Part shown: piece after piece, positions 1-64,000 of the stretch | Layout of the letters: every line of letters starts with the position of its first letter | Position numbering within the stretch: position 1 is the stretch's first letter | Origin: Pseudomonadota bacterium | Lineage (GTDB): Bacteria; Pseudomonadota; Gammaproteobacteria; Steroidobacterales; Steroidobacteraceae | DNA length: 64,000 nucleotides | Direction of reading: 5' to 3' | NCBI GenBank assembly: GCA_018241505.1 | Contig: JAFEDS010000029.1 | Span: forward strand, 62,001 to 126,000 | Made by a program: the position numbers and the translations under genes | The notes under the pieces: model-generated | What the model was told of the DNA's origin: nothing | Seen by the model: the letters and a program-made list of their open reading frames with translations, nothing else | Databases searched by the model: none

Positions 1-170
1 GCCCAAGCAATCGCAACGCTCGGGATGACAAATATTGCGTACGCGAACTCGGCACTCAGTGGAGTTGCATCGATCAATATGAGCGCAGCCGAGCTACCGG
101 CGGCCAATATTAACAATGAAGTCGGCCCATGTCTGTGGAAGCCGCGACGAATATGCCTACTCCCCTCCAT
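1..170 (-). CDS. Integral membrane protein, N-terminal part only (cut by window edge)
   Basis: Only about the first 56 codons are in the window; the gene runs leftwards off position 1. Reading from an ATG at 170 (a GTG at 185 in the same frame is an alternative start) gives a short arginine/histidine-rich cytoplasmic start followed by two hydrophobic stretches, LLILAAGSSAALILI and FAYAIFVIPSVAIAWA, separated by a short polar loop. This is the look of the first two membrane segments of a polytopic protein or membrane sensor. There is no strong ribosome-binding site. The function cannot be assigned from what is visible. Confidence 0.45.
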   Translation of the reverse strand, partial: MEGSRHIRRGFHRHGPTSLLILAAGSSAALILIDATPLSAEFAYAIFVIPSVAIAW

Positions 171-258
171 ACCTTCGATAGTCACGTTTGGTTCGCAAAC
201 AAGTTCGGCACTGTCGTTCTTCTGGCGTCTTCATTTCGTACCGACAGGAAAGACTCCC

Positions 259-792
259 TCACTGCCCAGTTTGATAAACGACGTTGATCATGCTGCCGCC
301 TTGCAACTGGGTTTGCTGACTTGCCAAACTGATCGTAGCGGTTCCCCAGTCAAAATGGCGCACCCACCGCACCAGTCGGCTACCATCCACATTTGTCTTG
401 ATCTGGTCGGGTGCTCCGAAATGCGTTGAATCCTCCAATGCCAATTCCACGCCTTTTTCGGTGCCACTTGGCAGCGTTACTCCGCATTGAAAGGTCCGAG
501 CTGACAGATTATTTTCGCTTTCCGTTGCTGTCAAAGCGAAGTCGCCGGTAACGTCAGCGACCTGCCATGTTTTATTGACAATGGTCGATCCACCTGGGCC
601 CGGCAATCGACGATCCACTACCAGCATATAATGTCGGTCTCTTGCGACATTGGCTAGCGCGTCCATTGACAAACTTCCCCGAAGACAAAGCTCTTGAAAC
701 GATTGCATCGCCGCTAAAGAAGTTTGATCAGCGAAAGCACGCCCCCAGACAATCGAACAGACCGCCGCAACAATTGTAACCTGGTGCTTCAT
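259..792 (-). CDS. Secreted small protein behind the RHS gene; candidate immunity protein
   Basis: This is a 177-residue protein with a classical signal peptide (MKHQVTIVAAVCSIVWGRAFA), so it should be periplasmic. The mature part has two cysteines (in ELCLRG and FQCGV) that could form a disulfide, and no domain that I recognise. The frame extends to a GTG at 828, but the ATG at 792 is preferred because it places the signal peptide at the N-terminus and has a GGAG 11 bases upstream. It starts about 50 bases after the stop of the RHS-repeat gene on the same strand. That is the usual place for an immunity gene of a polymorphic toxin. The immunity role is inferred from position alone; an unrelated secreted protein is equally possible. 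Confidence 0.7.
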   Translation of the reverse strand: MKHQVTIVAAVCSIVWGRAFADQTSLAAMQSFQELCLRGSLSMDALANVARDRHYMLVVDRRLPGPGGSTIVNKTWQVADVTGDFALTATESENNLSARTFQCGVTLPSGTEKGVELALEDSTHFGAPDQIKTNVDGSRLVRWVRHFDWGTATISLASQQTQLQGGSMINVVYQTGQ

Positions 793-840
793 TCTCTGCG
801 TGGCTCCAAATATGCTCAACTCACGCACCTCGATAGAAAG

Positions 841-3800
841 TCAATGGAACGTTACCTGCCAAGGTGTGCCAACCGGCACCGGGTAATTTCCACGCTGCGC
901 GGCACTCCAGCCCTCGGTCCACCATTGTTGCCATTGCATCATTTGCGATGGACTCCAATTAGCCGAGCCAGATCCAATCACCTGTCCGGCTCCTGTCATT
1001 TCGGCGTAGCCCAGGAAAGAGCCATCATAAAAGCCATCCATGAACACACCTACACCAAAATTGGCCGCCTCTTGATAAAAGGTATAACCCAAACCCTGAG
1101 CGGCAGAAACTTGCTGAAAATTGTACAGTCCCTTACGTCCAAGAAACTGACCAACTTGCCAAATTTTACCGCCGTTCTTCGCAAAATTCCTTCCTGCTTC
1201 CCGCAGGGCGGCAAAATCTGTCCCTGCCGGTGCAAAGAATATGGACGGGTAACCAATGAAAAGCGCTGGCGCAGGGCGTGTCCCGGTGACGACGACCAAG
1301 TCGGGACTAATGGGCGCGCTCTGATTTCCCGTCTGGTGCGGCTTCGCAGTAACTTCAGGCAAATCGCGGGCACCATCGCGATCTGCCGACCCTTGATTCG
1401 CCACCACGTTGGCATATTCCCAGGAAGCAGGAAAACGACTTCCAGTCACCGTAACCGTCTGTGTGTCATTGTAACTTTGGCTGGCGGAAGGCCCACCAGA
1501 TTGGGTTGAGCCGCCTCCCCCTCCGCCCCCAGAACCACTTTGCCCGGAACCCTGACTACCGGACCCGCTGTATGCGGCTCCGGCGGAAGAGGTCCAATTT
1601 TCGGAGTTGTGGAAACCGTGCCCTCCAAAGTTGGCGGCGGAAGCGTTGTCACTCGAACAAAAACCCGAGCCAAAGCAACCATTCTGCGGTGAGACATCAG
1701 TTTCGAATCCGGATGGATCAGTATAGGTGACGGGGTTGTTATGGACGTAGCTGTAGCGGTTGTAATCCTGCGTCAGCTCCGGATGGAAGATAAATGGGTC
1801 CGGAGACAGGAAACGGCCGGTCACCGCGTCCTGAATGCGTCCGTGCATATCGTTGAGGCCCAAATTGCCGAGCATGGTTTGCCAAGTATACCCGCGGCGA
1901 GTCACTGCCGTCGCCCGCGCCACACGACCCGATGTTTCGGCGCCGGCCCACGTGCAGGAACTACGACGATTGCCGAAGGGCGTGAAGCTCTCCTTCAAAT
2001 AGCTCGTTCCGGTGTCAGTCAGGATGGCCGAGACGCCACCCTCATGATCCTCCCGGATATACCGCAACGTGTTCACACCGCCAGTCGTGCGACTGTACAC
2101 GGCCACTTTCGTTGGACCGGCATAGATATAGTGACGATAGTCGCGGGCACCGCCGACACCGATGACGATCTCCAGCGGATCGCCGATGTACTGCGTGGTC
2201 TCGGTGCCTGAAGGACCGCTGTAGATCGCCCGCCATCTTTCGTGGTCCTGGTTGTAAGCAAAGGCGACGGACTCCCCGCTGGACGCATCGATCTCGTTCG
2301 GATGGTTGAAACTGGCCCACTGCACAGTGTAACCATTGCCGCTGGCCACGTTGCCATTCCCGTCATAGTTGTAATTGGTGCTGCCGACCGAGGCAACCGC
2401 ATGCTTTCTCACAGCGTCGTAGGTCCAAGTCGCATTCCCAGCGACATCGGTGCGGGAGAGGATGTTTCCCATCGCATCATAATTCACGACCAGATTCTGC
2501 GTGCCGTTCAGATCGGAATTGTGCAGGCGATACAGGTCGTCGTAGTAGAAGTTCTCGGTCAGACCCGCGCTGTTATTCTGCCGTTGAATGACATTGCCGA
2601 CCGCATCGTATAGATAGGACTCATTCTGCAACGCGGCGCCGCCGCCCACGCCCGATTGCTGCGAATTGAGCCATCCATTGATGCTGTCGAAGGCGCGGCC
2701 GGTAACGACGCCGTTGCCCAAGGTTTCTGCGGTCACTTGGCCCCGGACGTTTTCGGTGGTCGCCTGCCAATACACCGTGGCCGGGGTATTGAAGTCAGCC
2801 ACGCTGTTCAGGATGCCATGCTGATACCCATACTGAAGCTTCAGCCGGTAGCTGGAAGTACTCGTCGGGTACGTCAATGTATCGAGTAGGCCCGTGTTTG
2901 TGTTGTAGGAGAAGTCGAACTGATATGTCGCGTCTGTGGCAACTTGTCGAGTCAGAGGCCGCCCCACACCATCATACGTGTACGCCTCTGAGTAGCCGCT
3001 ATCCGCACTTGAATTGGCAAGCTTGCCGATGTTGTGATTGACCGCACTCGTGCCCCACGTCCAACTGCTCGTACCCTCCGGTTCAGTTCTCTGTTTCAAC
3101 CGTCCCACCGAGTCATACACAAAGGTCGTCGAATGCGTGTTGGCATCGGTTTGTGACACGAGCTCTCCCAGCGCGTCTGGCGTGAAGCTCCAGCTGCCCA
3201 GGTCCGCATCCGATGCGGCCACTCTCATGCCTTGGATATTGTAAGCGTACGTTTGAAGCGTATTTCCCAAACTGTCGGTCGTACGAACCAGGTCTCCGAA
3301 TGCATCGTAGTCCGAGTTGATTGAGTAGCCATCGTGATCGCTAGTTCGAGCGATCACACCCATGACATTGGCGACTTGCTTTGACTGCTTGCTTTGAGGA
3401 TCCACCACATGGGTAGTGAGACCCTCGTAGTACGTGAAGGTCGAGGCTGCAGTCGGGATCGTATCGCTGGTCGGCCGATCTGACCGAATCACACGATTCA
3501 GTGCGTCGTAGGTGTTCGTAATCCAATTACTACACGAGGTGCTCACCGCGCTCCACGTGCAAGGTATGGCCCGCTGGGCAATGCGTCCTAAGGAGTCGTA
3601 TCGCACCTCATCCCGGCGATAGAACACATTGCCCAACATCTGCAGATTCTGGAGAAGCGGTCGGTCAAGCAGATCCAAAAATGACGTCGCGGCTCTTTGT
3701 ACTGTGCCATCCGCGTTGTAAACGTAAGTATCAGTCTCCAGTCCGTGAGCACCGATGAGACATCCGCTTGCACTCGCACAATCGACATGCGCTGAAACGA

Positions 3801-6800
3801 TGTACGTACCGTCCGGCCGGTTCTGGCGGGTGCGTCGGCCGAATGCGTCATACACATACGACACGGAGACGTTGTTTGGATCTGTTAAGGTAAGTGGTTG
3901 TCCTAGGTTGAAGTCCCAAGTCGCCCTCGAGGTTTCTGCGGCCGCGTTAGTCACAGATTCCGGAAATTGACCCCGGGTACCCCAAGATATCGAAGTGGAC
4001 CGCGTCGACATCCCCGCGCCCGTCACCGACTGAGCATTGATATTCCCGAAGGCGTCATAGCCCAACCCGGTGGTCACCTGCCAGTTCGGATCGCCGAGCT
4101 GCGCCACGATCTGGCTCGGACGACAGGTCGCCCCGTCCCAGGTCGTGTTCGTCTGACGGGTGAGAGAGCCCCCACCGTATTGACTATGACTATTGATCGA
4201 CTGGTCGACCTGAGCCCTTCCCACACACCAGTTAGTCGTATCTGTAAATAGAGTCTGCAGAAATCTTCGTTGCGTATAGACAGCGCCAGGCTGCACACCA
4301 TTTCCTGATGATGCTTCGGTCGTGGTCGTCGTGGAGTCGTAGATCGTTCCCGTCGCAGCGTCAATTGAATTGTTGGTAACCACCGTGCTGAGCAACGCGC
4401 CGTTATAGGTACCCGCAACCTCGTAGCGTGTATTGGTGGCTTGGCTCAGGTAGGGAATAACATAGCTCTGAAAACCAGAGCCCGAGCTGCTGCTCGCCCA
4501 GGTATTCAGTGTTCGCGAGATGAGCGTAGTCCCACCTGACTGAATAATGTCGGTCTGGGAGAGTGTTCCTATGATCGGAAACGATTGATTGTAGGAATTG
4601 GCGGTGATGATGCCGCTACGACTATCGACCATCCGCCTCGTTAGAAAACCCTCAAACCCACGACCCTGCAGATTTCTGCGAGCACCGGTATAGGAAAAGG
4701 TCTGCGAATAGGTCGCTGGCGTCTGTATGCCTGTGGGTCTCGAAAGACTGATTACCACATAGAGCGGCCCCTGGTAGTCCTGCTCCGGGAACGTCGCACC
4801 GCTGCCTTTCCCATAGTTGCTCTGTGTAATGGGTACATAGCTAAAGCTGACCTGATTGCCGAAGGCATCGGTTGCGCTCAATAGGAGATCGGGGAAGCCC
4901 CCCTGGTGTCTCCGGTATTTCCAGGTGCCGCCAACGCCGTACGCCAGGTCTGCCAGTCCATCGCCATTCAGATCGGTCACGATCATGGATTGAGAAAGGC
5001 TGTTGGGCGCAGGGAGTCCGGTGGCGGTGGGCGTCCCGAATCCAGTGCCTGTTGAGCGCGCAACATCCGCCGCGCCCGAGGTGGAACTCGTGAGCACCAC
5101 GTCATCGAACCCGTCACCGTCCCAATCTACGACAGCGTAGCCGTTGTAGCTTGTATTGGTGCTGACGGTGACTTCCGACGTGAACGCAGTTCCCGTGCTG
5201 TAGCGCACGACCGTGTAGCTGTTGCCGTTACCGTAAAGGATGTCATCCAGGCCATCGCCATTGAAGTCACCGTAGTAGACGATCGTCAGACCACCCACTG
5301 GCGCCGTGAGTCCTCCTCCACCGGAGAGCACTACGTTTACGTTGTAGTGATAGGTATACGAGACATCGTTGAATCCCCGAGTAACTAACTCGTACGTGAC
5401 ATCGCCGCGGCCGTCACCATCGAAGTCGGGGGCTTTCCTGCGCGTTGACCAGTAACTGTTTCCACCGAAGACATTGGTCATCTTCTCGTCCGGACCGAGT
5501 GGGCCCACCAAGGTACCGACGGTGTTGGAAAATGTTCCACCGGGCACGCGCAAGCGATAGTGGATGACATCGCCTCCCGCATACCCAACCAGATCTGCCC
5601 AAACCAGATCCTCGTAACCATCGCCATCCACATCGATGGCACGCGCATTGCTGCCCGTGCCCGTCGCGGTGGTTGGGATTCCCGTATTGGCGGGAGAGGC
5701 AAAGCCAGAAGTCGTACCCAGCATGACCCACCAGGTTCCGCCCGAGTACGGCACCAGTAAGTCCTGTAGTCCGTCTGCGTTGTAATCGATGGCGACCGCA
5801 CCGCTGTAGTTCGTATTTACAATTCCCGTATCTACGGGAGAGTTATAGCCGCCAGAGGCGTTGGCAAACGCAACCATCCAGTGACCCGAGCCCGAAGTCG
5901 CGTTGGATACGTATACCAGATCCTGCCGGCCATCGCCGTTGACATCCAGTGACATGGCAAGGGCGTTGCTCGGCATGGATGTGACGGGCGAAGCGACTTC
6001 GGCATTGATGCCTACGGTACCGCTCTGGTAGGTAAAGTTCGTCGGCCCCAGACAATCGGGCGTCGTCCCCGCGCACTCCTGAATGGAAGACAGACGGCTT
6101 TTGCTGGTGGTCGACAGGTTGGTTTCGTAGGTCAGGATGTAACGGTAGACCAGGGTACCGTCGTTGGTAACGTCAATTTGCTTCGCACGCACTTTACGCG
6201 CAATGACGGACCCGCCGAGGTAGTGATTGTCCACTTCGCCGGTAGGTATGTTTTCGTAGGTGAAAGCCACTTTGTAGTGAGGGGTCGATACGCCCGCTGC
6301 ATCGTTCTCGGTGTACTGGATGTTGGCAATGTAGGTACCGCCGTTGACCGAATCCTGCGTATACGTGAACAACATCCAGTTGCCCGCCCGATCGCGAACT
6401 TTGTTCAAGAACCAGCCGCGGGCGGTGGTTTGCCCTACCGAAAGCACTCGAGAGTCGGTCGTGTTTCCGTACTCATAGATGAGTCCGTCCTTGCGCTCCA
6501 CGATGAAGTAGGCGGGCCCGTTGCCTGCGACGCCATAAGACGTAATTCGCGCAACCGTGTCGAGCTCGGTTCGATACTGAGCATTGGCTGATCCATATGT
6601 GCCAGAGGTCAGCCTGAGCTGATTGCCATCCAGACAGAATCGATCCGCAGAACTGTTCTTGATTCCGAGTCCGGTGCCGTCTTGTGCCCAGGTCTTACGA
6701 CAGCGCGAAATTGCGGAGAGCCCGGAGAGTCCCCAGCCCATTCCGTAGTAGCCGTCTCCGGCACGACTCGAGTACACGAAAGAAAGTGAGGGTTGAACGC

Positions 6801-7032
6801 CATTGATACCGGCAGGTGTGCGCAAGGCGATGCTGTAGCCGGCAGCACCCGAATCCGACACGTCTGGGATGCCAACCGTATGCCCTGCCGCGGCCCAGAC
6901 CGACGTCGAAGTCAAGCCGATGGTCAGTCCATACATCGCTTTCACTGCAACGAGTCGAACCAGGCGGTTCATCCGATTGAGCATGCTCATGGTCCGGATC
7001 CTTGCGATTCTTTGGGTGCTCGAGGACTTCAT
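841..7032 (-). CDS. SpvB/FG-GAP/RHS-repeat protein with variable C-terminal (toxin-like) domain
   Basis: This 2063-residue secreted giant belongs to the SpvB/TcdB-RHS class. After a signal-like N-terminus (ending near VWAAAG) comes an SpvB-type domain (about residues 50-330). A run of about seven FG-GAP/VCBS calcium-loop repeats follows (about 355-720, DVNGDGRQD, DVDGDGYED, DFNGDGLDD and similar). A long YD/RHS-repeat shell spans about 800-1780 (for example TYDGVGRPL). The RHS core-closing motif GRFLSPDP...NRYSYVHNNPVTYTDPSG (about 1750-1790) precedes a Gly/Ser-rich linker and a C-terminal domain. The last 130 residues (DFAALREAG ... FQQVSAAQGLGY ... ANFGVGVFMDG) faintly resemble polymorphic toxin type 44, which I hold weakly. 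Such shells encapsulate a C-terminal effector. No VgrG, PAAR or Tc-toxin partners are visible nearby. The start at ATG 7032 is the longest; 6990 is an alternative. Confidence 0.9.
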   Translation of the reverse strand: MKSSSTQRIARIRTMSMLNRMNRLVRLVAVKAMYGLTIGLTSTSVWAAAGHTVGIPDVSDSGAAGYSIALRTPAGINGVQPSLSFVYSSRAGDGYYGMGWGLSGLSAISRCRKTWAQDGTGLGIKNSSADRFCLDGNQLRLTSGTYGSANAQYRTELDTVARITSYGVAGNGPAYFIVERKDGLIYEYGNTTDSRVLSVGQTTARGWFLNKVRDRAGNWMLFTYTQDSVNGGTYIANIQYTENDAAGVSTPHYKVAFTYENIPTGEVDNHYLGGSVIARKVRAKQIDVTNDGTLVYRYILTYETNLSTTSKSRLSSIQECAGTTPDCLGPTNFTYQSGTVGINAEVASPVTSMPSNALAMSLDVNGDGRQDLVYVSNATSGSGHWMVAFANASGGYNSPVDTGIVNTNYSGAVAIDYNADGLQDLLVPYSGGTWWVMLGTTSGFASPANTGIPTTATGTGSNARAIDVDGDGYEDLVWADLVGYAGGDVIHYRLRVPGGTFSNTVGTLVGPLGPDEKMTNVFGGNSYWSTRRKAPDFDGDGRGDVTYELVTRGFNDVSYTYHYNVNVVLSGGGGLTAPVGGLTIVYYGDFNGDGLDDILYGNGNSYTVVRYSTGTAFTSEVTVSTNTSYNGYAVVDWDGDGFDDVVLTSSTSGAADVARSTGTGFGTPTATGLPAPNSLSQSMIVTDLNGDGLADLAYGVGGTWKYRRHQGGFPDLLLSATDAFGNQVSFSYVPITQSNYGKGSGATFPEQDYQGPLYVVISLSRPTGIQTPATYSQTFSYTGARRNLQGRGFEGFLTRRMVDSRSGIITANSYNQSFPIIGTLSQTDIIQSGGTTLISRTLNTWASSSSGSGFQSYVIPYLSQATNTRYEVAGTYNGALLSTVVTNNSIDAATGTIYDSTTTTTEASSGNGVQPGAVYTQRRFLQTLFTDTTNWCVGRAQVDQSINSHSQYGGGSLTRQTNTTWDGATCRPSQIVAQLGDPNWQVTTGLGYDAFGNINAQSVTGAGMSTRSTSISWGTRGQFPESVTNAAAETSRATWDFNLGQPLTLTDPNNVSVSYVYDAFGRRTRQNRPDGTYIVSAHVDCASASGCLIGAHGLETDTYVYNADGTVQRAATSFLDLLDRPLLQNLQMLGNVFYRRDEVRYDSLGRIAQRAIPCTWSAVSTSCSNWITNTYDALNRVIRSDRPTSDTIPTAASTFTYYEGLTTHVVDPQSKQSKQVANVMGVIARTSDHDGYSINSDYDAFGDLVRTTDSLGNTLQTYAYNIQGMRVAASDADLGSWSFTPDALGELVSQTDANTHSTTFVYDSVGRLKQRTEPEGTSSWTWGTSAVNHNIGKLANSSADSGYSEAYTYDGVGRPLTRQVATDATYQFDFSYNTNTGLLDTLTYPTSTSSYRLKLQYGYQHGILNSVADFNTPATVYWQATTENVRGQVTAETLGNGVVTGRAFDSINGWLNSQQSGVGGGAALQNESYLYDAVGNVIQRQNNSAGLTENFYYDDLYRLHNSDLNGTQNLVVNYDAMGNILSRTDVAGNATWTYDAVRKHAVASVGSTNYNYDGNGNVASGNGYTVQWASFNHPNEIDASSGESVAFAYNQDHERWRAIYSGPSGTETTQYIGDPLEIVIGVGGARDYRHYIYAGPTKVAVYSRTTGGVNTLRYIREDHEGGVSAILTDTGTSYLKESFTPFGNRRSSCTWAGAETSGRVARATAVTRRGYTWQTMLGNLGLNDMHGRIQDAVTGRFLSPDPFIFHPELTQDYNRYSYVHNNPVTYTDPSGFETDVSPQNGCFGSGFCSSDNASAANFGGHGFHNSENWTSSAGAAYSGSGSQGSGQSGSGGGGGGGSTQSGGPSASQSYNDTQTVTVTGSRFPASWEYANVVANQGSADRDGARDLPEVTAKPHQTGNQSAPISPDLVVVTGTRPAPALFIGYPSIFFAPAGTDFAALREAGRNFAKNGGKIWQVGQFLGRKGLYNFQQVSAAQGLGYTFYQEAANFGVGVFMDGFYDGSFLGYAEMTGAGQVIGSGSANWSPSQMMQWQQWWTEGWSAAQRGNYPVPVGTPWQVTFH

Positions 7033-7103
7033 CTACTCATTCTCAAAGTGCGCGGGCGCCCCTGACGGCAGCGCCGTGTTGACTGTGTCGGAGGTTTCTA
7101 CTT

Positions 7104-9395
7104 CTAGTCGCAATCAGGGCTTGCGACCGGCGTAGTCACCGTCAGCAGGTTGGAATTCGGGCTGGCATTTCCGGCCGCGTCCAAAGCGCGCATGCGGAAA
7201 ATGTAGGTCGTATTCGGTGTCAGCCCCGTGCTGTAGAAAGGAGAGGTCGTAGGTGATCCTTGGGCCACGAAACTGCTGCAGCCGGTTCCGGTGCAGCGCT
7301 CGACGATATAGCCCGTCACGCCGATGTTGTCCGTGGCACCGCTCCAGGTGATATCGATCTCTGTGCTCGATGACGCCAGAACCGCCACTGTGGGTGCGGT
7401 CGGCGGCGTGGTATCGCCACTGGATGCGAACGTCGTCGCGCCAGCGGGCGGGCTCGAATAGGCGCCCAAGTTTCCCGCCGCATCTGTAGCACGCACCTGA
7501 TAGCGATAGAGTGTGCTCGCTGACAGACCCGTATCATTGAAGCTGTTGGTAGTCGGAGTTCCTACCTGCACAAAGCTCGTGCAACCCGATCCGGCACAGC
7601 GCTCCACCCGATAACCGGTGACCCCGACATTGTCGGTTCCCGCAGTCCAACTCAAATTGATTTGGCTGGCCGACGTCGCCGTGGCGTTCAGGCCGACTGT
7701 TTGCCCGGGCGGCGTCGTATCCCCACCGCCGCTTGCTTTGAAGGCGGCCATTTGCATGATCCACGCGGCGCTGGAAGTCAGCGGCGCCGTCGCCGTATAC
7801 GCACCAGTCGCACTCACAATCTGGTCTTCGAGAATGTTGCCGTCTAACGTGCTGATTTGCCGCTTCGTGAATCCGGTGCCCGCTCCCTGCGTCCCCGATA
7901 GCACGGCATTAGCGCCGACGAGAAGTTCGTTGGGATTGGTCGTCGTTGCGGATCCACTACTGCTCGTGGCACTGGTCCCGGTGCTAACGGCAGTCACATC
8001 GAGCGGGCTGGTGGTATCAACGCCGGCGTACTCAGCCACGCGGAGGTCGGGGGTCCCGGTCGCCGCACTGTAGGTAACCGTGACGGTATTCGCTCCGGCC
8101 GCTGCGGCCGCGATGTTCTTGGCGTAGTAGATCGCGGAAGCCGCGCCGCTGAACGTCGTCGGCCCCACCGCCAGAGAATAGGTGTTGCCTTTGGTGTCGG
8201 AAACAGAGCTGATGCTGACCGCACTACCCCAACTCGTGGCCACGACAATGAAATGGCCCGCAACCTGCGCGGCCGTGAACGGGACCGAGATAGTGCTGAC
8301 TGTGGAGTTCGGACTGACGGAATTGCTCTGGACGTAGGTGATCGGATTCGCAGAGGTCGTCGTAGTAGCCGGGCTGGAATAGGCACTGAGATTACCCGCC
8401 CCATCCGTTGCCCGAACGCGATACGTATAACTCGTACCGGCCGCAAGGCCCGTATCGGTGAAAGTGGTCGCGGTCGGAGTTCCGATCTGAGTAAATGTGC
8501 TGCAGCCGACACCCCCTGCACAGCGCTCGACGCGATATCCCGTCACGCCGACGTTGTCAGTCGACGCTGTCCAATTCAAAGTGGTTTGGCTCGCAGTCGT
8601 GCCAGAGAAGTTGAGTCCGGTAGGGGCGCTGGGTGGCGTTGTGTCGCCCCCGGGCGCCGCCGCTTTGAAGGCGGCCATCTGCATGATCCAGGCAGCGCTG
8701 GAGGTCAGGGGCGCCGTAGCCGAATACGCACCCGTGGCACTCACAATCTGGTCTTCCAGAATATTGCCGTCTTGCGTGCTGATCTGCCGTTGCGTAAACC
8801 CGGTGCCCGCTCCCGCAGTTCCCGACAGCACGGCATTGCTTCCGATGAGCAGATCATTGGCATTGGTCGTGGTCGCAGATCCACTACTGCTGGTGGCGCT
8901 GGTCCCAGTGCTGACTGCGGTGACGTCCAATGGGCTAGTCGTGTCGATGCCGCTGTATTCAGCGACTCGAAGATCGGGCGTTCCAGTCGATGTGTTGAAG
9001 GTGACGGTGACCGTATTGGCGCCTGCGGCTGCCGCGGCGATGTTCTTGGCGTAGTAGACGGCGGAAGCCGCGCCGCTGAAACTCGTCGGACCAACCGCCA
9101 GCGTGTAGGTATTGCCTTTGGTATCGGTAATCGAACTGACGGAAGCACTACTGCCCCAACTCATACCGACCACAATGAGATCGCCGGCACCCTGGGCTGA
9201 AGTGAATGCCACCGATAGAGTGCTGACCGTCGCGTTCGGACTAACCGAATTAGTTTGAACAAAGCCAATGGCGGCCCAAGACTCGCTGGATCCCAGCAAG
9301 GTGCCGAGGGCCAGCAGTAGGGCGGACGCCCACCCTCTGAGCCCAGGATAGCCTCTCAAACTGCGCCGCCGTTTCAAGTTCGCTTTTTCGACCAC
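7104..9395 (-). CDS. Secreted protein with two long tandem repeats and fibronectin type III domains
   Basis: This is a 763-residue exported protein. The N-terminus is basic, then hydrophobic (ASALLLALGTLLGSSESWA). Two nearly identical ~200-residue beta-rich modules follow, each running from QxNSVSPN to WIMQMAAFKA, and each is followed by an FN3 domain (TPPxxPTGLN ... TDNVGVTGYRVERC). Two further FN3 domains close the protein, giving module-FN3-module-FN3-FN3-FN3. The modules lie at about 8.65-9.27 kb and 7.73-8.35 kb in the DNA, an internal duplication. I chose GTG at 9395 because TAGGAG sits five bases upstream; the open frame goes on to 9425. No catalytic domain is seen. A role in cell-surface carbohydrate binding or adhesion is plausible but unproven. 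It lies 71 bases upstream of the RHS gene on the same strand. Confidence 0.85.
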   Translation of the reverse strand: MVEKANLKRRRSLRGYPGLRGWASALLLALGTLLGSSESWAAIGFVQTNSVSPNATVSTLSVAFTSAQGAGDLIVVGMSWGSSASVSSITDTKGNTYTLAVGPTSFSGAASAVYYAKNIAAAAAGANTVTVTFNTSTGTPDLRVAEYSGIDTTSPLDVTAVSTGTSATSSSGSATTTNANDLLIGSNAVLSGTAGAGTGFTQRQISTQDGNILEDQIVSATGAYSATAPLTSSAAWIMQMAAFKAAAPGGDTTPPSAPTGLNFSGTTASQTTLNWTASTDNVGVTGYRVERCAGGVGCSTFTQIGTPTATTFTDTGLAAGTSYTYRVRATDGAGNLSAYSSPATTTTSANPITYVQSNSVSPNSTVSTISVPFTAAQVAGHFIVVATSWGSAVSISSVSDTKGNTYSLAVGPTTFSGAASAIYYAKNIAAAAAGANTVTVTYSAATGTPDLRVAEYAGVDTTSPLDVTAVSTGTSATSSSGSATTTNPNELLVGANAVLSGTQGAGTGFTKRQISTLDGNILEDQIVSATGAYTATAPLTSSAAWIMQMAAFKASGGGDTTPPGQTVGLNATATSASQINLSWTAGTDNVGVTGYRVERCAGSGCTSFVQVGTPTTNSFNDTGLSASTLYRYQVRATDAAGNLGAYSSPPAGATTFASSGDTTPPTAPTVAVLASSSTEIDITWSGATDNIGVTGYIVERCTGTGCSSFVAQGSPTTSPFYSTGLTPNTTYIFRMRALDAAGNASPNSNLLTVTTPVASPDCD

Positions 9396-9731
9396 GCGCA
9401 CTCCTACGCATCGGCGCTGACGCACCGATTCGAGCTGTCGTATCTACTGAGTTAGGTCGCTAACCCAAGATGAACCGATGAGTCGCGACAATCGAGGTAA
9501 CGGAAACTACCCCGTCCTTACTTCCACAAAGTTATGCTGTCGCCCGAACATTCCTTGAGTTCCCTTGACAACCTTTGCAACGATAGTCTTCTGCGCCAGG
9601 TGAGCCGTCAACTCCGTGACATTTCGAAAGTACGAAACTGGGAACGCAGTCGCAATTTATTGGTTGTCAGTTTGGAACTCGGCCCAAACTGTCGTAACAG
9701 TTGATTCAACATACGACTGACCGATACGTCC
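9396..9731. other. Divergent intergenic region without a gene
   Basis: These 336 bases separate the FN3-protein gene (minus) from the TonB-like gene (plus) and must carry promoters for both. I see AT-richer stretches around 9640-9720 but no convincing operator, RNA gene or terminator. Confidence 0.5.
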
Positions 9732-10481
9732 ATGGATAGACATCCGCGCCTGCGGCGTCACCGGGTACCTATGCCCGCCCCTTCGCGAACCGCCATCTCC
9801 GTCGGTGGATTGGCCGCGTCGCTTCTGTTGCATGGACTATTGTTCACACCGCTCATGTGGGGTGGACACCATCCGCCGCGGCGAATGCCCGATGAGGTAG
9901 GCGCTGCCGCCAGTCACCAGGCGGACAAGGCGGCTGAGTCCATGTTAATCGTCTTCGAAGAGGACGCTTCGGCCATTCACGATACAGCCTCCGAAGACGA
10001 GAGCGATCCCAGGTTCATCCTGCCTCAACCCCCGATTTTACCTATCGCCCGAGCTCAACTTCCGACACCGCAGTTGAGCGCGCTGGATGAGCCGGATGAC
10101 ACGCCAGCCGCCGAAGCGGATGGCGATCAATCCGGTCGATCCATGATGTTTGGTCGATATATGGGACAAATCTCGGCACGAGTTGAGCGTGCGTGGCAGA
10201 GACCTCGATCGATCCCTCCCCAAGGTTCCTTTGCGTGCCGGGTCCAGATTACACAAGACCGCCGGGGATATGTGCAGGAAGTCACGCTCGAGCGATGCAC
10301 AGAAGATCCGCGGTGGCAGGTCTCTCTGGTGCGCGCCATCGAAGGATCATCGCCCTTCCCAGCGCCTCCGGATCCGGCCGTGTTTTCAAACCTCATCACC
10401 CTCGAGTTTGATTCCGACGCGTACGTCGCCGGTTCTGGAGGCCAGGGGTTTGAGCCCGCGCCACCTCACCCCGTCAAATAG
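9732..10481 (+). CDS. TonB C-terminal-domain-like energy transducer protein
   Basis: This 249-residue protein has a short basic N-terminus, one membrane anchor (about residues 19-39, SVGGLAASLLLHGLLFTPL) and a proline/acidic linker. The C-terminal ~100 residues (from MMFGRYMGQISARVERAWQRP to the end) have the TonB/TolA C-terminal pattern, including the central RVQITQDRRGYVQEVTLERCTEDPRW segment. It would span the inner membrane and reach into the periplasm to touch a receptor or Tol-type partner. No exbB/exbD lies nearby. The two cysteines in the C-terminal domain (FACRVQ, ERCTED) could pair. The start ATG at 9732 gives the proper anchor topology. Which partner it serves cannot be told. Confidence 0.75.
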   Translation: MDRHPRLRRHRVPMPAPSRTAISVGGLAASLLLHGLLFTPLMWGGHHPPRRMPDEVGAAASHQADKAAESMLIVFEEDASAIHDTASEDESDPRFILPQPPILPIARAQLPTPQLSALDEPDDTPAAEADGDQSGRSMMFGRYMGQISARVERAWQRPRSIPPQGSFACRVQITQDRRGYVQEVTLERCTEDPRWQVSLVRAIEGSSPFPAPPDPAVFSNLITLEFDSDAYVAGSGGQGFEPAPPHPVK

Positions 10482-10825
10482 GGGGTCTCACGGCCACTCC
10501 GCGCGACTCGAGGAATCTTTAGATTTGAGTCGTGGACGTGAGTCTAATTTCTTCAAGTTGGACTCACCCGATTCATTGACGGCTTCATGGGGAACGGTAG
10601 AGAATCCTCGCGCGCATCGTCGAGGGAGTTGGATTGGTTGGTCGAGACGATGCCATGGCGAAAGGCTGCGATTGACACCCGGTCAAATCAGATGGCCATC
10701 GCCGCAAGGAGGTTGGGTTCGATGTTGAACGATCCAGTCGCATCCTCGTAGCCGCCCGCTTTCGGGCCAATCATTTTTTTCAGGTTGATCTCGGAATTGC
10801 GTACATTTCCGGGAAGCAGGTACGC
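10482..10825. other. Intergenic region without a gene
   Basis: These 344 bases lie between the TonB-like gene and the glycosyltransferase gene. A 10-base repeat-like element (gagtc...gactc around 10507-10563) may form a weak stem. The open frames seen here lack codon bias or start signals. Nothing else is supported. Confidence 0.4.
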
Positions 10826-12460
10826 GTGTCACTAGAAGAACTCAGAATACCGGCGCCGCTCGCTCCTGAGCAGGTCTCCAGCCGATCCCGCGCTCGCTCA
10901 TTACTGATCGCCGCCCCGATCGCCACTCTGGGCGTTCTGCTGCTGTATTTGTTGATTCAAAGCCGGCATTGGGAATACGAACACGATACGCCCCTGTTGC
11001 AGTATTGCGGGTTCCTCATGCATCGCTACGGATGGATGCCGTACCGCGACTTCTTTGAAACCAGCATGCCGGGCACCTTTCTGTTCCATCAGGCGGTCGT
11101 TTCCGCCTTTGGAACCGGCAACCTCGCATTCATCCTGGTCAATGACTGCCTGCTGGGCTTCCTGCTGTCCACGTCCTATTTGTGGATGCGCCATCTATCC
11201 CGTCCCGCTGCGATCCTCTTCGTCTGCTGGTACGGCGCCTTCTATCTCGCCTCAGGACCGGGCGAGCTCATGCAGCGCGACTGGCTTGCCATACTGCCCA
11301 TCGCTACGGCCTTTGCGATCGTGGCAAACAACCGCGAGGCGAAGTTCAGCACCGCTGTCGGAATCGGCTTCCTCTTGGGAATGAGCGCCTGCGTCAAGCC
11401 GCAATTGGCGGCGGGAGCCGTTCCGATCGTCATCGGTTTCCATTTGCTGAGCGATCAGGCCGCGACTCAGACACGCACCCAAGCGTTCCAGGCATTTCTA
11501 TTGCGCACCGCCCTGCCGGCAGCGGCAGGGTTCGCGGTTCCGCTCACTGCGGTTCTTGCGTGGCTCGCGCACCGGGGAGCGTTGAACGCCTTCGTGTCCA
11601 TGGTGCATCAATACCTCCCGCTGCATATCCAGCAGACGGGCGAGCACGTGTTCCTCCCGCCGGCTGAGCGCTTCCGGTATCTACTGGTCAATGCGATCCA
11701 ACTGAACAGCCTGTGGCCCATGATGTTGGCGGCCCTGATCGGGTTCGTCCTGATCGATCGGCAGTTCGCGCAGCAGCCGCGCAATCGGGCGTTGTTCCGG
11801 CTCGCTTTCTCAATGCTGGCGATTTACGCGATTGAACCGGTGCTCTCGGGCCAATTCTGGGAGTATCACTACGCCCCCTTTCAATACTGGCTGATCGCGA
11901 GCCTGTCCCTGCTCGCAGTACCGGTTCTCAGTGACTTCCGCTACTTTGCGATTCCGGGCCTGTTGCTGCTTTCATCCATCGGCTACAGCCTCTTCCGCCA
12001 CCACGAGATGCATCCCGGACCAGCCGAGCATGGCATCGTTGCGGACATGACTCGCGCGATCAACAAGAATGTCCCTGCGGGTGTGCCCGTTCAGCCGATC
12101 GATTGGACCTCCGGTGCGGTACAGGCGCTGTTGCGCACGGAGCATCCCATTGGTACCCGCTTCCTGTATGACTACCACTTCTATCATCACGTTCAGACGC
12201 CGGTCATTCAGAAGTTGCGGGCGGAGTTCGTGTCACAACTGGTCGCCTGTCGCGTGCCTTTTGTGCTCGAGGTCGACCGCACATACAAGGACGTGATGAC
12301 CGGCCTCAACACGTCGGATCACTTTGAGGCGCTCGACCGAGTGCTGCATGATCGATACGACATGGTGTACAAAGGGAGCGTGTATCGGCTCTTGCGCCTC
12401 AAGCAGTCGGATGCAGGCGCGCCCGCCCCTCGAAATTCGACATGTCGGCGGCTGAATTGA
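10826..12460 (+). CDS. Polytopic membrane glycosyltransferase (GT39/PMT-like)
   Basis: This 544-residue protein has about ten hydrophobic segments from residue 27 to about 395, then a soluble C-terminal part. The first loop carries an acidic motif typical of GT-C lipid-linked-sugar transferases (DTPLLQYCGFLMHRYG followed by YRDFFETSMPG). Such enzymes move a sugar from a polyprenyl-phosphate donor to a lipid or protein acceptor outside the inner membrane. The start is a GTG at 10826 with GGGAAGCAGG just upstream. It stands alone on the plus strand, and no polysaccharide genes flank it. The GT-C class is well supported by topology and the acidic loop; the substrate is unknown. Confidence 0.75.
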   Translation: MSLEELRIPAPLAPEQVSSRSRARSLLIAAPIATLGVLLLYLLIQSRHWEYEHDTPLLQYCGFLMHRYGWMPYRDFFETSMPGTFLFHQAVVSAFGTGNLAFILVNDCLLGFLLSTSYLWMRHLSRPAAILFVCWYGAFYLASGPGELMQRDWLAILPIATAFAIVANNREAKFSTAVGIGFLLGMSACVKPQLAAGAVPIVIGFHLLSDQAATQTRTQAFQAFLLRTALPAAAGFAVPLTAVLAWLAHRGALNAFVSMVHQYLPLHIQQTGEHVFLPPAERFRYLLVNAIQLNSLWPMMLAALIGFVLIDRQFAQQPRNRALFRLAFSMLAIYAIEPVLSGQFWEYHYAPFQYWLIASLSLLAVPVLSDFRYFAIPGLLLLSSIGYSLFRHHEMHPGPAEHGIVADMTRAINKNVPAGVPVQPIDWTSGAVQALLRTEHPIGTRFLYDYHFYHHVQTPVIQKLRAEFVSQLVACRVPFVLEVDRTYKDVMTGLNTSDHFEALDRVLHDRYDMVYKGSVYRLLRLKQSDAGAPAPRNSTCRRLN

Positions 12461-13020
12461 AGGCGACCGTGCGAACTCGCTTTTAGGTCACTCGGATGGA
12501 CCATATCCCCCATGAGTTCTGAAATCGCCAAAGAACGAATGCGCTTCGATGACCTCGCGAGGAAGCTCGACCTCACCGGAGGGTGAGTGGGCGGAGTTTG
12601 ATGCGCTTGACGTCTGGGCTGTCGGAACAGGATGCGCGATTTCTCGCGTTTCAATGACTCAGATGGACAAGTCGGCCTATCTGCCAAACGGCGAGATTGT
12701 GACTGTCGGCCACTACGCCAACGATGAGGAGCGGTTGGATTTCCCGGGGCGACTCGCCAACGCACGCGGGGCTCCCACCCGACTTCTAATCGGCTTCGGA
12801 CAAAAGCTATATCACACAAGCTTCAGGCGCCCGCAGAGTGCAGTTACCCGATGCTCCCAGCTTGGACCAACGCCCGACTCAACGTAGTGACTGTAGCAAA
12901 CCGTCGCAGATCGCACTCACGCAAGGTGTACACAGAAGTGTCCACAACTCGCCACGCACCCACCATCGCCAGTTCGCAATCCGTTGATTTGGATGTTATT
13001 GTTATTCTGGTTCTTGCGAG
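12461..13020. other. Region without an intact gene; possible decayed reading frame
   Basis: This stretch lies between the glycosyltransferase gene and the tRNA fragment. A good-looking start at 12512 (MSSEIAKERMRFDDLARKL) stops after 24 codons. A +1 shift would join it to a frame running to 12887 (WAEFDALDVWAVGTGCAISRV onwards). This could be a frameshifted small gene, but I recognise no family and codon use is unconvincing downstream. Nothing else is visible. Confidence 0.3.
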
Positions 13021-13070
13021 GATCCCTCTGCTCCCAAAGCAGATGCTCTACCAGGCTGAGCTACACCCCG
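13021..13070 (-). pseudogene. Truncated tRNA-Pro (UGG), 5' part only
   Basis: Read on the minus strand from 13070, the sequence starts CGGGGTGTAG, continues with a D-arm (CTCAGCCTGGTAGAG) and a perfect anticodon stem (TCTGC/GCAGA) enclosing the loop TTTGGGA, whose anticodon TGG is proline. After the anticodon stem it diverges: there is no T-arm (no GTTCGAATC) and no 3' acceptor strand complementary to CGGGGTG. It is therefore a tRNA fragment rather than a working gene. It sits at the edge of a patch of broken mobile and toxin-antitoxin genes, as expected of an old integration or deletion scar. Confidence 0.8.
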
Positions 13071-13263
13071 ACTGAACCGCTTGGCTGAGCCAACGCGGGC
13101 GAGCAGGCTAGCAGGTTCGCGACCGAGCGCAATACAATGCGTCGCCGTCGGAATAAACTTCAATTAAATTATAGAGTTATCGGAACCGACGCGGATCAAC
13201 GGGACCGTCAGCGGCGCAATTGTGCAGATGAACATGATCGTTATAACAGTTGTAATTTCAATC

Positions 13264-13704
13264 ATGAGAACCATCGTCCGTCGCATCGGTAGCTCATTGG
13301 GCGTCGTGCTGCCGAAAGCGTTGCTGGATGGATGGAGGGTGGGCGAAGGAGATCACCTCAAGGTTTCAGAGTTTGGAGTGCGTCCCCAACAAAGGCGTGC
13401 GTCGTCTCAACAGCTTCTCGACAAGCGCAAACGGCAACTTGCGGTAGCTGTTGTTCGAGAGTTTCCACCGCTGCAGATCCGATCCCAGAGCCTGGCGAAT
13501 CTGCACCGTTGGAAATCTCAGGGGACTTGGCTTCCCGTCTATGATGAGTGGCAGCGCATTCTGGAACATTCCTCCGATGGGACCCTGTTCGCCGCAATGT
13601 TGGGCCGAGACGAAGAAGCCAATCGGTTGCGGCAATCAATGCCCTTTGTCGGACTGCTATCCGCAGAACAAGTGAAGACCATCTATGAAGAAACGGGAGA
13701 TTGA
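13264..13704 (+). CDS. AbrB/MazE-like N-terminus joined to a conserved C-terminal segment
   Basis: This predicted 146-residue protein starts like an AbrB/MazE swapped-hairpin antitoxin (MRTIVRRIGSSLGVVLPKALLDGWRVGEGDHLKV, residues 1-34). After an arginine-rich middle its last ~60 residues (from LANLHRWKSQGTWLPVYDEW) form a separate helical segment. In other proteobacteria I associate this type of segment with small genes that precede nucleotidyltransferase-like genes. The ATG at 13264 is chosen over 13222 because it aligns with the AbrB fold. The downstream partner survives only as a fragment. The gene may be a chance fusion of two antitoxin-like pieces within a decayed island. Confidence 0.6.
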   Translation: MRTIVRRIGSSLGVVLPKALLDGWRVGEGDHLKVSEFGVRPQQRRASSQQLLDKRKRQLAVAVVREFPPLQIRSQSLANLHRWKSQGTWLPVYDEWQRILEHSSDGTLFAAMLGRDEEANRLRQSMPFVGLLSAEQVKTIYEETGD

Positions 13705-13759
13705 TCATGAGTTGCGCGCCGCAGCATCGCGGCCGGGATTGCCCCGGGAAGCGTGCTGA
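13685..13759 (+). pseudogene. Stub of the partner gene of the AbrB-like gene
   Basis: An ATG at 13685 lies inside the last codons of the preceding gene (20-bp overlap) and opens MKKREIDHELRAAASRPG, then stops after 24 codons. The overlap and the opening helix look like the start of a nucleotidyltransferase-like toxin partner in this type of pair. The rest is missing, and unrelated sequence follows. Assignment rests on position and a short match to the expected start, so it is tentative. Confidence 0.35.
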
Positions 13760-13929
13760 GCATTGTCAGGGACAAAAAACGAAAGCGCGGTCGCTGCATA
13801 CATGCAAAAGACGAGGAATCGCTTAGGACCGCGATCAAACACACGTCCCAGAAGCAGAATACCCGCCGCTGCACCGGTGTTTTCAAGTCCCGTGATAAGG
13901 AAAGGGCTCTGATGCATTACCGGTTCCAA
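13760..13929 (-). pseudogene. Possible transporter (MFS) fragment
   Basis: On the minus strand a short frame reads LITGLENTGAAAGILLLGR then VFDRGPKRFLVFCMYAATA. This hydrophobic pattern with a basic G-R-x-x-D-R-G loop is typical of a major facilitator permease between two membrane segments. No start, no full domain and no continuation are present. It is probably a leftover from rearrangement; chance cannot be excluded. Confidence 0.25.
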
Positions 13930-13965
13930 GCGTGAGAACTGTGATCGTCAACTTTCGCTGGAGAC

Positions 13966-14518
13966 ATGACCTTTCCGATCGCCCCCGACCCAATCTACCG
14001 TCGTCGCCGATTTGACGCCGCCACCATCCAGTTGTGCGTCCGGTGGTACGTCACCTATCGCCTCAGTTACCGTGACCTGAGCGCAATTTTGGCTGAGAAA
14101 GGCCTACGCCTCTCCACACGACCATCCTTCGATGGGTCATCCGGTATGTTCCTGAATTTGAGAAGCGGATCGCGGCGTTTTCGCTGCACAGGCCTTCTTC
14201 CGGAAGGCATTGAAGGGATCTCTCCCGCGTTGGCCGAGAAGGGTAACACTCGACGGTTTCTGATCGAGCCATCGAGCCCTGCGACTACTGCGGCGAGAAG
14301 ATCCGAAGTGGAAGTATGTGCGGGTGGGGTCCAGTCAATACCTAAACAACATTGTCGAACAGGACCACCGCGCCATCAAACGCCGCTGCGCCTGAATGAC
14401 CGGCTTCAAATCTTACCGGAACGCCGCCATCACCATCGCAGGCATTGAGCTCACTCATCGCATTCGAAAACGGCAGTTTCATTCGGGCGATGCAAGTGGC
14501 ATCGTTCCTGGTCCTTGA
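13966..14518 (+). mobile_element. Remnant of an IS6-family transposase
   Basis: The opening (YRRRRFDAATIQLCVRWYVTYRLSYRDLSAILAEKG) matches the N-terminal helix-turn-helix region of IS6/IS26-type transposases. In another frame from about 14280 comes the C-terminal DDE end (DPKWKYVRVGSSQYLNNI, VEQDHRAIKRRC, FKSYRNAAITIAGIELTHRIRK). The centre of the gene is missing and at least two frame changes and one stop (after KRRC) are needed, so it is inactive. No terminal inverted repeats could be made out. Confidence 0.75.
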
Positions 14519-14693
14519 ACAGGGCCTGGGATACGGCCCTCGCCTAGCGGAGCCGAATTGTCGTTTAGTTTTTTGGCTCAAAAGACAAACCGCCAATGCA
14601 CCAGAACCGACAAAAATTGGAGATCTAAAATCATCGCAAAATCATACACATATAGCTACGCGGCGGTCATTCTCGCGTGGTAATCTACGCTCC

Positions 14694-14924
14694 ATGAATG
14701 ACCTCGACCGTAGATTCCGAGCCGCTCAACGTCGCCTGACGGCGAGCCTGAATCGAACCTCCCTCGGGGCTGTTGAACAGGACCCCGCGCCGCTGTTCGG
14801 GCTCGCTGCTGTATCTCTCGTGCAGCAACTAACCCGGGAGTGTTGGGCATTGGCCGGGAACGAAACTCCGGGGTACAGCCGCGTTCAGACACCCGTGAGG
14901 TTTGTGCCGGGCCGCCTCACGTGA
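14694..14924 (+). CDS. Small protein coupled to a nucleotidyltransferase-like gene
   Basis: This 76-residue frame starts at ATG 14694 (MNDLDRRFRAAQRRLTASLN) and ends so that its TGA overlaps the GTG start of the next gene by four bases (GTGA). That arrangement is typical of translationally coupled two-gene modules. Its C-terminus (TPGYSRVQTPVRFVPGRLT) is basic and proline-spaced. No family is recognised. Its place in front of a nucleotidyltransferase-like gene suggests an antitoxin or adaptor role, but that is inference. Confidence 0.45.
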   Translation: MNDLDRRFRAAQRRLTASLNRTSLGAVEQDPAPLFGLAAVSLVQQLTRECWALAGNETPGYSRVQTPVRFVPGRLT

Positions 14925-15381
14925 ACGAGCTGCCCGAAGATTTTCGGGATCTGTTGTTAGAGCTCGCAGATGCGGGTGCGGAATTCGTTTGGTGGGAGGA
15001 CATGCGGTGGCTTTTCACGGCCATCCACGTGCGACCAAGGACATGGACGTACCGATTCGCGCCAACACCAACAATGCCGAGCGCGTTTACCGGGCGCTCG
15101 CCGAGTTTGGTGCGCCACTGAATACCTTTGAGCTCAATGCAACGGATTTTGCGACCTACAGCGGCGTGCTGCAGATTGGACTGCCTCCGCGACGTATCGA
15201 CGTGTTGAATCGCGCTGATGGTATTACTTTCGATGAAGCCATTGCGGAAGGAGCGAGTTTCACACTGGAAGGCAGGAGGATTCCTGTGATCGGTCGCGCG
15301 GCACTCATCAAGAACAAGCGAGCCGCAGGCCGCGCACAGGATCTCGCCGATATCGAAGCCATCGAACCGAAAAAGGACTGA
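14921..15381 (+). pseudogene. Nucleotidyltransferase-like (AbiEii-type/DUF6036) gene broken by one frameshift
   Basis: Starting at GTG 14921, the frame gives VNELPEDFRDLLLELADAG and then falls out of frame at about 14988-14991. The shifted frame goes on with VGGHAVAFHGHPRATKDMDV, the nucleotidyltransferase core (GG...H...R.T.D.D), and runs to 15381 ending in RAALIKNKRAAGRAQDLADI, the usual K-N..A.GR.KD.AD end of this family. Restoring one base within GTTTGGTGGG would give a ~150-residue intact enzyme. In related toxin-antitoxin systems this fold is the toxin. It may be a true pseudogene or a sequencing error. Confidence 0.7.
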
Positions 15382-15693
15382 GCGGCAGCGAATTCGGAAC
15401 CCCGAGCCGAGCTTGACGGTGCTTTCCACTTGCTCCTTCCAGGTACCGGCTCCGATGCCCTCGTTCACTTGACGTCGCGTCGCATGTTGCAAGCTGCAGG
15501 GTGTTCTGCCGCTCCCTTTGGAAGTGAATCCAACAACCGTACTTCGCGAATGCCGGGCGCCTATTTTGATGCGTCGCGATCATCAGTGGCGCTCCGTGAC
15601 AGCTCTATTGAATGTGCTTGACTTGCAAAAGCGGGACAAGCACCATGCATTCGACTGCATACAATATGGTCAATCTGTTGCTGAGGATATCGA
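15382..15693. other. Upstream region of the lasso peptide cluster
   Basis: These 312 bases contain no convincing gene and should carry the promoter of the lasso genes. A TTGACT at 15618-15623 is a possible -35 box, but no good -10 box follows at the right distance. TACAAT at about 15659 is another weak -10 candidate. No operator-like palindrome is visible. Confidence 0.4.
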
Positions 15694-15864
15694 ATGGACA
15701 GCCGCGAGCAGATCGAAACGGGTCGGGTCTCCGAACAAGAAAAGATGGCCGACAGCAGCTCACAAGCTGATGCCGCCAAGTTGGTCGAGATGGGCAATGT
15801 CTCTGTAGAGACGAAGGGTACGATCCATGGCCTCGAGCTTGGATTCACGCCCCGGAGCTTCTAA
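15694..15864 (+). CDS. Lasso peptide precursor (A)
   Basis: This 56-residue peptide is directly followed by the lasso B and C genes. The leader is acidic and ends KLVEMGNVSVETK. The Thr at position -2 is the hallmark recognised by lasso proteases. The predicted core is residues 42-56, GTIHGLELGFTPRSF. Gly1 would attack the only acidic residue of the core, Glu7 (residue 48), forming a 7-residue ring and leaving an eight-residue tail LGFTPRSF. Phe10, Arg13 or Phe15 could act as steric plugs. The start ATG at 15694 has GAGG seven bases upstream; an internal ATG at 15745 is possible. Proteobacterial lasso rings are usually 8-9 residues; 7-residue rings are known from xanthomonins. The peptide's activity is unknown. 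Confidence 0.88.
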   Translation: MDSREQIETGRVSEQEKMADSSSQADAAKLVEMGNVSVETKGTIHGLELGFTPRSF

Positions 15865-15884
15865 CCTGACATGATCAGTAGTGC

Positions 15885-16661
15885 GTGACGTCGTATGGCG
15901 TCACGCATTGCTGCCTTGCGAAATCACGCCCTCTTCCGCCCCTCGGCGTGTTCTTCCTCCAGTCCCACATCTACCTCTGCCGGGCGCAACGGCACTGGGT
16001 AATCCTGGATGTCAATCGGGACAAGTATCTGTGCGTGGACCGGACGCAATTTGAGTCGCTCGGTCCCTGGATCGATGGCTGGGAGGGAACACCAGCACGG
16101 CGGCCCGCCCCTACCACAAGCCCTTCACCCGCAGCCGTCTTGCTGGCCAAGAGCCTGGTCAATCTCAAGATGCTGAGCGAGCAGCCGCAGGGAGCCAAAG
16201 AGGCCCGGGCGACCACATACGCTCACCCGACCCGATCGGTGGATCTGGATGAGTCAGTCAGCACTGCCCGATCCCGATGCATTTATGGCACGTCCTTCTT
16301 CCTTGGGTGCATGATCGCCTCGAGGCAACTGCGCGAGCAGCGGTTTGAGTCGATCGTTGCTTCCGTTCAGGCACGCAAACGCGCCGCGCGCGACAGCGAT
16401 CGGCCGTTCGACCTCGAACGGGCTCAAATCCTGCTGGCCGTTTTCAGCAGCCTACGGCTTTTTTATCCCCGACCGTACCTGTGTCTCTTTGACTCCCTCG
16501 CGCTCGTTCATTTCCTTGCACGCTTCGACTTGTATCCGGACTGGGTATTCGGAGTCCGAGCAGATCCGTTCGAAGCTCACTGCTGGGTGCAAGCGGGTGG
16601 GGTCGCGTTGAATGAGACGGTCGAGCGTGTGTCAGCCTTGACTCCGATCATGGCGATATAG
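15885..16661 (+). CDS. Lasso peptide B protein: leader-binding (RRE) and transglutaminase-like protease fused
   Basis: This 258-residue protein binds the leader of the precursor and cuts it off. Its N-terminal ~80 residues (SHIYLCRAQRHWVILDVNRDKYLCVDRTQFESL) form the PqqD-like recognition element. The C-terminal half is the B2 protease, with Cys200 in YLCLFDSLAL, His232 in DPFEAHCWVQ, and the closing LNETVERVSALTPIM. Spacing Cys-32-His-12-Glu equals that of the Cys-His-Asp triad in McjB, but the third position is Glu244 instead of Asp. The start is GTG 15885, 20 bases after the precursor stop; a GTG further in (about 15945) would also keep the recognition domain. Fusion of both parts is typical of proteobacterial clusters. 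Confidence 0.88.
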   Translation: MTSYGVTHCCLAKSRPLPPLGVFFLQSHIYLCRAQRHWVILDVNRDKYLCVDRTQFESLGPWIDGWEGTPARRPAPTTSPSPAAVLLAKSLVNLKMLSEQPQGAKEARATTYAHPTRSVDLDESVSTARSRCIYGTSFFLGCMIASRQLREQRFESIVASVQARKRAARDSDRPFDLERAQILLAVFSSLRLFYPRPYLCLFDSLALVHFLARFDLYPDWVFGVRADPFEAHCWVQAGGVALNETVERVSALTPIMAI

Positions 16662-16696
16662 GGCGGCGCCCGAAGCAATTACGGGAACGCGCACGC

Positions 16697-18532
16697 ATGT
16701 ACCATTTTGTTGCCCTTGTTTGGGACGATCAAAACTCGGAAGCACGAACGGTAGCTGCCCGGATGGGACAGCAATTGCGCCGAAGCGGCGCTCCGTGGGA
16801 ATCCCACCTATCTGCCGACGGGATGAGCGTCTTCGCGCTACCACCGGCGGATCCTGGTCTGCGCTCCTATGCACTCCCCGATAACGCCGGTGTTGTGTTC
16901 GGGCGTCTGTTTCCGGCAAACGCCTCAAATTCGCATTTTACCTCAGATGAGCAACTCAACGCGTCAACCGCTCACGAAATCCTCAGATCCACAGGCAAGT
17001 ATCTAGTCCGAAATTTCTGGGGCGGTTATGTGGCGCTGCTCAAGGATTCCGAAAAACGACAAAGTTACGCGATACGCGATTGTTCAGGAAAGCTCCCCTG
17101 CTACTACACGCGCCATCATGACGTCACGATTCTGTTCGCCGATGTCGCTGATCTGGCGCCTCTGCAGTTATCGCCGTTCACGATTAATTGGGAATACCTC
17201 GCTGCGTTCATCTACTCGAGTCAGATGCAGGTGAGGGCCTGCGGCTTCAAAGAGATCACGGAGGTCCTTGCCGGTGAGTATCTGCAGATCCGCGGCGATG
17301 GGGTACGCCAGAGTATCCTCTGGGATCCCCGTGAGATCTGTCGCGAAACGCCCATCGACACTTATGAAGATGCGGTCGCTGAACTGAGGAGCGTGACTCA
17401 GAGGTGTATCGATGCCTGGGCTCACACCTACAATTCCATTCTGCTGAGCCTCTCCGGAGGTTTCGATTCCGCGGCGGTGCTCGGGTGCTTGCATCATTCA
17501 CCGGTCCGTCCTGACATCGCCTGTGTCCATCAATTCACCGCGGCCGCTCATGACGACGAACGCCGCTATGCGCGGTTTGCTGCAGAGCGCGCCGGCGTTC
17601 CATTGACCGAGATTCTGATGGATGAGGCTTCAGGCTTCGACGCACGATTGCTTGCGGGGCCACAAACTCTCAAACCTACCGTTCCGGGGCTGTCAAGATT
17701 TCTGGAGATCGAAAAAATCAACCGAGTCGCGGACGCGGCCGGTGCGCGCATCTTATGGACGGGACAAGGTGGCGATCATATCTTTTTGCAGACTGCAGAC
17801 TTCTCGAGCGCTCGGGACTACCGGGTCACGCGGGGCATTCGGCGTGGCCTGATTTCCGCGGTGCGGGATGCGGCGAAGGTGTCGCGGCAGCCGTACTGGT
17901 CCGTGCTCACGTCGGCTCTGAGGCCCGCTCAGAGAACAGTGCGATCTTTGACACAGCTTGCCAGCACATCCTACTTCGTGACCACGTCAGCGCTGCCTCA
18001 AAACGCCGACGAGTATGTATCCCATCCTTGGACAACGGATGCGGACGACCTTCCACCCGGTAAGCGAATGCAGATCCGCTTTCTTGCCGAGGTCATCAAT
18101 CGGCACCGACCGCTTCCCCATCTCGAGCGTGCGGCCCAACATCATCCGCTGATGTCGCAGCCGCTGATTGAAACGTGCTTGAGAATTCCAACTTACTTGC
18201 TGATCCGGGGCGGCCGGGAACGGGCACTGGCTCGGGATGCGTTTGCCGACCGCCTCCCCCCGCAGATCCTGCGGCGGCGGGATAAGGGGTCTATCGTCTC
18301 CTACACAACCGAAATGCTGCGGCGGGGGGAACCCTTCGTGCGCGACGTCCTGCTAAACGGTGTTCTCGCGAGCTCGGGAATCATCGCGCCTGACCAACTC
18401 GAGCCCTACATCATGCGGGGCCAGCCCTTTCGCGAAGAGTACTTGCTACCTATCCTGGCTTGCCTCGCCGCGGAAATGTGGCTGCGCACCAGCACCCAGT
18501 CAGTTGCGGCCGCTGAGCCGCGGTCCGCATGA
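16697..18532 (+). CDS. Lasso cyclase C (asparagine synthetase-like)
   Basis: This 611-residue ATP-dependent ligase should adenylate the ring-forming Glu of the core and close the macrolactam. The N-terminal glutaminase-like domain (MYHFVAL...) lacks the Cys2 nucleophile, as in other lasso cyclases, so it does not use glutamine. The synthetase domain has the PP-loop SGGFDS (about residues 253-258), the second ATP/pyrophosphate motif WTGQGGDHIF, and GRERALARDAFADRLPPQILRRRDKGS near the end. The start ATG 16697 is 35 bases after the B stop, in one operon with A and B. The stop lies one base from the stop of the convergent TonB receptor gene. No ABC exporter follows. Confidence 0.9.
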   Translation: MYHFVALVWDDQNSEARTVAARMGQQLRRSGAPWESHLSADGMSVFALPPADPGLRSYALPDNAGVVFGRLFPANASNSHFTSDEQLNASTAHEILRSTGKYLVRNFWGGYVALLKDSEKRQSYAIRDCSGKLPCYYTRHHDVTILFADVADLAPLQLSPFTINWEYLAAFIYSSQMQVRACGFKEITEVLAGEYLQIRGDGVRQSILWDPREICRETPIDTYEDAVAELRSVTQRCIDAWAHTYNSILLSLSGGFDSAAVLGCLHHSPVRPDIACVHQFTAAAHDDERRYARFAAERAGVPLTEILMDEASGFDARLLAGPQTLKPTVPGLSRFLEIEKINRVADAAGARILWTGQGGDHIFLQTADFSSARDYRVTRGIRRGLISAVRDAAKVSRQPYWSVLTSALRPAQRTVRSLTQLASTSYFVTTSALPQNADEYVSHPWTTDADDLPPGKRMQIRFLAEVINRHRPLPHLERAAQHHPLMSQPLIETCLRIPTYLLIRGGRERALARDAFADRLPPQILRRRDKGSIVSYTTEMLRRGEPFVRDVLLNGVLASSGIIAPDQLEPYIMRGQPFREEYLLPILACLAAEMWLRTSTQSVAAAEPRSA

Positions 18533-18533
18533 G

Positions 18534-20861
18534 CTACCAACGTTTTGATAGTTGCACCGACAACATGCGCCCCAATGCGTTCGCATTGGCGCCATCAAAG
18601 TTGATACCCACCGAATTCAGAACCTCAGGAGGGTGTCTGTCCGCGAGATTGGTTATAGCCACGAGGAGAGCCAGATCGGCGAGCGGGCCTCCATCTGCGT
18701 TGAAGAGATACTTCACGGTCGCATCGACCGTGGTCCATGAAGCAACGGAAGCCGAATCCGCGCCTACGCCAACCCTATACGAATTCGTGTAGTTGACGAA
18801 CGTTGCCAATGTGAGTCCGCCGCGTCGCAGAACACCGCGAGCGCGCATCCGTAGATTCACCGGGTTGTAGGCGGTATTCAAGATTGAGACCGTGGGTGCC
18901 TCGGCCGTAAATTGATTCTCGAAGCCGAAGATGTAATTGCCATTGAGCCCTATCTCCAGATTGCCGATGCCGGTCAGACGGGCCCACGCCGCATCCAAAT
19001 CCAGACCGCTTGTTTTCTGGATTGAAAGGTTGTGCACACGCAAATCTACGATGGCGCCAATAGTGGCCAGATCAATGTCGAAGAGGTTGGTGAATCCCGG
19101 GCCGGCGGCTAGCTGCTGCACGAGGGCAGCAGAAGGGTTCCTCTGGATGATCGCCGGGCCGAGAATCGCTTCTTGGCTCAATGCGTTCAGAATGTCGACG
19201 CTGAACTCCGGGTCCGTCACAACGTCGCTGAAACGGATGTTGTAATAAGTCACACCGGCATGAAACTCCGGCAAGGACTGCGGTGAGAAGTCCAGTCCCG
19301 CCGTCCACGTGTGCGCTTTTTCCGGACTCAGGTGGGCGTTGCCGCCGAAGACGGCCAGTGCATTGGTCAGATCGCCGCTCGCCGGGTCGAACTCCGGTAT
19401 CGGGACGACCTGGAACGGGATGGGATTCAGGTCATTTAACAGGGGCGCGCGGAAGGAGGTTCCGTACGTGCCGCGTAACTTGACATCAGCAACCGGCCTC
19501 CAGATCAGGCCCACCTGCGGATTGTTGGTAGATCCAAAATCGCTGTAGTGTTCGGCCCGGTCGGCCAGCGTCAACTCGAGTAGATCGATGCCCGGCAGGC
19601 TGTTGCGGCCTCCAATGAGTGGCACACGCAGCTCGACGAAACCCGCTCCGACATTTCGGTGCGGATAAAACTCCGTCGTCGCGAGCACATTTCGGGAGTC
19701 GAAGCTTTCCCGTCGGAACTGGCCTCCAACCGCAAACCGCACATCGCCGGCAGGTATGGAAATCACGCTTCCATCCACTTTTGCATCGAACGACAGGATC
19801 CCGGAGTCAACTCGTTCGTTTGCCAGACTTCCTACGCCCTCGAGATCGCTACCATAGCGTGTGATGCTGCCTGCATAGGAGCCGCTCAATTCCAATTGCG
19901 CCCCGCGCGGAAGCTCGAAGCGGCCTCCACCGCTACCGCTAAAGCCGTCGATAATGGAGCTGGTGCGCAATTGTGCCTGGGCAGAAGCGCTCGCAGTGAC
20001 CGTCGAGCGATGGGAATAGTTGCCTTCCGCGAACAGTTGGATCGAGGGGGTAATCGAGTCATCTACCGAAAAAAAGGCGCTGTGCCGCACCTGCTGAGGA
20101 AGCAACATGAAGGGTTCAGGTGCGGATCGGGTGTACTCGCGGCTGCTGGCATCCAATGGAGTGCGATCCCAGTAGTCGTAGATCAATAGCGCAGAGCCGG
20201 TGTCCCAACCTCCGCCCAGAGTCTGACCCACCTCGGTCTCGCTCGTGGATCCACTGGTGACCCTGCCATACCGTACGCGGCTTTCAGCGCCATCGAGATT
20301 GCGCCCGAGGATGATGTTGACTACGCCGCCCACGGCATCCGAGCCGTAAATTGCGGAAGCGCCGTCGGTCACCACTTCAACACGTTCGACGGCATAGAGC
20401 GGAATCAGTGACAGGTCGACGAAATTTCCAGAGACATTGCCCGGCGCCACTCGATGGCCATTGACGAGAACGAGCGTGGCATCGTTACCCAAGCCACGTA
20501 AATTGACTCCTGTTCCCTGGACCGTGTTTGCCGCGTTGCCCCCTCCCGCAACGGATTGCACCGTGTTCTCCGAGGCCCCGCCGTTGAAATTTTGCGGCAG
20601 CATTTGGATGAACTGCTGCAGTGTGCCGGCCCCAGAGGCCTCGATCACATCGCGATTGTAGATCCAGATAGGGAATGCTGAATCGTTGGTACCTCGGATG
20701 TGTGTTCCGGTGACGGCAGCACCTTGGGGCACACTGTCAGCGGCTGTCGCCAGCCCTGGGAAGGGTAGCAGCAGGGCCGCTGCAAACGTAACAGCAAGCG
20801 GTCGCAGTTGCCTGCCAACCATCAGCGCGACGGCTGAGGGTGTATGTGGAGAATCAGTCAT
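18534..20861 (-). CDS. TonB-dependent outer-membrane receptor next to the lasso genes
   Basis: This 775-residue receptor has a signal peptide (PLAVTFAAALLLPFPGLATAA), a plug domain (VNLRGLGNDATLVLVNGHRV, VERVEVVTDGASAIYGSDAVGGVVNIIL) and a 22-strand barrel ending in the required aromatic residue (LSKRW). The start at ATG 20861 is preferred because GGGAG lies six bases upstream and the signal peptide then starts properly; the frame reaches 20945. It converges on the lasso cyclase gene with one base between stops. Proteobacterial lasso clusters often carry a TonB receptor thought to take the peptide back up, so this is a good candidate for that role. It lacks an STN signalling domain. Confidence 0.9.
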   Translation of the reverse strand: MTDSPHTPSAVALMVGRQLRPLAVTFAAALLLPFPGLATAADSVPQGAAVTGTHIRGTNDSAFPIWIYNRDVIEASGAGTLQQFIQMLPQNFNGGASENTVQSVAGGGNAANTVQGTGVNLRGLGNDATLVLVNGHRVAPGNVSGNFVDLSLIPLYAVERVEVVTDGASAIYGSDAVGGVVNIILGRNLDGAESRVRYGRVTSGSTSETEVGQTLGGGWDTGSALLIYDYWDRTPLDASSREYTRSAPEPFMLLPQQVRHSAFFSVDDSITPSIQLFAEGNYSHRSTVTASASAQAQLRTSSIIDGFSGSGGGRFELPRGAQLELSGSYAGSITRYGSDLEGVGSLANERVDSGILSFDAKVDGSVISIPAGDVRFAVGGQFRRESFDSRNVLATTEFYPHRNVGAGFVELRVPLIGGRNSLPGIDLLELTLADRAEHYSDFGSTNNPQVGLIWRPVADVKLRGTYGTSFRAPLLNDLNPIPFQVVPIPEFDPASGDLTNALAVFGGNAHLSPEKAHTWTAGLDFSPQSLPEFHAGVTYYNIRFSDVVTDPEFSVDILNALSQEAILGPAIIQRNPSAALVQQLAAGPGFTNLFDIDLATIGAIVDLRVHNLSIQKTSGLDLDAAWARLTGIGNLEIGLNGNYIFGFENQFTAEAPTVSILNTAYNPVNLRMRARGVLRRGGLTLATFVNYTNSYRVGVGADSASVASWTTVDATVKYLFNADGGPLADLALLVAITNLADRHPPEVLNSVGINFDGANANALGRMLSVQLSKRW

Positions 20862-20941
20862 CGAAGCTCCCAATGGAGGGATCAAGTGGCGGGCATGGAG
20901 ATCAGGCCCGTGTGAAGGCGGTGAGTTGGCACGATCGTGAG

Positions 20942-22606
20942 TCATGCGACGGCGTTCGTTTGGGTGGGTATCGGTTCAGGAGCAAAAGACACCTGGCCTC
21001 GTCCCGCTCGTTTTGCGACATACATTGCGCTGTCAGCGCGTCGCGCGAGCGCTTCGGGCGAATCCCCTGCGCCATTGGCGAAGGCAATACCGACGCTGGC
21101 GCCGATATGAACGTGGTGACTGCCGATATCGATGGGCCTTTGAATGTCGGCAATGATGGCGCTTGCGATTTCTTCCGCCTTGGATCGATCCGTTATGCCC
21201 ACCAGAACGACGACAAATTCGTCACCGCCAGGACGGGCGATCAAATCCCCGCGCCGGACGTTGCGCTCGAGGATCCGGGATACGTGGCGCAGTACCCGGT
21301 CGCCGCTTTCGTGGCCGTGGCCATCGTTCACTTCCTTGAAGCGATCGAGGTCGATCTGCAGCAGGGCCAACTGTGAAGACGTTTCAGGTAATGGCATGAA
21401 GAATACGGCCCCGAGGCGTGCGTCCAGCCCGCGACGGTTCAATAGGCCGGTCAGTGTGTCCTGACTCGCCAGTTCCTGTGCCGACAGCTCGTTCTGCTTT
21501 CGCTCAGTAATGTCGTTGACGACGCCCCGGAGCGCATTCGGACCGATCGGATTCAGAGTGACTTCTATCCACACCGAGCGTGCCCCCCCCGCCGCTGACA
21601 CATCGAGATCGAGGTCGTAGGGCTGTCCGGTATTCAGACACTGGTTCAGGAGTTGGTTGAGGCGCGCGCCATGAGACCCCAGCAACTGCTGCAACTGCGT
21701 GACTCCGGAGTGCGGCATCTGCTCTGGCGTCAGGTGCAGAAGACGTACGAAGGCCGGATTCCACGACTCTAGAACCCCGCGGTCGTCCATGACGAAGAGC
21801 CCGGTTTCGGCTTTCTCGACAATCAATCGCAGCTTGCGCTCGCCGATCTCGTGGGCGATGCGCAGTTGGCGCTCGGTCGTCACGAGATCCTCGAGGTTTG
21901 CAATCAGCGAGTTCACGTCCGTGACCAGAGTACCGACCTCGTCGTACCGGTTGTTGGCCGGCACGCGCAGGCGCGCACCCCTCTCATTGCGGATCCGGTG
22001 CAGCTCGGTGGACACGGCTTTGATGGGCCGGGTGGAGAAAATGTAGACGGCGAGCGCAACACCGACGGCCACCAGCGCGGCCTGCAGCCCCATCGCCAGA
22101 GTCGAATCGCGGCTATCGCTGGCGGCTTCGACATGAATCGCTGCACGATCCACGAATAACGTGAGCTCGCCGACTCGGTCCTGAGCATCAAACGGTGAGT
22201 AGATGGGCCTCGTGATCGTTGAGTTGTTGGCCCGGCCCTGGTGCGGCGCCGCGTTTTTTCCGACCCGAACGAGAGCAGTCTTTCCGGACACAATACTGAC
22301 GCCCGACACGGCACGATTGCGCATGAGTCCCTGCGCGATTTCGGCAGCCAGCGTCCGATCGTTCAGGTAGCAGGCTATTTGAGCCGTCCTTTCTATAGTC
22401 GAGAGGAGCTGCTGCAACTGCATTTCGCCGCGTTGCTGTTCGCGACGTTCGACGCTCGTGGACACAATCGAGGCGAATGACAGACCCAGGACCAACGAAA
22501 GCGCCAGGATTGCCAGCGTCGTGCGGGTGACGATGCTGCTGCGGATGCGTGCGTGAAGCCATCGCGTAAATCGGTTACGGAGAAAGCTCAAGGGCAATCC
22601 GCACAC
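20942..22606 (-). CDS. Membrane-bound PAS-GGDEF diguanylate cyclase
   Basis: This 554-residue protein is anchored by two membrane segments (about residues 28-50 and 170-190) that enclose a periplasmic sensor loop. They are followed by a HAMP-like linker, a PAS domain (about 265-385) and a GGDEF domain (about 390-545). The active-site motif RPGGDEF is intact, and an RRGD inhibitory site lies five residues before it, so it should make c-di-GMP with product inhibition. The start is GTG 22606, overlapping the end of the periplasmic binding-protein gene by 32 bases. That indicates translational coupling and suggests the binding protein senses the ligand for this enzyme. Confidence 0.88.
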   Translation of the reverse strand: MCGLPLSFLRNRFTRWLHARIRSSIVTRTTLAILALSLVLGLSFASIVSTSVERREQQRGEMQLQQLLSTIERTAQIACYLNDRTLAAEIAQGLMRNRAVSGVSIVSGKTALVRVGKNAAPHQGRANNSTITRPIYSPFDAQDRVGELTLFVDRAAIHVEAASDSRDSTLAMGLQAALVAVGVALAVYIFSTRPIKAVSTELHRIRNERGARLRVPANNRYDEVGTLVTDVNSLIANLEDLVTTERQLRIAHEIGERKLRLIVEKAETGLFVMDDRGVLESWNPAFVRLLHLTPEQMPHSGVTQLQQLLGSHGARLNQLLNQCLNTGQPYDLDLDVSAAGGARSVWIEVTLNPIGPNALRGVVNDITERKQNELSAQELASQDTLTGLLNRRGLDARLGAVFFMPLPETSSQLALLQIDLDRFKEVNDGHGHESGDRVLRHVSRILERNVRRGDLIARPGGDEFVVVLVGITDRSKAEEIASAIIADIQRPIDIGSHHVHIGASVGIAFANGAGDSPEALARRADSAMYVAKRAGRGQVSFAPEPIPTQTNAVA

Positions 22607-23036
22607 GGTTGTCGACGGAAGCGCGGTCTACGTAGGCTATGGCATTTGGATTGTTCGCCACGATGTCAACCGCCATGCGACCGTCGGCCACCGAGAACGG
22701 TGGCGAGATCTTCCCGGAGAACGTCAAGCGTGCCCAATACGAACTCATGTCCGCGGGGTCCTTGTGCGCAAGCACGAGGTAGAACTGCTTGCGCTCGTCT
22801 GAATTGATGGCGAGATCGATTGGCAGTGCCGACGCTCCCGAAGGGAAGGTTCGATACCGTCCCAGGAATATATCGAGTGCCTCGCGGCGGCTCAGATGTT
22901 GCACACCGATTGTCGGATTGACTATGACAACCAGCGTCTGTGCCGGCACGGCCTGCGCGACCGGCCAGAACGTAAATATCAACAGCACCCGCATGAATAG
23001 GCGCTTTCGCGTCGATCCAGACACGACAAACGTCAC
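22575..23036 (-). CDS. Small periplasmic phosphate-binding-like protein (PstS superfamily)
   Basis: This 153-residue exported protein has the short PstS-like fold often paired with signalling proteins. The motif SRREALDIFLGRYRTFPSGASALPIDLA, then FYLVL...DPADMSSYWARLTFSGK...PPFSVAD and NPNAIAYVD, are typical of it. The signal peptide is at RLFMRVLLIFTFWPVAQA. The start may be GTG 23036 (AGG eight bases upstream) or ATG 22994. It overlaps the diguanylate cyclase gene and probably supplies its periplasmic input. The ligand is unknown. Confidence 0.75.
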   Translation of the reverse strand: MTFVVSGSTRKRLFMRVLLIFTFWPVAQAVPAQTLVVIVNPTIGVQHLSRREALDIFLGRYRTFPSGASALPIDLAINSDERKQFYLVLAHKDPADMSSYWARLTFSGKISPPFSVADGRMAVDIVANNPNAIAYVDRASVDNRVRIALELSP

Positions 23037-23227
23037 GAATCGCTACCTCGCAGCCTTGTGAGTAGAGCGACTGAAGCACTGCAGCCGGATTGCCTTGTGA
23101 ACCTGAAGGCATAGGTAAAAAGTTTCACATAACACCCGCTGCCTCCGATGTGCTGTGGGTCACCATTGCAAATGCATATTGCAGTGCAATATGGCCCTTG
23201 TTGCAGCTGCGCAGTCACGGAAATCGA

Positions 23228-25537
23228 CTATTGCAACGCCGTGGGTGCAGGTTTGTTTCGCAAAAACTCCTCGAAGGAGGCTTTGGGTAGTGGGTGGCTA
23301 TGCAGATACCCCTGAGACTCATCGCAGCCACTGTGTGTCAGGAATTCGAGTTGGTCCGCGGTTTCCACGCCTTCCGCAACGGTCGTGAGACCGAAGGTGT
23401 GGGCCAGACCGATCAGCATTGAGACGAGGGTGCGGGTGCGCGGGTCATCCGGAAGACGGCACGTGAAGGTGCGATCGATCTTGAGACTGTCGATGGGCAG
23501 CTCGGAAAGCCTGCTGAGGGAGGAATAACCGGTCCCGAAGTCATCAATGAATATTCTCATTCCGGCGGAGCGTAGCCAGCGCAATGCCTGGACACAGTCG
23601 GATGAATCGCCGAACAGAGCCCCTTCCGTCACTTCGATGTCGATGCCCCACTGGGGATCATCGCTGAGCACTTCGAGGGCGTTCAGCGTTTCTTGGACGA
23701 AGCCTCGACGCCGCAGATCGGACGGTGAAATATTCACGGCGACTCGCATCGGAGCCAGTCCCGCCTGACGCCATGCGAGGCAATCAGCAACCGCCTGGCG
23801 GACAACCCAGGAACTGATCGCAGGCAGAAGGCCTGCGGTTTCCAGAATAGGTAGAAAGATGGCGGGACCGACGACGCCCTGCTCAGGATCATTCCAGCGC
23901 AGGAGCGCTTCGACGCCGACAATCTGGCCGGTCGCGATGCGTACCTTGGGCTGATAGTAGAGCTCGAATTGTTGGTTTTGCAGGGCGCTGCGCAGCCGGA
24001 ACTCCAGATGCACTCGCTCCGCCAGGGCGGAATTCATCTCGAGGCGGTGATGCAGGTAGCGTTCGCCGGAGGTCTTGGCTTCTTTGAGCGCAGCTTCCGC
24101 GTTCTGCACCAGCTCGTCGGGGGTGTCACCGTTCTGCGGGTAGCGAGCAATGCCACACTTGACCGTCACTGCGATCTCACGGTCGTCGATCGCTATCGGT
24201 GCGTCCAACAATTGCGCGATAGCCTGGTGAAGAGTGTGGACCTCTTCCTCCGGATGCTCTCCGAGCGCAATGAAGTTGACGAAGGTGCCACCCCCCAGAT
24301 GCGCGAGCCGATCGGTATCGGGGCAATATCTTTTGAGGCGATCGGCTACGCGCTGCAACAGGCGGTCACCCACGTGGCGGCCGTACGAGTCGTTGATGAC
24401 GCTCAGATGGTCGATATCGAAAACTTCGACGGCGAGTTGGGGAATGCGAGTGGAATGGCGGGTCAGAAGGCGTCCGAGGCGTTCGCAGAACAGCGTTCGC
24501 TTGGCCAGGCCGGTCAACGGATCGAAGTAAGTCAGGAAATGGGCGGCATCCTGCTTATCCAGATATTGAAGAGCAAACGAGAGGTTGGCCGCCACCTCGC
24601 GCAGCAGTTTGAGCTCTTCGGTGCTGAACACATTGGGCTCGGTGGCTACGAAAAGCAAAGCGCCCATTGCAGTCTGGTCAATCGTCAGCGGCAGACAGAT
24701 CAGGGAGCGCACGCCGGCCGCGAGCAAGGCTTCGCGACCCTGTATGTCTGTTCCAGACTCAGCGATATCATTACAGAGCGCCGCCTCGCCAGTATGAAGG
24801 ATACGATTCATGACAGAGGCGTTGCTTTTCTCCGGAGAGATGGCCTCCAACACCTGAAGCCCGCAGCCTTGAAGGGAACTGGCAGATGCGATCACGCGAG
24901 CAGTGTGCGTGGTGGGATCGGCTGTGGCAATGATAACCAGAGGATATCCGCCGATTCGGTGTGCAAGGCGGCAGGCCTCGCGCAGCAGCGCCTTGCGTTC
25001 TCGGATGCGGACCACGGCTGTGTTGATTTCCGAGAGCATTTGTAGAATTTCGGTCAAACGCGCCAGGCGCCGCTCTGCTGCACGGCTGGCGCGCCGCAAT
25101 TCGGCTTCGGCCAGCGCACGCGTGACCGCGGGCACCAGGCGTTTGGGGTTTGACTTCAACACGTAGTCGACCGCACCGCGGCGTAGGGCCTCGATGGCGC
25201 GCTCTTCTCCCATGGTGCCCGAGAGGAAGAGGAAAGGGACATCGGGTGCGGCTTCACGCGCTATTGACAATGCCGAGAGGCCATCGAAGCCGGGAAGACT
25301 GAAATCGGAGAGGATGAAGTCTGGCAGCCGCTCTCCGAGAGCGCTCCGTAGAGCGTGTTCGGTAATGGCTACCCGGTAGCGGCACCGAAACCCGCCTTGG
25401 TTGAGGCGCAAAATGGCGAGCTCGACGTCGGGCTGGGAATCCTCGATGAGCAGGACGTCGACATCCTGGTGTTCGGGTGCACCCGGATTCGTTTGAGACT
25501 CGGACGAGGCTGCGCTGGTTGGGTGGTTTCGAGTCAC
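23228..25537 (-). CDS. REC-GAF-degenerate GGDEF-EAL c-di-GMP phosphodiesterase
   Basis: This is a 769-residue cytoplasmic protein. Residues 25-145 form a receiver domain with the phospho-acceptor Asp in DFILSDFSLPG. A GAF domain follows (about 190-330). The GGDEF domain (about 345-500) has GGGTF instead of GGDEF and so should not synthesise c-di-GMP. The EAL domain (about 520-765) keeps the catalytic set: EALLRW, AVNISPSDL, EVTEG, IDDFGTGYSS, LKIDRT, AEGVET and ESQGY. It is therefore predicted to be a phosphodiesterase switched by phosphorylation. No cognate kinase is adjacent. It faces the same way as the diguanylate cyclase, 190 bases apart. Confidence 0.88.
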   Translation of the reverse strand: MTRNHPTSAASSESQTNPGAPEHQDVDVLLIEDSQPDVELAILRLNQGGFRCRYRVAITEHALRSALGERLPDFILSDFSLPGFDGLSALSIAREAAPDVPFLFLSGTMGEERAIEALRRGAVDYVLKSNPKRLVPAVTRALAEAELRRASRAAERRLARLTEILQMLSEINTAVVRIRERKALLREACRLAHRIGGYPLVIIATADPTTHTARVIASASSLQGCGLQVLEAISPEKSNASVMNRILHTGEAALCNDIAESGTDIQGREALLAAGVRSLICLPLTIDQTAMGALLFVATEPNVFSTEELKLLREVAANLSFALQYLDKQDAAHFLTYFDPLTGLAKRTLFCERLGRLLTRHSTRIPQLAVEVFDIDHLSVINDSYGRHVGDRLLQRVADRLKRYCPDTDRLAHLGGGTFVNFIALGEHPEEEVHTLHQAIAQLLDAPIAIDDREIAVTVKCGIARYPQNGDTPDELVQNAEAALKEAKTSGERYLHHRLEMNSALAERVHLEFRLRSALQNQQFELYYQPKVRIATGQIVGVEALLRWNDPEQGVVGPAIFLPILETAGLLPAISSWVVRQAVADCLAWRQAGLAPMRVAVNISPSDLRRRGFVQETLNALEVLSDDPQWGIDIEVTEGALFGDSSDCVQALRWLRSAGMRIFIDDFGTGYSSLSRLSELPIDSLKIDRTFTCRLPDDPRTRTLVSMLIGLAHTFGLTTVAEGVETADQLEFLTHSGCDESQGYLHSHPLPKASFEEFLRNKPAPTALQ

Positions 25538-26027
25538 GGCGAAGTGAGACCCTCACCGGCCGAGCTGAGGCAAGGGCTGGGCTGCCAGCAGTTGTGCCGT
25601 TCTTCCTGCCTGTAGGTTGCCGCCCCTAGCTAACTCAACCTCGACTGCGGATTTGAACAAGAGGGACACCGAAGCATTCCACATTCGAATCTCACCGACC
25701 TGGCGGCGGCACCGCGTGAGGCCATCCTTGTTTGTCGTCGATTTTTATGGACTGTCAGAGTGCCTGCGCCTGCGACTCATGCAAAGCGTTCGCATCGCGA
25801 AGTGTGATTCGGATCGCGATACTGCATTGCAAAAGCGGCGGCTACTGCGCCAAGAAGATCCGAAGTGAAAGTATCTGCAGATCAGGAGGAACGCCGCGGT
25901 TCTGGTGCAGCCAAGTATTTGATTGGGCGGGCTATTGATAACGAGCCGCCCGCTATCCGAGCCGCCAAATTGACGACCAGCATTGATCTGACTAGAATTC
26001 AGACTAGTTAGGTACTAAGAGGCAATT
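25538..26027. other. Intergenic region with IS scrap and toxin-antitoxin promoter
   Basis: This 490-base stretch has no intact gene. It holds a fragment of an IS6-family transposase near 25842-25878. Just before the antitoxin gene there is an inverted repeat, gactagaattcagactagt (25989-26007), which may be an autoregulatory operator. The remaining bases show no recognisable feature. Confidence 0.5.
25831..25890 (+). mobile_element. Second, more decayed IS6-family transposase scrap
   Basis: Bases 25842-25878 match 14285-14321 of the IS6-like remnant at 33 of 37 positions. The translation reads LQKRRLLRQEDPK, stop, KYLQI, corresponding to the DPKWKYVRV segment before the last catalytic Glu of such transposases, with the Trp codon mutated to a stop. 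It lies in the same orientation as the first remnant, and the two flank the lasso and c-di-GMP genes. Confidence 0.5.
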
Positions 26028-26300
26028 GTGCCTGTTAAAAAAATGAGAAGTTGGGCGATCCAGGATGCCAAGGCTCGTTTCAGCGAGTTCCTGCAGGCGA
26101 GTCTCACGCAAGGGCCTCAACTCGTAACGATGCGCGGTGCAGAAGCGGCAGTGCTGGTGCCGGTGCAGGAGTGGCGCAGGCTGACGGCACGAGCGCGTCC
26201 AGGCTTCAAGGAGTTGCTGTTGACCTCTGATTCGCGCGCGGATCTTTCGATTCCAGTGCGCGGAAAACTGCGCCGCAGATTACCCGATAGAGCCCCTTGA
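26028..26300 (+). CDS. Phd/YefM-type antitoxin
   Basis: This 90-residue protein has the typical Phd/YefM N-terminal DNA-binding region (SWAIQDAKARFSEFLQASLTQGPQLVTMRGAEAAVLVPVQEWRRL, about residues 8-52) and a basic, probably unstructured C-terminal tail that would block the toxin. The start is GTG 26028 with AGAGG five bases upstream; ATG 26043 is an alternative. Its TGA shares one base with the toxin ATG (TGATG). An inverted repeat just upstream probably serves autoregulation. Confidence 0.88.
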   Translation: MPVKKMRSWAIQDAKARFSEFLQASLTQGPQLVTMRGAEAAVLVPVQEWRRLTARARPGFKELLLTSDSRADLSIPVRGKLRRRLPDRAP

Positions 26301-26710
26301 TGGCCTTCCTGCTGGATACCAACATCATCTCCGAGTTGCGCAAACCCAAGCCTCATGGCGCAGTGGTAGCTTGGATCAAGAAGGCCCCGGAAGAATCACT
26401 CTTTGTATCGGTCGTCACGTTGGGTGAGATCCAAGCCGGCATTGAAATAACTCGGGAGCAGGATGCGACCAAAGCTGGCGAAATCGAGCAGTGGCTGGAC
26501 GATGTGTCCTCCACTTACAATGTATTAGACCTCGATGCCCCCATTTTCCGACGCTGGGCAAAGCTCATGCATCGTCGTGCCGATCATCACCTGGAAGATG
26601 CCCTAATCGCTTCCACGGCCCTTGTCCACGACCTCACGGTTGCCACACGGAATACCGATGCTTTCAAACCCTTTTCAGTCGAGCTGATCAACCCATTCAC
26701 AGTGCGATGA
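26300..26710 (+). CDS. vapC: VapC-like PIN-domain toxin
   Basis: This 136-residue PIN-domain ribonuclease has the expected acidic residues: Asp in FLLDTNIISEL with the following Glu, Glu in TLGEIQAGI, Asp in HLEDALIAST, and a final TRNTDAF with NPF near the end. VapC toxins cut tRNA or rRNA and are held by the antitoxin encoded just upstream. ATG 26300 is used (TTG 26297 precedes it); the pair is translationally coupled. The operon looks intact, unlike the toxin-antitoxin remnants at 13-15 kb. Confidence 0.9.
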   Translation: MAFLLDTNIISELRKPKPHGAVVAWIKKAPEESLFVSVVTLGEIQAGIEITREQDATKAGEIEQWLDDVSSTYNVLDLDAPIFRRWAKLMHRRADHHLEDALIASTALVHDLTVATRNTDAFKPFSVELINPFTVR

Positions 26711-26860
26711 GCCTTCGCGGCCCGTTCTCGGCTGCTGGCTCCTGTTCTCAATCCGACGGTGACCCGGGTATGTGGTTCGACACCTCCAATTTCCACGGGC
26801 CGGCGCTGCGGTGTATGTGTGGATGCGCCGGCCCGCGAACCGGCCATTCTGGGCTGCCGC

Positions 26861-28141
26861 TCAGCTCGCGGTGCTCTGGAGCAATGTATCTATGGCCCGC
26901 AGCACGGCGGTTACTTCTGCAATTGTGTTGTAGTGGGCCAGCCCGATTCGCACCACGCCGTCATCCTCATCGAGACCCAGAAGCCTGGCGGCCTCGTACG
27001 CATAGTTGTGGCCTGACCACACATAGATGTTCTGCCTGCCGAGTGCTTCCGCAATGGATCGCGACGAGTGTCGTTGGTGTGTGAACGAGACTGTTGGGAC
27101 GCGCTCCGAAAACCTGGCGGGGTCGACGATTCCCCGGATCGAGACCCCGGGGAGCGACCGCAATCCATCGATCAACTCGGACATCAGCGGCAGCTCATAG
27201 GTAGTCATCGCTTGGTAGGCCGCGAGGATCAACGAACGGCGCTCACCGCGTCCACCGCAGCTTGCGCCCAACCATTCGAAATATCCAACGGCTGCTTCGA
27301 GCCCGGCAATCAACTCGGTCTGCGGCGTGCCGATCTCGTGGCGTGATGGCAGGCTGCGCGCGGCGCAGCGGACAGCATACGGATACAACTCCGCCAACAG
27401 AGCCTCGCGCCCCCAGAGAATGCCCAGGTGCGGGCCGAAGAACTTGTAAGACGAACAGGCCAGAAAGTCGCACCCGAGCCTCTGCACATCGACCGCATCG
27501 TGCGGAGTGAACTGCACGGCATCAATATAGACCAGGGCTCCCGCTTGCTTAGCATGGTGAGTTAGCAGGGCGACCGGATTGATCGATCCAGTCATGTTGC
27601 TGGCATAGTTGAGCGCAACGAGCCGTGTCCTCTCAGACAACAACGGCAGCAGATCCTCCGGCTCGAGCCTCCAGGTGTCACGATTGAAAGGCAGCCAGCG
27701 AACCGTGATGCCGCGCTCCTGCGCAGCCAGCAACCAGGGCGAGACGTTGCCCTCGTGGTCCAGGCGAGTGACGATGATTTCATCGCCAGGACCCCAGGCA
27801 CGGCACAGCGAACGGGCGATCTGAAAAGTCAGCATGGTCATGGACTGACCGATTACGATTTCCCTGCCGGAGGCGGCACCGAGCAGCACGGCAGCCGCTG
27901 TATGTCCGAGCTCGTTTATTCTGTCGGCTTCCTGCGATGCCTGGAAATACCCGCCGAGGTTGCTGGCTGCGCGCGTCATCGCGGTGCCGACAGCGGCGAT
28001 GACCCGGCGAGGTAGTTGCGTGCCGCCGGGATTGTCGAGAAATGCAATGTCGTCGCGGAGGGCCGGGAAGTCCTGGCGTATGGCGACGATGGGAAACTGA
28101 GTCATGGGAGCGGCGACGCCTCGTGTTCGATGCCCCATCAT
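26861..28141 (-). CDS. PLP-dependent class V aminotransferase / cysteine desulfurase-like protein
   Basis: This 426-residue fold-type I PLP enzyme has the PLP lysine in CSSYKFFGPHLGILWG, the Asp that contacts the PLP ring in VYIDAVQFTPHDAVD, and the family opening FLDNPGGTQLP. It belongs to the cysteine desulfurase-like (SufS/CsdA-related) branch, though no SufE or Fe-S genes are near and the substrate is open. The start ATG 28141 has GGAGG seven bases upstream; ATG 28105 is the other candidate. It is divergent from a cyclase-family hydrolase. The pair resembles tryptophan/kynurenine-type catabolic neighbourhoods, but that is only suggestive. Confidence 0.8.
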   Translation of the reverse strand: MMGHRTRGVAAPMTQFPIVAIRQDFPALRDDIAFLDNPGGTQLPRRVIAAVGTAMTRAASNLGGYFQASQEADRINELGHTAAAVLLGAASGREIVIGQSMTMLTFQIARSLCRAWGPGDEIIVTRLDHEGNVSPWLLAAQERGITVRWLPFNRDTWRLEPEDLLPLLSERTRLVALNYASNMTGSINPVALLTHHAKQAGALVYIDAVQFTPHDAVDVQRLGCDFLACSSYKFFGPHLGILWGREALLAELYPYAVRCAARSLPSRHEIGTPQTELIAGLEAAVGYFEWLGASCGGRGERRSLILAAYQAMTTYELPLMSELIDGLRSLPGVSIRGIVDPARFSERVPTVSFTHQRHSSRSIAEALGRQNIYVWSGHNYAYEAARLLGLDEDDGVVRIGLAHYNTIAEVTAVLRAIDTLLQSTAS

Positions 28142-28276
28142 AGGGGCCCTCCGGAAATTTGTGCTTGCAAGTTGGCGCAAGTTGCTGCAATGCTGAATGG
28201 ATTCCAGTTGGTGAATGCACACATTTATTGCGCTACCCGGTTCGCCTACGAAATTATCAACCCTCACGGAAGCGTC

Positions 28277-29050
28277 ATGACGCACGGGCTTTGGCAACAG
28301 TTGGATCTACTGAGATCGGGCCGGTTTGTCGACCTCACTCATGCATTTGAGGCAGGCATTCCACATGCGCCGGGGATGCCGGATGAGGAGCGCGTCACCC
28401 TGTATGATATCGAGCAGGGGAAAGGCACTCTGGGCGCCGGTTTTCTAACTCACCAATACCGGCACGTGGGTCAGTGGGGTACGCATGTCGACCCACCAGC
28501 CCATTTCGTCCGCGGCGGACGCTTTCTCGATGAAATACCTGTCAGCGACATGCTGCTGCCACTGGTCGCATTCGATGTGCGCCAAGGCGTCGCAGCGAAT
28601 CATGACTACGAGCTGGACCTCAGTGATGTGCGAGCGTGGGAACAGCGGCATGGCAGAATGCCGCCACGTGCTTTCGCTGTCATGCAGACAGGATGGTCGT
28701 CCCGATGGCCGAGCGCCGCTGCCATGAGAAATGCCGATGTGAATGGGGTTGCCCGGTTTCCGGGATGGAGCATCGAGACGCTGCGCTTTCTGATCGAAGA
28801 ACGAGATGCCTGCGCATTCGGTCACGAGACGACCGATACAGATGCCGGCGTCAAGGTCTCGGCCGATGAATATCCGGCAGAACGCTACCTTCTCGAGCAG
28901 GATCGATATCAGATCGAGCTGTTGGCCGACCTGTCTTGCGTTCCTGCCGCCGGTGCTGTTGCGGTGGTGTCATTTCCCAAACCCAGGCGAGGTTCCGGCT
29001 TTCCTGCCCGCGTGTTCGCGATCTGCCCATCCGATGCAGACGCGCTGTGA
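28277..29050 (+). CDS. Cyclase-family metal-dependent hydrolase (kynurenine formamidase-like)
   Basis: This 257-residue protein carries the metal-binding signature HxGTHxDxPxH (HVGQWGTHVDPPAHF) and a second histidine/glutamate pair (AFGHETTDTDAG) of the KynB/isatin hydrolase family. These enzymes hydrolyse amide or lactam bonds using Mn or Zn. The ATG at 28277 (MTHGLWQQLDLLRSGRFVDLTH) puts the conserved F-V-D-L-T-H opening at the N-terminus. It is divergent from the PLP enzyme across a 135-base gap. Substrate unknown. Confidence 0.82.
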   Translation: MTHGLWQQLDLLRSGRFVDLTHAFEAGIPHAPGMPDEERVTLYDIEQGKGTLGAGFLTHQYRHVGQWGTHVDPPAHFVRGGRFLDEIPVSDMLLPLVAFDVRQGVAANHDYELDLSDVRAWEQRHGRMPPRAFAVMQTGWSSRWPSAAAMRNADVNGVARFPGWSIETLRFLIEERDACAFGHETTDTDAGVKVSADEYPAERYLLEQDRYQIELLADLSCVPAAGAVAVVSFPKPRRGSGFPARVFAICPSDADAL

Positions 29051-29152
29051 GCTTGCCTCGCCTCGAACGCGGGTTTGGGCAAATCCTGGCACCATCGCGC
29101 CGGGCGGATTCGAAGCGGAGTCTCGATCTGACTTCATGCCCACGGCTCCCCC

Positions 29153-30262
29153 TCAGGTTTTCTCACCTGCGTCGTGCCAGGCCTTCAGAGTGTCAACTTC
29201 CTTTTGCGGATCGAGCCCTGCTTTCAACTTCGCCCGCCGATCGGCCGGCAATGTCTGAAACCATGCCAGCGTATCACGCACTGTCTCCCGTAGCGGGCGT
29301 GAATGCAGGCCGGTGTTGATCGCAGCCTTGGCGGACGTCAGAGAGGCGCCTGCGGAGTCGCCTCTCATGGAGCTCCACGGTGGCAAATCCAACTCCTCAG
29401 GCTTCCAGTGAGCCGAGAGAAAGTCCTCCGGAACCCAAGTCGCCTTCGTGCCAGCCTTCGGGCTCGCCTGTTGGCTCAGCTCGACGAGCTCGCCCATGGT
29501 GAACGCGCCTGGCGGCGAGACTGCGTTGAAATAGCCTGTGGTGCGGCCCTCCGCCAGTCTCATCAGCCATGCTGAGAGGTCCCGGACATCGATCACCTGG
29601 ATCGGGTCTTTTGGGGTGCCGGGGGCAAGCATTTCGCCGCCTTTGGAGGCGCGCACGGGCCAGTATGTGAACCGGTCAGTGGGATCCAACGGGCCGACGA
29701 TATAACCGGGACGTACGACGGCGATGCGCCCTTTGAAGGCATCCGTGGAATATTTTTCGCACAGGGCCTTCATGGGCCCGTAAGTCTCATTGGTGATTTC
29801 CTCAACATTGGGATCACTCAGCTTGCCGGTCGCCGAATGCTCGTCGTTGGGCTTCGCGAAACTGGCGTAGGCGGAAATGCTCGAGATGAGAACACAGTAG
29901 CCGACATTGGGAGCGAGCAGCTCCGCGGACATCTTCACGTACTTCGGGATGTAGGCGGTATCGTCAATAACAACATCCCATTTGCGCCCGCGCAGGGCAT
30001 CCAGCTCGCCCTTGCGGTCGCCGATCAGGGTCTCCACGTTCGGCACACCATCGGCAACGTGTTTGCCGCGGTTGAAGTGCGTGACCCGCCAGCCGCGACT
30101 CAACGCCTCCTGGGTGAGATGGGGGCCGACGAAGCCGGTGCCGCCAAGAATCAGCAGCGTGCCGGGGCTCGATCTGATCGCCGCGCGCGTGGGAAGTGCT
30201 GTACTGGTGGCGGCAGCGAACATGCTGGCGGCAAGCTGGACGACTTCGCGACGGGTTGTCAT
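29153..30262 (-). CDS. Exported NAD-dependent epimerase/dehydratase-like protein
   Basis: This 369-residue extended short-chain dehydrogenase has the nucleotide-binding motif ILGGTGFVG and a Y-x-x-x-K pair (TYGPMKAL). Unusually for the family, the N-terminus looks like a twin-arginine signal (MTTRREVVQLAASMFAAATSTALP), so the folded enzyme may be exported with its cofactor. The start ATG 30262 has GGGAG six bases upstream. It lies just downstream of the transporter gene on the same strand (27-base gap). Substrate unknown. Confidence 0.82.
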   Translation of the reverse strand: MTTRREVVQLAASMFAAATSTALPTRAAIRSSPGTLLILGGTGFVGPHLTQEALSRGWRVTHFNRGKHVADGVPNVETLIGDRKGELDALRGRKWDVVIDDTAYIPKYVKMSAELLAPNVGYCVLISSISAYASFAKPNDEHSATGKLSDPNVEEITNETYGPMKALCEKYSTDAFKGRIAVVRPGYIVGPLDPTDRFTYWPVRASKGGEMLAPGTPKDPIQVIDVRDLSAWLMRLAEGRTTGYFNAVSPPGAFTMGELVELSQQASPKAGTKATWVPEDFLSAHWKPEELDLPPWSSMRGDSAGASLTSAKAAINTGLHSRPLRETVRDTLAWFQTLPADRRAKLKAGLDPQKEVDTLKAWHDAGEKT

Positions 30263-30289
30263 AACGGCTCCCAATAAACACTAAAAGGC

Positions 30290-31609
30290 TCAATGAGCGC
30301 GCGCATCCGCTCTACTCACAAAGAAAGCTGCAGAGCGCCGGAATTCGTATTGTCGACCCAGGGTCCAGGCGCTGACGCCCCAGATGCCGGAGGCGAACAC
30401 GCCGACGAGAAGCGCCGCCGTCGTACCCAGTCCCATGGCTCGCATTCCGGCCTGTACCCAGGCGGAGCTCAGATCGCCCAGCCGGTAGACGGCAACATCG
30501 ATGACATTCTTCGTCTTATAGCGGTTTTCCTGCTCAACAACCGTAAAGCAGATCTCCCGGCTCGGGCGCGCAATGGCGTATTGCGTTACGCGCCTCAGCG
30601 CTTGTGTCGCCTGTAGAACCAGCAGTGTCGGTGACAGCGCCAGCACAATGAACGATATCGACATCAAAATAGGATTGAGAATGAGACTGCCGGTCACCCC
30701 GAAGCGGCGGATGAACCGTCCAAGGCCGAAAAAGGCGACGCTCGCCGATGCGACATTGACAACCAGGTCGATATTCGCCAACGCCTGAGTGCGCGCCGCG
30801 ACATCCGTAAACGCCTTGCTGATCATGTCAGTCTGGATGAAATATCCGATTGTCGCGATCCAGGTCATCAGGAGCATGAACAGCGCCTGGTTGATCTGAA
30901 AGGCAGAGCTCAGAAGCGCCCGGAAACCGTCCCACATGCCGCCGCCCAGAGTCCGGTCGAGCGACGAGCGCTGACCCTCGGCATGAGCATCCTGCAGCCG
31001 GCGCTTCTCCCGGATGAACTGATGGACGAGCACAATCACCACCAGAAACCCGGCCGCGGCCGTCAACAGTATGCCCCGGACCTGGATCTGCTTTACTGCG
31101 AGCGATGCCACGAGCGGACCGGCGATCGCACCCAGGCTGCCGCCGGCGGTAATTGCCGGGATCAACCGGCTCGCCTGGCTGGGGGTGAACACATCCACCA
31201 TCAGGCTCCAGAACACCGAAATCATGAACAGATTGACTACACTGAACCACCAGTAGAACGCGGCGGCCAGCGTCCGGCTGTCGGGCGCGAGAGAAAACCA
31301 GCCGTAGAAGCCCATGAGGTTGATGATCAGAAACCAGAAAACACCGGGCAGGACGTGCGACAGTATGAAGTGCTCGGTCAACCACGCGAATACCGGTGAG
31401 CAGACCAGCGTCAGGATCAATGTGCCGGTAAAGAGAGTCTGTAATTGATCAACACCAAACACGGTGGCCATCGCGTCCCGCACCGGCCGTAGCAGGTAAT
31501 AGCTTGCCAGCAACGCAAAGTTGCATGCAAAGGCAAGCGAGACTGCACGTACTTCGTGCGGCTTCACATCGACGAACCGGCGAATGAGAGAACCGATGGC
31601 GTTAAGCAC
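30290..31609 (-). CDS. MFS-type transporter of the NTP/NDP exchanger-like group
   Basis: This 439-residue membrane protein has about 12 hydrophobic segments. Near the N-terminus, SYYLLRPVRDAMATVFGVDQL resembles the bacterial homologues of ATP/ADP translocases, as does FYWWFSVVNLFMISVFWSLMVD. In free-living bacteria these are poorly characterised. The start is GTG 31609. It probably forms a two-gene unit with the exported epimerase-like protein downstream. Confidence 0.8.
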   Translation of the reverse strand: MLNAIGSLIRRFVDVKPHEVRAVSLAFACNFALLASYYLLRPVRDAMATVFGVDQLQTLFTGTLILTLVCSPVFAWLTEHFILSHVLPGVFWFLIINLMGFYGWFSLAPDSRTLAAAFYWWFSVVNLFMISVFWSLMVDVFTPSQASRLIPAITAGGSLGAIAGPLVASLAVKQIQVRGILLTAAAGFLVVIVLVHQFIREKRRLQDAHAEGQRSSLDRTLGGGMWDGFRALLSSAFQINQALFMLLMTWIATIGYFIQTDMISKAFTDVAARTQALANIDLVVNVASASVAFFGLGRFIRRFGVTGSLILNPILMSISFIVLALSPTLLVLQATQALRRVTQYAIARPSREICFTVVEQENRYKTKNVIDVAVYRLGDLSSAWVQAGMRAMGLGTTAALLVGVFASGIWGVSAWTLGRQYEFRRSAAFFVSRADARAH

Positions 31610-31786
31610 AGCGACCCGTCCGAGGCAGGTGTTCCGCGCTGATGGAACACCAGAGTGCCTTCCCTGTCAAATGGCATCGCCCGGATTCCCGACGATGTCC
31701 ATGTTGGATCCCCGCCGCATTAGCGAAGACTCCAGCGCCGCGATGCTCATCAGCTCGGCAACCAGCGAAAGGGCGCCGAGCGGCAC

Positions 31787-34700
31787 TCACAAAGCCACGC
31801 GCAGCCCCAAAAAAATATTCCGCCCCAGGATGTCGTAAATAGGGAAGGTATTCAGATCCCCGCCCCGGCCAGTGACCTCCAACGGTACAAAGGGCGGATC
31901 TTTGTCGAACACGTTGCTGATGCCCGCGCGCACTTCCACGTGGCGGCTCAAACTCCACAGCGCTGCCAGGTCGAGATAGCTGTAGTTTGGAATACGCGTC
32001 AATACAGGATCCTGGAAACCCTCCTCCTGGGCTTGCAACAGCGACTGCGACGAGTTGTTGTCGAAGCCGGTGCGGCCGATGAAGCGCCACTGCGCAGACA
32101 GTTGCAGGTTCCACGGCGTTTCCCAGGTCACACGCAGATTGTGCCGCCAGCGCGGGCTGACGGAACCATTGAGACAGGTATCGCCGAACAAACCGGCGCA
32201 ATCGTAACTCGGCGCGCCTCGATAGCGCGTGGTGGTCGTATGTTGCAACCAGGTGCCCGTCAGGTTCGCGGTAAGCGCACCCCACTGCCCTGCCAGCAGC
32301 CGGCGGTAACTCGTCTGCATATCTATTCCGGAAACGAGCGCCGCACCCGTATTGACGGCGGTTGCCAGGATATAGCCGCCATTCGTGACCGTGGATCCGC
32401 TCAAGGCGCCTGTCGGCGTGCGGACGATCTGGCGACAGACAGTAGGATCACCGGTAGCCAGGCATTGTTGCAAGGTGACCGATTCGGGAACTACTCCGAT
32501 CTCGCCCTTCAGTCGTATCTGAAAGTAATCGACGCTGCCGGCGAGCGTTGGGATTTCGGTCGGCGAGAATGTCAATCCCAGCGACCAGGTGTTCGCGGTC
32601 TCGGGGGCCAGCGCCGCATTCCCTCCGAAAATCACGCCACAACCTGCTGAGCACTGGACCACTTTGCTGGTGCCGCCGGCCGCGGGACCGACGCCGTTTC
32701 CGTACTGAACCGGCGTGAGCCCGGTGCGCATGCATGCGGCGAGGCTTGCAGCGGCCGGCGTTACTCCGCCATCCGTGGGCGCACACGGATCGGTCTCGAT
32801 TGTCTGCGAAACGTTGTAGGACAGCGGTGTATGAAGCTCGATGAGATTGGGAGCACGTACGACCCTGTCATACGAAGCACGTAAGCGCACGTCGGTAAAA
32901 GGTGCGTATTGCAGATCGAATTTGTAGGTATTTGTGGTAACACCGGTGGAGTAGACCGAGTATCGATAAGCGCTGTCGACAGTGAGATCTTTGACGAACC
33001 ACCGATCTTGCGCAATGGGGGCACGAGCTTCCAGGAAACCATCGCTGACGGATACTCGTTCATCAATGGAAACGGGTGCGGCCCCATAACCGGACAGGTC
33101 CCCCGAAAGCTCTGTCGCATCAGGCGAAAACCGCAGTGTCTCGATGCGTCGCTCCGCACCTGCGTTGAAAGTCACACCTTCGTGCGCCCATGGTGCAACG
33201 AGCCCGTAGCGCGCTAGTTGCCCCGTGACACTCGCATCGATGATCTGCTCGGAATTGGCGCCACCGTCGGTACCGACAGTCGTCAAATAAGACAACTGTT
33301 GTGGCGTGACACCAGCGGCCTTGAAGATGTTATAAGGAACGCAGCCCCCTCCGCTGATACAGACAGCTCGTCCTGACTCATCCACCGTGACCTGCAGGGC
33401 ATTGGCAACTGCGGTACTGCTGAGGAAGTTGTTATGCACTTGCAGCAGCGAGGTACGGTAGTAAAGCGCATAGGCGTCATAGCTCCAACCATCGGCGATG
33501 TTGCCATCGATGCCGCCGACGATACGATAATTCCTATGCCGGTAGCTGGCCTGGCGACCACCGCCTTCAGCATTGCGGCGGCCGATGGCTATGTCCGCAT
33601 TTACGCTACCCGGCTCGGCGCGATCCGCCGCGATCTGCGCCGGTGTGCACAAAAGCGCGGCCTGCTGCGCGCTCAACAGGGGGTTGCTGCAATTTACGAG
33701 ATACCCGCCGTCGTCAGTGAGCGGGTTGGCACCGGCGAACAGTCCCGAGGGAGCAAATTGAGTCTGGGTCCGATCCTCCATCAAACTAAGCTCGAGGTAG
33801 GGTTTGGCTGCCTGACTGAATTCATAGTGAGCCAGGGCCCCTGCCTGATAACGGCTGTTTTGGCGCTGGGACGTGTAATACGGCGCGGCGTTGAAACGCG
33901 GCCCCGGCACGGCTCGATCATCCGGCCAGGGAACGAACTGATTCCCGACAACTGAATACGCGTCTCCCGCACCCGCATCGCGCACGAACAGGTTGGACTG
34001 ATTGCTCAAGAGACAGGTGACGCCGGTGTCGCTGGGCACAGCGGTCAGACTGTTCGTACTGTGGGCGGAACAGTCCGAGAAATCCCGGTCGGAGCCGTGG
34101 ACGGCATCCTGGCTGCGATAAATGAAGTATCCGGTGACGTGACCATTGCCGTCGTGCAAGTCAGAACCTGCAATGACAGATACGTCGCGCCTGAAGCCGT
34201 CAATTCCGCTGCCACGCGGCGGCGTGATGCCGGCATCGATTTCGCGCTGCTGAATGTAGGTATTCTGTTGGGTGTGCTGCGCGAATCCGTATTGACCATC
34301 GACCTGGAGACCTTGAAGGTCATCCTTCAAAATGAAGTTGACAACGCCGGCGATGGCATCCGAACCGTAGGTTGCCGATGCACCGCCGGTGAGCACCTCC
34401 ACACGCTCGATCAAAGCCAGAGGGATTTGATCCAGGTCCGGCGCCGGAGCAGGATTGGCGGTGTTGGGATCGCCGAGCCCCAGGCGTCGGCCGTTGATGA
34501 GAACCACCGTGCGTTGCGGACCGAGGCCACGCAAGTCTACAGTTGCAAACCCGCCGGCGCCCGCTGTTGGATTCGAGTGATTGCCGAAGTCTGCTCCCAG
34601 ACTGGCACTCATCTGCGGCAAGGCACTGATGAGATCCACTGCATCGTTGTGGCCTGCCAGGCGTATATCCTGGACGGTCAAAACTTGCATCGGGCCGGTG

Positions 34701-35251
34701 GCGATGATGTCTGGCGGCACCGCAATCCGCGATCCAGTCACCATCACTTCCGGTAGCTCAGGTGGAGATTGCCTTGCGGCCGGAAGTAACGGAGTACCAC
34801 CCGGAGGCGCCACCAGAATGCGCACACTGTGGGGTGTGAGGAACTCGAACCGTAGCCCGGTGCCCTCCAGCATTACACCCAGTGCGACGGCGGCGCTCAT
34901 TCCTGCCGCAGCGACATGGGATCTCTGGTCGCTAACCACCTTCGAGACATAAACAACGTGCAAGCCCGTCTGGCGCGCAAACTCGGCCAGTGCATCCGCC
35001 ATGGGCTGCTGTGGGATTGGGACGCTCAGTGCAGCAGGCGCGGCAGGCTGCGCAAACGTGCCGGGAATGTGGCACACGGTGACTGCCGCGAGAGCACTAA
35101 GGGCACGTAGCGCTCCGCCCAACCAGGGCAAAATGTTCGTCGCTGGGTGACTCAAGGACTCCCAATCCGTTGCAGCTCGGGCATCTTGGCGCCCTTTGAA
35201 CCGGCAGTTTAGTGCAATGACCGCCGTAGACCTAACTGTGCACTGCAGCAA
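31787..35251 (-). CDS. TonB-dependent receptor with N-terminal STN signalling domain
   Basis: This 1154-residue receptor starts with an export signal (ALRALSALAAVTVCHIPGTFAQ) and an STN (secretin/TonB short N-terminal) domain of about 70 residues (VPIPQQPMADALAEFARQTG ... VMLEGTGLRFEFL). A plug (VDLRGLGPQRTVVLINGRRL, VEVLTGGASATYGSDAIAGVVNFIL) and a long barrel ending in a terminal aromatic-poor strand follow (LGLRVAL). STN domains pass the ligand signal to a FecR-type regulator. Exactly such a FecI-FecR pair lies immediately upstream. The listed start is the TTG at 35251; the true start may be further in. The ligand is unknown. Confidence 0.9.
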   Translation of the reverse strand: MLQCTVRSTAVIALNCRFKGRQDARAATDWESLSHPATNILPWLGGALRALSALAAVTVCHIPGTFAQPAAPAALSVPIPQQPMADALAEFARQTGLHVVYVSKVVSDQRSHVAAAGMSAAVALGVMLEGTGLRFEFLTPHSVRILVAPPGGTPLLPAARQSPPELPEVMVTGSRIAVPPDIIATGPMQVLTVQDIRLAGHNDAVDLISALPQMSASLGADFGNHSNPTAGAGGFATVDLRGLGPQRTVVLINGRRLGLGDPNTANPAPAPDLDQIPLALIERVEVLTGGASATYGSDAIAGVVNFILKDDLQGLQVDGQYGFAQHTQQNTYIQQREIDAGITPPRGSGIDGFRRDVSVIAGSDLHDGNGHVTGYFIYRSQDAVHGSDRDFSDCSAHSTNSLTAVPSDTGVTCLLSNQSNLFVRDAGAGDAYSVVGNQFVPWPDDRAVPGPRFNAAPYYTSQRQNSRYQAGALAHYEFSQAAKPYLELSLMEDRTQTQFAPSGLFAGANPLTDDGGYLVNCSNPLLSAQQAALLCTPAQIAADRAEPGSVNADIAIGRRNAEGGGRQASYRHRNYRIVGGIDGNIADGWSYDAYALYYRTSLLQVHNNFLSSTAVANALQVTVDESGRAVCISGGGCVPYNIFKAAGVTPQQLSYLTTVGTDGGANSEQIIDASVTGQLARYGLVAPWAHEGVTFNAGAERRIETLRFSPDATELSGDLSGYGAAPVSIDERVSVSDGFLEARAPIAQDRWFVKDLTVDSAYRYSVYSTGVTTNTYKFDLQYAPFTDVRLRASYDRVVRAPNLIELHTPLSYNVSQTIETDPCAPTDGGVTPAAASLAACMRTGLTPVQYGNGVGPAAGGTSKVVQCSAGCGVIFGGNAALAPETANTWSLGLTFSPTEIPTLAGSVDYFQIRLKGEIGVVPESVTLQQCLATGDPTVCRQIVRTPTGALSGSTVTNGGYILATAVNTGAALVSGIDMQTSYRRLLAGQWGALTANLTGTWLQHTTTTRYRGAPSYDCAGLFGDTCLNGSVSPRWRHNLRVTWETPWNLQLSAQWRFIGRTGFDNNSSQSLLQAQEEGFQDPVLTRIPNYSYLDLAALWSLSRHVEVRAGISNVFDKDPPFVPLEVTGRGGDLNTFPIYDILGRNIFLGLRVAL

Positions 35252-35254
35252 GAC

Positions 35255-36316
35255 TCACTTCTGCGTCACGCGAATCCGGGTGGCCGTCACCTCCACCCTC
35301 ACTCCTTCCAGACTGCGCAGGAAGGCCAGAAACTCATCGGGATTGTCCGTAGAGAAGACTCCACTAACCTCCAGGCCGCGCAACTCGGGCGCGGTAATTT
35401 CGACCGGCTTGGCCGCGTAACGGTTGAATTCGGCCGCGACGCGCTCCAACGGCTCATGATCGAACACGATCTGTCGATGCATCCAGGCGGTCGTGCGGCT
35501 GGCATCGATGTGCGTGAGAGCAATCGGCCACCGTCCCTCAGCCACACTGACTTGCTGGTTGGCACCCAACTCGATGGGCTGGGATGAGTGGTGGCCCGGC
35601 GGAGGTTTGACCGCAATCCGCCCGCTGACCACGGTCACGACGGTGGCTTCCGGTTTCAGTCGAACAGCGAAGCGCGTCCCCAGGTCCACTATTTCGGCCG
35701 GCCCCGCGCTGACCCGAAACGCGCGCTTCGGCTCGTGGACCACGTCGAAGGCGGCCTCACCGGAAGTGAGAACCACGAGCCGCTCAGCCCGGCTGTACTG
35801 GACGGTGAGCGCAGTCTGCGTATTCAGATGGACAACAGTGTTGTCTGGGAGTCGGAAACTGCGCTGCTCTCCGTGGCGCGTTTCCAGGTGCAATGCGGTC
35901 GGGACGTTGGGTTCCCTCATTCGGTTGCCGGATGTCCGATCCCACAACATCGAGCCCAAAAAGGCTGCGGCGACTACTACCCCCGCGGCCAGCGCATACC
36001 AATGAAAATGCCGGCGGGTCTGGACTGTGCCTGCCTCTTTGGAACCGAACCATCGGACCCGATCATCATCGGAATCTGTTCGCGCGCGTGCAATGAGTGC
36101 ATCCATTGAGTAGTCAGCATTCGTGCCAACGGCATGGAGGTCACGCGCTATTGCCGCCACACTCAGGAACTCCTCTACATGCATCGGGGAGGCCTTTAAC
36201 CAGTCCACCAATGCCCCGGATTCTTCGGTGCCCAGCGGCGTCTCGTCGTTCCTGACGAACCATTCGCTTGCCTGTTCCGCAATGGCGGTACGAACTTGTT
36301 TGTCTCTGGCGTTCAT
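35255..36316 (-). CDS. FecR-family anti-sigma/signal-relay protein
   Basis: This 353-residue inner-membrane protein has an N-terminal cytoplasmic domain (QASEWFVRNDE...) that holds the sigma factor and one membrane segment (about residues 105-127, ALAAGVVVAAAFLG). The periplasmic FecR domain follows (TRHGEQRSFRLPDNTVVHLNTQT ... GEAAFDVVHEPKRAFRVSAG) with a C-terminal STN-like part. The ATG 36316 starts four bases after the sigma-factor stop, and the receptor follows directly. It relays receptor occupancy to the ECF sigma factor. Confidence 0.9.
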   Translation of the reverse strand: MNARDKQVRTAIAEQASEWFVRNDETPLGTEESGALVDWLKASPMHVEEFLSVAAIARDLHAVGTNADYSMDALIARARTDSDDDRVRWFGSKEAGTVQTRRHFHWYALAAGVVVAAAFLGSMLWDRTSGNRMREPNVPTALHLETRHGEQRSFRLPDNTVVHLNTQTALTVQYSRAERLVVLTSGEAAFDVVHEPKRAFRVSAGPAEIVDLGTRFAVRLKPEATVVTVVSGRIAVKPPPGHHSSQPIELGANQQVSVAEGRWPIALTHIDASRTTAWMHRQIVFDHEPLERVAAEFNRYAAKPVEITAPELRGLEVSGVFSTDNPDEFLAFLRSLEGVRVEVTATRIRVTQK

Positions 36317-36320
36317 GGTC

Positions 36321-36842
36321 TCAGCCCATCCGTGTCATTCGGCGTCGGCAGTGGCTCAACGCCTGCATTACGTACTTCCGGGCCATCTGGGGAGAGATTC
36401 CCAGTTGGGTCGAGATCTCTCGATATGACAGACCATGAGTGAACCGCAGGACCACCGCCGCCAGGCACTTCGGACGCAACTCGTTCAAAACCACCCGAAG
36501 TCGCGCGGCGCGCTGCGCCGTATCCAGATCGCGTTCGAACGTCGGCAGCAATTCGAGGTGCTCATGGGAGGTGACCTCGTCGATATCCATGCTGGCTGGC
36601 CTGCGCTTATTGAGTACCGCATGCTCTTTCACTAGATTGTTGGCGACCGTATACAGGTAAAGAACTGGGTTACGGATCGCCTCCTGGTCGCTGATGCGGA
36701 GCATCCGCAGATACACCTCCTGCGCCAGATCCGGGACATCGGCTTGGCTGCGGATGCGACGCCTGAAAAAGGCATGCAGCGCACCGCCGTGCTCGGCAAA
36801 GAGCCGTTCGACCAAGGATGGCTTGGGGTCCGCCGCTGTCAC
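36321..36842 (-). CDS. FecI-like ECF sigma factor
   Basis: This sigma-70 family ECF factor of about 173 residues has region 2 (RLFAEHGGALHAFFRRRIRSQADVPDLAQEVYLRM) and region 4 (LNELRPKCLAAVVLRFTHGLSYREISTQLGIS). I chose GTG 36842 because an AGGAGG lies 12 bases upstream and the length then fits the family; the frame extends to 36932. It heads a three-gene unit, sigma-FecR-receptor, and should activate that operon when the receptor is occupied. Confidence 0.88.
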   Translation of the reverse strand: MTAADPKPSLVERLFAEHGGALHAFFRRRIRSQADVPDLAQEVYLRMLRISDQEAIRNPVLYLYTVANNLVKEHAVLNKRRPASMDIDEVTSHEHLELLPTFERDLDTAQRAARLRVVLNELRPKCLAAVVLRFTHGLSYREISTQLGISPQMARKYVMQALSHCRRRMTRMG

Positions 36843-36967
36843 GATGACGGGATTCCTCCTTCCCCTATACGAGTCCCCGGCGGCGGAAATGGCAACCAAA
36901 ATCTTTGGGTGTGCATTTTTGCGTCCGAACACTCGTTGTCATTGAAGCACTTTCAACGGGAGGTTCC

Positions 36968-37573
36968 ATGTTTGATCCAATACGCAGACGCTTTTCCACC
37001 CTGGCAATGGTGTGCGCATTCCTGGGATTGATCACCACCGCTCAGACCCGCGCGGCATGCCTGAATAGCACGACGAATGGCATCCCGACGGCGGCCGCGG
37101 GCCAGTTCAGCCCGGCACTGTACCGTCCTGGAGACTATCCGGGATCGTCGTTGATCCGGGTAGGCGATGACGATGAGGATGATTCGATCGTCGGCTTGTG
37201 GAAGTTCAAGTTGAGTGGATTTCTCAAGGATTTCGGCACGCAGGCCTTTCACGCGGGGGGTACGGAAACCATGTTCTCTGCTGGCGTGGATCCCTCAACG
37301 GGCGACGTTTGCCAAGGAGTCTGGCGCAAAATAGGTCGCTCGACCTATACGTTGAACCACATCGCCATGGCCTGGACGGCACCGGGAGCGCAGTATGGAG
37401 TACTGATTCACATTCATATGACGATTCGGTTGGCTCATTCCGGCGATGCGTTCACCGGCCACTACTCAGTCTCTCTGTTCTCAGCCACTCCTGAAAACCC
37501 CTTCGACGAGAGTGGCGGAGCCTTCGCCAGCGGCGGCGGCGATGTGACTGCATCACGGGTGCGCCCCGATTGA
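36968..37573 (+). CDS. Secreted protein of unknown function
   Basis: This 201-residue exported protein has a signal peptide (RRFSTLAMVCAFLGLITTAQTRAACL). The mature part is beta-rich with the run IVGLWKFKLSGFLKD and a Gly-rich end. The start ATG 36968 has GGGAGG five bases upstream; the longer frame from 36905 would bury the signal. It is divergent from the FecI operon, with about 125 bases between. No family is recognised. Confidence 0.75.
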   Translation: MFDPIRRRFSTLAMVCAFLGLITTAQTRAACLNSTTNGIPTAAAGQFSPALYRPGDYPGSSLIRVGDDDEDDSIVGLWKFKLSGFLKDFGTQAFHAGGTETMFSAGVDPSTGDVCQGVWRKIGRSTYTLNHIAMAWTAPGAQYGVLIHIHMTIRLAHSGDAFTGHYSVSLFSATPENPFDESGGAFASGGGDVTASRVRPD

Positions 37574-37616
37574 GTGTGACGTCGGCTACAGGGTGATTGA
37601 ATCCAATGCGCGCGTC

Positions 37617-38558
37617 CTACCGGTTAGTGTGTCTGTTTGCCTGCCGCGTCTGTGTTCTGACTTCGGCGGCACTGACATTCGCCGCCCCTGTAGCCGATTT
37701 TGCACGCTCGACCCGTTTGCGAATATAACTGCGCAGGGTGGTCGACCCGCGCACTGCCTGATCCTCAAAGTCAAAATCGCTGCGCAAGGTCTCCTCAGCC
37801 ATGCGTGAGTAGGCCTCGGCTGCTGCCGCCGAGAACCCCAACTCGCGATAAGCGTCGCGGAATCGACTGGGATCGGTCACAGAGACTTCCACGGGTCTAT
37901 TGAGCGCAACAGCAAACGCTTCTGCCACATCCGCAGAAGTGTAGCGGGCCGGTCCTTCGACATAGCGGATCGACACGTCCTCGAGCGATGACAGGAGCCT
38001 TTCGGCTGCCAACATGCCAGCATCGCTCGGCGCAACCATGGGCAGCGCGAAATCACGCGGGTACATTGTCTGCACCTCGCCAGATTTCCGAATCTTCTCC
38101 AGTTGGTTGTCCCAGTTGCTCATGTAGAACCCGGCGCGATTGATTGCCGCCGGTACGGGCTGACGACTGAGCCCCTGCTCGAGCTCCCACAGCACACTCG
38201 AATCGCCAATTCCTTTCCCGGGCATCGCGCCAGCGGTCGACTGCGCGACAACTTTTTCCAACCCGGAGTCTGCGAGCGCGGCAAGTATGTTGGATACGGT
38301 ATGCAGCTCGATCGCATCAGTATCGCCGCGCACGTCGGCTGGCGGGTTTATGAGGAAAGCACGTCGACCCCGCCTGAAGGCTGCGCGGAGGGCGTCTACG
38401 TCCTCGATGTCGGCCACTGCCACTCGAGCACCCCTGGCTTGCAAGTCTCTTGCATGCGCAGCATCACGAGTGACAATCGTCACCGTTTGACCTTGGCTCA
38501 TGAGACTTTCGGCGACGGCCGAGCCCACGTGCCCGGTAGCACCCATAACCACAAACAT
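37617..38558 (-). CDS. NmrA-like NAD(P)-binding protein
   Basis: This 313-residue Rossmann protein opens with MFVVMGATGHVGSAVAESL and has the NmrA/HSCARG-like layout (DIEDVDALRAAFRRGRRAFLINPP, VVAQSTAGA, RAGFYMSNW). Members sense the NADP redox state or reduce small substrates; here the full catalytic set is not evident. The start ATG 38558 has GGAGGGG eight bases upstream. It is the first of two adjacent minus-strand dehydrogenase-like genes. Confidence 0.82.
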   Translation of the reverse strand: MFVVMGATGHVGSAVAESLMSQGQTVTIVTRDAAHARDLQARGARVAVADIEDVDALRAAFRRGRRAFLINPPADVRGDTDAIELHTVSNILAALADSGLEKVVAQSTAGAMPGKGIGDSSVLWELEQGLSRQPVPAAINRAGFYMSNWDNQLEKIRKSGEVQTMYPRDFALPMVAPSDAGMLAAERLLSSLEDVSIRYVEGPARYTSADVAEAFAVALNRPVEVSVTDPSRFRDAYRELGFSAAAAEAYSRMAEETLRSDFDFEDQAVRGSTTLRSYIRKRVERAKSATGAANVSAAEVRTQTRQANRHTNR

Positions 38559-38722
38559 GTGTACCCCTCCAAACGATCCATCGTCGGTAGCACGCAACGA
38601 TCCCGTTGATGTCCGCGCGATAGCGCGGGTGGACGCAGCGCGGCGGTGGCCGCGAAGCTGCTGAAGGAGCTGCTCGCCGCAGTATTGGAGCGCGGCCTGC
38701 CGTCTAGTAGTTTGCGCGTGGG

Positions 38723-39478
38723 CTACTGAGCCACATAGCCTCCATCCACCGTCAGCACGCTCCCCGTCATGAATTTTGCATCATCGCCGGCCAGGAACAG
38801 GATTGCCGCGGCAATCTCTTCCGGCGTAGCCAGCCGGCCCATGGGGTGGGAGTTGGCAAAACCTGCCTGAGCGTCCTTATTTCCTGACGTAAAGCGCTCG
38901 AGCATCGGCGTCGTCACGCCACCCGGAGCCACCGCGTTCACGCGTACGCCCATGCGTGCCGTTTCCAGCGCAGCAGATCGCGTGAGACCATTGATGGCGT
39001 GCTTGCTGGCGACGTAGACCGAGGCCCCGGCCATGCCAACCTCGCCGACCATTGAAGATAGATTCACGATCGCCCCGCCCTGTTTTGCAATGACGGGAAT
39101 CTCATGTTTCATGGCGAAGAGCGTACCCTTCACGTTGATGTCGAAAGTGCGAGTAAAGTTTTCTGCCGTCTGCTGGACGACCGGGCCGAGGGTACCCTCG
39201 GTACCAGCGTTGTTGACTGCGATATCCAATCGGCCGAATTCACGCACAGCCCCTTCGACCCAGCCGCGAACGTGCTCTTCATTCGCAACATCGCCGGCAG
39301 CGAATGCGGCTCGCGCGCCGCGCGCTCGCAAACTCGAAATGAATTCCTCTCCAACGGCTGCATTGCGGCCCGTCAAAAACACCGATGCGCCTGCTGCGGC
39401 GAATGCTTCAGCCGTCGCACGGCCGATTCCGGCCGTCGCCCCAATGATCAGAGCGACCTTGTCTCTAAACATAGCCAT
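38723..39478 (-). CDS. Short-chain dehydrogenase/reductase (SDR)
   Basis: This 251-residue classical SDR has the GATAGIGRA nucleotide loop, NNAG, Ser-Tyr-Lys catalytic residues (NLSSM, YVASKHA) and the typical end GSVLTVDGGYVAQ. It probably oxidises or reduces a hydroxyl/keto group with NAD(P). ATG 39478 (then a second Met) has GGGAAG upstream; the longer frame lacks support. It is divergent from a LysR regulator across 77 bases, so LysR probably controls it. Substrate unknown. Confidence 0.88.
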   Translation of the reverse strand: MAMFRDKVALIIGATAGIGRATAEAFAAAGASVFLTGRNAAVGEEFISSLRARGARAAFAAGDVANEEHVRGWVEGAVREFGRLDIAVNNAGTEGTLGPVVQQTAENFTRTFDINVKGTLFAMKHEIPVIAKQGGAIVNLSSMVGEVGMAGASVYVASKHAINGLTRSAALETARMGVRVNAVAPGGVTTPMLERFTSGNKDAQAGFANSHPMGRLATPEEIAAAILFLAGDDAKFMTGSVLTVDGGYVAQ

Positions 39479-39555
39479 AGGCACTTCCCACTTCACCTGC
39501 CAGCCTGGCAGGGCTCCCACACTAAATCGCCCACCGATCCGAGGACATTCCCGAT

Positions 39556-40497
39556 ATGCGCAAGCCAACTTTGCAAAAACGCACAGCCTCGCTGGAGTGG
39601 GATGATCTTCGCTGCGTGCTCGCCATTGCACGGGCTGGTTCCCTGAGTGGTGCCGCGCGAGCACTGGCAGTGGAACACTCCACAGTGTTCCGCCGATTGA
39701 ATGCGATAGAAAAACGGCTGGGCGTGAAGCTATTCCAGCGTACACGCGGCGGGTACGTGCCTACGGAGAGTGGCGAAATTACCGCAGCATCAGCCAGCGT
39801 GATGGAATCTCAAGCGCTGGATATCGAACGGCGTATCGTAGGCGCTGACGAGCGGCTGTCCGGGGTCGTGCGGCTCGCGACGAGCGAGTTGTTCGCAGGA
39901 TATCTCCTCCCGCAAGCGCTGAAGACTTTTAGCGCTGCACACCCGGACATTGAAATCGAGGTCGATGCCGCCAGCCGTATCGTCGATCTCAACCGGCGCG
40001 AAGCGGACGTCGCACTACGCGCCTCGACATCGGCACCGGAACACTTCGTTGGCAAGCAAGTCGGTGAGCTCAGGTATGCCATGTATGCCGCGCCAGAGGT
40101 CATCCCGCCCACTCCCTACAATCTCTCTGAGCTCCCGTGGCTGGGCTTCGCCGAAAGTCTCTCGTATCTCGCAATCGCGCGATGGCAGCGGGCACAGAGC
40201 GCGCGCACTCCCCACGTGCGATTTGGGTCACTCGCATCGATGATGCAAGCGGCCGCCGAGGGTTTGGGTGTAGCGATATTGCCGCTATTCGCCGCTGAAT
40301 ATCAGCCCACTCTGGTGCGACTGGGTGCGGCGTTGGATCAGCCGCGTATGAGGCTTTGGGTACTCAGCCACAAGGAGGTGCGGAATAACGCCCGCGTGAA
40401 AGCCCTTTCCCGCCATCTTATACGAGAAGTTCCTCGCGTGCTTTCAGCCCGGCAGAAGATAGCGACTCGAGGCTTCCAACCCGAGCACACATCATAA
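39556..40497 (+). CDS. LysR-family transcriptional regulator
   Basis: This 313-residue regulator has an N-terminal winged helix (about residues 14-72, WDDLRCVLAIARAGSLSGAARALAVEHSTVFRRLNAIEKRLGVKLFQR) and a periplasmic-binding-like effector domain. It is divergent from the SDR gene. By LysR custom it would bind the shared 77-base region and respond to a metabolite linked to that enzyme. Confidence 0.9.
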   Translation: MRKPTLQKRTASLEWDDLRCVLAIARAGSLSGAARALAVEHSTVFRRLNAIEKRLGVKLFQRTRGGYVPTESGEITAASASVMESQALDIERRIVGADERLSGVVRLATSELFAGYLLPQALKTFSAAHPDIEIEVDAASRIVDLNRREADVALRASTSAPEHFVGKQVGELRYAMYAAPEVIPPTPYNLSELPWLGFAESLSYLAIARWQRAQSARTPHVRFGSLASMMQAAAEGLGVAILPLFAAEYQPTLVRLGAALDQPRMRLWVLSHKEVRNNARVKALSRHLIREVPRVLSARQKIATRGFQPEHTS

Positions 40498-40644
40498 CCA
40501 GACCTCGTACAACCTACCTTTCCGCCACCGGGAACGTCAATCGCTGCCATATTCGCCGCAATTCTCCGGTCCCATAACCTAGCCCATCCCTCATGGCGAT
40601 GCTGTGCCATGAGCGGGCTCGATTTATTCCATGGAGAACATATC

Positions 40645-41130
40645 ATGCGTAATATAGTGTCGAATTCGACATTACTCTGGGCAATCGCCCTGCAACTCGG
40701 GTTTTGTGTTGTCAATCCAGCGCAGGCCGGCATCCCAGGCTCAACCTCTCAAATCAACCTCGATGCTCACGGAGTTGCACTCGGCGGGTACGATCCTGTC
40801 GCCTACTTCGACCAAGGCAAGCCCACTCGCGGCAACGAGAAATTCTCTGCATCCTACGGCGGTGCCCAGTACTTCTTTGCCACCGCCGAGCATCGCCAGA
40901 CATTTCTGAAGAATCCGCGCGCCTACTTGCCCGAGTTCGGCGGCTTCTGTGTGGTGGGCGCCGCCCATGGCTCGAAAGTGGATGTCGATCCCGAAACGGG
41001 CAAAGTGGTGAACGGCCATCTCTATCTCAACAACAGCGCGCGTGTTCTCGAGATTTTCAACCAGGACCGCACGGGCAACATCACCAAGGCCGAGAGCAAC
41101 TGGCCGGCTGTCAAGGACAAGCCTCTCTGA
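40645..41130 (+). CDS. Exported YHS-domain protein
   Basis: This 161-residue protein has a signal peptide (LLWAIALQLGFCVVNPAQAG) followed by a YHS-type domain (VALGGYDPVAYFDQGK ... FFATAEHRQTFLKNPRAYLPEFGGFCV). Related domains occur in metal- and copper-handling proteins. GGAGA lies eight bases before ATG 40645. Its neighbour across the convergent gap is the EF-hand protein. Role in metal handling is a guess from the domain and from the nearby bufferin genes. Confidence 0.85.
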   Translation: MRNIVSNSTLLWAIALQLGFCVVNPAQAGIPGSTSQINLDAHGVALGGYDPVAYFDQGKPTRGNEKFSASYGGAQYFFATAEHRQTFLKNPRAYLPEFGGFCVVGAAHGSKVDVDPETGKVVNGHLYLNNSARVLEIFNQDRTGNITKAESNWPAVKDKPL

Positions 41131-41206
41131 CTTCCTCGAACCGGCGCTGCAGCTCCGGCAGCTCGGGGTGTTCAACCACTGCCGGAGCGAAACGCCGACA
41201 CCACTG

Positions 41207-41614
41207 TCAGGTGTTTCCGCGCGCGAAAGCCCGGGCCATCTCGTCGACCGACACCATATTGTCGGTCTTCTGCATGCTCTCGAACTTTCGAGTGGCGTAA
41301 GCAACGTACTCCTCTTTCGAGATAGTGCCGTCGTGATCCGTATCGATCGCCCGGGCCTGATAGTTCACCCCGCCGGTGGCGAAATCCTTATCCGCAACGG
41401 CGATGGGAATGGTGCTGCCGCCGTGCGCCATCATGTCCCAAGTCTTTTGTGCGTAAGCAATCATTTCCTCGCGGGTGATCATATGATCGCCGTTGGTATC
41501 CATTTCCTTGGCATCGAAGTGCATGTTGCCAGTCGCAAAGCCATTGGACTGTGCCTGCACCCACCCGGCCAGTGAGAGCATCAGGATGCCGAGATTGCAG
41601 TGTTTGAGACGCAT
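41207..41614 (-). CDS. Exported EF-hand calcium-binding protein, sigma-54 controlled
   Basis: This 135-residue protein has a signal peptide (NLGILMLSLAGWVQAQ) and two EF-hand loops (DTNGDHMITREE and DTDHDGTISKEE) about 55 residues apart. It should bind calcium in the periplasm. The start ATG 41614 has AAGGA nine bases upstream. A sigma-54 promoter sits at 41661-41675, about 47 bases upstream of the start, with a paired enhancer further up. This ties it to the same control as the bufferin genes. Confidence 0.85.
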   Translation of the reverse strand: MRLKHCNLGILMLSLAGWVQAQSNGFATGNMHFDAKEMDTNGDHMITREEMIAYAQKTWDMMAHGGSTIPIAVADKDFATGGVNYQARAIDTDHDGTISKEEYVAYATRKFESMQKTDNMVSVDEMARAFARGNT

Positions 41615-41660
41615 GTGCTTTTTCCTTCGTTTGATTGAGGGAGAACCCGCCGATCTCAAA

Positions 41661-41675
41661 GCAACCGCCGTGCCA
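41661..41675 (-). promoter_or_regulatory. Sigma-54 promoter 1 (EF-hand gene)
   Basis: On the minus strand the sequence is GTGGCACGGCGGTTGCTTT: TGGCAC, five bases, TTGC, matching the sigma-54 -24/-12 consensus exactly. It lies about 47 bases before the EF-hand start. Confidence 0.85.
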
Positions 41676-41726
41676 CCGCATAAACCCCCATAAAATCAAA
41701 TAACTGCGTGAACCAAGGCGCGGCGC

Positions 41727-41765
41727 CCCGTAACAGGCTGCGGCGGCCCGCAACCCGTTGCGGGC
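41727..41765. promoter_or_regulatory. Paired enhancer element 1
   Basis: CCCGTAACAGGCTGCGGC (41727-41744) is followed by GCCCGCAACCCGTTGCGGGC (41746-41765), a palindrome with 9-bp arms. They lie 52-90 bases upstream of sigma-54 promoter 1, the usual distance for NtrC-type activators. The same pair recurs at three other promoters. Confidence 0.75.
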
Positions 41766-41776
41766 ATGGGCTGGGG

Positions 41777-43327
41777 TTAGAGCTCGTGGTCGGTGGCGAA
41801 ATCAGCCCGCGTAATCCCCAGCTTGCGGATTCGGAAGCGGGTGGTACTGGCATTCATTTTCAACAGTCTGGCGGCACCCTGGGGTCCTTCAATGACCCCG
41901 CGCGTTCTTTTCAGAATTGCAATGATGTGATTGCGCTCAACGGCCTCCAGCGATTGCGACTCGGCTCGCTGGCTACTCTTGTCCCCTTCGGGAGTGTCAG
42001 TCCTCGCGGCCGCAGCAGGGGGCTGAACCGCGTCCGCGTCGTCCAATCTCCAATTCACTCGCAACACATTGCCCGGCGACAGCACTGCGGCGCGTTCGAT
42101 TGTGTTCTGCAAGTCACGAATGTTGCCGGGCCACGGATGGGCCTTCAGGGCAGTCAAGGTTTGTGGCTCGATTTCTGTCAGCCCTTTGCCCATTTTCCGT
42201 CCCATGCGGCGCATGAAATGTACGGCCAACGGCTCGATGTCTTCCGGCCGCTCCCGCAATGGCGGCAGCTCGAGGGGAAACACATTCAGGCGGTAGAACA
42301 GATCCGCCCGAAATCGCCCGCTGCGGGAATCCGCCGCCAGGTCGCGGTTGGTCGCAGCAATCACACGTACGTTCACCTTCTGGGTTTTTGAGCTGCCCAC
42401 GGGCTCGAATTCCTGCTCCTGCAGGACCCGTAGCAGTTTGGCCTGGGTTTCCAGGGGCAACTCGCTGACCTCGTCGAGAAACAGTGTGCCACCATCGGCC
42501 AACTCGAAGCGGCCAACCCTGCGGTCCGTAGCGCCGGTAAAAGCGCCTTTGACATGTCCGAACAGCTCGCTCTCAACCAACCCGGCCGAAATCGCGCTGC
42601 AATTGAGCTTGATCATGGGTCGCTCGCGCCGGCCGCTGCCTTCATGGAGCGCCCGGGCAATCAATTCCTTGCCCGTCCCCGTCTCCCCGTGAATCAACAC
42701 CGTGCAGTCTGTAGGGGCAACCACTGCCACCTGGCTGAGCACGGCCTGCAATGCGGGACTCGAGCCGACGATATCACCACCATGGGAGCCTTCCGCGATC
42801 TCCTGCTTGAGATAGCGGTTTTCCTGCTGCAGCCGACCCTTCAGAACCTCGAGCTCTTTGAGCGCTGCCGTCAACTCCGACGTGCGGGCCGCTACGCGCG
42901 CTTCGAGCTCGCGATTGGCTTCCTCGAGCTTGGTTTCCAGCATCCGCCTGGCAAGGTGCACCCGCACACGGGCCAGGACTTCCTCTGACTGAAAAGGCTT
43001 GGTGACGTAGTCGTTGGCTCCAGCCGCGAATGCACGGACCTTGTCCTGAGCGTCAGCCAGTGCCGTCATGAAAATCACGGGCAACTGCGACTGATTCGGC
43101 AGCTTGCGCAAGCGCCGGCAGGTTTCAAAACCATCGATGCCGGGCATCATGACATCCAACAGCACGAGATCCGGCGCTGCGTATTGGACTTGCTCCACTG
43201 CGCTCTCCCCATCCGGTGCGACCCGGACCCGATATCCCGCCTGGGTCAGTGTCTCGAGCAGAAATCCGATGTTGGCGCGCGTGTCGTCAACTACGAGTAT
43301 GGAGCGCTGATTTGCAATCTCGTTCAT
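41777..43327 (-). CDS. NtrC-family sigma-54 response regulator
   Basis: This 516-residue protein has a receiver domain with the phospho-acceptor Asp58 ([11 protein letters not shown]), a coiled-coil linker (about 135-175), an AAA+ sigma-54 activation domain (Walker [15 protein letters not shown] loop near residue 260, Walker [10 protein letters not shown]) and a Fis-type helix-turn-helix ([13 protein letters not shown] ... [13 protein letters not shown]). It should hydrolyse ATP to open sigma-54 promoters. Its ATG overlaps the kinase stop by four bases (ATGA). The repeated sigma-54 promoters and paired enhancers in this window are its likely targets. Confidence 0.93.
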
Positions 43328-45474
43328 GCCTGTGCCTGTTGGGCGTCGCGCAGAATGTGACGGATGGACTTCATGTCAAAGCTATGTGCCAGGCGTTGAA
43401 TCTGCCGATAGATCTGCTGTCCGTCGGGATCCTGCTCCAGGGCGACGCCGGCTCGCGCAATGAGCGCTTTGACGTCGCCCCGCATCGCCAGATCATAAAG
43501 CTCAGTCGCCCACATCTGCGCGAGACGGCCCGTGACGGTCGTTGGATCCGTTACACCGGGGACGGCGGCGATGCTCTCGGCGGCCAGTTGGAGATTCACT
43601 ACGAACCGCGTGCCCTGACCGGGATTACTCTCAACATCGATCGTTCCCCCCATGGCATCCAACAGCCGTTTGGTGATCGACAACCCGAGCCCGGTTCCCT
43701 CCACGTTGCGGTCGGCCTTCGCACGTACGAAAGGCTCAAAGATATGTTGCAGATCCTCGGCCGCAATGCCAGGGCCGGTATCTTCAACGGCAAAACGCAG
43801 CAGACAACTCTTCGCGTCCACCTCGCGAGCGTCTACCTCGAACTTCACGCCGCCCTGCCGCGTGAACTTGACGGCATTGCCGAGCAAATTGAGCAGGATC
43901 TGCCGGATCCCGCGCTCATCGCCGCGGACTTCACTCGGCAGCGGTCCCGTGACTGTGTAGTTGAATGTCAGGCCGGCTTGCGCGGCTCGCACCGAAGCGA
44001 GTCCGGCCACGTGTTTCAACAACTGCGGCAGGTCGAGGGGCGAACTTTGTAGGTCGAGTCGCCCCGCCTCGACCTTCGCCAGATCCAGAAGGTCGTTGAT
44101 CAACGTCAGCAGATGCTCTCCGGAGCGGGTGATCATGGCTACCCTCTCCTGTTGTTGGGAATCCAGGCGCGTGTCACGCGCCAGCAATTGGGTATAACCG
44201 AGAATTCCGTTCAGGGGAGTTCGCAGCTCGTGGCTCATGTGAGCCAGGAAATTGCTCTTGGCCTGACTCGCGGCCTCGGCCGCTTCTTTTGCCTTCGCCA
44301 ACTGTTCCTCCATGTCCAGCCGCGCCGCCACTTCCCGGCGCAGCGCCGCGTTCGCCTTTTGAAATTGAGTCATGGTGTTTTCGAGCCGGTCCTCGTGCTC
44401 GCAGCGCTTGAATTCGGCGGCCGCCCGGGTCGCGAACAATCGCAAAATGCCGAAATCGGTCTCGTTCCATTCGCGCTCGCGGGTATCCTGAACCGCGATG
44501 TGGCCGATGACTCCACCGGTGTCGTCCACGATGGGAATCGCGAGGAAACTCTGGATGTTCAAGCGCTCCAGAGTGGCACGAGCGCCCGGAAAGAGCTGGG
44601 CCACACGACGCGGAAAAGCGGCGATTCGCCCGTCCAGGATCGACTCACAGGGCGTGGCCGCGAGATTGAACCGCATCGGCTCACCGAAGTCGCCGTTGAC
44701 CCAGATCGCACGAACGTCGGCTTCGTACTCGGCCGAGTCGATCTTCGAAACAAACACAACCGCGGCTTCCAATGCCTGGGCGAGAGCGCGGACCAGGTCG
44801 CGGAAGAAGCCCGTTCCCGTGTTCGAGGTAATCCCCTCGTTGAGAATCCGCACGAGCTCCGCTACATGCTCGCTCTGACCTTTGCTGTTGGCCAACTCAT
44901 CTTCCGTCTCGAGGCGCTGTGCAACTTCACGCCGCAATTGCGCATTGGCCTTCTGCAGGGCGAGGTTCGCACCCTCCAGGCGTTTCTCGTAGTGGCGGCG
45001 GCCGATTTCGGCGCCAGCGCGAACCGAGAAGATGCGCAGGATTTCAAAATCCACCTCGCCCCAGTCACGCTCCCGCCTGTCGAGCACAGCCAGGTGGCCA
45101 TGCACCTTACCCTCCTCGTTGCACAACGGGATGGCCAGGAAGCTCTGCGCATCCATGGTCTCGAACCACTTACGGTCCTTCGGAAACATTTCGCGGATGT
45201 TGCGTGGAAAGGCAACAATTTCGTTGTCGAGCACGCATTCGCACGGCGTGCCCGACAGATTGTAGACAAACGGGTCGCGGACCTTGCCCTCGCACCAGTA
45301 AGCAAGCACGTGGGCCTCGTAGGTTTCAGGGGTGATCTCGGAAACGTACGCGCACGTTGCCTCGAGCGTTCTCGCAAGCGAGCTCACAAGATGAGGAAAA
45401 AAGGTTGTGCCGCTGCGGCTGGCGACTCCTTCGTCGAGCGCCTTCAGCAGCTTGAGTGCCTGAAAGTCCGGCAT
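43324..45474 (-). CDS. GAF-GAF sensor histidine kinase
   Basis: This 716-residue cytoplasmic kinase has two related GAF domains (about residues 15-165 and 205-375). Both carry a FLAIP motif and a similar start ([22 protein letters not shown]), which points to an internal duplication. A HisKA phospho-acceptor ([11 protein letters not shown], His near residue 412) and a HATPase domain follow ([29 protein letters not shown]). No membrane segment is present, so the signal is cytoplasmic. It is coupled to the NtrC-type regulator by a 4-bp overlap and follows the bufferin operon by 57 bases. The signal is unknown. Confidence 0.92.
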
Positions 45475-45531
45475 AGTCTGTCTCAGCCCCCGACCGGCGT
45501 CCCGGCGCCGGTCCAGTGAGAGTACACCTCC

Positions 45532-46029
45532 TTACGCGGGAATCGCAGGACTCGAGGGGCGGCAGCGAGCGGCATTCCGGCGCTCGAGCCAGGCATCCAG
45601 TGAAATGCGGCCCGGGCCGAATACCGCCAATGCCAGCAACATGAATCCCCACAGCACATGCTGCCCCAATGCAGCCTCTGAGCCCTCGGCCAGCAGAACC
45701 TGCCGGTAAGAAATAACGGCCATCGCGTTCACAAAGAACGCTCCGAGCGCGCCGACGCGGCCGAACAGACCTAGAAACAGGAGCGCCGGAAAGAACAGCT
45801 CTCCGGAAGCCCCCGTAACCGCTGCAATCTCAGGTGGCAGGACCGGTACGTGATATTCCGTGCGGAACAGATCGAGCGTGCTGCTCCAGGATGAGACTTT
45901 GAGCCAGCCCGATTTCCAGAACTGCCAGCCGACGTAGAAACGTGTCGCCAGCAGCAGCATAGAGCGCAAGTGATCCAGCAGGCGGCCCAATGCCGCGTGC
46001 GCGGCGGTCAGGTTCAACAGGAGAGTCAT
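45532..46029 (-). CDS. DoxX-family membrane protein of the bufferin operon
   Basis: This 165-residue protein has about four membrane segments with the DoxX pattern (RFYVGWQFWKSGWLKV ... ATGASGELFFPALLFLGLFGRVGALGAFFVNAMAV). DoxX proteins commonly end BufA-BufB-BufC operons. Its ATG overlaps the BufC stop by four bases. Its precise role is unknown; a redox function in the membrane is suspected for the family. Confidence 0.85.
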   Translation of the reverse strand: MTLLLNLTAAHAALGRLLDHLRSMLLLATRFYVGWQFWKSGWLKVSSWSSTLDLFRTEYHVPVLPPEIAAVTGASGELFFPALLFLGLFGRVGALGAFFVNAMAVISYRQVLLAEGSEAALGQHVLWGFMLLALAVFGPGRISLDAWLERRNAARCRPSSPAIPA

Positions 46030-46808
46030 GGCAAAATTCCTTTGTTGGCAAATGGAGGGGCAGTTTGAAGTTCGGAAATCATTCCGGACGCAATCAGGCG
46101 GCGCAGTGCATTCCCCAGGTCGAATGCAGGCTCCACCCGCTGCAGCGTGCTCAGGGCTTCGCCCAGAGTCTCGTTATGTGCAAAACATTCGAGCAGACGA
46201 TAGTCACCGTACGGCACCCGAATCAACTCAACACCGCGAGCTGTGCGTCTGGTGACCAGATAGTCGGGTCCTGTGGCTAGATCCACTGTGAGATCAGGGT
46301 CCGCGTCAACCTGGTTGACCTGCCAGATCCGCAGGATGGGGTAGCTGGAGCTGGCCAGGTGACAGGCAGGGTGCAAGTTGAAGCGCAGCTCGCCGTATTC
46401 ATCCGGCCTGACGCGCGCTAACGAACGCACATCGAATACTGGCGCGTCAGCCGCAATCGAGGCTTGCTCATACGCCCATTCGAGCGCTGCGACATCTGGA
46501 AGGTAGGCGTATTCGGTCCCCGCGAAGCACCTCCTCAGGTAGTTCGGAAACGGCGCGCCGATCGCATGCAGATCACCTGCCTGTGAAGGGTGCGCACGAA
46601 GGAAATTTCGCGCCAGTTGGCGGAAGTAGTCCTCGCCGACGAGCCGCTGGATCACTGGGAATTCCAATGCCAACGCCTTCAGGAAGCCCTCATTCAGATT
46701 GTTGACATAGATTTCGAACCCTGCTGCGGTTTGCGTCTCGCCCGGCACGGGCAACTCATTGAAGAGCGCCCCGACGAACCGTCTCTGCAAATCACGCAGC
46801 GATGACAT
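46026..46808 (-). CDS. bufC: BufC/HvfC-like DUF2063 partner protein
   Basis: This 260-residue protein opens with LRDLQRRFVGALF and VYVNNLNEGFLKALALEFPVIQRLVGE-like sequence typical of DUF2063 proteins. These bind the substrate peptide and the MNIO enzyme to form the active modification complex. ATG 46808 is used because the family starts there; the gene overlaps the end of BufB by 17 bases. It lies between BufB and DoxX. Confidence 0.88.
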   Translation of the reverse strand: MSSLRDLQRRFVGALFNELPVPGETQTAAGFEIYVNNLNEGFLKALALEFPVIQRLVGEDYFRQLARNFLRAHPSQAGDLHAIGAPFPNYLRRCFAGTEYAYLPDVAALEWAYEQASIAADAPVFDVRSLARVRPDEYGELRFNLHPACHLASSSYPILRIWQVNQVDADPDLTVDLATGPDYLVTRRTARGVELIRVPYGDYRLLECFAHNETLGEALSTLQRVEPAFDLGNALRRLIASGMISELQTAPPFANKGILP

Positions 46809-47685
46809 GTTTGTGCTCCGCAATCCGGTCGGCCTTGCTGGCCTCCGCAACCAGCACTTCGAGTGCCGGAATATCCGCATCCCATTCGATCAGTGTCGGC
46901 ACTCGCCCGAAAAGCTGCACAGCAAAGGCATACAGCTCCCAGACGGCATCGCACACGCGCTGATTGTGGGTATCTATCAACAATTGGCGTTCCCCAATCC
47001 GGCGCGCCATGTGTCCAGCCAGATGCATCTCTTCGACAGCGGCAACCGGCAGTGAACGCAGATAGACCTTGGGATCAAACCCGTGGTTTTGCGCGCTCAC
47101 ATACGCGTTATTGATATCCAGGAGGATCCCGCACCCGGACCGGTCGGCTAACTCGGTCAGGAACTCCCATTCCGCAAGCGTCGAATGGCGGAACTGCAAA
47201 TAACTGGATACGTTCTCGATGAGGATCCGCCGCCCTAGAATCTCCTGTACATAACACACGCGGAAAACCAGATGCCGCAACGCTTCCTCCGTGTAGGGCA
47301 GAGGCAGCAGATCGTTCGTGAAGCGTCCGTCGACTGAGCTCCACGAGAGGTGCTCGGAGATCAACAGGGGCTCGAATTGCCGCACCAGGTTCGCCAGTTG
47401 CTGCAGATGCGCGCGGCTCAACGGATCTGTGGACCCGAGCGAAAGACCGACCCCGTGCAGGCTCAGTGGGTAGATCGACCGAAGTTGCTCCAGGTATTGA
47501 CGCTGAACACCCCCTGCCGCGAAATAATTCTCGCTGTGCGCTTCAATCCAACCTACTGCCGGCCTTTTCTGCAGCAGTTCCTCCTGATGTTGCGCGCGAA
47601 GACCGATACCGGCTCGCAGCGGACGATCCGCTGCGACCGAGTATGACGTGTATCCGTCCACAGGCGTTCGGCTGCCCCAAATCAC
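46792..47685 (-). CDS. bufB: BufB, MNIO (DUF692) iron enzyme
   Basis: This 297-residue multinuclear iron oxidase-like protein has the DUF692 landmarks: GIGLRAQHQEELL, VGWIEAHSENYFA, SLHGVGLSLGS, ISEHLSW, ENVSSYLQF, DINNAYVSAQNHGFD, HLAGH and DTHNQRV. Family members convert cysteines of a precursor into thiooxazole or related groups. Its ATG overlaps the BufA stop by four bases (ATGA). The substrate should be the BufA1 peptide upstream and perhaps the orphan copy at 62 kb. Confidence 0.93.
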   Translation of the reverse strand: MIWGSRTPVDGYTSYSVAADRPLRAGIGLRAQHQEELLQKRPAVGWIEAHSENYFAAGGVQRQYLEQLRSIYPLSLHGVGLSLGSTDPLSRAHLQQLANLVRQFEPLLISEHLSWSSVDGRFTNDLLPLPYTEEALRHLVFRVCYVQEILGRRILIENVSSYLQFRHSTLAEWEFLTELADRSGCGILLDINNAYVSAQNHGFDPKVYLRSLPVAAVEEMHLAGHMARRIGERQLLIDTHNQRVCDAVWELYAFAVQLFGRVPTLIEWDADIPALEVLVAEASKADRIAEHKHVIAA

Positions 47686-47933
47686 TTGGACGTCAGGCTA
47701 CCGCCGACCAGGCGCTCGCAGGTGCCCTTCGGCAGCTTGACGAACTCCTTGGTGCTGCCGTCCTTGGTGGCCTGCCCGGCACACGCGTGCGCAGCGCCGG
47801 CGCAGTCGTTCTTGGCCGCTTTCGCGACTCCGTAACACTTTTCCGAGTTGGCATCATCGGCGGCGAGTACCGGGCCGGCCAACGCGAACAGGCTGCCGAC
47901 GGCCGCGATGAGAAGGGTGGTCTTTGAAGTCAT
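47682..47933 (-). CDS. bufA1: BufA1-family bufferin precursor (DUF2282)
   Basis: This 83-residue RiPP precursor has a signal peptide (TTLLIAAVGSLFALAGPVLAAD) and a mature part with four cysteines, Cys33, 44, 51 and 72 (KCYGVAKAAKNDCAGAAHAC, GTCERLVGG). In known bufferins two cysteines are modified and the product binds metals such as copper in the periplasm. A sigma-54 promoter lies at 48007-48021. It leads the bufA-bufB-bufC-doxX operon. The Cys spacing (11, 7, 21) is the same as in the orphan copy. Confidence 0.92.
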   Translation of the reverse strand: MTSKTTLLIAAVGSLFALAGPVLAADDANSEKCYGVAKAAKNDCAGAAHACAGQATKDGSTKEFVKLPKGTCERLVGGSLTSK

Positions 47934-48006
47934 GTCTTGGATCCTCAGTTGCTTCAGTGATTTTCAGTGGCGCCGGCGGCTTTTGCCGCTGCGGCACATC
48001 GGTAAA

Positions 48007-48021
48007 GCAACGGCCGTGCCA
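48007..48021 (-). promoter_or_regulatory. Sigma-54 promoter 2 (bufferin operon)
   Basis: On the minus strand it reads TGGCACGGCCGTTGCTTT: TGGCAC, five bases, TTGC, a perfect -24/-12 match. It lies 74 bases before the bufA1 start. Confidence 0.88.
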
Positions 48022-48085
48022 AGTGACCAACCCTATGCAATTCAACGGGTTATGGATCCGACCCGCCCCAACGGACACCGGTCGG

Positions 48086-48123
48086 CCGTCACGGGCTGCG
48101 GCAGCCCACAATCGGTTGAGGGT
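48086..48123. promoter_or_regulatory. Paired enhancer element 2
   Basis: CCGTCACGGGCTGCGGC (48086-48102) then GCCCACAATCGGTTGAGGGT (48104-48123), in the same order and with the same 18-base offset as element 1. It lies 65-102 bases upstream of sigma-54 promoter 2, between it and the NDH-2 stop. A further half-site-like CCGTTGCCCTGCGGC follows. Confidence 0.75.
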
Positions 48124-48221
48124 GTCGGAAACCCGTTGCCCTGCGGCTCAACCAGGATCCGATTCGCAACCGGGTCGGGTAATCGTAGGCAGGAGAGCCG
48201 CGTCCAGGGCAAACTGACCTT

Positions 48222-49493
48222 TCACGGCAACTGCGCGTTACGCCGCAGGCTGCGGCGGTAACCGAAATGAGAGATGTCGGGCGGAAAGAACATCGCCCAA
48301 TTCCACTCGAGAAACAGACGCGACTTGCGCGCCAGTGTCGGAATGCGCAGCAAGTACAGCCCGCGCCACATCAGCCACGCCACGAAACCGGAGATTTTGA
48401 GTCCGAACACTTCGGCTACGGCCTTGTTGTGGCCCACCGAGGACAACTGGCCCTTGGGACGATAGCTGAATGTTGTGGTGGGTTGACCATTCAGGCGGGC
48501 GACAATGTTGGCGGCGAGCACCGTAGCTTGCGCATCCGCGAATTGCGCGGTTGGAGGGGACACTTTGCCGTCCAACGCGTTGATCACGGCCGCGCAATCA
48601 CCTGCCGCCCAGACTCCGTCCACTCCAGGAACTGACATATCGGCATTGACGACGAGACGGCCGCGAGCCTTTGGCGCAGGAATCTGCTCGAGCAGTGAAT
48701 TCGGCTGTGTACCGATCGTACAAATGACCGTACCACCATTGATGATCTCTCCACCAACCAGCTCGACGCCGCGATCGGTTACGTTGTCAGCCCGCGCGTT
48801 CAATCGAACATCGATACCGCGGGCGCGCATCTTTCGGACTGTGAAATGTCCCAATTTCGCTGACAATTCCGGCAGGAGTCGCTCGCCACTATGCAGCAAC
48901 ACAATGCGCAAGTCATCGGCCGAAATCCGCCTGTAGTAACGCAAGCTGGCGTAAAGGAAATCCGCGAGCTCGCCGGCCGTCTCTACCCCGCTGAAACCAC
49001 CTCCCACGACTATGAAAGTCGTCAGCCACCGCCTGTGCATCCGGTCAGGCTGCAACTCTGCCTGCTCCAAGCGGGCAATGATTCGATTTCGCAAGAACAG
49101 GGCATCGCCCAGCGTCTTCAAGGGCAGCGCATAGGATCCCATTCCCTTGACCACGTCCAGGTTTGCGTTGGTACCGCAGGCCAGCACCAGTTGATCGTAG
49201 TGCATGACCCCGGATCCTTCACCCAAGTACTGAATGGTCCGCGCGCTCGTATCGATTTCCGTTACTTGTGCCATGCAGACGTGGCTGCAGTGAATCATCT
49301 GCCGATGTGGCGCAATCACGTGTCCTGGAAGAATCGAAGCCCCCACGACCTCCGGTAGCAAAGGATTGAACGTGATGAAATTTTCCTGACTCACCAGAGT
49401 CAGTGTCCAATCCGGCGGAAGTGTGTGCTCGAGAGCCCGCGTCACGCGAGTGCCTGCGAACCCACCTCCGACGACCACTAAGTTCTTCAACAT
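48222..49493 (-). CDS. Type II NADH dehydrogenase (NDH-2)-like flavoprotein
   Basis: This 423-residue pyridine-nucleotide disulfide-type flavoprotein has an FAD motif at the N-terminus (VVVGGGFAGTRV), an NAD motif (FIVVGGGFSGVETAGELADF), GVWAAGDCAAV, and a C-terminal amphipathic membrane-binding stretch (AWLMWRGLYLLRIPTLARKS). It would pass electrons from NADH to quinone without pumping protons. ATG 49493 has AGGAG nine bases upstream. It ends the 12-gene chain from 62.3 kb; the gap to the VOC gene is 11 bases. Confidence 0.88.
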   Translation of the reverse strand: MLKNLVVVGGGFAGTRVTRALEHTLPPDWTLTLVSQENFITFNPLLPEVVGASILPGHVIAPHRQMIHCSHVCMAQVTEIDTSARTIQYLGEGSGVMHYDQLVLACGTNANLDVVKGMGSYALPLKTLGDALFLRNRIIARLEQAELQPDRMHRRWLTTFIVVGGGFSGVETAGELADFLYASLRYYRRISADDLRIVLLHSGERLLPELSAKLGHFTVRKMRARGIDVRLNARADNVTDRGVELVGGEIINGGTVICTIGTQPNSLLEQIPAPKARGRLVVNADMSVPGVDGVWAAGDCAAVINALDGKVSPPTAQFADAQATVLAANIVARLNGQPTTTFSYRPKGQLSSVGHNKAVAEVFGLKISGFVAWLMWRGLYLLRIPTLARKSRLFLEWNWAMFFPPDISHFGYRRSLRRNAQLP

Positions 49494-49504
49494 GAGGTGT
49501 TCTC

Positions 49505-50479
49505 CTAGTTTCGAGGTTGGGGAGCGGCGACCGCCAACAGGCTTGCGTGGCCGTCCGGGTCGTGAGTGAGCAGCCCCGACGCCCATCCCAAACGACTCTC
49601 GTGAAGCTCCCTGAATTCGGGCGATGGAGTTGCGGCGCGCAGATTGATCTGCCAGTACCACAGATCATCGGCCTGGGTATCCGGCGGCGAGACGCGCCCG
49701 GAGCGCGGCGCCAGATATTCGAGGAATTCCACGCCCGGCCCCTCGGCGGCCCGCAGGCTCGTGATGCGCAGGTGAGCGCCGAACACGTTGTTCAAATGCT
49801 CCTGCTCCGTGCCGTAGTTCTCGCTCGTTCCAACCACTCGCAGCCCGAGAACATCCCGATAGAAATGCAAACTCGCAGCGGTATCAGACACCACAATGGC
49901 CGTGTGATCGATGCCAAGAAACAAGTTGCGGTTGCCCTCGTGCCACTTCGCAAGTCCCTTGCCGGCAGGAAAGGCGAGCACCTCCAGGTAGTGGCCGTCC
50001 GGGTCCCGAAAATAGAAGGCCTCGATGCCTCCGGCAGCGGTATTCCAGTCGGGGAGTCTCTGTGGACCGCTCGAGGCATGCTCCACCTTGAAACTGCGCA
50101 GCCGTGAATACGCGGCGCGCATATCGCTGACTACGATCGCAATGTGCTGAAACCAGCGATCGTTGCTCCGCGAATCAACTGGAAACGGTCGTCCCCGGGG
50201 CGCCAGGAATTGAACCAGCTCAATGTACTCATTCCCCAACCGCAGCCGCACTGCACGCAGCCTCAATCCGAAAACACCCAGGAGGCGCTCATAGTCTTCT
50301 CCTGCAACTTCGCGATCAGCAACCTTTTCGAATGCCAGCACACGTGTGTAGAAGTCGACAGCCTTCTCCATATCACTTACCGTAAGCGACACGGAGTCCA
50401 CTGCACTCACGCGTGGTTCGACCGCGTTGCTGTCATGAACTAGCAGTGACAACAGAATCGATAACAACAATCTACGCAT
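49505..50479 (-). CDS. Exported protein with two VOC (glyoxalase-fold) domains
   Basis: This 324-residue protein has a signal peptide (RRLLLSILLSLLVHDSNAV) and two VOC domains (about 25-165 and 185-315), each with the metal-site pattern (HIAIVVSDMRAA, HTAIVVSDTAAS, FRDPDGHYLEV). The fold supports glyoxalase, dioxygenase or lyase chemistry; the exact one is open. ATG 50479 overlaps the GMC gene end by eight bases. It belongs to the long minus-strand operon. Confidence 0.82.
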   Translation of the reverse strand: MRRLLLSILLSLLVHDSNAVEPRVSAVDSVSLTVSDMEKAVDFYTRVLAFEKVADREVAGEDYERLLGVFGLRLRAVRLRLGNEYIELVQFLAPRGRPFPVDSRSNDRWFQHIAIVVSDMRAAYSRLRSFKVEHASSGPQRLPDWNTAAGGIEAFYFRDPDGHYLEVLAFPAGKGLAKWHEGNRNLFLGIDHTAIVVSDTAASLHFYRDVLGLRVVGTSENYGTEQEHLNNVFGAHLRITSLRAAEGPGVEFLEYLAPRSGRVSPPDTQADDLWYWQINLRAATPSPEFRELHESRLGWASGLLTHDPDGHASLLAVAAPQPRN

Positions 50480-51920
50480 GTCTGAATCCCCCCGCGAACT
50501 GTTTGGCGACCCGGTCCGCCACACGCAAGCCCCACGCATAGATGGTCAGTGACGGGTTTACTCGGCTGGAACGCGGCAGAACGCTTCCGTCGACCACATA
50601 TAGGCCAGCCATCCCGTGCACTTGCCCATGTCGATCAACAACCGAACTGCTTGCATGCTCGCCGCATACGAGCGAGCCGCAGGCGTGAGCCGTACCGTTG
50701 AGTCCAATCCGGCGGGTAAACGTCAGAAATCCGGCTTTGGCGAGAGCCCACTGAAATGCACGCGTGAATGCCTTGTGCTCACGTGCCGCGCTCGGGGTCC
50801 GATCTTCGTCGTAGTCGAGTACAGGATGATCCGCCCCATTGATCGCGCCGATGACGCGGTTGCGCGGGTCTGATCCGTCTTCGGTTTGAAGGAAGAATCC
50901 GTACGATCGTCGACCCACTTGCCGCCGAAGGTATTCGGGCACGGCCTTGGGTACCAATGTGGCAATCAGCTCCGAATCGAAACCCAGCGGCTGGACACTG
51001 GAATGCCCGAATTGCTCGTGCGTGATCACAACCGTCTTGCGCAGGAGATCGGTCATCGAGCGGCCGGACAGTGCAATCAGGGCGGTCAGTAAATGCAACT
51101 TCACGTTACGGCCGATATGCGCTCCAATCGGCAGCAGCTTGCCGAGCCCTGCGAATTCCAGGTACCGACCGAGGATACGAGGCGAGTGCAATGCTCCAGC
51201 GGCAAGAAACACCCGTGGTGCCAGAATCCGGCGTCCATCAGTCAACTCGACTCCAACGATGGTTGCCGGCGAGGCGGCATGCCCGAGCAGCGAAAACACC
51301 TCGGCGTTCACAGATAAGGTGAAACCGGGATGACCTCTCAACAACGAAAGAATCGATCCATCGGCCTCACCTTTGAGCCCGGCCACTGAGGCAAATCCAT
51401 CAAAGTGCGTAGCTTCCACTCGGTCGGCGGTAATGCAGGGGGCGAGCGATAGAGGAATAGGCTCCACGTCCCACTTACCTTTTAATCTACACAGAATGTC
51501 GGCAAGGTTCGGTTCGGTATCAAACAGGCGAACGCCCAGCAATCGCTCCGCTTCCTGGTAGTAGGGCTCCATGTCGGCCAGTGAGACAGGCCAGCTCGTG
51601 CATTGATGGACGGAGTCCGCCTGAAACTCATGCGCGCCGAAGCGCAGCAGCGCGGCCCCATACCACTTGGTCTTCCCTCCGACATTGAAGTGTTCCTCCG
51701 GGCAGACACTACGACCTCGGCCATCCTTCCAGATCTCGCGGCTGAGGAACTTGCCCTCGTGAACCACACGTTGGATGTCGAGAGTACTGCCGTCGACCGG
51801 CAAGTGATCGCCCTTCTCCAACAAGATGACCTTGAGTCCACCCTGAACCAGGCGATATGCGGTAGCCGCGCCTCCCGCGCCTGAGCCGATGACAATCGCG
51901 TCGTACTGAGGCGCGTTCAT
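50472..51920 (-). CDS. GMC-family flavin oxidoreductase
   Basis: This 482-residue FAD enzyme opens with AIVIGSGAGGAATAYRL and has the GMC C-terminal pattern HACGSLVCG ... GLYVVDGSVLPRSSRVNPSLTIYAWGLRVADRVA. The HxxGTxRMG motif is degenerate here (GSLVCG). The family oxidises sugar or alcohol substrates. ATG 51920 overlaps the aquaporin stop by four bases. In context it may act on a glucose-type product of the GH63/GH133 genes, which is inference. Confidence 0.88.
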   Translation of the reverse strand: MNAPQYDAIVIGSGAGGAATAYRLVQGGLKVILLEKGDHLPVDGSTLDIQRVVHEGKFLSREIWKDGRGRSVCPEEHFNVGGKTKWYGAALLRFGAHEFQADSVHQCTSWPVSLADMEPYYQEAERLLGVRLFDTEPNLADILCRLKGKWDVEPIPLSLAPCITADRVEATHFDGFASVAGLKGEADGSILSLLRGHPGFTLSVNAEVFSLLGHAASPATIVGVELTDGRRILAPRVFLAAGALHSPRILGRYLEFAGLGKLLPIGAHIGRNVKLHLLTALIALSGRSMTDLLRKTVVITHEQFGHSSVQPLGFDSELIATLVPKAVPEYLRRQVGRRSYGFFLQTEDGSDPRNRVIGAINGADHPVLDYDEDRTPSAAREHKAFTRAFQWALAKAGFLTFTRRIGLNGTAHACGSLVCGEHASSSVVDRHGQVHGMAGLYVVDGSVLPRSSRVNPSLTIYAWGLRVADRVAKQFAGGFRHA

Positions 51921-52723
51921 GACTTGCTACCCCCAATGGCAGGGTCGTAGCCGCAGTGGATGCACCGCTGATCATCAGCATGCAGGAGCTTTGCGCATGC
52001 CAACCTGCGTACACCGCGAATGGCAAGAAACATCTGTGCGGCGGTTAGCATGCCAATCAACGGCGCACACACATAAATCCAATAGTAGTCCCATTGCATC
52101 GCGGGCGCCGCGGATGCGAACGTGCGTGCGGGATTCATGCTCATGCCGGAGAGCGGCGATTCGAAACTGATGTACAGCGCCACGAGCGTGCCGGCCGCAA
52201 AGCCCGTCAGCCCCGCGAAGCGCGGCGTGCCCGACAGAGTCAGAATCACAAACATCAACACGGCTGAGATGATCATCTCAGCCACAAAAGCGACTGCCGC
52301 GCCGCCGGTTCCGGGCATGGTCGCGGCGTAGCTCACAGGAGCGTCGGTAAATGCAGGTCCTAACAGAGAGGCCACCAGAAGCACGCCCGCCGTTCCTCCT
52401 GCAAGCTGGGCGATGACATAGAACAGGGCATCCCAGCCATGGGTCTTGCCCAACCGCAGGAATGTGAGAGTCACCGCGGGATTCAGATGGGCGCCCGATC
52501 GCCTCCCCCACGGGGAGTGGATCAACGCAATTGCGGTGAGTCCCATCGCGATCCCCGCGACGACATTGCGCAGCAGGGGATCGACCACCATCCTGCTCAG
52601 CGACGATGTGGGCGACCCCAGTGCCGTGGCTACGAGCCCCGCGGCGATCATGAAGGAACCCAGGCCCCAGGCTTCGATGAGATACTCCGGCCAATGAGTG
52701 CGTAATGCCTGTAAGGGGGTCAT
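51917..52723 (-). CDS. Aquaporin/glycerol-facilitator (MIP) family channel
   Basis: This 268-residue channel has six membrane segments and both NPA signatures (HLNPAVT and MNPARTF). It ends with a cysteine-containing tail (LACAKLLHADDQRCIHCGYDP) that could bind a metal, which is not usual for the family. ATG 52723 starts one base after the SDR stop and has GAGG upstream. It may move water or small polyols, in keeping with the osmotic/carbohydrate genes around it. Confidence 0.9.
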   Translation of the reverse strand: MTPLQALRTHWPEYLIEAWGLGSFMIAAGLVATALGSPTSSLSRMVVDPLLRNVVAGIAMGLTAIALIHSPWGRRSGAHLNPAVTLTFLRLGKTHGWDALFYVIAQLAGGTAGVLLVASLLGPAFTDAPVSYAATMPGTGGAAVAFVAEMIISAVLMFVILTLSGTPRFAGLTGFAAGTLVALYISFESPLSGMSMNPARTFASAAPAMQWDYYWIYVCAPLIGMLTAAQMFLAIRGVRRLACAKLLHADDQRCIHCGYDPAIGGSKS

Positions 52724-52724
52724 G

Positions 52725-53585
52725 TCAGCCTCCCGTCTCAAAGCCGGGGTACAGCGTCATACCCCCGTCGACAAACAGGCTGATCCCGTGAACGTAGTCA
52801 GCGTAGTCAGACGCCAACCACGTGGCCGCGCGCCCAATCTCTTCAGCCTCTCCGATCCGCTTGTACGGAATCAGCTTCATCAGCTCCTGGTACGCCGCGG
52901 GCGTATCCCAGGCTTCCATGTTGATCGGCGTCCGTATGGCGCCCGGACAGATGGAATTGACCCGGATGCGATACGGGGCTACTTCCTGCGCAAGGCTCTT
53001 CATCATCAACATCACGCCTCCCTTGGAGGCTGCATAGTTGACGTGTCCCGCCCATGGAATCACTTCGTGAACCGAGCTGATGCACAGGATCTTGCCGGCC
53101 GAGCACGAGACTTCAGGGTTCACACCGCGTCGGCGGAACTCCCGGACGGCCTCGCGAGCGCACAGAAACTGGCCCGTCAGATTGACACCCAGTACCCGGT
53201 TCCACTGCGCCAGTGTCAATTCGTGAAACGGAGCATCCTGCTGCAAACCCGCGTTGTTGACGAGGATATCGACAGTACCGAACTCTGCGATCATTGTTGA
53301 GAACATGCTCGACACCTGGCGCTCATCCGAAACGTCGGCCCGGATCGCCATTGCACGAGTTCCCTTCTCGCGCAGTTCCTGCGCGAGCGCCTGAGCCTTG
53401 TCCTCGCCTGAAACGTAGTTGATTACGACGTCCGCGCCTGCATCGGCGAGCGACATTGCAATAGCCCGGCCAATACCGGAACTGGCACCCGTGACGAGTG
53501 CCTTTTGGCCGCCCAACAGCTTTTGCGCGGGACAACGGGGCATGACGGGTTCTGGAAGATGAGCGTAGCGAGCGGGAGCGTTCAT
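52725..53585 (-). CDS. Glucose 1-dehydrogenase-like SDR
   Basis: This 286-residue classical SDR has LVTGASSGIGRA, NNAG, SSV...YAASKGG and the end HGISLFVDGGMTLYPGF, which is typical of glucose 1-dehydrogenase-like enzymes. It would oxidise a sugar or polyol with NAD(P). It follows the GH63 gene by 20 bases in the long operon; a substrate released by the hydrolases is plausible. Confidence 0.88.
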   Translation of the reverse strand: MNAPARYAHLPEPVMPRCPAQKLLGGQKALVTGASSGIGRAIAMSLADAGADVVINYVSGEDKAQALAQELREKGTRAMAIRADVSDERQVSSMFSTMIAEFGTVDILVNNAGLQQDAPFHELTLAQWNRVLGVNLTGQFLCAREAVREFRRRGVNPEVSCSAGKILCISSVHEVIPWAGHVNYAASKGGVMLMMKSLAQEVAPYRIRVNSICPGAIRTPINMEAWDTPAAYQELMKLIPYKRIGEAEEIGRAATWLASDYADYVHGISLFVDGGMTLYPGFETGG

Positions 53586-53605
53586 GGTGAGACCCTCGAG
53601 TTGAA

Positions 53606-56260
53606 TCAGGATTTGAGCTCGGTGTGGGCATAGCGGGGCATCAGTAGTTTCGCGACCAGACCGGTCCAGCCGGTCTGATGCGAGGCGCCGACGCCCCGGC
53701 CCGTATCGCCGTGAAAGTATTCGTAGAAGAGCAGGTGATCCCGGAAGTGCGGGTCGGTCTGCATGCGGGGGTGGTGCCCGAAAGCCGGCCGGCTGCCGTC
53801 GCGATCCGCGAGGAAGATCCGAGTCAGGCGCGCCGCGACCTCATTCGCCGCCTCGTTCAAAGAGACGAAATGTCCGGAACCGGTCGGGCACTCGACCTTG
53901 AACTCATCGCCATAGTAGTGATGGAATTTTTGCAGCGACTCGATGATGAGGAAGTTGACGGGAAACCAGATGGGTCCGCGCCAGTTCGAGTTGCCGCCAA
54001 ACAGGCCACTATCCGATTCGGCGGGCTGATAGCGCACCGTCAGGTCCATGCCGTCATGGTTATAGATATAAGGATCGCGCTCGTGCACCCGTGACAGCGC
54101 GCGAATGCCGTAGTTCGACAGGAATTCGGTCTCGTCCAGCATGCGGCGGAGCAAGCGCTTCATGCGATGTCCGCGCAGCAAGGACAGCAGCCGCCGATGA
54201 CCGCGCCCTTCCTCGTTCCAGTGTGAAACCAAAGCCGCCAGGTCAGGGCGATATTTCAGGAACCACTCCAAGCGGCGCTTGAAGTCCGGCACCTTATCGA
54301 GCAACTCGGGCTCGAGCGTCTCGACCGCGAACAGCGGAATGAGACCGACCATCGAGCGAATCTTCAGCGACTGCATGCGCCCGTCGGGAAGATGCAGGAC
54401 ATCGTAGAAGAACTCGTCCTCATCATCCCACAGCCCGACACCCAGGCCGTTTTCACCGCCAATGTGATTCATTGCTTCTGCGATGTGCAGAAAGTGCTCA
54501 AAGAACTTGGTAGCGATGTCCTCATAAACCCGGTTGCGCTGCGCCAACTCCAGGGCGATGCGCATCAGGTTCAGGGCGTACATGGCCATCCAACTGGTGC
54601 CGTCGGCCTGATCGATGTGGCCACCCGTCGGCAGTTGACTGCTGCGATCAAACACCCCGATGTTATCCAGGCCGAGGAATCCTCCCTGAAACACGTTGCG
54701 CCCTTCGGCATCCTTGCGATTGACCCACCAGGTGAAATTCAGCATCAACTTGTGGAGGATACGTTCGAGGAATTCGAGGTCGCCGTCGCCGCCGCGCTGT
54801 TTGCGGTCGATCTGGAACACCCGCCACGCCGCCCAGGCGTGTACGGGCGGATTGACGTCTCCGAATGCCCATTCGTAGGCCGGCATCTGGCCATTCGGAT
54901 GCATGTACCACTCGCGAGTCAGTAAAATCAGTTGCTCCTTGGCGAATGAAGCATCGAGGTGTGCCAGGGGGATGCAATGAAACGCCAGGTCCCAGGCGGC
55001 GTACCAGGGATATTCCCACTTGTCCGGCATGGACAGGACATCCGCGTTATTGAGATGCAGCCACTCACGGTTGCGGCCGTGGCGCCGGCCATTCGGTGGT
55101 GGCGGTTGCGCCGGATCTCCGTTCAACCATTGCGGGACGTCGAAATGGAAAAACTGCTTGCTCCAGATCATTCCTGCAAACGCCTGACGCTGGACTCGAC
55201 ACGCGTCCGCACTCTCGATGCCCTTCTGCAGGTCCGCATAGAATTCATCGGCTTCGCGGATTCGCCGGTTGAATACCTGCGAGAAGTCAGCGAACGGCTT
55301 TGTCAACTCACTGCGCGTCAAGCGCAACCGAAACTCGGCGCGGCCGTTGACCGGCACTCTCTCGCGGTACCAGACGGCCGCCTTGGTCCCGGTGTGATTC
55401 GGATTCACAGCATCGGTCCGGCTGTTGACCACACGCTCGTGAATCGCATCCTTGGGGTAGGCCGGTCCGGACGGGTCGTTCCAAAGCTTGCTCGTGTTGG
55501 TTTCGTTGTCGCAGAACAGGAGATCTTCGGGACGTCCATCCGCATACAGAAAGTACGTTCCCAAACCAGCGTGCTCTGCCCTGATCACCTGCGCGCCCGA
55601 TGAAGTGAGCTCCGGTTTGGTCCGCCCCTCCTTCCAGCTCCAGGTGTTGCGAAACCAAAGGTGAGGCAGCACGTGAATGTGCGCGGGCTCCGGCCCCCGA
55701 TTCTGGACGCTCACGCGCATCAGGATGTCGTCCGGGCCCGCCTGCGCATACTCCACGTACACATCGAAATAGCGGTTGTCCTCAAACAGCCCCGTGTCGA
55801 TCAGCTCATACTCGGACCGCCCTATGCCCCGACTCCGGTTCTCCTGCAGCAGATGGCCATACGGGTACTCGCGCTGCGGGTACTTGTAGAGCATCTTCAG
55901 ATAGGAGTGGCTGGGGGTGGCATCGAGGTAGTAGTAGAGCTCTTTAACATCCTCTCCGTGATTGCCTTCGCCGTTCGTCAGACCGAACAGCCGCTCTTTC
56001 AGGATGGGATCGCACGTGTTCCACACGGCAACGGCAAGACAGAGCCGTTGTCGGGAATCGGAGAGTCCGGCAATGCCGTCTTCACCCCAGCGATAAGCTC
56101 TGCTGCGGGCGTGGTCGTGTGGGAAGTAATCCCAAGCATTCCCATGCGGGCTGTAGTCTTCGCGAACGGTTCCCCATTGACGCTCCGACAGATACGGCCC
56201 CCAATTCTTCCATCCGATTGCCGTCTCCAGTCGAGATTGCTCGACATTCTTATGTGTCAT
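53606..56260 (-). CDS. GH63-type glycoside hydrolase (MGH1-like)
   Basis: This 884-residue enzyme of the (alpha/alpha)6 type has the GH63 opening ([42 protein letters not shown]-like), a middle linker, and the hydrolase core ([53 protein letters not shown]). Bacterial members hydrolyse alpha-glucosidic bonds, for example of glucosylglycerate. No signal peptide is seen, so it acts in the cytoplasm. Its ATG overlaps the GH133 stop by four bases. Confidence 0.88.
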   Translation of the reverse strand: [884 protein letters not shown]

Positions 56261-58218
56261 GATTGCTCACTCAGGTAGTGCCAGGCGCGAAGTGTTTCAG
56301 CGACGCTCCAGGCTTGCGCAAAACAACCCCGTGGCGCATGCGGTGCGTCGCCATCAAAGATTTCACTGACTGTGCCCAGACACGCATCATCCAGATGAAG
56401 TGCGAGGCCTTCGAGGAGGCTCAGAGCCTGCGGCGCATTGCGAAAGACGCGATGGTGCGCAAGCGCAAACGGGCCCAGTAGCCAACTCCACACGGTACCT
56501 TGGTGATAGACCGCATCCCGCTGCCCCGCGCCTCCGACATACGATCGCGCGTACCTGGAGTCACTGGAAGCAAGGCTTCGCAGCCCCACGGGTGTCAGCA
56601 ATTCGCGCGCGCATACTTCAACCACAGCACGCTCGTGGGATGGATCGAGCAAGCCCGTGCCGAGGGAGACGGCGAAAATCTGGTTGGGCCGAAGAGCCGT
56701 ATCCTTGCCGGGCGCATCCGGTCCACCAATGACGTCGTATAGATAACCGCCTTCCTCGAACCAGAAAGCGGCCTGGAACGCCTGTTTGACCCGGTCGGCG
56801 GCCGACCCGAAATGGGCAGCGCCAGACGAATCATTCAACTCATTCGCCCACTCAGCCATCTTCATGAGCCCAAAGTGCCAAAGCGCGTTGATCTCTACTG
56901 CTTTACCGATACGTGGAGTGACGACCCAATCTCCAATCTTTGCATCCATCCAAGTTAGCTGAACGCCTGTTGCACCTGCTCGCAACAAGCCGTCCGTCGG
57001 ATCAACCCGGATGCCGTGGCGCGTCCCACGCTCGTGCCAGTCCACGATCTGCTTCAGTGTCCGGTAGATTTCCCCCAGCAGTGACCGATTCGGGGTGGCA
57101 TCGAGGTAGGTGGATACGGCATGAAAAAACCACAATGCCGCATCGACCGTGTTGTACTCGGGCGCCTCGCCACTGTCGGGGAAGCGGTTGGGCAACATCC
57201 CCTGATCGGCATGCCGCGCGAACGTGCGCAGAATCTCGGCCGCATCCTCCAGCCGGCCGGTCGGGATAGTCAGTCCTGGCAGCGCAATCATGGTGTCGCG
57301 GCCCCAATCGCTGAACCAGGGATAACCTGCAATGACCGTCTTCCCGGCGGGCGCTCGATTTACAATGAATTGATCGGCAGCCAATGTGAGTCGTCGGATC
57401 CACGACGGCGCCCTTGCAGGAACCGTCTTCAACACCGACTCTGTGCGCGTGGAGTGACTGCGCAGGGCTGCTTCGGCAGCCAGCGGCTCACCCGCTTCTG
57501 AGGTAGCTATCAAGGTGGCTGTCTCTCCCTGTTTCAAGGCACAAAGGAAAGTACCCACACTGAGCAAATCTTCGGAATCATCCAGGCCGCGTTGGCCTTC
57601 TGCGCGATGCTTGAATCGCCAATACCATTCGGGTTGCAGCCGGAACTCGCCACGGTCCAGCAGCAGACGATAAGGTCGAGCACCACTGAAGGCTGCAACA
57701 GCACATCCTCCCGCTTCGGCGCGAACATCGAGCGACCAGCCCCCTTGGGCGTGACTGTGATAGTCGCGGTATGTGCACAGCGGATTCAGGTCGAGCCCGA
57801 TCGCCGTCCCGGCAACCAGAAGACGGAAGCTGACGTATGTCGTGTTGCGACCTTCCGCCATCCACAGACGCTGCTCGAGCACCGCGCCTTCGATGACGTA
57901 GCGCCATGTTGGAATACCGTCGACAACACGGAAGTTCGCGAGGAACTGAAAGCCCTGCGGGGCTATCGTGCCGTCGGTAAACTCATTGCAACTGAGCTGG
58001 TAGCGCCGCTCACCCAGAGTGACGGTCACGTCTGCTTTGGCCAACATGACCACCCTGTCTACCGGCGGCCGCAGCGAAGCGGTCAGCCAGCTATGATAGC
58101 GTCGTGTATTGGCCTGGGAAATTGTTCCGCAGGCGAATCCACCGATGCCATTTGTCACCAGCCATTCCCGTGCGAGTGCATCGGGTTCCTGAGCAATACA
58201 AGATCGGGGGAGCGTCAT
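56257..58218 (-). CDS. GH133 amylo-alpha-1,6-glucosidase / glycogen debranching enzyme
   Basis: This 653-residue protein has an N-terminal glycogen debranching domain (EWLVTNGIGGFACGTISQANTRRYHSWLTASL) and the catalytic (alpha/alpha)6 domain (YPWFSDWGRDTMIALPGLTI, GKAVEINALWHFGL, YHQGTVWSWLLGPFA). It removes alpha-1,6 branches or related linkages. ATG 58218 overlaps the SMP-30 stop by four bases (ATGA); the longer frame has no support. It is coupled to GH63 in the operon. Confidence 0.92.
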   Translation of the reverse strand: MTLPRSCIAQEPDALAREWLVTNGIGGFACGTISQANTRRYHSWLTASLRPPVDRVVMLAKADVTVTLGERRYQLSCNEFTDGTIAPQGFQFLANFRVVDGIPTWRYVIEGAVLEQRLWMAEGRNTTYVSFRLLVAGTAIGLDLNPLCTYRDYHSHAQGGWSLDVRAEAGGCAVAAFSGARPYRLLLDRGEFRLQPEWYWRFKHRAEGQRGLDDSEDLLSVGTFLCALKQGETATLIATSEAGEPLAAEAALRSHSTRTESVLKTVPARAPSWIRRLTLAADQFIVNRAPAGKTVIAGYPWFSDWGRDTMIALPGLTIPTGRLEDAAEILRTFARHADQGMLPNRFPDSGEAPEYNTVDAALWFFHAVSTYLDATPNRSLLGEIYRTLKQIVDWHERGTRHGIRVDPTDGLLRAGATGVQLTWMDAKIGDWVVTPRIGKAVEINALWHFGLMKMAEWANELNDSSGAAHFGSAADRVKQAFQAAFWFEEGGYLYDVIGGPDAPGKDTALRPNQIFAVSLGTGLLDPSHERAVVEVCARELLTPVGLRSLASSDSRYARSYVGGAGQRDAVYHQGTVWSWLLGPFALAHHRVFRNAPQALSLLEGLALHLDDACLGTVSEIFDGDAPHAPRGCFAQAWSVAETLRAWHYLSEQS

Positions 58219-59837
58219 GGCCGAATCCCGGGAATCAGAAGTTGCACTCGGTAGAGCGCGCTTCTTGCGCACAAATACAGCGTTCGGCCGTCTTCTGCGC
58301 CCCAGGCGAAGTTGTGGACCGGCTTGGGCGCGCGAATCGTTCCGAGGTGCTTGCCGGTGGCATCGAATATCCACACACCGCCGGGAGCCGACAGATACAG
58401 GTTGCCCCTGACATCGGCCTTCATCCCATCCAGAGCCTCGTCGCCGGGAATCTGGCGCGTCAGATCAATGAAGACTTCGCCCTTACCCACGCTGCCATCG
58501 GGCATGACGCGATAGCGCGTCACTGTCTTTGCAGCGGGGTCCCAATTGCTCACATAGAGATACTTCTCGTCCGGGGAAAAGGCGATGCCATTTGGACCTT
58601 TGAGGTCTTTGGTCAGGAGCTGCAAGTGACCTGACTTCCAGCGGAAAACGCCGCTGTAAGGCAACTCCCTGCGAGGGTCGTCGAAGAACTTGGGCAATCC
58701 AAAGGGCGGATCCGTGAAGTACAGCGAGCCGTCCGACTTGTAGACCAGATCATTTGGGCTGTTGAGACGCTTCCCCTCGAATGAGGCGGCCAGTACGGTC
58801 AGCGAGCCATCGCGCTCGAGCCGGGTGACTCTATGACGGCCGTGCTCGTTGATTGTCAGCCGCCCTTCTCGGTCCAATGTCAGCCCGTTTGAACCGGGTT
58901 GACCGTATTCCGCAATATCGGCGCCGTCATAACCGCTCTTCTCGCGGAACACGGCGAGCGGCTTGCCTTCTGTATATTGGTAGATGGTGTTGTGATTGGG
59001 ATCGCTGAAGAGCAACGCCTGTTGTTGGCGAATCCAGATCGGCCCCTCGGTGAACTGGAAGCCCTCAGCCACTTTGAACAGCTTCGCGTTGGCGGGCACA
59101 ATGGCTTCTATGGCGGGGTCGTCGCGCTCCACCGCGATGTTGACTTCGTGGGGTGAGACAGCAACCGGAGACTCGCTGCCGGGCAGGAACTGCAGCTTCG
59201 CTTCATGTATGAATATATAGTTGGTGGGCGCATCGGAAATCGGCCCATTCATCCCGAAGACGGCCAATTGGATGTGCTGGCCGGGCTGGGCATCCCTGGC
59301 AATCAGCACACGATTGGGTGCGTTCCAGCCGGCGACTACGGAGCCGCCGCTTTGACCGAACTGCCGCCCAATTTCGCCGTCCACCCACACTTCGGCATAG
59401 TCGTCCAAGCGGGTCTCGAACCAAACTGAAGATCCCTTTGTGTCAATTCCGCCCACGCTGTCGGGCAGCGTCAGGTTGATCCGGTACCAATTAAAGGAGA
59501 CACGGCCTGTGCCCCGGCGCGCGGCGAGGGAAGTCGGTTCGATCGTTTGCCAATGCGAGTCATCGAAGTCGGCTGGACCCGCGTGTGGTTCGATGTCATT
59601 GGTTGTCCGCTCACGCCCGGTCGGTTGTCCTGCGGCGTCAGGCGCGCGGAAGGCGGTCTCGACGATTCGCGCGTCGGAGTATCTCCACGAGCCCTTTACC
59701 GCAGCGATACCGGAATCAGTTGCAAGGTCGACCGTGGCGAGCGGCGTTGTCATCGATTCGTGGTCGCTCACAGTTCCAGCCAGCGCCGGCGCCATGACGG
59801 CAATACTCAACAGGAGTTGGATCGCCAGGGATCTCAT
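58215..59837 (-). CDS. Exported SMP-30/gluconolactonase-like protein with N-terminal beta-sandwich domain
   Basis: This 540-residue protein has a signal peptide (IQLLLSIAVMAPALAG), an N-terminal galactose-binding-like domain (about 40-235, VSFNWYRINLTLPDS ... SSVWFETRLDDYAEVWVDGE) and a C-terminal six-bladed SMP-30 propeller (about 255-535, FTEGPIWI, SPNDLVYKSDGSLYFTDPPFG, DEKYLYVSN). It would hydrolyse sugar lactones in the periplasm. It is joined by four-base overlaps to both neighbours. Confidence 0.88.
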   Translation of the reverse strand: MRSLAIQLLLSIAVMAPALAGTVSDHESMTTPLATVDLATDSGIAAVKGSWRYSDARIVETAFRAPDAAGQPTGRERTTNDIEPHAGPADFDDSHWQTIEPTSLAARRGTGRVSFNWYRINLTLPDSVGGIDTKGSSVWFETRLDDYAEVWVDGEIGRQFGQSGGSVVAGWNAPNRVLIARDAQPGQHIQLAVFGMNGPISDAPTNYIFIHEAKLQFLPGSESPVAVSPHEVNIAVERDDPAIEAIVPANAKLFKVAEGFQFTEGPIWIRQQQALLFSDPNHNTIYQYTEGKPLAVFREKSGYDGADIAEYGQPGSNGLTLDREGRLTINEHGRHRVTRLERDGSLTVLAASFEGKRLNSPNDLVYKSDGSLYFTDPPFGLPKFFDDPRRELPYSGVFRWKSGHLQLLTKDLKGPNGIAFSPDEKYLYVSNWDPAAKTVTRYRVMPDGSVGKGEVFIDLTRQIPGDEALDGMKADVRGNLYLSAPGGVWIFDATGKHLGTIRAPKPVHNFAWGAEDGRTLYLCARSALYRVQLLIPGIRP

Positions 59838-60715
59838 GACTGCGTTTCACCTGATGACTTGATGACGTAGTAGCGGAAAGGCGCGTGAACCACCTTGAAC
59901 CAGTGGGGGACTCCATTTGGGATTGTCATCACGTCGCCTTTAACGAGCTTCTGCTCGGTGCCTCCTTCGATTTCTCTACCCCGAATTTCGCCGGGCGACT
60001 GTTCATGTGGTTCAACAACTCGCCCACCGGTGACGACAGTCGCGGTGCCTTCGAGCACATAGAGAATGTCCGTATCGGCGAGATGGACCTCCGCCTCGCC
60101 CGATCCTTCGCGTCTGCTTGCGTTGACACTGAATCCGGGGCCTGTCGCAACCGTGCTGCCCGTAGTGCCGGCCGAATACGCATTGGTCACCGCAGCCGCG
60201 GGTACGTGATTCACCTTTGCCGTGGAGTGGTTTGCATCGATGGCCGCAGCGCCTGCCATCGCGACCTCTTCATCCTGTTGGGCACTCGAGGCACCACTCA
60301 CACCGATTCCACCGACGATCTGGCCCGCCGCGACAATAGGCACACCACCCTGAAGCGGTGTAAACCAGGTGACGGCGGCCACATCGACCATCGCGGTCCG
60401 CCCTTTGTTGATACCCTCTTCGATGCCGCGAGTTGGCCGCTTGAATACAACCGCTGTGCGTGCCTTTCCAACAGAGATGTCACTTCCCGCTGAAAAGGTG
60501 CCGTCGAGCCGCTCGACATAGATCGTATGCCCACCCGCATCCACCACCGCGATGGAAGCGCCCGGGGCGTTGTGTGTCCTCGCGAACTCCACTGCCGCGG
60601 CTGCCACGCGCTTAGCCCCCTCCAGAGTCAAAGAAGGCTGATTCACAATGTCAGCACCGAGCGCCACATGAGAGGCGATGAGAGTGAACAGACCCACAGC
60701 TAAAGACGATCTCAT
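59834..60715 (-). CDS. Exported GlcG/HbpS-like protein fused to a cupin domain
   Basis: This 293-residue protein has a signal peptide (SSLAVGLFTLIASHVALGA), a GlcG/HbpS domain (about 25-165, SLTLEGAKRVAAAAVEFARTH, VVDAGGH, GGVPIVAAGQIVGGIGVSGASSAQQDEE) and a cupin (about 195-285, LADTDILYVLEGTATVVTGG ... VMTIPNGVPHWFK). The GlcG fold binds haem or a small ligand; the cupin may bind a metal through PHW. ATG 60715 has GGGAG eight bases upstream and overlaps the next gene by four bases. The fusion is not common. Confidence 0.85.
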   Translation of the reverse strand: MRSSLAVGLFTLIASHVALGADIVNQPSLTLEGAKRVAAAAVEFARTHNAPGASIAVVDAGGHTIYVERLDGTFSAGSDISVGKARTAVVFKRPTRGIEEGINKGRTAMVDVAAVTWFTPLQGGVPIVAAGQIVGGIGVSGASSAQQDEEVAMAGAAAIDANHSTAKVNHVPAAAVTNAYSAGTTGSTVATGPGFSVNASRREGSGEAEVHLADTDILYVLEGTATVVTGGRVVEPHEQSPGEIRGREIEGGTEQKLVKGDVMTIPNGVPHWFKVVHAPFRYYVIKSSGETQS

Positions 60716-61710
60716 GGCGTGCTCCCCAAATTGGCTGGCCCAAGACGGGCATGTTGCGCGGCAAGGTTGATGAAGGCCGGCGGCCGCGCGGCACCCGACG
60801 GCAGTCGCGAGTGCATATGGGTTCGCGAGCTCAATCGTTCGAGCCTGCGCAAAGTCTCGCCAAGCCGCTTGGGTGTACCGAGGTCCGACCATCCGCATAG
60901 CGGTGCGGCGACGACACTCAGCGACTGCTCGGAGCCCTGTGTAATCGCGCTCGAGAAGTCGATTGACGGCAAAGTGGCGTACATCTCACGCAGCGCTCGA
61001 GCAGAGTCCGCGCGCGCCAGGGCAGTCGCCATGGCCTCGACGCTGTCAGGCATCCTGCGGCGGAATATCCCCAGCAGAGACGGACCATCCGCCGCAAAAA
61101 TGAAGCTATTCCACAGTGCTCCAGCACAGAGCAGCTCCCTGGCCCGGGCCGGGTCGGGCTTCTCTACGAAGCGCAACACCGCGTACGTGTCGGCGGCCAG
61201 CATCCGGCCAGGCACGATGTAACCGAGATCCGGATCCGGTTCCTCCGGTTCGATGCCGACCATCGCCAGTCCGCGTGCTTCGTTTCCTACACGGGTGACG
61301 GCAGTGCGGGCTGCACTGGCCAAAGCGCTTTCATCACGCACATGGTGATCGGCAGGCAGGAACAAAATTCGCGCGAACGGATCGCGCGCAAGGATTGCCA
61401 GAACGGCAAGCAAAATTCCGTGGGCGGTACCGCAATTGGTCGGTTGCACGAGGGTGTTGGCTTCGCGCATCGCCCAGCGCATCCGCGCCCAGTAGCGGCG
61501 ATGCTGATCGGAAACCATCACGTAAACCCGTTCGGCAGGCACAACCTTGGAGGCGCGGGAGACGGCTTCCTCGAGCAGCGATCGGCCGCCATCGAGGGAG
61601 CAAAATTGTTTTGGCACCGCATTGCCGGCGGGATCGGTGGTGAGCGTGGCGAGCCGAGTGCCATCGCCTGCGGCGAGCACGACGGCCCAGGTATTTCGGC
61701 ACGCTCTCAT
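60712..61710 (-). CDS. Mannose-1-phosphate guanylyltransferase-like nucleotidyltransferase
   Basis: This 332-residue protein has the sugar nucleotidyltransferase signature (AVVLAAGDGTRLATLT...VPKQFCSL), FLPADHHV and RFVEKPDPARARELL, with WSDLGTPKRL near the end. It joins a sugar phosphate to GTP or a related NTP and lacks the isomerase domain of bifunctional enzymes. ATG 61710 overlaps the stop of the preceding small gene (ATGA). It belongs to the 12-gene chain. Confidence 0.85.
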   Translation of the reverse strand: MRACRNTWAVVLAAGDGTRLATLTTDPAGNAVPKQFCSLDGGRSLLEEAVSRASKVVPAERVYVMVSDQHRRYWARMRWAMREANTLVQPTNCGTAHGILLAVLAILARDPFARILFLPADHHVRDESALASAARTAVTRVGNEARGLAMVGIEPEEPDPDLGYIVPGRMLAADTYAVLRFVEKPDPARARELLCAGALWNSFIFAADGPSLLGIFRRRMPDSVEAMATALARADSARALREMYATLPSIDFSSAITQGSEQSLSVVAAPLCGWSDLGTPKRLGETLRRLERLSSRTHMHSRLPSGAARPPAFINLAAQHARLGPANLGSTP

Positions 61711-61904
61711 TGCAGCCGCCCTTGGGATGCGCGTCCCGAGCGATGCCAGGAAATCCCCCGCGCCCCGCGAGTCAACCAATGCTCATGCAACGTCGTCAGA
61801 TCGTGCGGCAGGTTCGCTGGCGGCCAGCTCTTGTGGGTTGGCACAGTCACAATCAATGCCTGTTCACGATAGGTATCGATGGGTCGATCCGGCTCATTTT
61901 TCAC
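61707..61904 (-). CDS. Small conserved-position protein coupled to the nucleotidyltransferase
   Basis: This 65-residue frame starts at GTG 61904 with GGGAG eight bases upstream (the frame goes on to 61952) and ends in a TGA that overlaps the next ATG by four bases. It is hydrophilic, with PIDTYREQALIVTVPTHKSW and a basic C-terminus. The coupling and ribosome-binding site argue that it is translated; no family is recognised. Confidence 0.55.
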   Translation of the reverse strand: MKNEPDRPIDTYREQALIVTVPTHKSWPPANLPHDLTTLHEHWLTRGARGISWHRSGRASQGRLQ

Positions 61905-61970
61905 GGCTGCGGCTCCCTTCGGCGACAGCGTGTTCAGGCGTTTGCCAGACACACTGTCGCCGAATTGAAT

Positions 61971-62255
61971 TTACTGTTTGGGTGTTGGATCCTTGACGTT
62001 GACGACACGTCCGCCGGAAAGCCGTTCGCAGGTTCCCTTCGGCAGGTAAACCCAGGCTTCCGCGCTCGAGTCGGCGGTCGCATGCCCATGACAGGCATTC
62101 GTGCTGGTGGCACAGTCGTTCTTGCCGGCCTTGACGATGCCCGCACACTGCTCCTTGCCATCCTCGGCGGCGAGGACCGTGCCTGCGACCGCGAGGCTGG
62201 AAAAAGCCAACACGCCGGCGATGACGGCGCGAATTTTCGAATCATGTTGTGACAT
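61971..62255 (-). CDS. bufA1: Orphan BufA1-type bufferin precursor
   Basis: This 94-residue DUF2282 protein has a signal peptide (GVLAFSSLAVAGTVLAAED) and four cysteines at 37, 48, 55 and 76 (EQCAGIVKAGKNDCATSTNAC, GTCERLSGG). The spacing is identical to that of the bufA1 product at 47.7 kb. No bufB or bufC follows; the next genes are carbohydrate and redox enzymes. It may be modified in trans by the BufB-BufC pair 15 kb away. ATG 62255 has GGAG nine bases upstream, and a sigma-54 promoter lies at 62313-62327. Confidence 0.9.
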   Translation of the reverse strand: MSQHDSKIRAVIAGVLAFSSLAVAGTVLAAEDGKEQCAGIVKAGKNDCATSTNACHGHATADSSAEAWVYLPKGTCERLSGGRVVNVKDPTPKQ

Positions 62256-62312
62256 TGAATGCTCCACGAGTTGGATGTTGCGACGATGCGCGTCGCCCGC
62301 GGCGTACCTAAA

Positions 62313-62327
62313 GCAACGCTTGTGCCA
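62313..62327 (-). promoter_or_regulatory. Sigma-54 promoter 3 (orphan bufferin/12-gene chain)
   Basis: The minus strand reads TTTGGCACAAGCGTTGCTTT: TGGCAC, five bases, TTGC, an exact match. It lies 58 bases before the orphan bufferin start. Confidence 0.86.
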
Positions 62328-62434
62328 AACAACCGAAGGTAAGCCAAAAATCTTGTAACTCCTTGAGCTATCTGGATCTTTGTCTATCTGCAGGAGAATC
62401 AGGCGCACTGCGCTGATACCCGCGAGGAGGCCAG

Positions 62435-62474
62435 CGCCGCAATGGGTTGCGGCTGCTGACAGCGGGTTACGGGC
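62435..62474. promoter_or_regulatory. Paired enhancer element 3 (inverted order)
   Basis: CGCCGCAATGGGTTGCGGCT (62435-62454) and, read on the minus strand, GCCCGTAACCCGCTG (62474-62460). The two parts keep the 18-base offset seen at elements 1 and 2, but the whole element is flipped relative to its promoter. It lies about 110-150 bases upstream. Confidence 0.7.
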
Positions 62475-62596
62475 GCGTACAGTCAGAAGTTAGTCAGACC
62501 AGGGCGGGCGCAATGGCCCGAGCGAATTGGGTCAAAAGGCGCGCAGGCCATACATCGGCGGCAGGGGCACCGGGGGTGTTGAACTTGCGGGTCGCG

Positions 62597-62722
62597 TCAG
62601 CGTCCACGAACCTCGGACCGGGACTCAAATGCCGCATGCAGCCCGATGGCCAGCAATATCGGCGCGGCAATCAGAAACAGTACAGGTGTGATGATGAATG
62701 TTCGTATCAATACCCAGGCCAT
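62597..62722 (-). CDS. 41-residue single-span membrane peptide, sigma-54 controlled
   Basis: This short frame starts at ATG 62722 (GGGGAG seven bases upstream). It encodes a 41-residue peptide with one hydrophobic segment of about 25 residues (WVLIRTFIITPVLFLIAAPILL) and a basic end. It has its own sigma-54 promoter and enhancer upstream, which makes real expression likely. No family is recognised. It could modulate a membrane enzyme or transporter. Confidence 0.6.
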   Translation of the reverse strand: MAWVLIRTFIITPVLFLIAAPILLAIGLHAAFESRSEVRGR

Positions 62723-62782
62723 GATCGCTCTCCCCATCGGGGCGGCCTCGCCCATCGAGCCCGCCGGTTGATAACAGCGAAA

Positions 62783-62797
62783 GCAACGGACATGCCA
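62783..62797 (-). promoter_or_regulatory. Sigma-54 promoter 4 (41-residue peptide)
   Basis: The minus strand reads TTGGCATGTCCGTTGCTTTC: TGGCAT, five bases, TTGC, one mismatch from the consensus. It lies 61 bases before the peptide start. Confidence 0.78.
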
Positions 62798-62904
62798 AGA
62801 GCTCGCGTGCGCCGTGAAACGCGACAACCTGTTAATTGCCCAACAACTCGGGACTCTGTCGCCGGCGGTGCAATGCCTCGAGCCGCAAGCGGCCACGGCG
62901 CTGA

Positions 62905-62944
62905 CCGTCAGCGGCTGCGGGCACTGCAAATAGTTGCGGCCCGG
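62905..62944. promoter_or_regulatory. Paired enhancer element 4
   Basis: CCGTCAGCGGCTGCGG (62905-62920) followed by CACTGCAAATAGTTGCGGCC (62922-62941), same order as elements 1 and 2 with an offset of 17. It lies about 108-147 bases upstream of promoter 4. Confidence 0.65.
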
Positions 62945-63105
62945 TCATATCGCGCCGCTCATCTATTTCGGGGAGACTGTCGACCCAGCGCCACCGCGGA
63001 CTCCAACGAACCAGTTGACTTTAGGCACTGTTGTCGTCACCCATTGGCATGGAAGCATGCAGGTGACAGAAAACAACTTTCTTTTCTAACGCGGAGTTTT
63101 AAATT

Positions 63106-63486
63106 GTGAACAAATTTACAGTCGGATTGTCGCTGGCCGCCGTCCTGGCGGCCCAAGCGGCCAATGCAGGCCTACATTACTCATCCCCGATAACAGTCAG
63201 CGGCACCGTCGCGTATGGCCAAGTGCGCGCGGCCCGGTTCAGCGCCGATAGCAAGCAGTTCATCGGGTGCTCTGCCTACGGTGCCGTCAATACATACAGC
63301 ACATACGTGGCGTGCTCAGCATCAGATGCTGCAGGTCACACCCTCTACTGCTCTACTTACAACCCAAACTACTACGTGTGGCAAGCTGCCATGTCGGTCA
63401 ACGAAAGCAGCAGCATCATTTTCAACGCGGACTCGCACGGCAACTGCATCTACGTTTACGTCAGCAATACCTCACCGAATCTCTAA
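63106..63486 (+). CDS. Small secreted cysteine-containing protein
   Basis: This 126-residue protein has a signal peptide (TVGLSLAAVLAAQAANAG). The mature part is rich in Tyr, Ser and Asn and has four cysteines (IGCSAYG, VACSASD, LYCSTYN, GNCIYVY), suggesting a disulfide-stabilised beta-fold. The start is GTG 63106 with GGAG eight bases upstream. An 11-base gap separates it from the next gene, so both may be cotranscribed. No family is recognised. Confidence 0.7.
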   Translation: MNKFTVGLSLAAVLAAQAANAGLHYSSPITVSGTVAYGQVRAARFSADSKQFIGCSAYGAVNTYSTYVACSASDAAGHTLYCSTYNPNYYVWQAAMSVNESSSIIFNADSHGNCIYVYVSNTSPNL

Positions 63487-63497
63487 GGGGAAGCACC

Positions 63498-63983
63498 ATG
63501 GTCAGATCGTGGTCCGTTTGTACATTGTCTGCGGTAATCGGAATCTGCAGTGGTTGGATTTTGCACGGGTTTGATTCTCCCGACGCGAATCAGTCGGCAG
63601 CACCAGCCACAGCGCAAGTTGCACCGCCGCTGTTTCCTCAGCCCCAGGCCGCGGCACAATCCGGACTCGATCTGGCTCAACTGCACGCCGCGATCAGGGA
63701 GGAGCTGGCGGCTGTGAAATCGCAACCTGTGAATGAGCGTCAGCCAGCCCCTGCGGCCAAGGCAGGCGCGCCTGCGTCTCCAGAGCTGATCGCGCAACGG
63801 CGCGAGGCGGTGCAAGACCTTCAGGCAATGATCACCGCGGGTGAGTGGGGCAATGCTGAACGCGCCCAGTTTCAGCAGAAGTTCCTATTGCTGGACCCGG
63901 AACAGGCCCGTCAAGTGTTGCAGCAGATTACAATGGGGCTCAACAACGGAACCATCCACTCGCAGATCGATCTGCCGCTGTGA
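63498..63983 (+). CDS. Membrane-anchored periplasmic protein with proline/alanine-rich linker
   Basis: This 161-residue protein has one N-terminal hydrophobic segment (VCTLSAVIGICSGWILHG), a Pro/Ala/Gln-rich linker and a helical C-terminal domain (ELIAQRREAVQDLQAMITAGEWGNAERAQFQQKFLLLDPEQARQVLQQI). ATG 63498 has AAGGGG eight bases upstream. It probably forms a unit with the secreted protein before it. Function unknown. Confidence 0.65.
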   Translation: MVRSWSVCTLSAVIGICSGWILHGFDSPDANQSAAPATAQVAPPLFPQPQAAAQSGLDLAQLHAAIREELAAVKSQPVNERQPAPAAKAGAPASPELIAQRREAVQDLQAMITAGEWGNAERAQFQQKFLLLDPEQARQVLQQITMGLNNGTIHSQIDLPL

Positions 63984-64000
63984 CGCAGTGTGGGTTACGT

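Follow-up and report, generated by a model that had tools for sequence, protein, structure and literature searches.

A class II lasso peptide gene set with a predicted seven-residue ring and no adjacent isopeptidase in an uncultured member of the Steroidobacteraceae

Introduction

Three adjacent genes in the draft assembly (estimated contamination 5.67%) of an uncultured bacterium of the family Steroidobacteraceae raise the question as to whether they encode a lasso peptide, how small the ring of that peptide would be and what would become of the product. The window referred to throughout is the whole 64,000-nucleotide stretch of DNA that was analysed. The plus-strand lasso gene set at 15694-18532 is confirmed and comprises a precursor (A), a putatively fused B protein and a cyclase (C); the gene identities and the A-B-C order given in the original prediction hold by profiles and by comparison with relatives, and on sequence grounds the locus is probably a class II lasso peptide operon, with a probability of roughly 0.8. 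The interval first proposed, which ended at 20861, has to be redrawn; the plus-strand set stops at 18532, the remainder belongs to a minus-strand TonB-dependent receptor (TBDR) on which the prediction was silent, and the absence of an isopeptidase had been overlooked. The lasso class and seven-residue rings (xanthomonins) are already known, and the gene set adds a new variant to them; the ring sequences of the window and of two sister clusters had no match in the literature text searched. The features are as follows.

15694-15864, plus strand: precursor gene A, ATG 15694 to stop 15864, 56 aa; leader ...KLVEMGNVSVETK, core GTIHGLELGFTPRSF
15817-15861, plus strand: core codons of A, within the precursor gene
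15876-15913, plus strand: RNA hairpin between A and B, 17 unbroken pairs including three G-U
15885-16661, plus strand: gene B, transglutaminase-like leader peptidase with a putative leader-binding (RRE-like) domain (NF033537, Transglut_core3, alignments, AlphaFold2 model)
16697-18532, plus strand: gene C, asparagine-synthetase-like lasso cyclase, SGGFDS motif, no Cys2 (profiles and sequence)
18534-20945, minus strand: TBDR (profile and receptor tree)
20942-22606, minus strand: PAS-GGDEF diguanylate cyclase (DGC; profiles), with a 4-nt overlap at the TBDR start as listed
22575-23036, minus strand: PstS-like protein, 153 aa, with an N-terminal signal-like stretch, overlapping the listed DGC start

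The precursor and its core

The reading frame of A has the 56 codons originally proposed, and an internal ATG at 15745 may be an alternative start. Its C-terminal part reads ...MGNVSVETK|GTIHGLELGFTPRSF, with the leader/core border at the bar; the Thr at -2 is indeed present before Gly1, and Glu7 is the sole acidic residue of the core, as had been claimed. Thr(-2), Gly1, an Asp/Glu within positions 7-9 and a core without cysteine make A a class II precursor. A core starting elsewhere was considered and ruled out, as the relatives have Thr-2 and one residue before Gly1. The profile matches of A, to Subterisin (PF24178, E 0.0019) and benenodin (NF033522, E 0.029), fall short of both the curated NCBIfam and the Pfam cut-offs. 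A is nonetheless more than a chance reading frame, because mononucleotide shuffles give the leader-plus-acid motif (defined once the first precursors were known) an expected count of only 0.046 per upstream region and because an orthologous precursor lies at the same place in the cluster of the closest relative. The window and closest-relative precursors differ by 8/8/15 nucleotides at the three codon positions, a third-position excess. The predicted mature peptide would have an [M+H]+ of 1613.843.

Upstream of A, the two reading frames scanned had no Pfam match above cut-off, and neither is GntR-like. Downstream, the A-B hairpin has a z of -5.72, and 0/200 dinucleotide shuffles were equally stable; a stem 3' of the A stop was present in 14/14 clusters folded, and for five of these stems the margin over shuffled sequence is small (z -1.3 to -2.2). 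This hairpin probably holds the level of A above those of B and C.

Processing enzymes and proposed mechanism

B (15885-16661) scores 70.2 bits against NCBIfam lasso_biosyn_B2 (cut-off 33), and this score, together with the presence of the triad residues, places it among the B2-family leader peptidases. GTG 15948 is a likelier start than the listed GTG 15885, because the latter sits inside the hairpin, residues 1-16 are disordered in the model and the alignment with most relatives begins only near residue 22. Cys200, His232 and Glu244 occupy what we take to be the Cys/His/acid triad positions of the B family; C200 and H232 are invariant in nine aligned rows, and the acid is Asp in most of 23 rows and Glu in the window and four others, so that Glu at position 244, considered as an anomaly, was dismissed as such. 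The AlphaFold2 model (pLDDT 85.5) consists of an N-terminal domain of four strands and two helices, whose topology fits a winged-helix domain, followed by a confident C-terminal domain; no RRE family of Pfam or NCBIfam matched the former, and a PDB sequence search with B gave no credible match.

C matches Asn_synthase at 84.6 bits (cut-off 21) and begins MYHF, in agreement with the predicted cyclase devoid of the Cys2 nucleophile. The NCBIfam lasso cyclase models also match, with scores below their cut-offs, and a PDB sequence search reached a beta-lactam synthetase at E 0.0009; the predicted structure (pLDDT 48.6) is unusable. A contig scan with the window cyclase as sole query gave no match; matches at E <= 1e-60 occur in 2/369 genomes of the class, and cyclase relatives in 28/58 genomes of the genus, the own genome being included in both counts.

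The genes, their order, the conserved core positions (Gly1, Gly5 and an acidic residue 7) and the lack of an isopeptidase at the locus are read directly from the DNA; from these we infer processing, ring bond, threading and uptake. B would bind the leader via its N-terminal winged-helix-like domain and, guided by Thr(-2), cleave between Lys(-1) and Gly1; C would then activate Glu7 with ATP and link it to the Gly1 amine, and LGFTPRSF would be threaded through the resulting seven-residue GTIHGLE ring.

Ring size among relatives

The prediction of a seven-residue ring stands, as a prediction, on a position-7 acid that is the only acid of the core and is conserved in the closest relative, G444, whose B is 57% and C 56-61% identical to those of the window and whose core is GIARGIEYGLTPKGG against GTIHGLELGFTPRSF. 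Homologues with another core start or a non-conserved Glu would have spoken against it; the core start and Glu7 are both kept in G444. Three further family clusters combine Gly1 with an acidic residue 7, and Gly5-hydrophobic6-Glu/Asp7 is common to all five predicted seven-ring clusters, from five genomes. The notion that such a ring is unique to the window is thereby refuted, and the family search likewise overturned the idea that Glu7 is confined to the window and G444, with Glu8 in the other Gly1 cores. An acid at position 8 only is found in 17/25 Gly1 cores, and more distant relatives carry the ring acid at 8 or 9; one core with acids at both 8 and 9 (G673) and a Sphingobium row of the cyclase tree were placed in no ring group.

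The five seven-ring clusters do not form one clade in the tree of cyclases (3 changes), and a single clade is unrejected (p-AU 0.395); a single origin is not upheld by this tree, which gives no resolution, and is supported by the receptor tree. All four TBDRs that could be taken from seven-ring clusters fall into one clade (100/99; 100% of 200 bootstrap trees), and the predicted ring size therefore tracks the receptor. Five natural clusters that share a ring motif, have matched receptors and close the predicted ring with either Glu or Asp would allow tests of what limits ring size and of how receptors recognise it.

Comparison with known lasso peptides

Seven-residue rings are, to our knowledge, the smallest lasso rings known, and few have been described; the xanthomonins close theirs between Gly1 and Glu7, with core letters unlike those of the window, and huascopeptin comes from Streptomyces. 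Like the window product, xanthomonins I-III (Hegemann 2014) belong to class II and have a seven-residue macrolactam ring, according to the passages cited (PMC7549694, PMC13352647); huascopeptin, listed among the references of PMC13352647, has a seven-residue Gly1-Asp7 ring, the closure predicted here for relative G529. StcA of Stenotrophomonas acidaminiphila has, as a prediction in the cited excerpt, a seven-residue ring with Gly1, Gly5 and Glu7 (GILQGNE) as in the window, but its residue 6 is Asn rather than hydrophobic and its 20-residue core contains further acids (PMC4675943). A search with the StcA precursor, run without a positive control, matched 0/369 class genomes.

Metanodin is a lasso peptide of an uncultured Steroidobacterales member, for which mass spectrometry on the product of a refactored cluster, with an optimised ribosome-binding site replacing the A-B hairpin, gives support; its ring starts with Asn and, in the text cited, an isopeptidase gene is present in the clusters nearest to it (PMC12670498). 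The astexin/benenodin-type clusters, as outlined in the cited part of a review, share with the window an A-B-C set without ABC transporter and a nearby TBDR, and differ in that the window has no isopeptidase at the locus, a DGC and a PstS-like gene by the TBDR, and a predicted ring of 7; the same part describes what lasso peptides of the isopeptidase type do as enigmatic (PMC9266682).

The receptor, the missing isopeptidase and possible roles

A TBDR accompanies isopeptidase-type proteobacterial lasso clusters, and one is found here, convergent with C (a single base separates the stop codons), 64% identical to its G444 counterpart and with no match to an N-terminal STN domain. Since this adjacency is conserved and the receptor co-segregates with predicted ring size, it would return the peptide, alone or with cargo, to the periplasm. 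No sigma/anti-sigma pair lies beside it; its neighbours are the DGC, whose HAMP match is below cut-off and whose best NCBIfam match is DgcN/YfiN (181.8 bits, cut-off 325), and the PstS-like protein, with a weak TIGR02136 match (E 0.0013, 18 bits, cut-off 206.6) and none in Pfam. Elsewhere in the window, a FecR gene at 35255-36316 adjoins a different TBDR.

An S9 isopeptidase, whole or as a contig-end piece, lies behind C in 16/18 clusters of the cyclase clade, including G530 and G036, where a laxer search detected isopeptidase ends; only the window and G444 are without one, and a profile search of the window came up empty even with the threshold relaxed to E 1e-3. Because the usual ring-opening enzyme is absent beside the cluster, the peptide, once imported, probably has no enzyme of its own to linearise it. 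The genome as a whole holds 20 matches to the profile, one of them beside another lasso cluster (only 109.5 bits), and an isopeptidase may act in trans.

The absence of the isopeptidase and the company of TBDR, DGC and PstS-like gene suggest that c-di-GMP may serve as the readout of the lasso peptide: the peptide would be a signal or scout, and the PstS-like protein would sense its import and in turn control the PAS-GGDEF enzyme and so c-di-GMP, an output in place of the isopeptidase and of the STN-linked output of sister clusters. The three genes share one strand with overlapping listed ends, G444 has all three around A-B-C, and G035, the third genome with such a set, has them in a row at 68/64/64% identity (PstS-like/DGC/TBDR) in different surroundings. 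The DGC of G444, however, lies on the other side, in a different orientation and at 50% identity, across two contigs whose joining is only inferred; G035 has no assembled A-B-C there, its contig ending inside the TBDR and the remainder not being found in a search of that genome. PstS-like and DGC pairs also occur without such a TBDR in G022 (14-kb stretch) and in G019 and G025 (short flanks), so the pair is not lasso-specific. With two to three loci, and PstS-like control of the DGC a guess from adjacency, a signalling role is rather unlikely, and the fuller proposal that TBDR, periplasmic PstS-like sensor and DGC form a unit turning recovery of a small-ring lasso into c-di-GMP, in replacement of the lasso-destroying isopeptidase, is likewise rather unlikely. 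Two isopeptidase-free clusters that sit with a DGC make such a role directly testable.

Export of the peptide against relatives that import it via similar TBDRs would fit both the missing isopeptidase and the varied cores of the cyclase relatives across the genus, as expected of conflict-driven diversity; against this, an ABC transporter is near 11/18 sister clusters and none was matched anywhere in the 64-kb window, and the D transporter gene is what the cited part of a review ties to antibacterial activity (PMC7549694). An antibacterial function is rather improbable. A pathway on its way out, its peptide made poorly or not at all, would account for the absence of isopeptidase, STN domain and exporter relative to sister clusters and for the two scanned upstream reading frames without Pfam match above cut-off, but is very unlikely: A, B, C and the TBDR are all open, Cys and His are retained in B, and an equally reduced set recurs in G444 at 56-64% identity with a conserved core pattern, which argues that it has been kept for long.

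Gene Set and Predicted Biosynthesis

The cluster lies in a draft genome of 7.88 Mb (G000; 46 contigs, 93.9% complete, 5.67% contamination) and comprises a precursor (A), a leader-binding and protease protein (B) and a cyclase (C), followed on the opposite strand by a TonB-dependent receptor (TBDR) and two neighbours.

Genes of the cluster and its neighbours
15694-15864, +, precursor A
15885-16661, +, B; NCBIfam lasso_biosyn_B2 above cut-off, Pfam Transglut_core3
16697-18532, +, C; Asn_synthase match, N-terminus MYHF, without Cys2
18534-20945, -, TBDR; its stop lies one base past the C stop
20942-22606, -, PAS-GGDEF protein, after the TBDR on the same strand
22575-23036, -, PstS-like protein of 153 aa, after the PAS-GGDEF protein

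In the lasso family, B recognises and cleaves the leader, and C activates an acidic residue with ATP and forms the amide, the tail being threaded through the ring. Here, B would bind the leader and cleave the precursor, C would activate Glu7 in an ATP-driven step and then form the amide with Gly1 around the threaded tail, and the TBDR would import the peptide. The NCBIfam lasso cyclase models match C, all under their cut-offs, and its identity as a lasso cyclase rests on sequence; A matches the Subterisin and benenodin models below cut-off only, across the leader end. In the structure model of B (pLDDT 85.5), residues 1-16 are disordered, residues 23-93 form four strands and two helices that would fit an RRE, and the C-terminal domain carries Cys200, His232 and Glu244; these modelled features support a start at GTG 15948.

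The Precursor and Its Relatives

Relatives of C, own genome counted, occur in 28 of 58 genus genomes (E <= 1e-40), 28 of 217 family genomes (E <= 1e-80) and 15 of 396 genomes drawn from the order (E <= 1e-100), these sets overlapping. Upstream of B homologues, a precursor motif formulated after the first precursors were known (G-x-[VAIL]-x3-T-x, then a core with Asp/Glu at 7-9) is matched in 75 of 108 region rows and absent in 33; when regions are made distinct by their last 150 bases, it is present in 37 of 63, the chance rate in mononucleotide shuffles being 0.046 per region. The closest relative cluster, in genome G444, has the leader and core KLVEMGSVSKETK/GIARGIEYGLTPKGG, against KLVEMGNVSVETK/GTIHGLELGFTPRSF in the window; over these 28 codons the two precursors show 8, 8 and 15 differences at codon positions 1, 2 and 3, with silent changes in 9 codons and replacements in 11. 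A stem-loop 3' of the A stop is present in all 14 clusters selected for folding; it is distinct from mononucleotide shuffles in nine (z -3.6 to -5.6) and differs little from them in five (z -1.3 to -2.2), and that of the window reaches z -5.72 against dinucleotide shuffles.

Upstream of the cluster, the ORF at 13966-14448 appears truncated and has no Pfam match, its start presumably resembling an IS6-type transposase, and a nucleotidyltransferase family (PF10706, E 0.025) matches the ORF at 14902-15381 below its cut-off.

Ring Size and Receptor

Ring size is predicted from the core position of the acidic residue closing onto residue 1. The comparison covers 25 Gly1 cores; outside this set stand the sphingomonad cores, the second tandem precursor of locus L078 and four non-Gly cores (G000:C1 plus strand, G000:C46, G333 and G010). 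Five cores have the acid at position 7, 17 have it at 8 only, two have it at 9, and one has acids at both 8 and 9.

Predicted rings of the five cores with the acid at position 7
Window, GTIHGLE
G444, GIARGIE
G565, GRFAGFE
G528, GAYSGYE
G529, GYSAGLD

All five share Gly5 and a hydrophobic residue 6, a pair expected from the composition of positions 2-6 at 0.068 per core; five of five would have a probability of 1.4e-6 under independence of the cores, which does not hold, and the motif was defined post hoc. Huascopeptin reportedly has a seven-residue ring as well. Such rings are already described for the xanthomonins (PMC7549694, PMC13352647) and, as a prediction only, for StcA (PMC4675943). As the ring strings of the window, G444 and G565 have no match in the literature searched, the cluster is predicted to encode a new lasso peptide.

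In the cyclase tree, all five seven-ring clusters fall inside one 18-row clade (100/100), whose other members are 12 eight-ring clusters and one cluster lacking a called core. The window pairs with G444 (100/99) and G528 with G529 (100/100); the five are not monophyletic, and their monophyly is not rejected (p-AU 0.395). The TBDR tree of 17 rows splits by ring size: the four seven-ring receptors (window, G444, G565 and G529; the G528 contig stops before its receptor) form one clade (100/99), recovered in each of 200 bootstrap trees. It thus appears that the receptor follows the ring of its ligand.

Other cores are also unusual. The locus L035 precursor (G010) ends in ...GKVTTETQ/NAKISFTPEPVSPQQYLPL, a predicted Asn1-Glu9 lasso core. 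Asn1 was first reported, according to PMC12670498, in metanodin, from a Steroidobacterales cluster productive in E. coli and the only one of eight tried to give a product; taken with L035, Asn1 cores may form a broader group. In the predicted cores of loci L074 (G646) and L080 (G762), GCGNSGLEFWVIPSRRDCM and GCGNEGIEFWTVPSRYNCL, residue 2 and the penultimate residue are Cys, possibly giving lasso peptides with a ring-tail disulfide. G000 itself carries four further lasso-type cyclases, at loci G000:C1 (L043), C26 (L045) and C46 (L044), with the odd predicted cores GVPLLLLFEVGTPPTNRLFVF (ring 9), RNNPHNGADSLGGFLI and KTSGPSDGQLPRF (residue 1 not Gly); an in-frame TGA occurs once in the C26 cyclase.

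The Missing Isopeptidase

An S9 peptidase lies 3' of C in 14 of the 18 clusters of the cyclase clade (E <= 1e-12), with a TBDR behind it in 13, the G528 contig stopping inside the peptidase; in G530 and G036, isopeptidase ends lie behind C at contig ends (E 8e-12 and 6e-46). Among solved structures, the peptidase of G565 hits the lasso isopeptidase AtxE2 at E 3e-16 and, with a better score, a different S9 peptidase, 8wt1 (E 9e-29). PMC9266682 describes isopeptidase clusters as having GntR, TBDR and sigma/anti-sigma genes in common and calls their function enigmatic. Behind C in the window and G444, no isopeptidase match is seen even at E 1e-3, and C and the TBDR meet tail to tail, with a single base between them in the window. 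With no dedicated isopeptidase, the imported lasso would be expected to persist.

An isopeptidase acting in trans from elsewhere in G000 has to be weighed against this. A profile built from nine such enzymes gives 20 matches in G000, none in the window, the best at 140 bits; the cognate enzymes used in the profile score 782-850 bits, and one outside it (G444, on another contig by a different TBDR piece) 240 bits. One G000 match of 109.5 bits adjoins the C46 lasso cluster, so that such low scores can belong to genuine isopeptidases and a trans-acting enzyme may exist.

In 11 of the 18 clade clusters the ABC transporter of the sister clusters is close by; neither the window nor the G444 stretches contain a match to it. 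Scanning for an STN domain gives a sub-cutoff hit in each of three isopeptidase-type TBDRs (G565, G432 and G453) and no hit in the window or G444 TBDR. Should the product be found, the ring motif, the matching of receptors to it and the lack of an isopeptidase at the locus would together make a variant deserving its own name.

At loci L040, L046, L047 and L048, two diverging B-C sets flank an ABC transporter; the precursor motif gives no hit for the second set of any pair, and a TBDR follows the C of that set on the same strand in three, the L046 contig stopping earlier.

Cyclic di-GMP Neighbours

The PAS-GGDEF protein, a diguanylate cyclase (DGC), has relatives in 6 of 58 genus genomes (E <= 1e-80; own genome counted). 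The G444 DGC (50% identity) is on the opposite side of A-B-C, and the G444 PstS-like gene (72.5% identity) directly precedes the TBDR. G035 has a row of PstS-like, DGC and TBDR genes at 68, 64 and 64% identity in different surroundings, stopping inside the TBDR where the contig ends. G022 has the PstS-like/DGC pair and no such TBDR within 14 kb, and the short flanks of G019 and G025 have the pair without it. Such pairs lacking the TBDR show that the pair is general; a TBDR of this type accompanies it in three genomic settings. In the literature searched, papers that mention both lasso peptides and diguanylate cyclases appear to concern other subjects. After import the lasso peptide may carry a cargo or inhibit a competitor; that it signals, as a DGC beside its receptor might suggest, seems unlikely.

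Some 11 kb away from the lasso receptor, at 31787-36316, a second TBDR with an adjoining FecR gene forms a separate receptor system.
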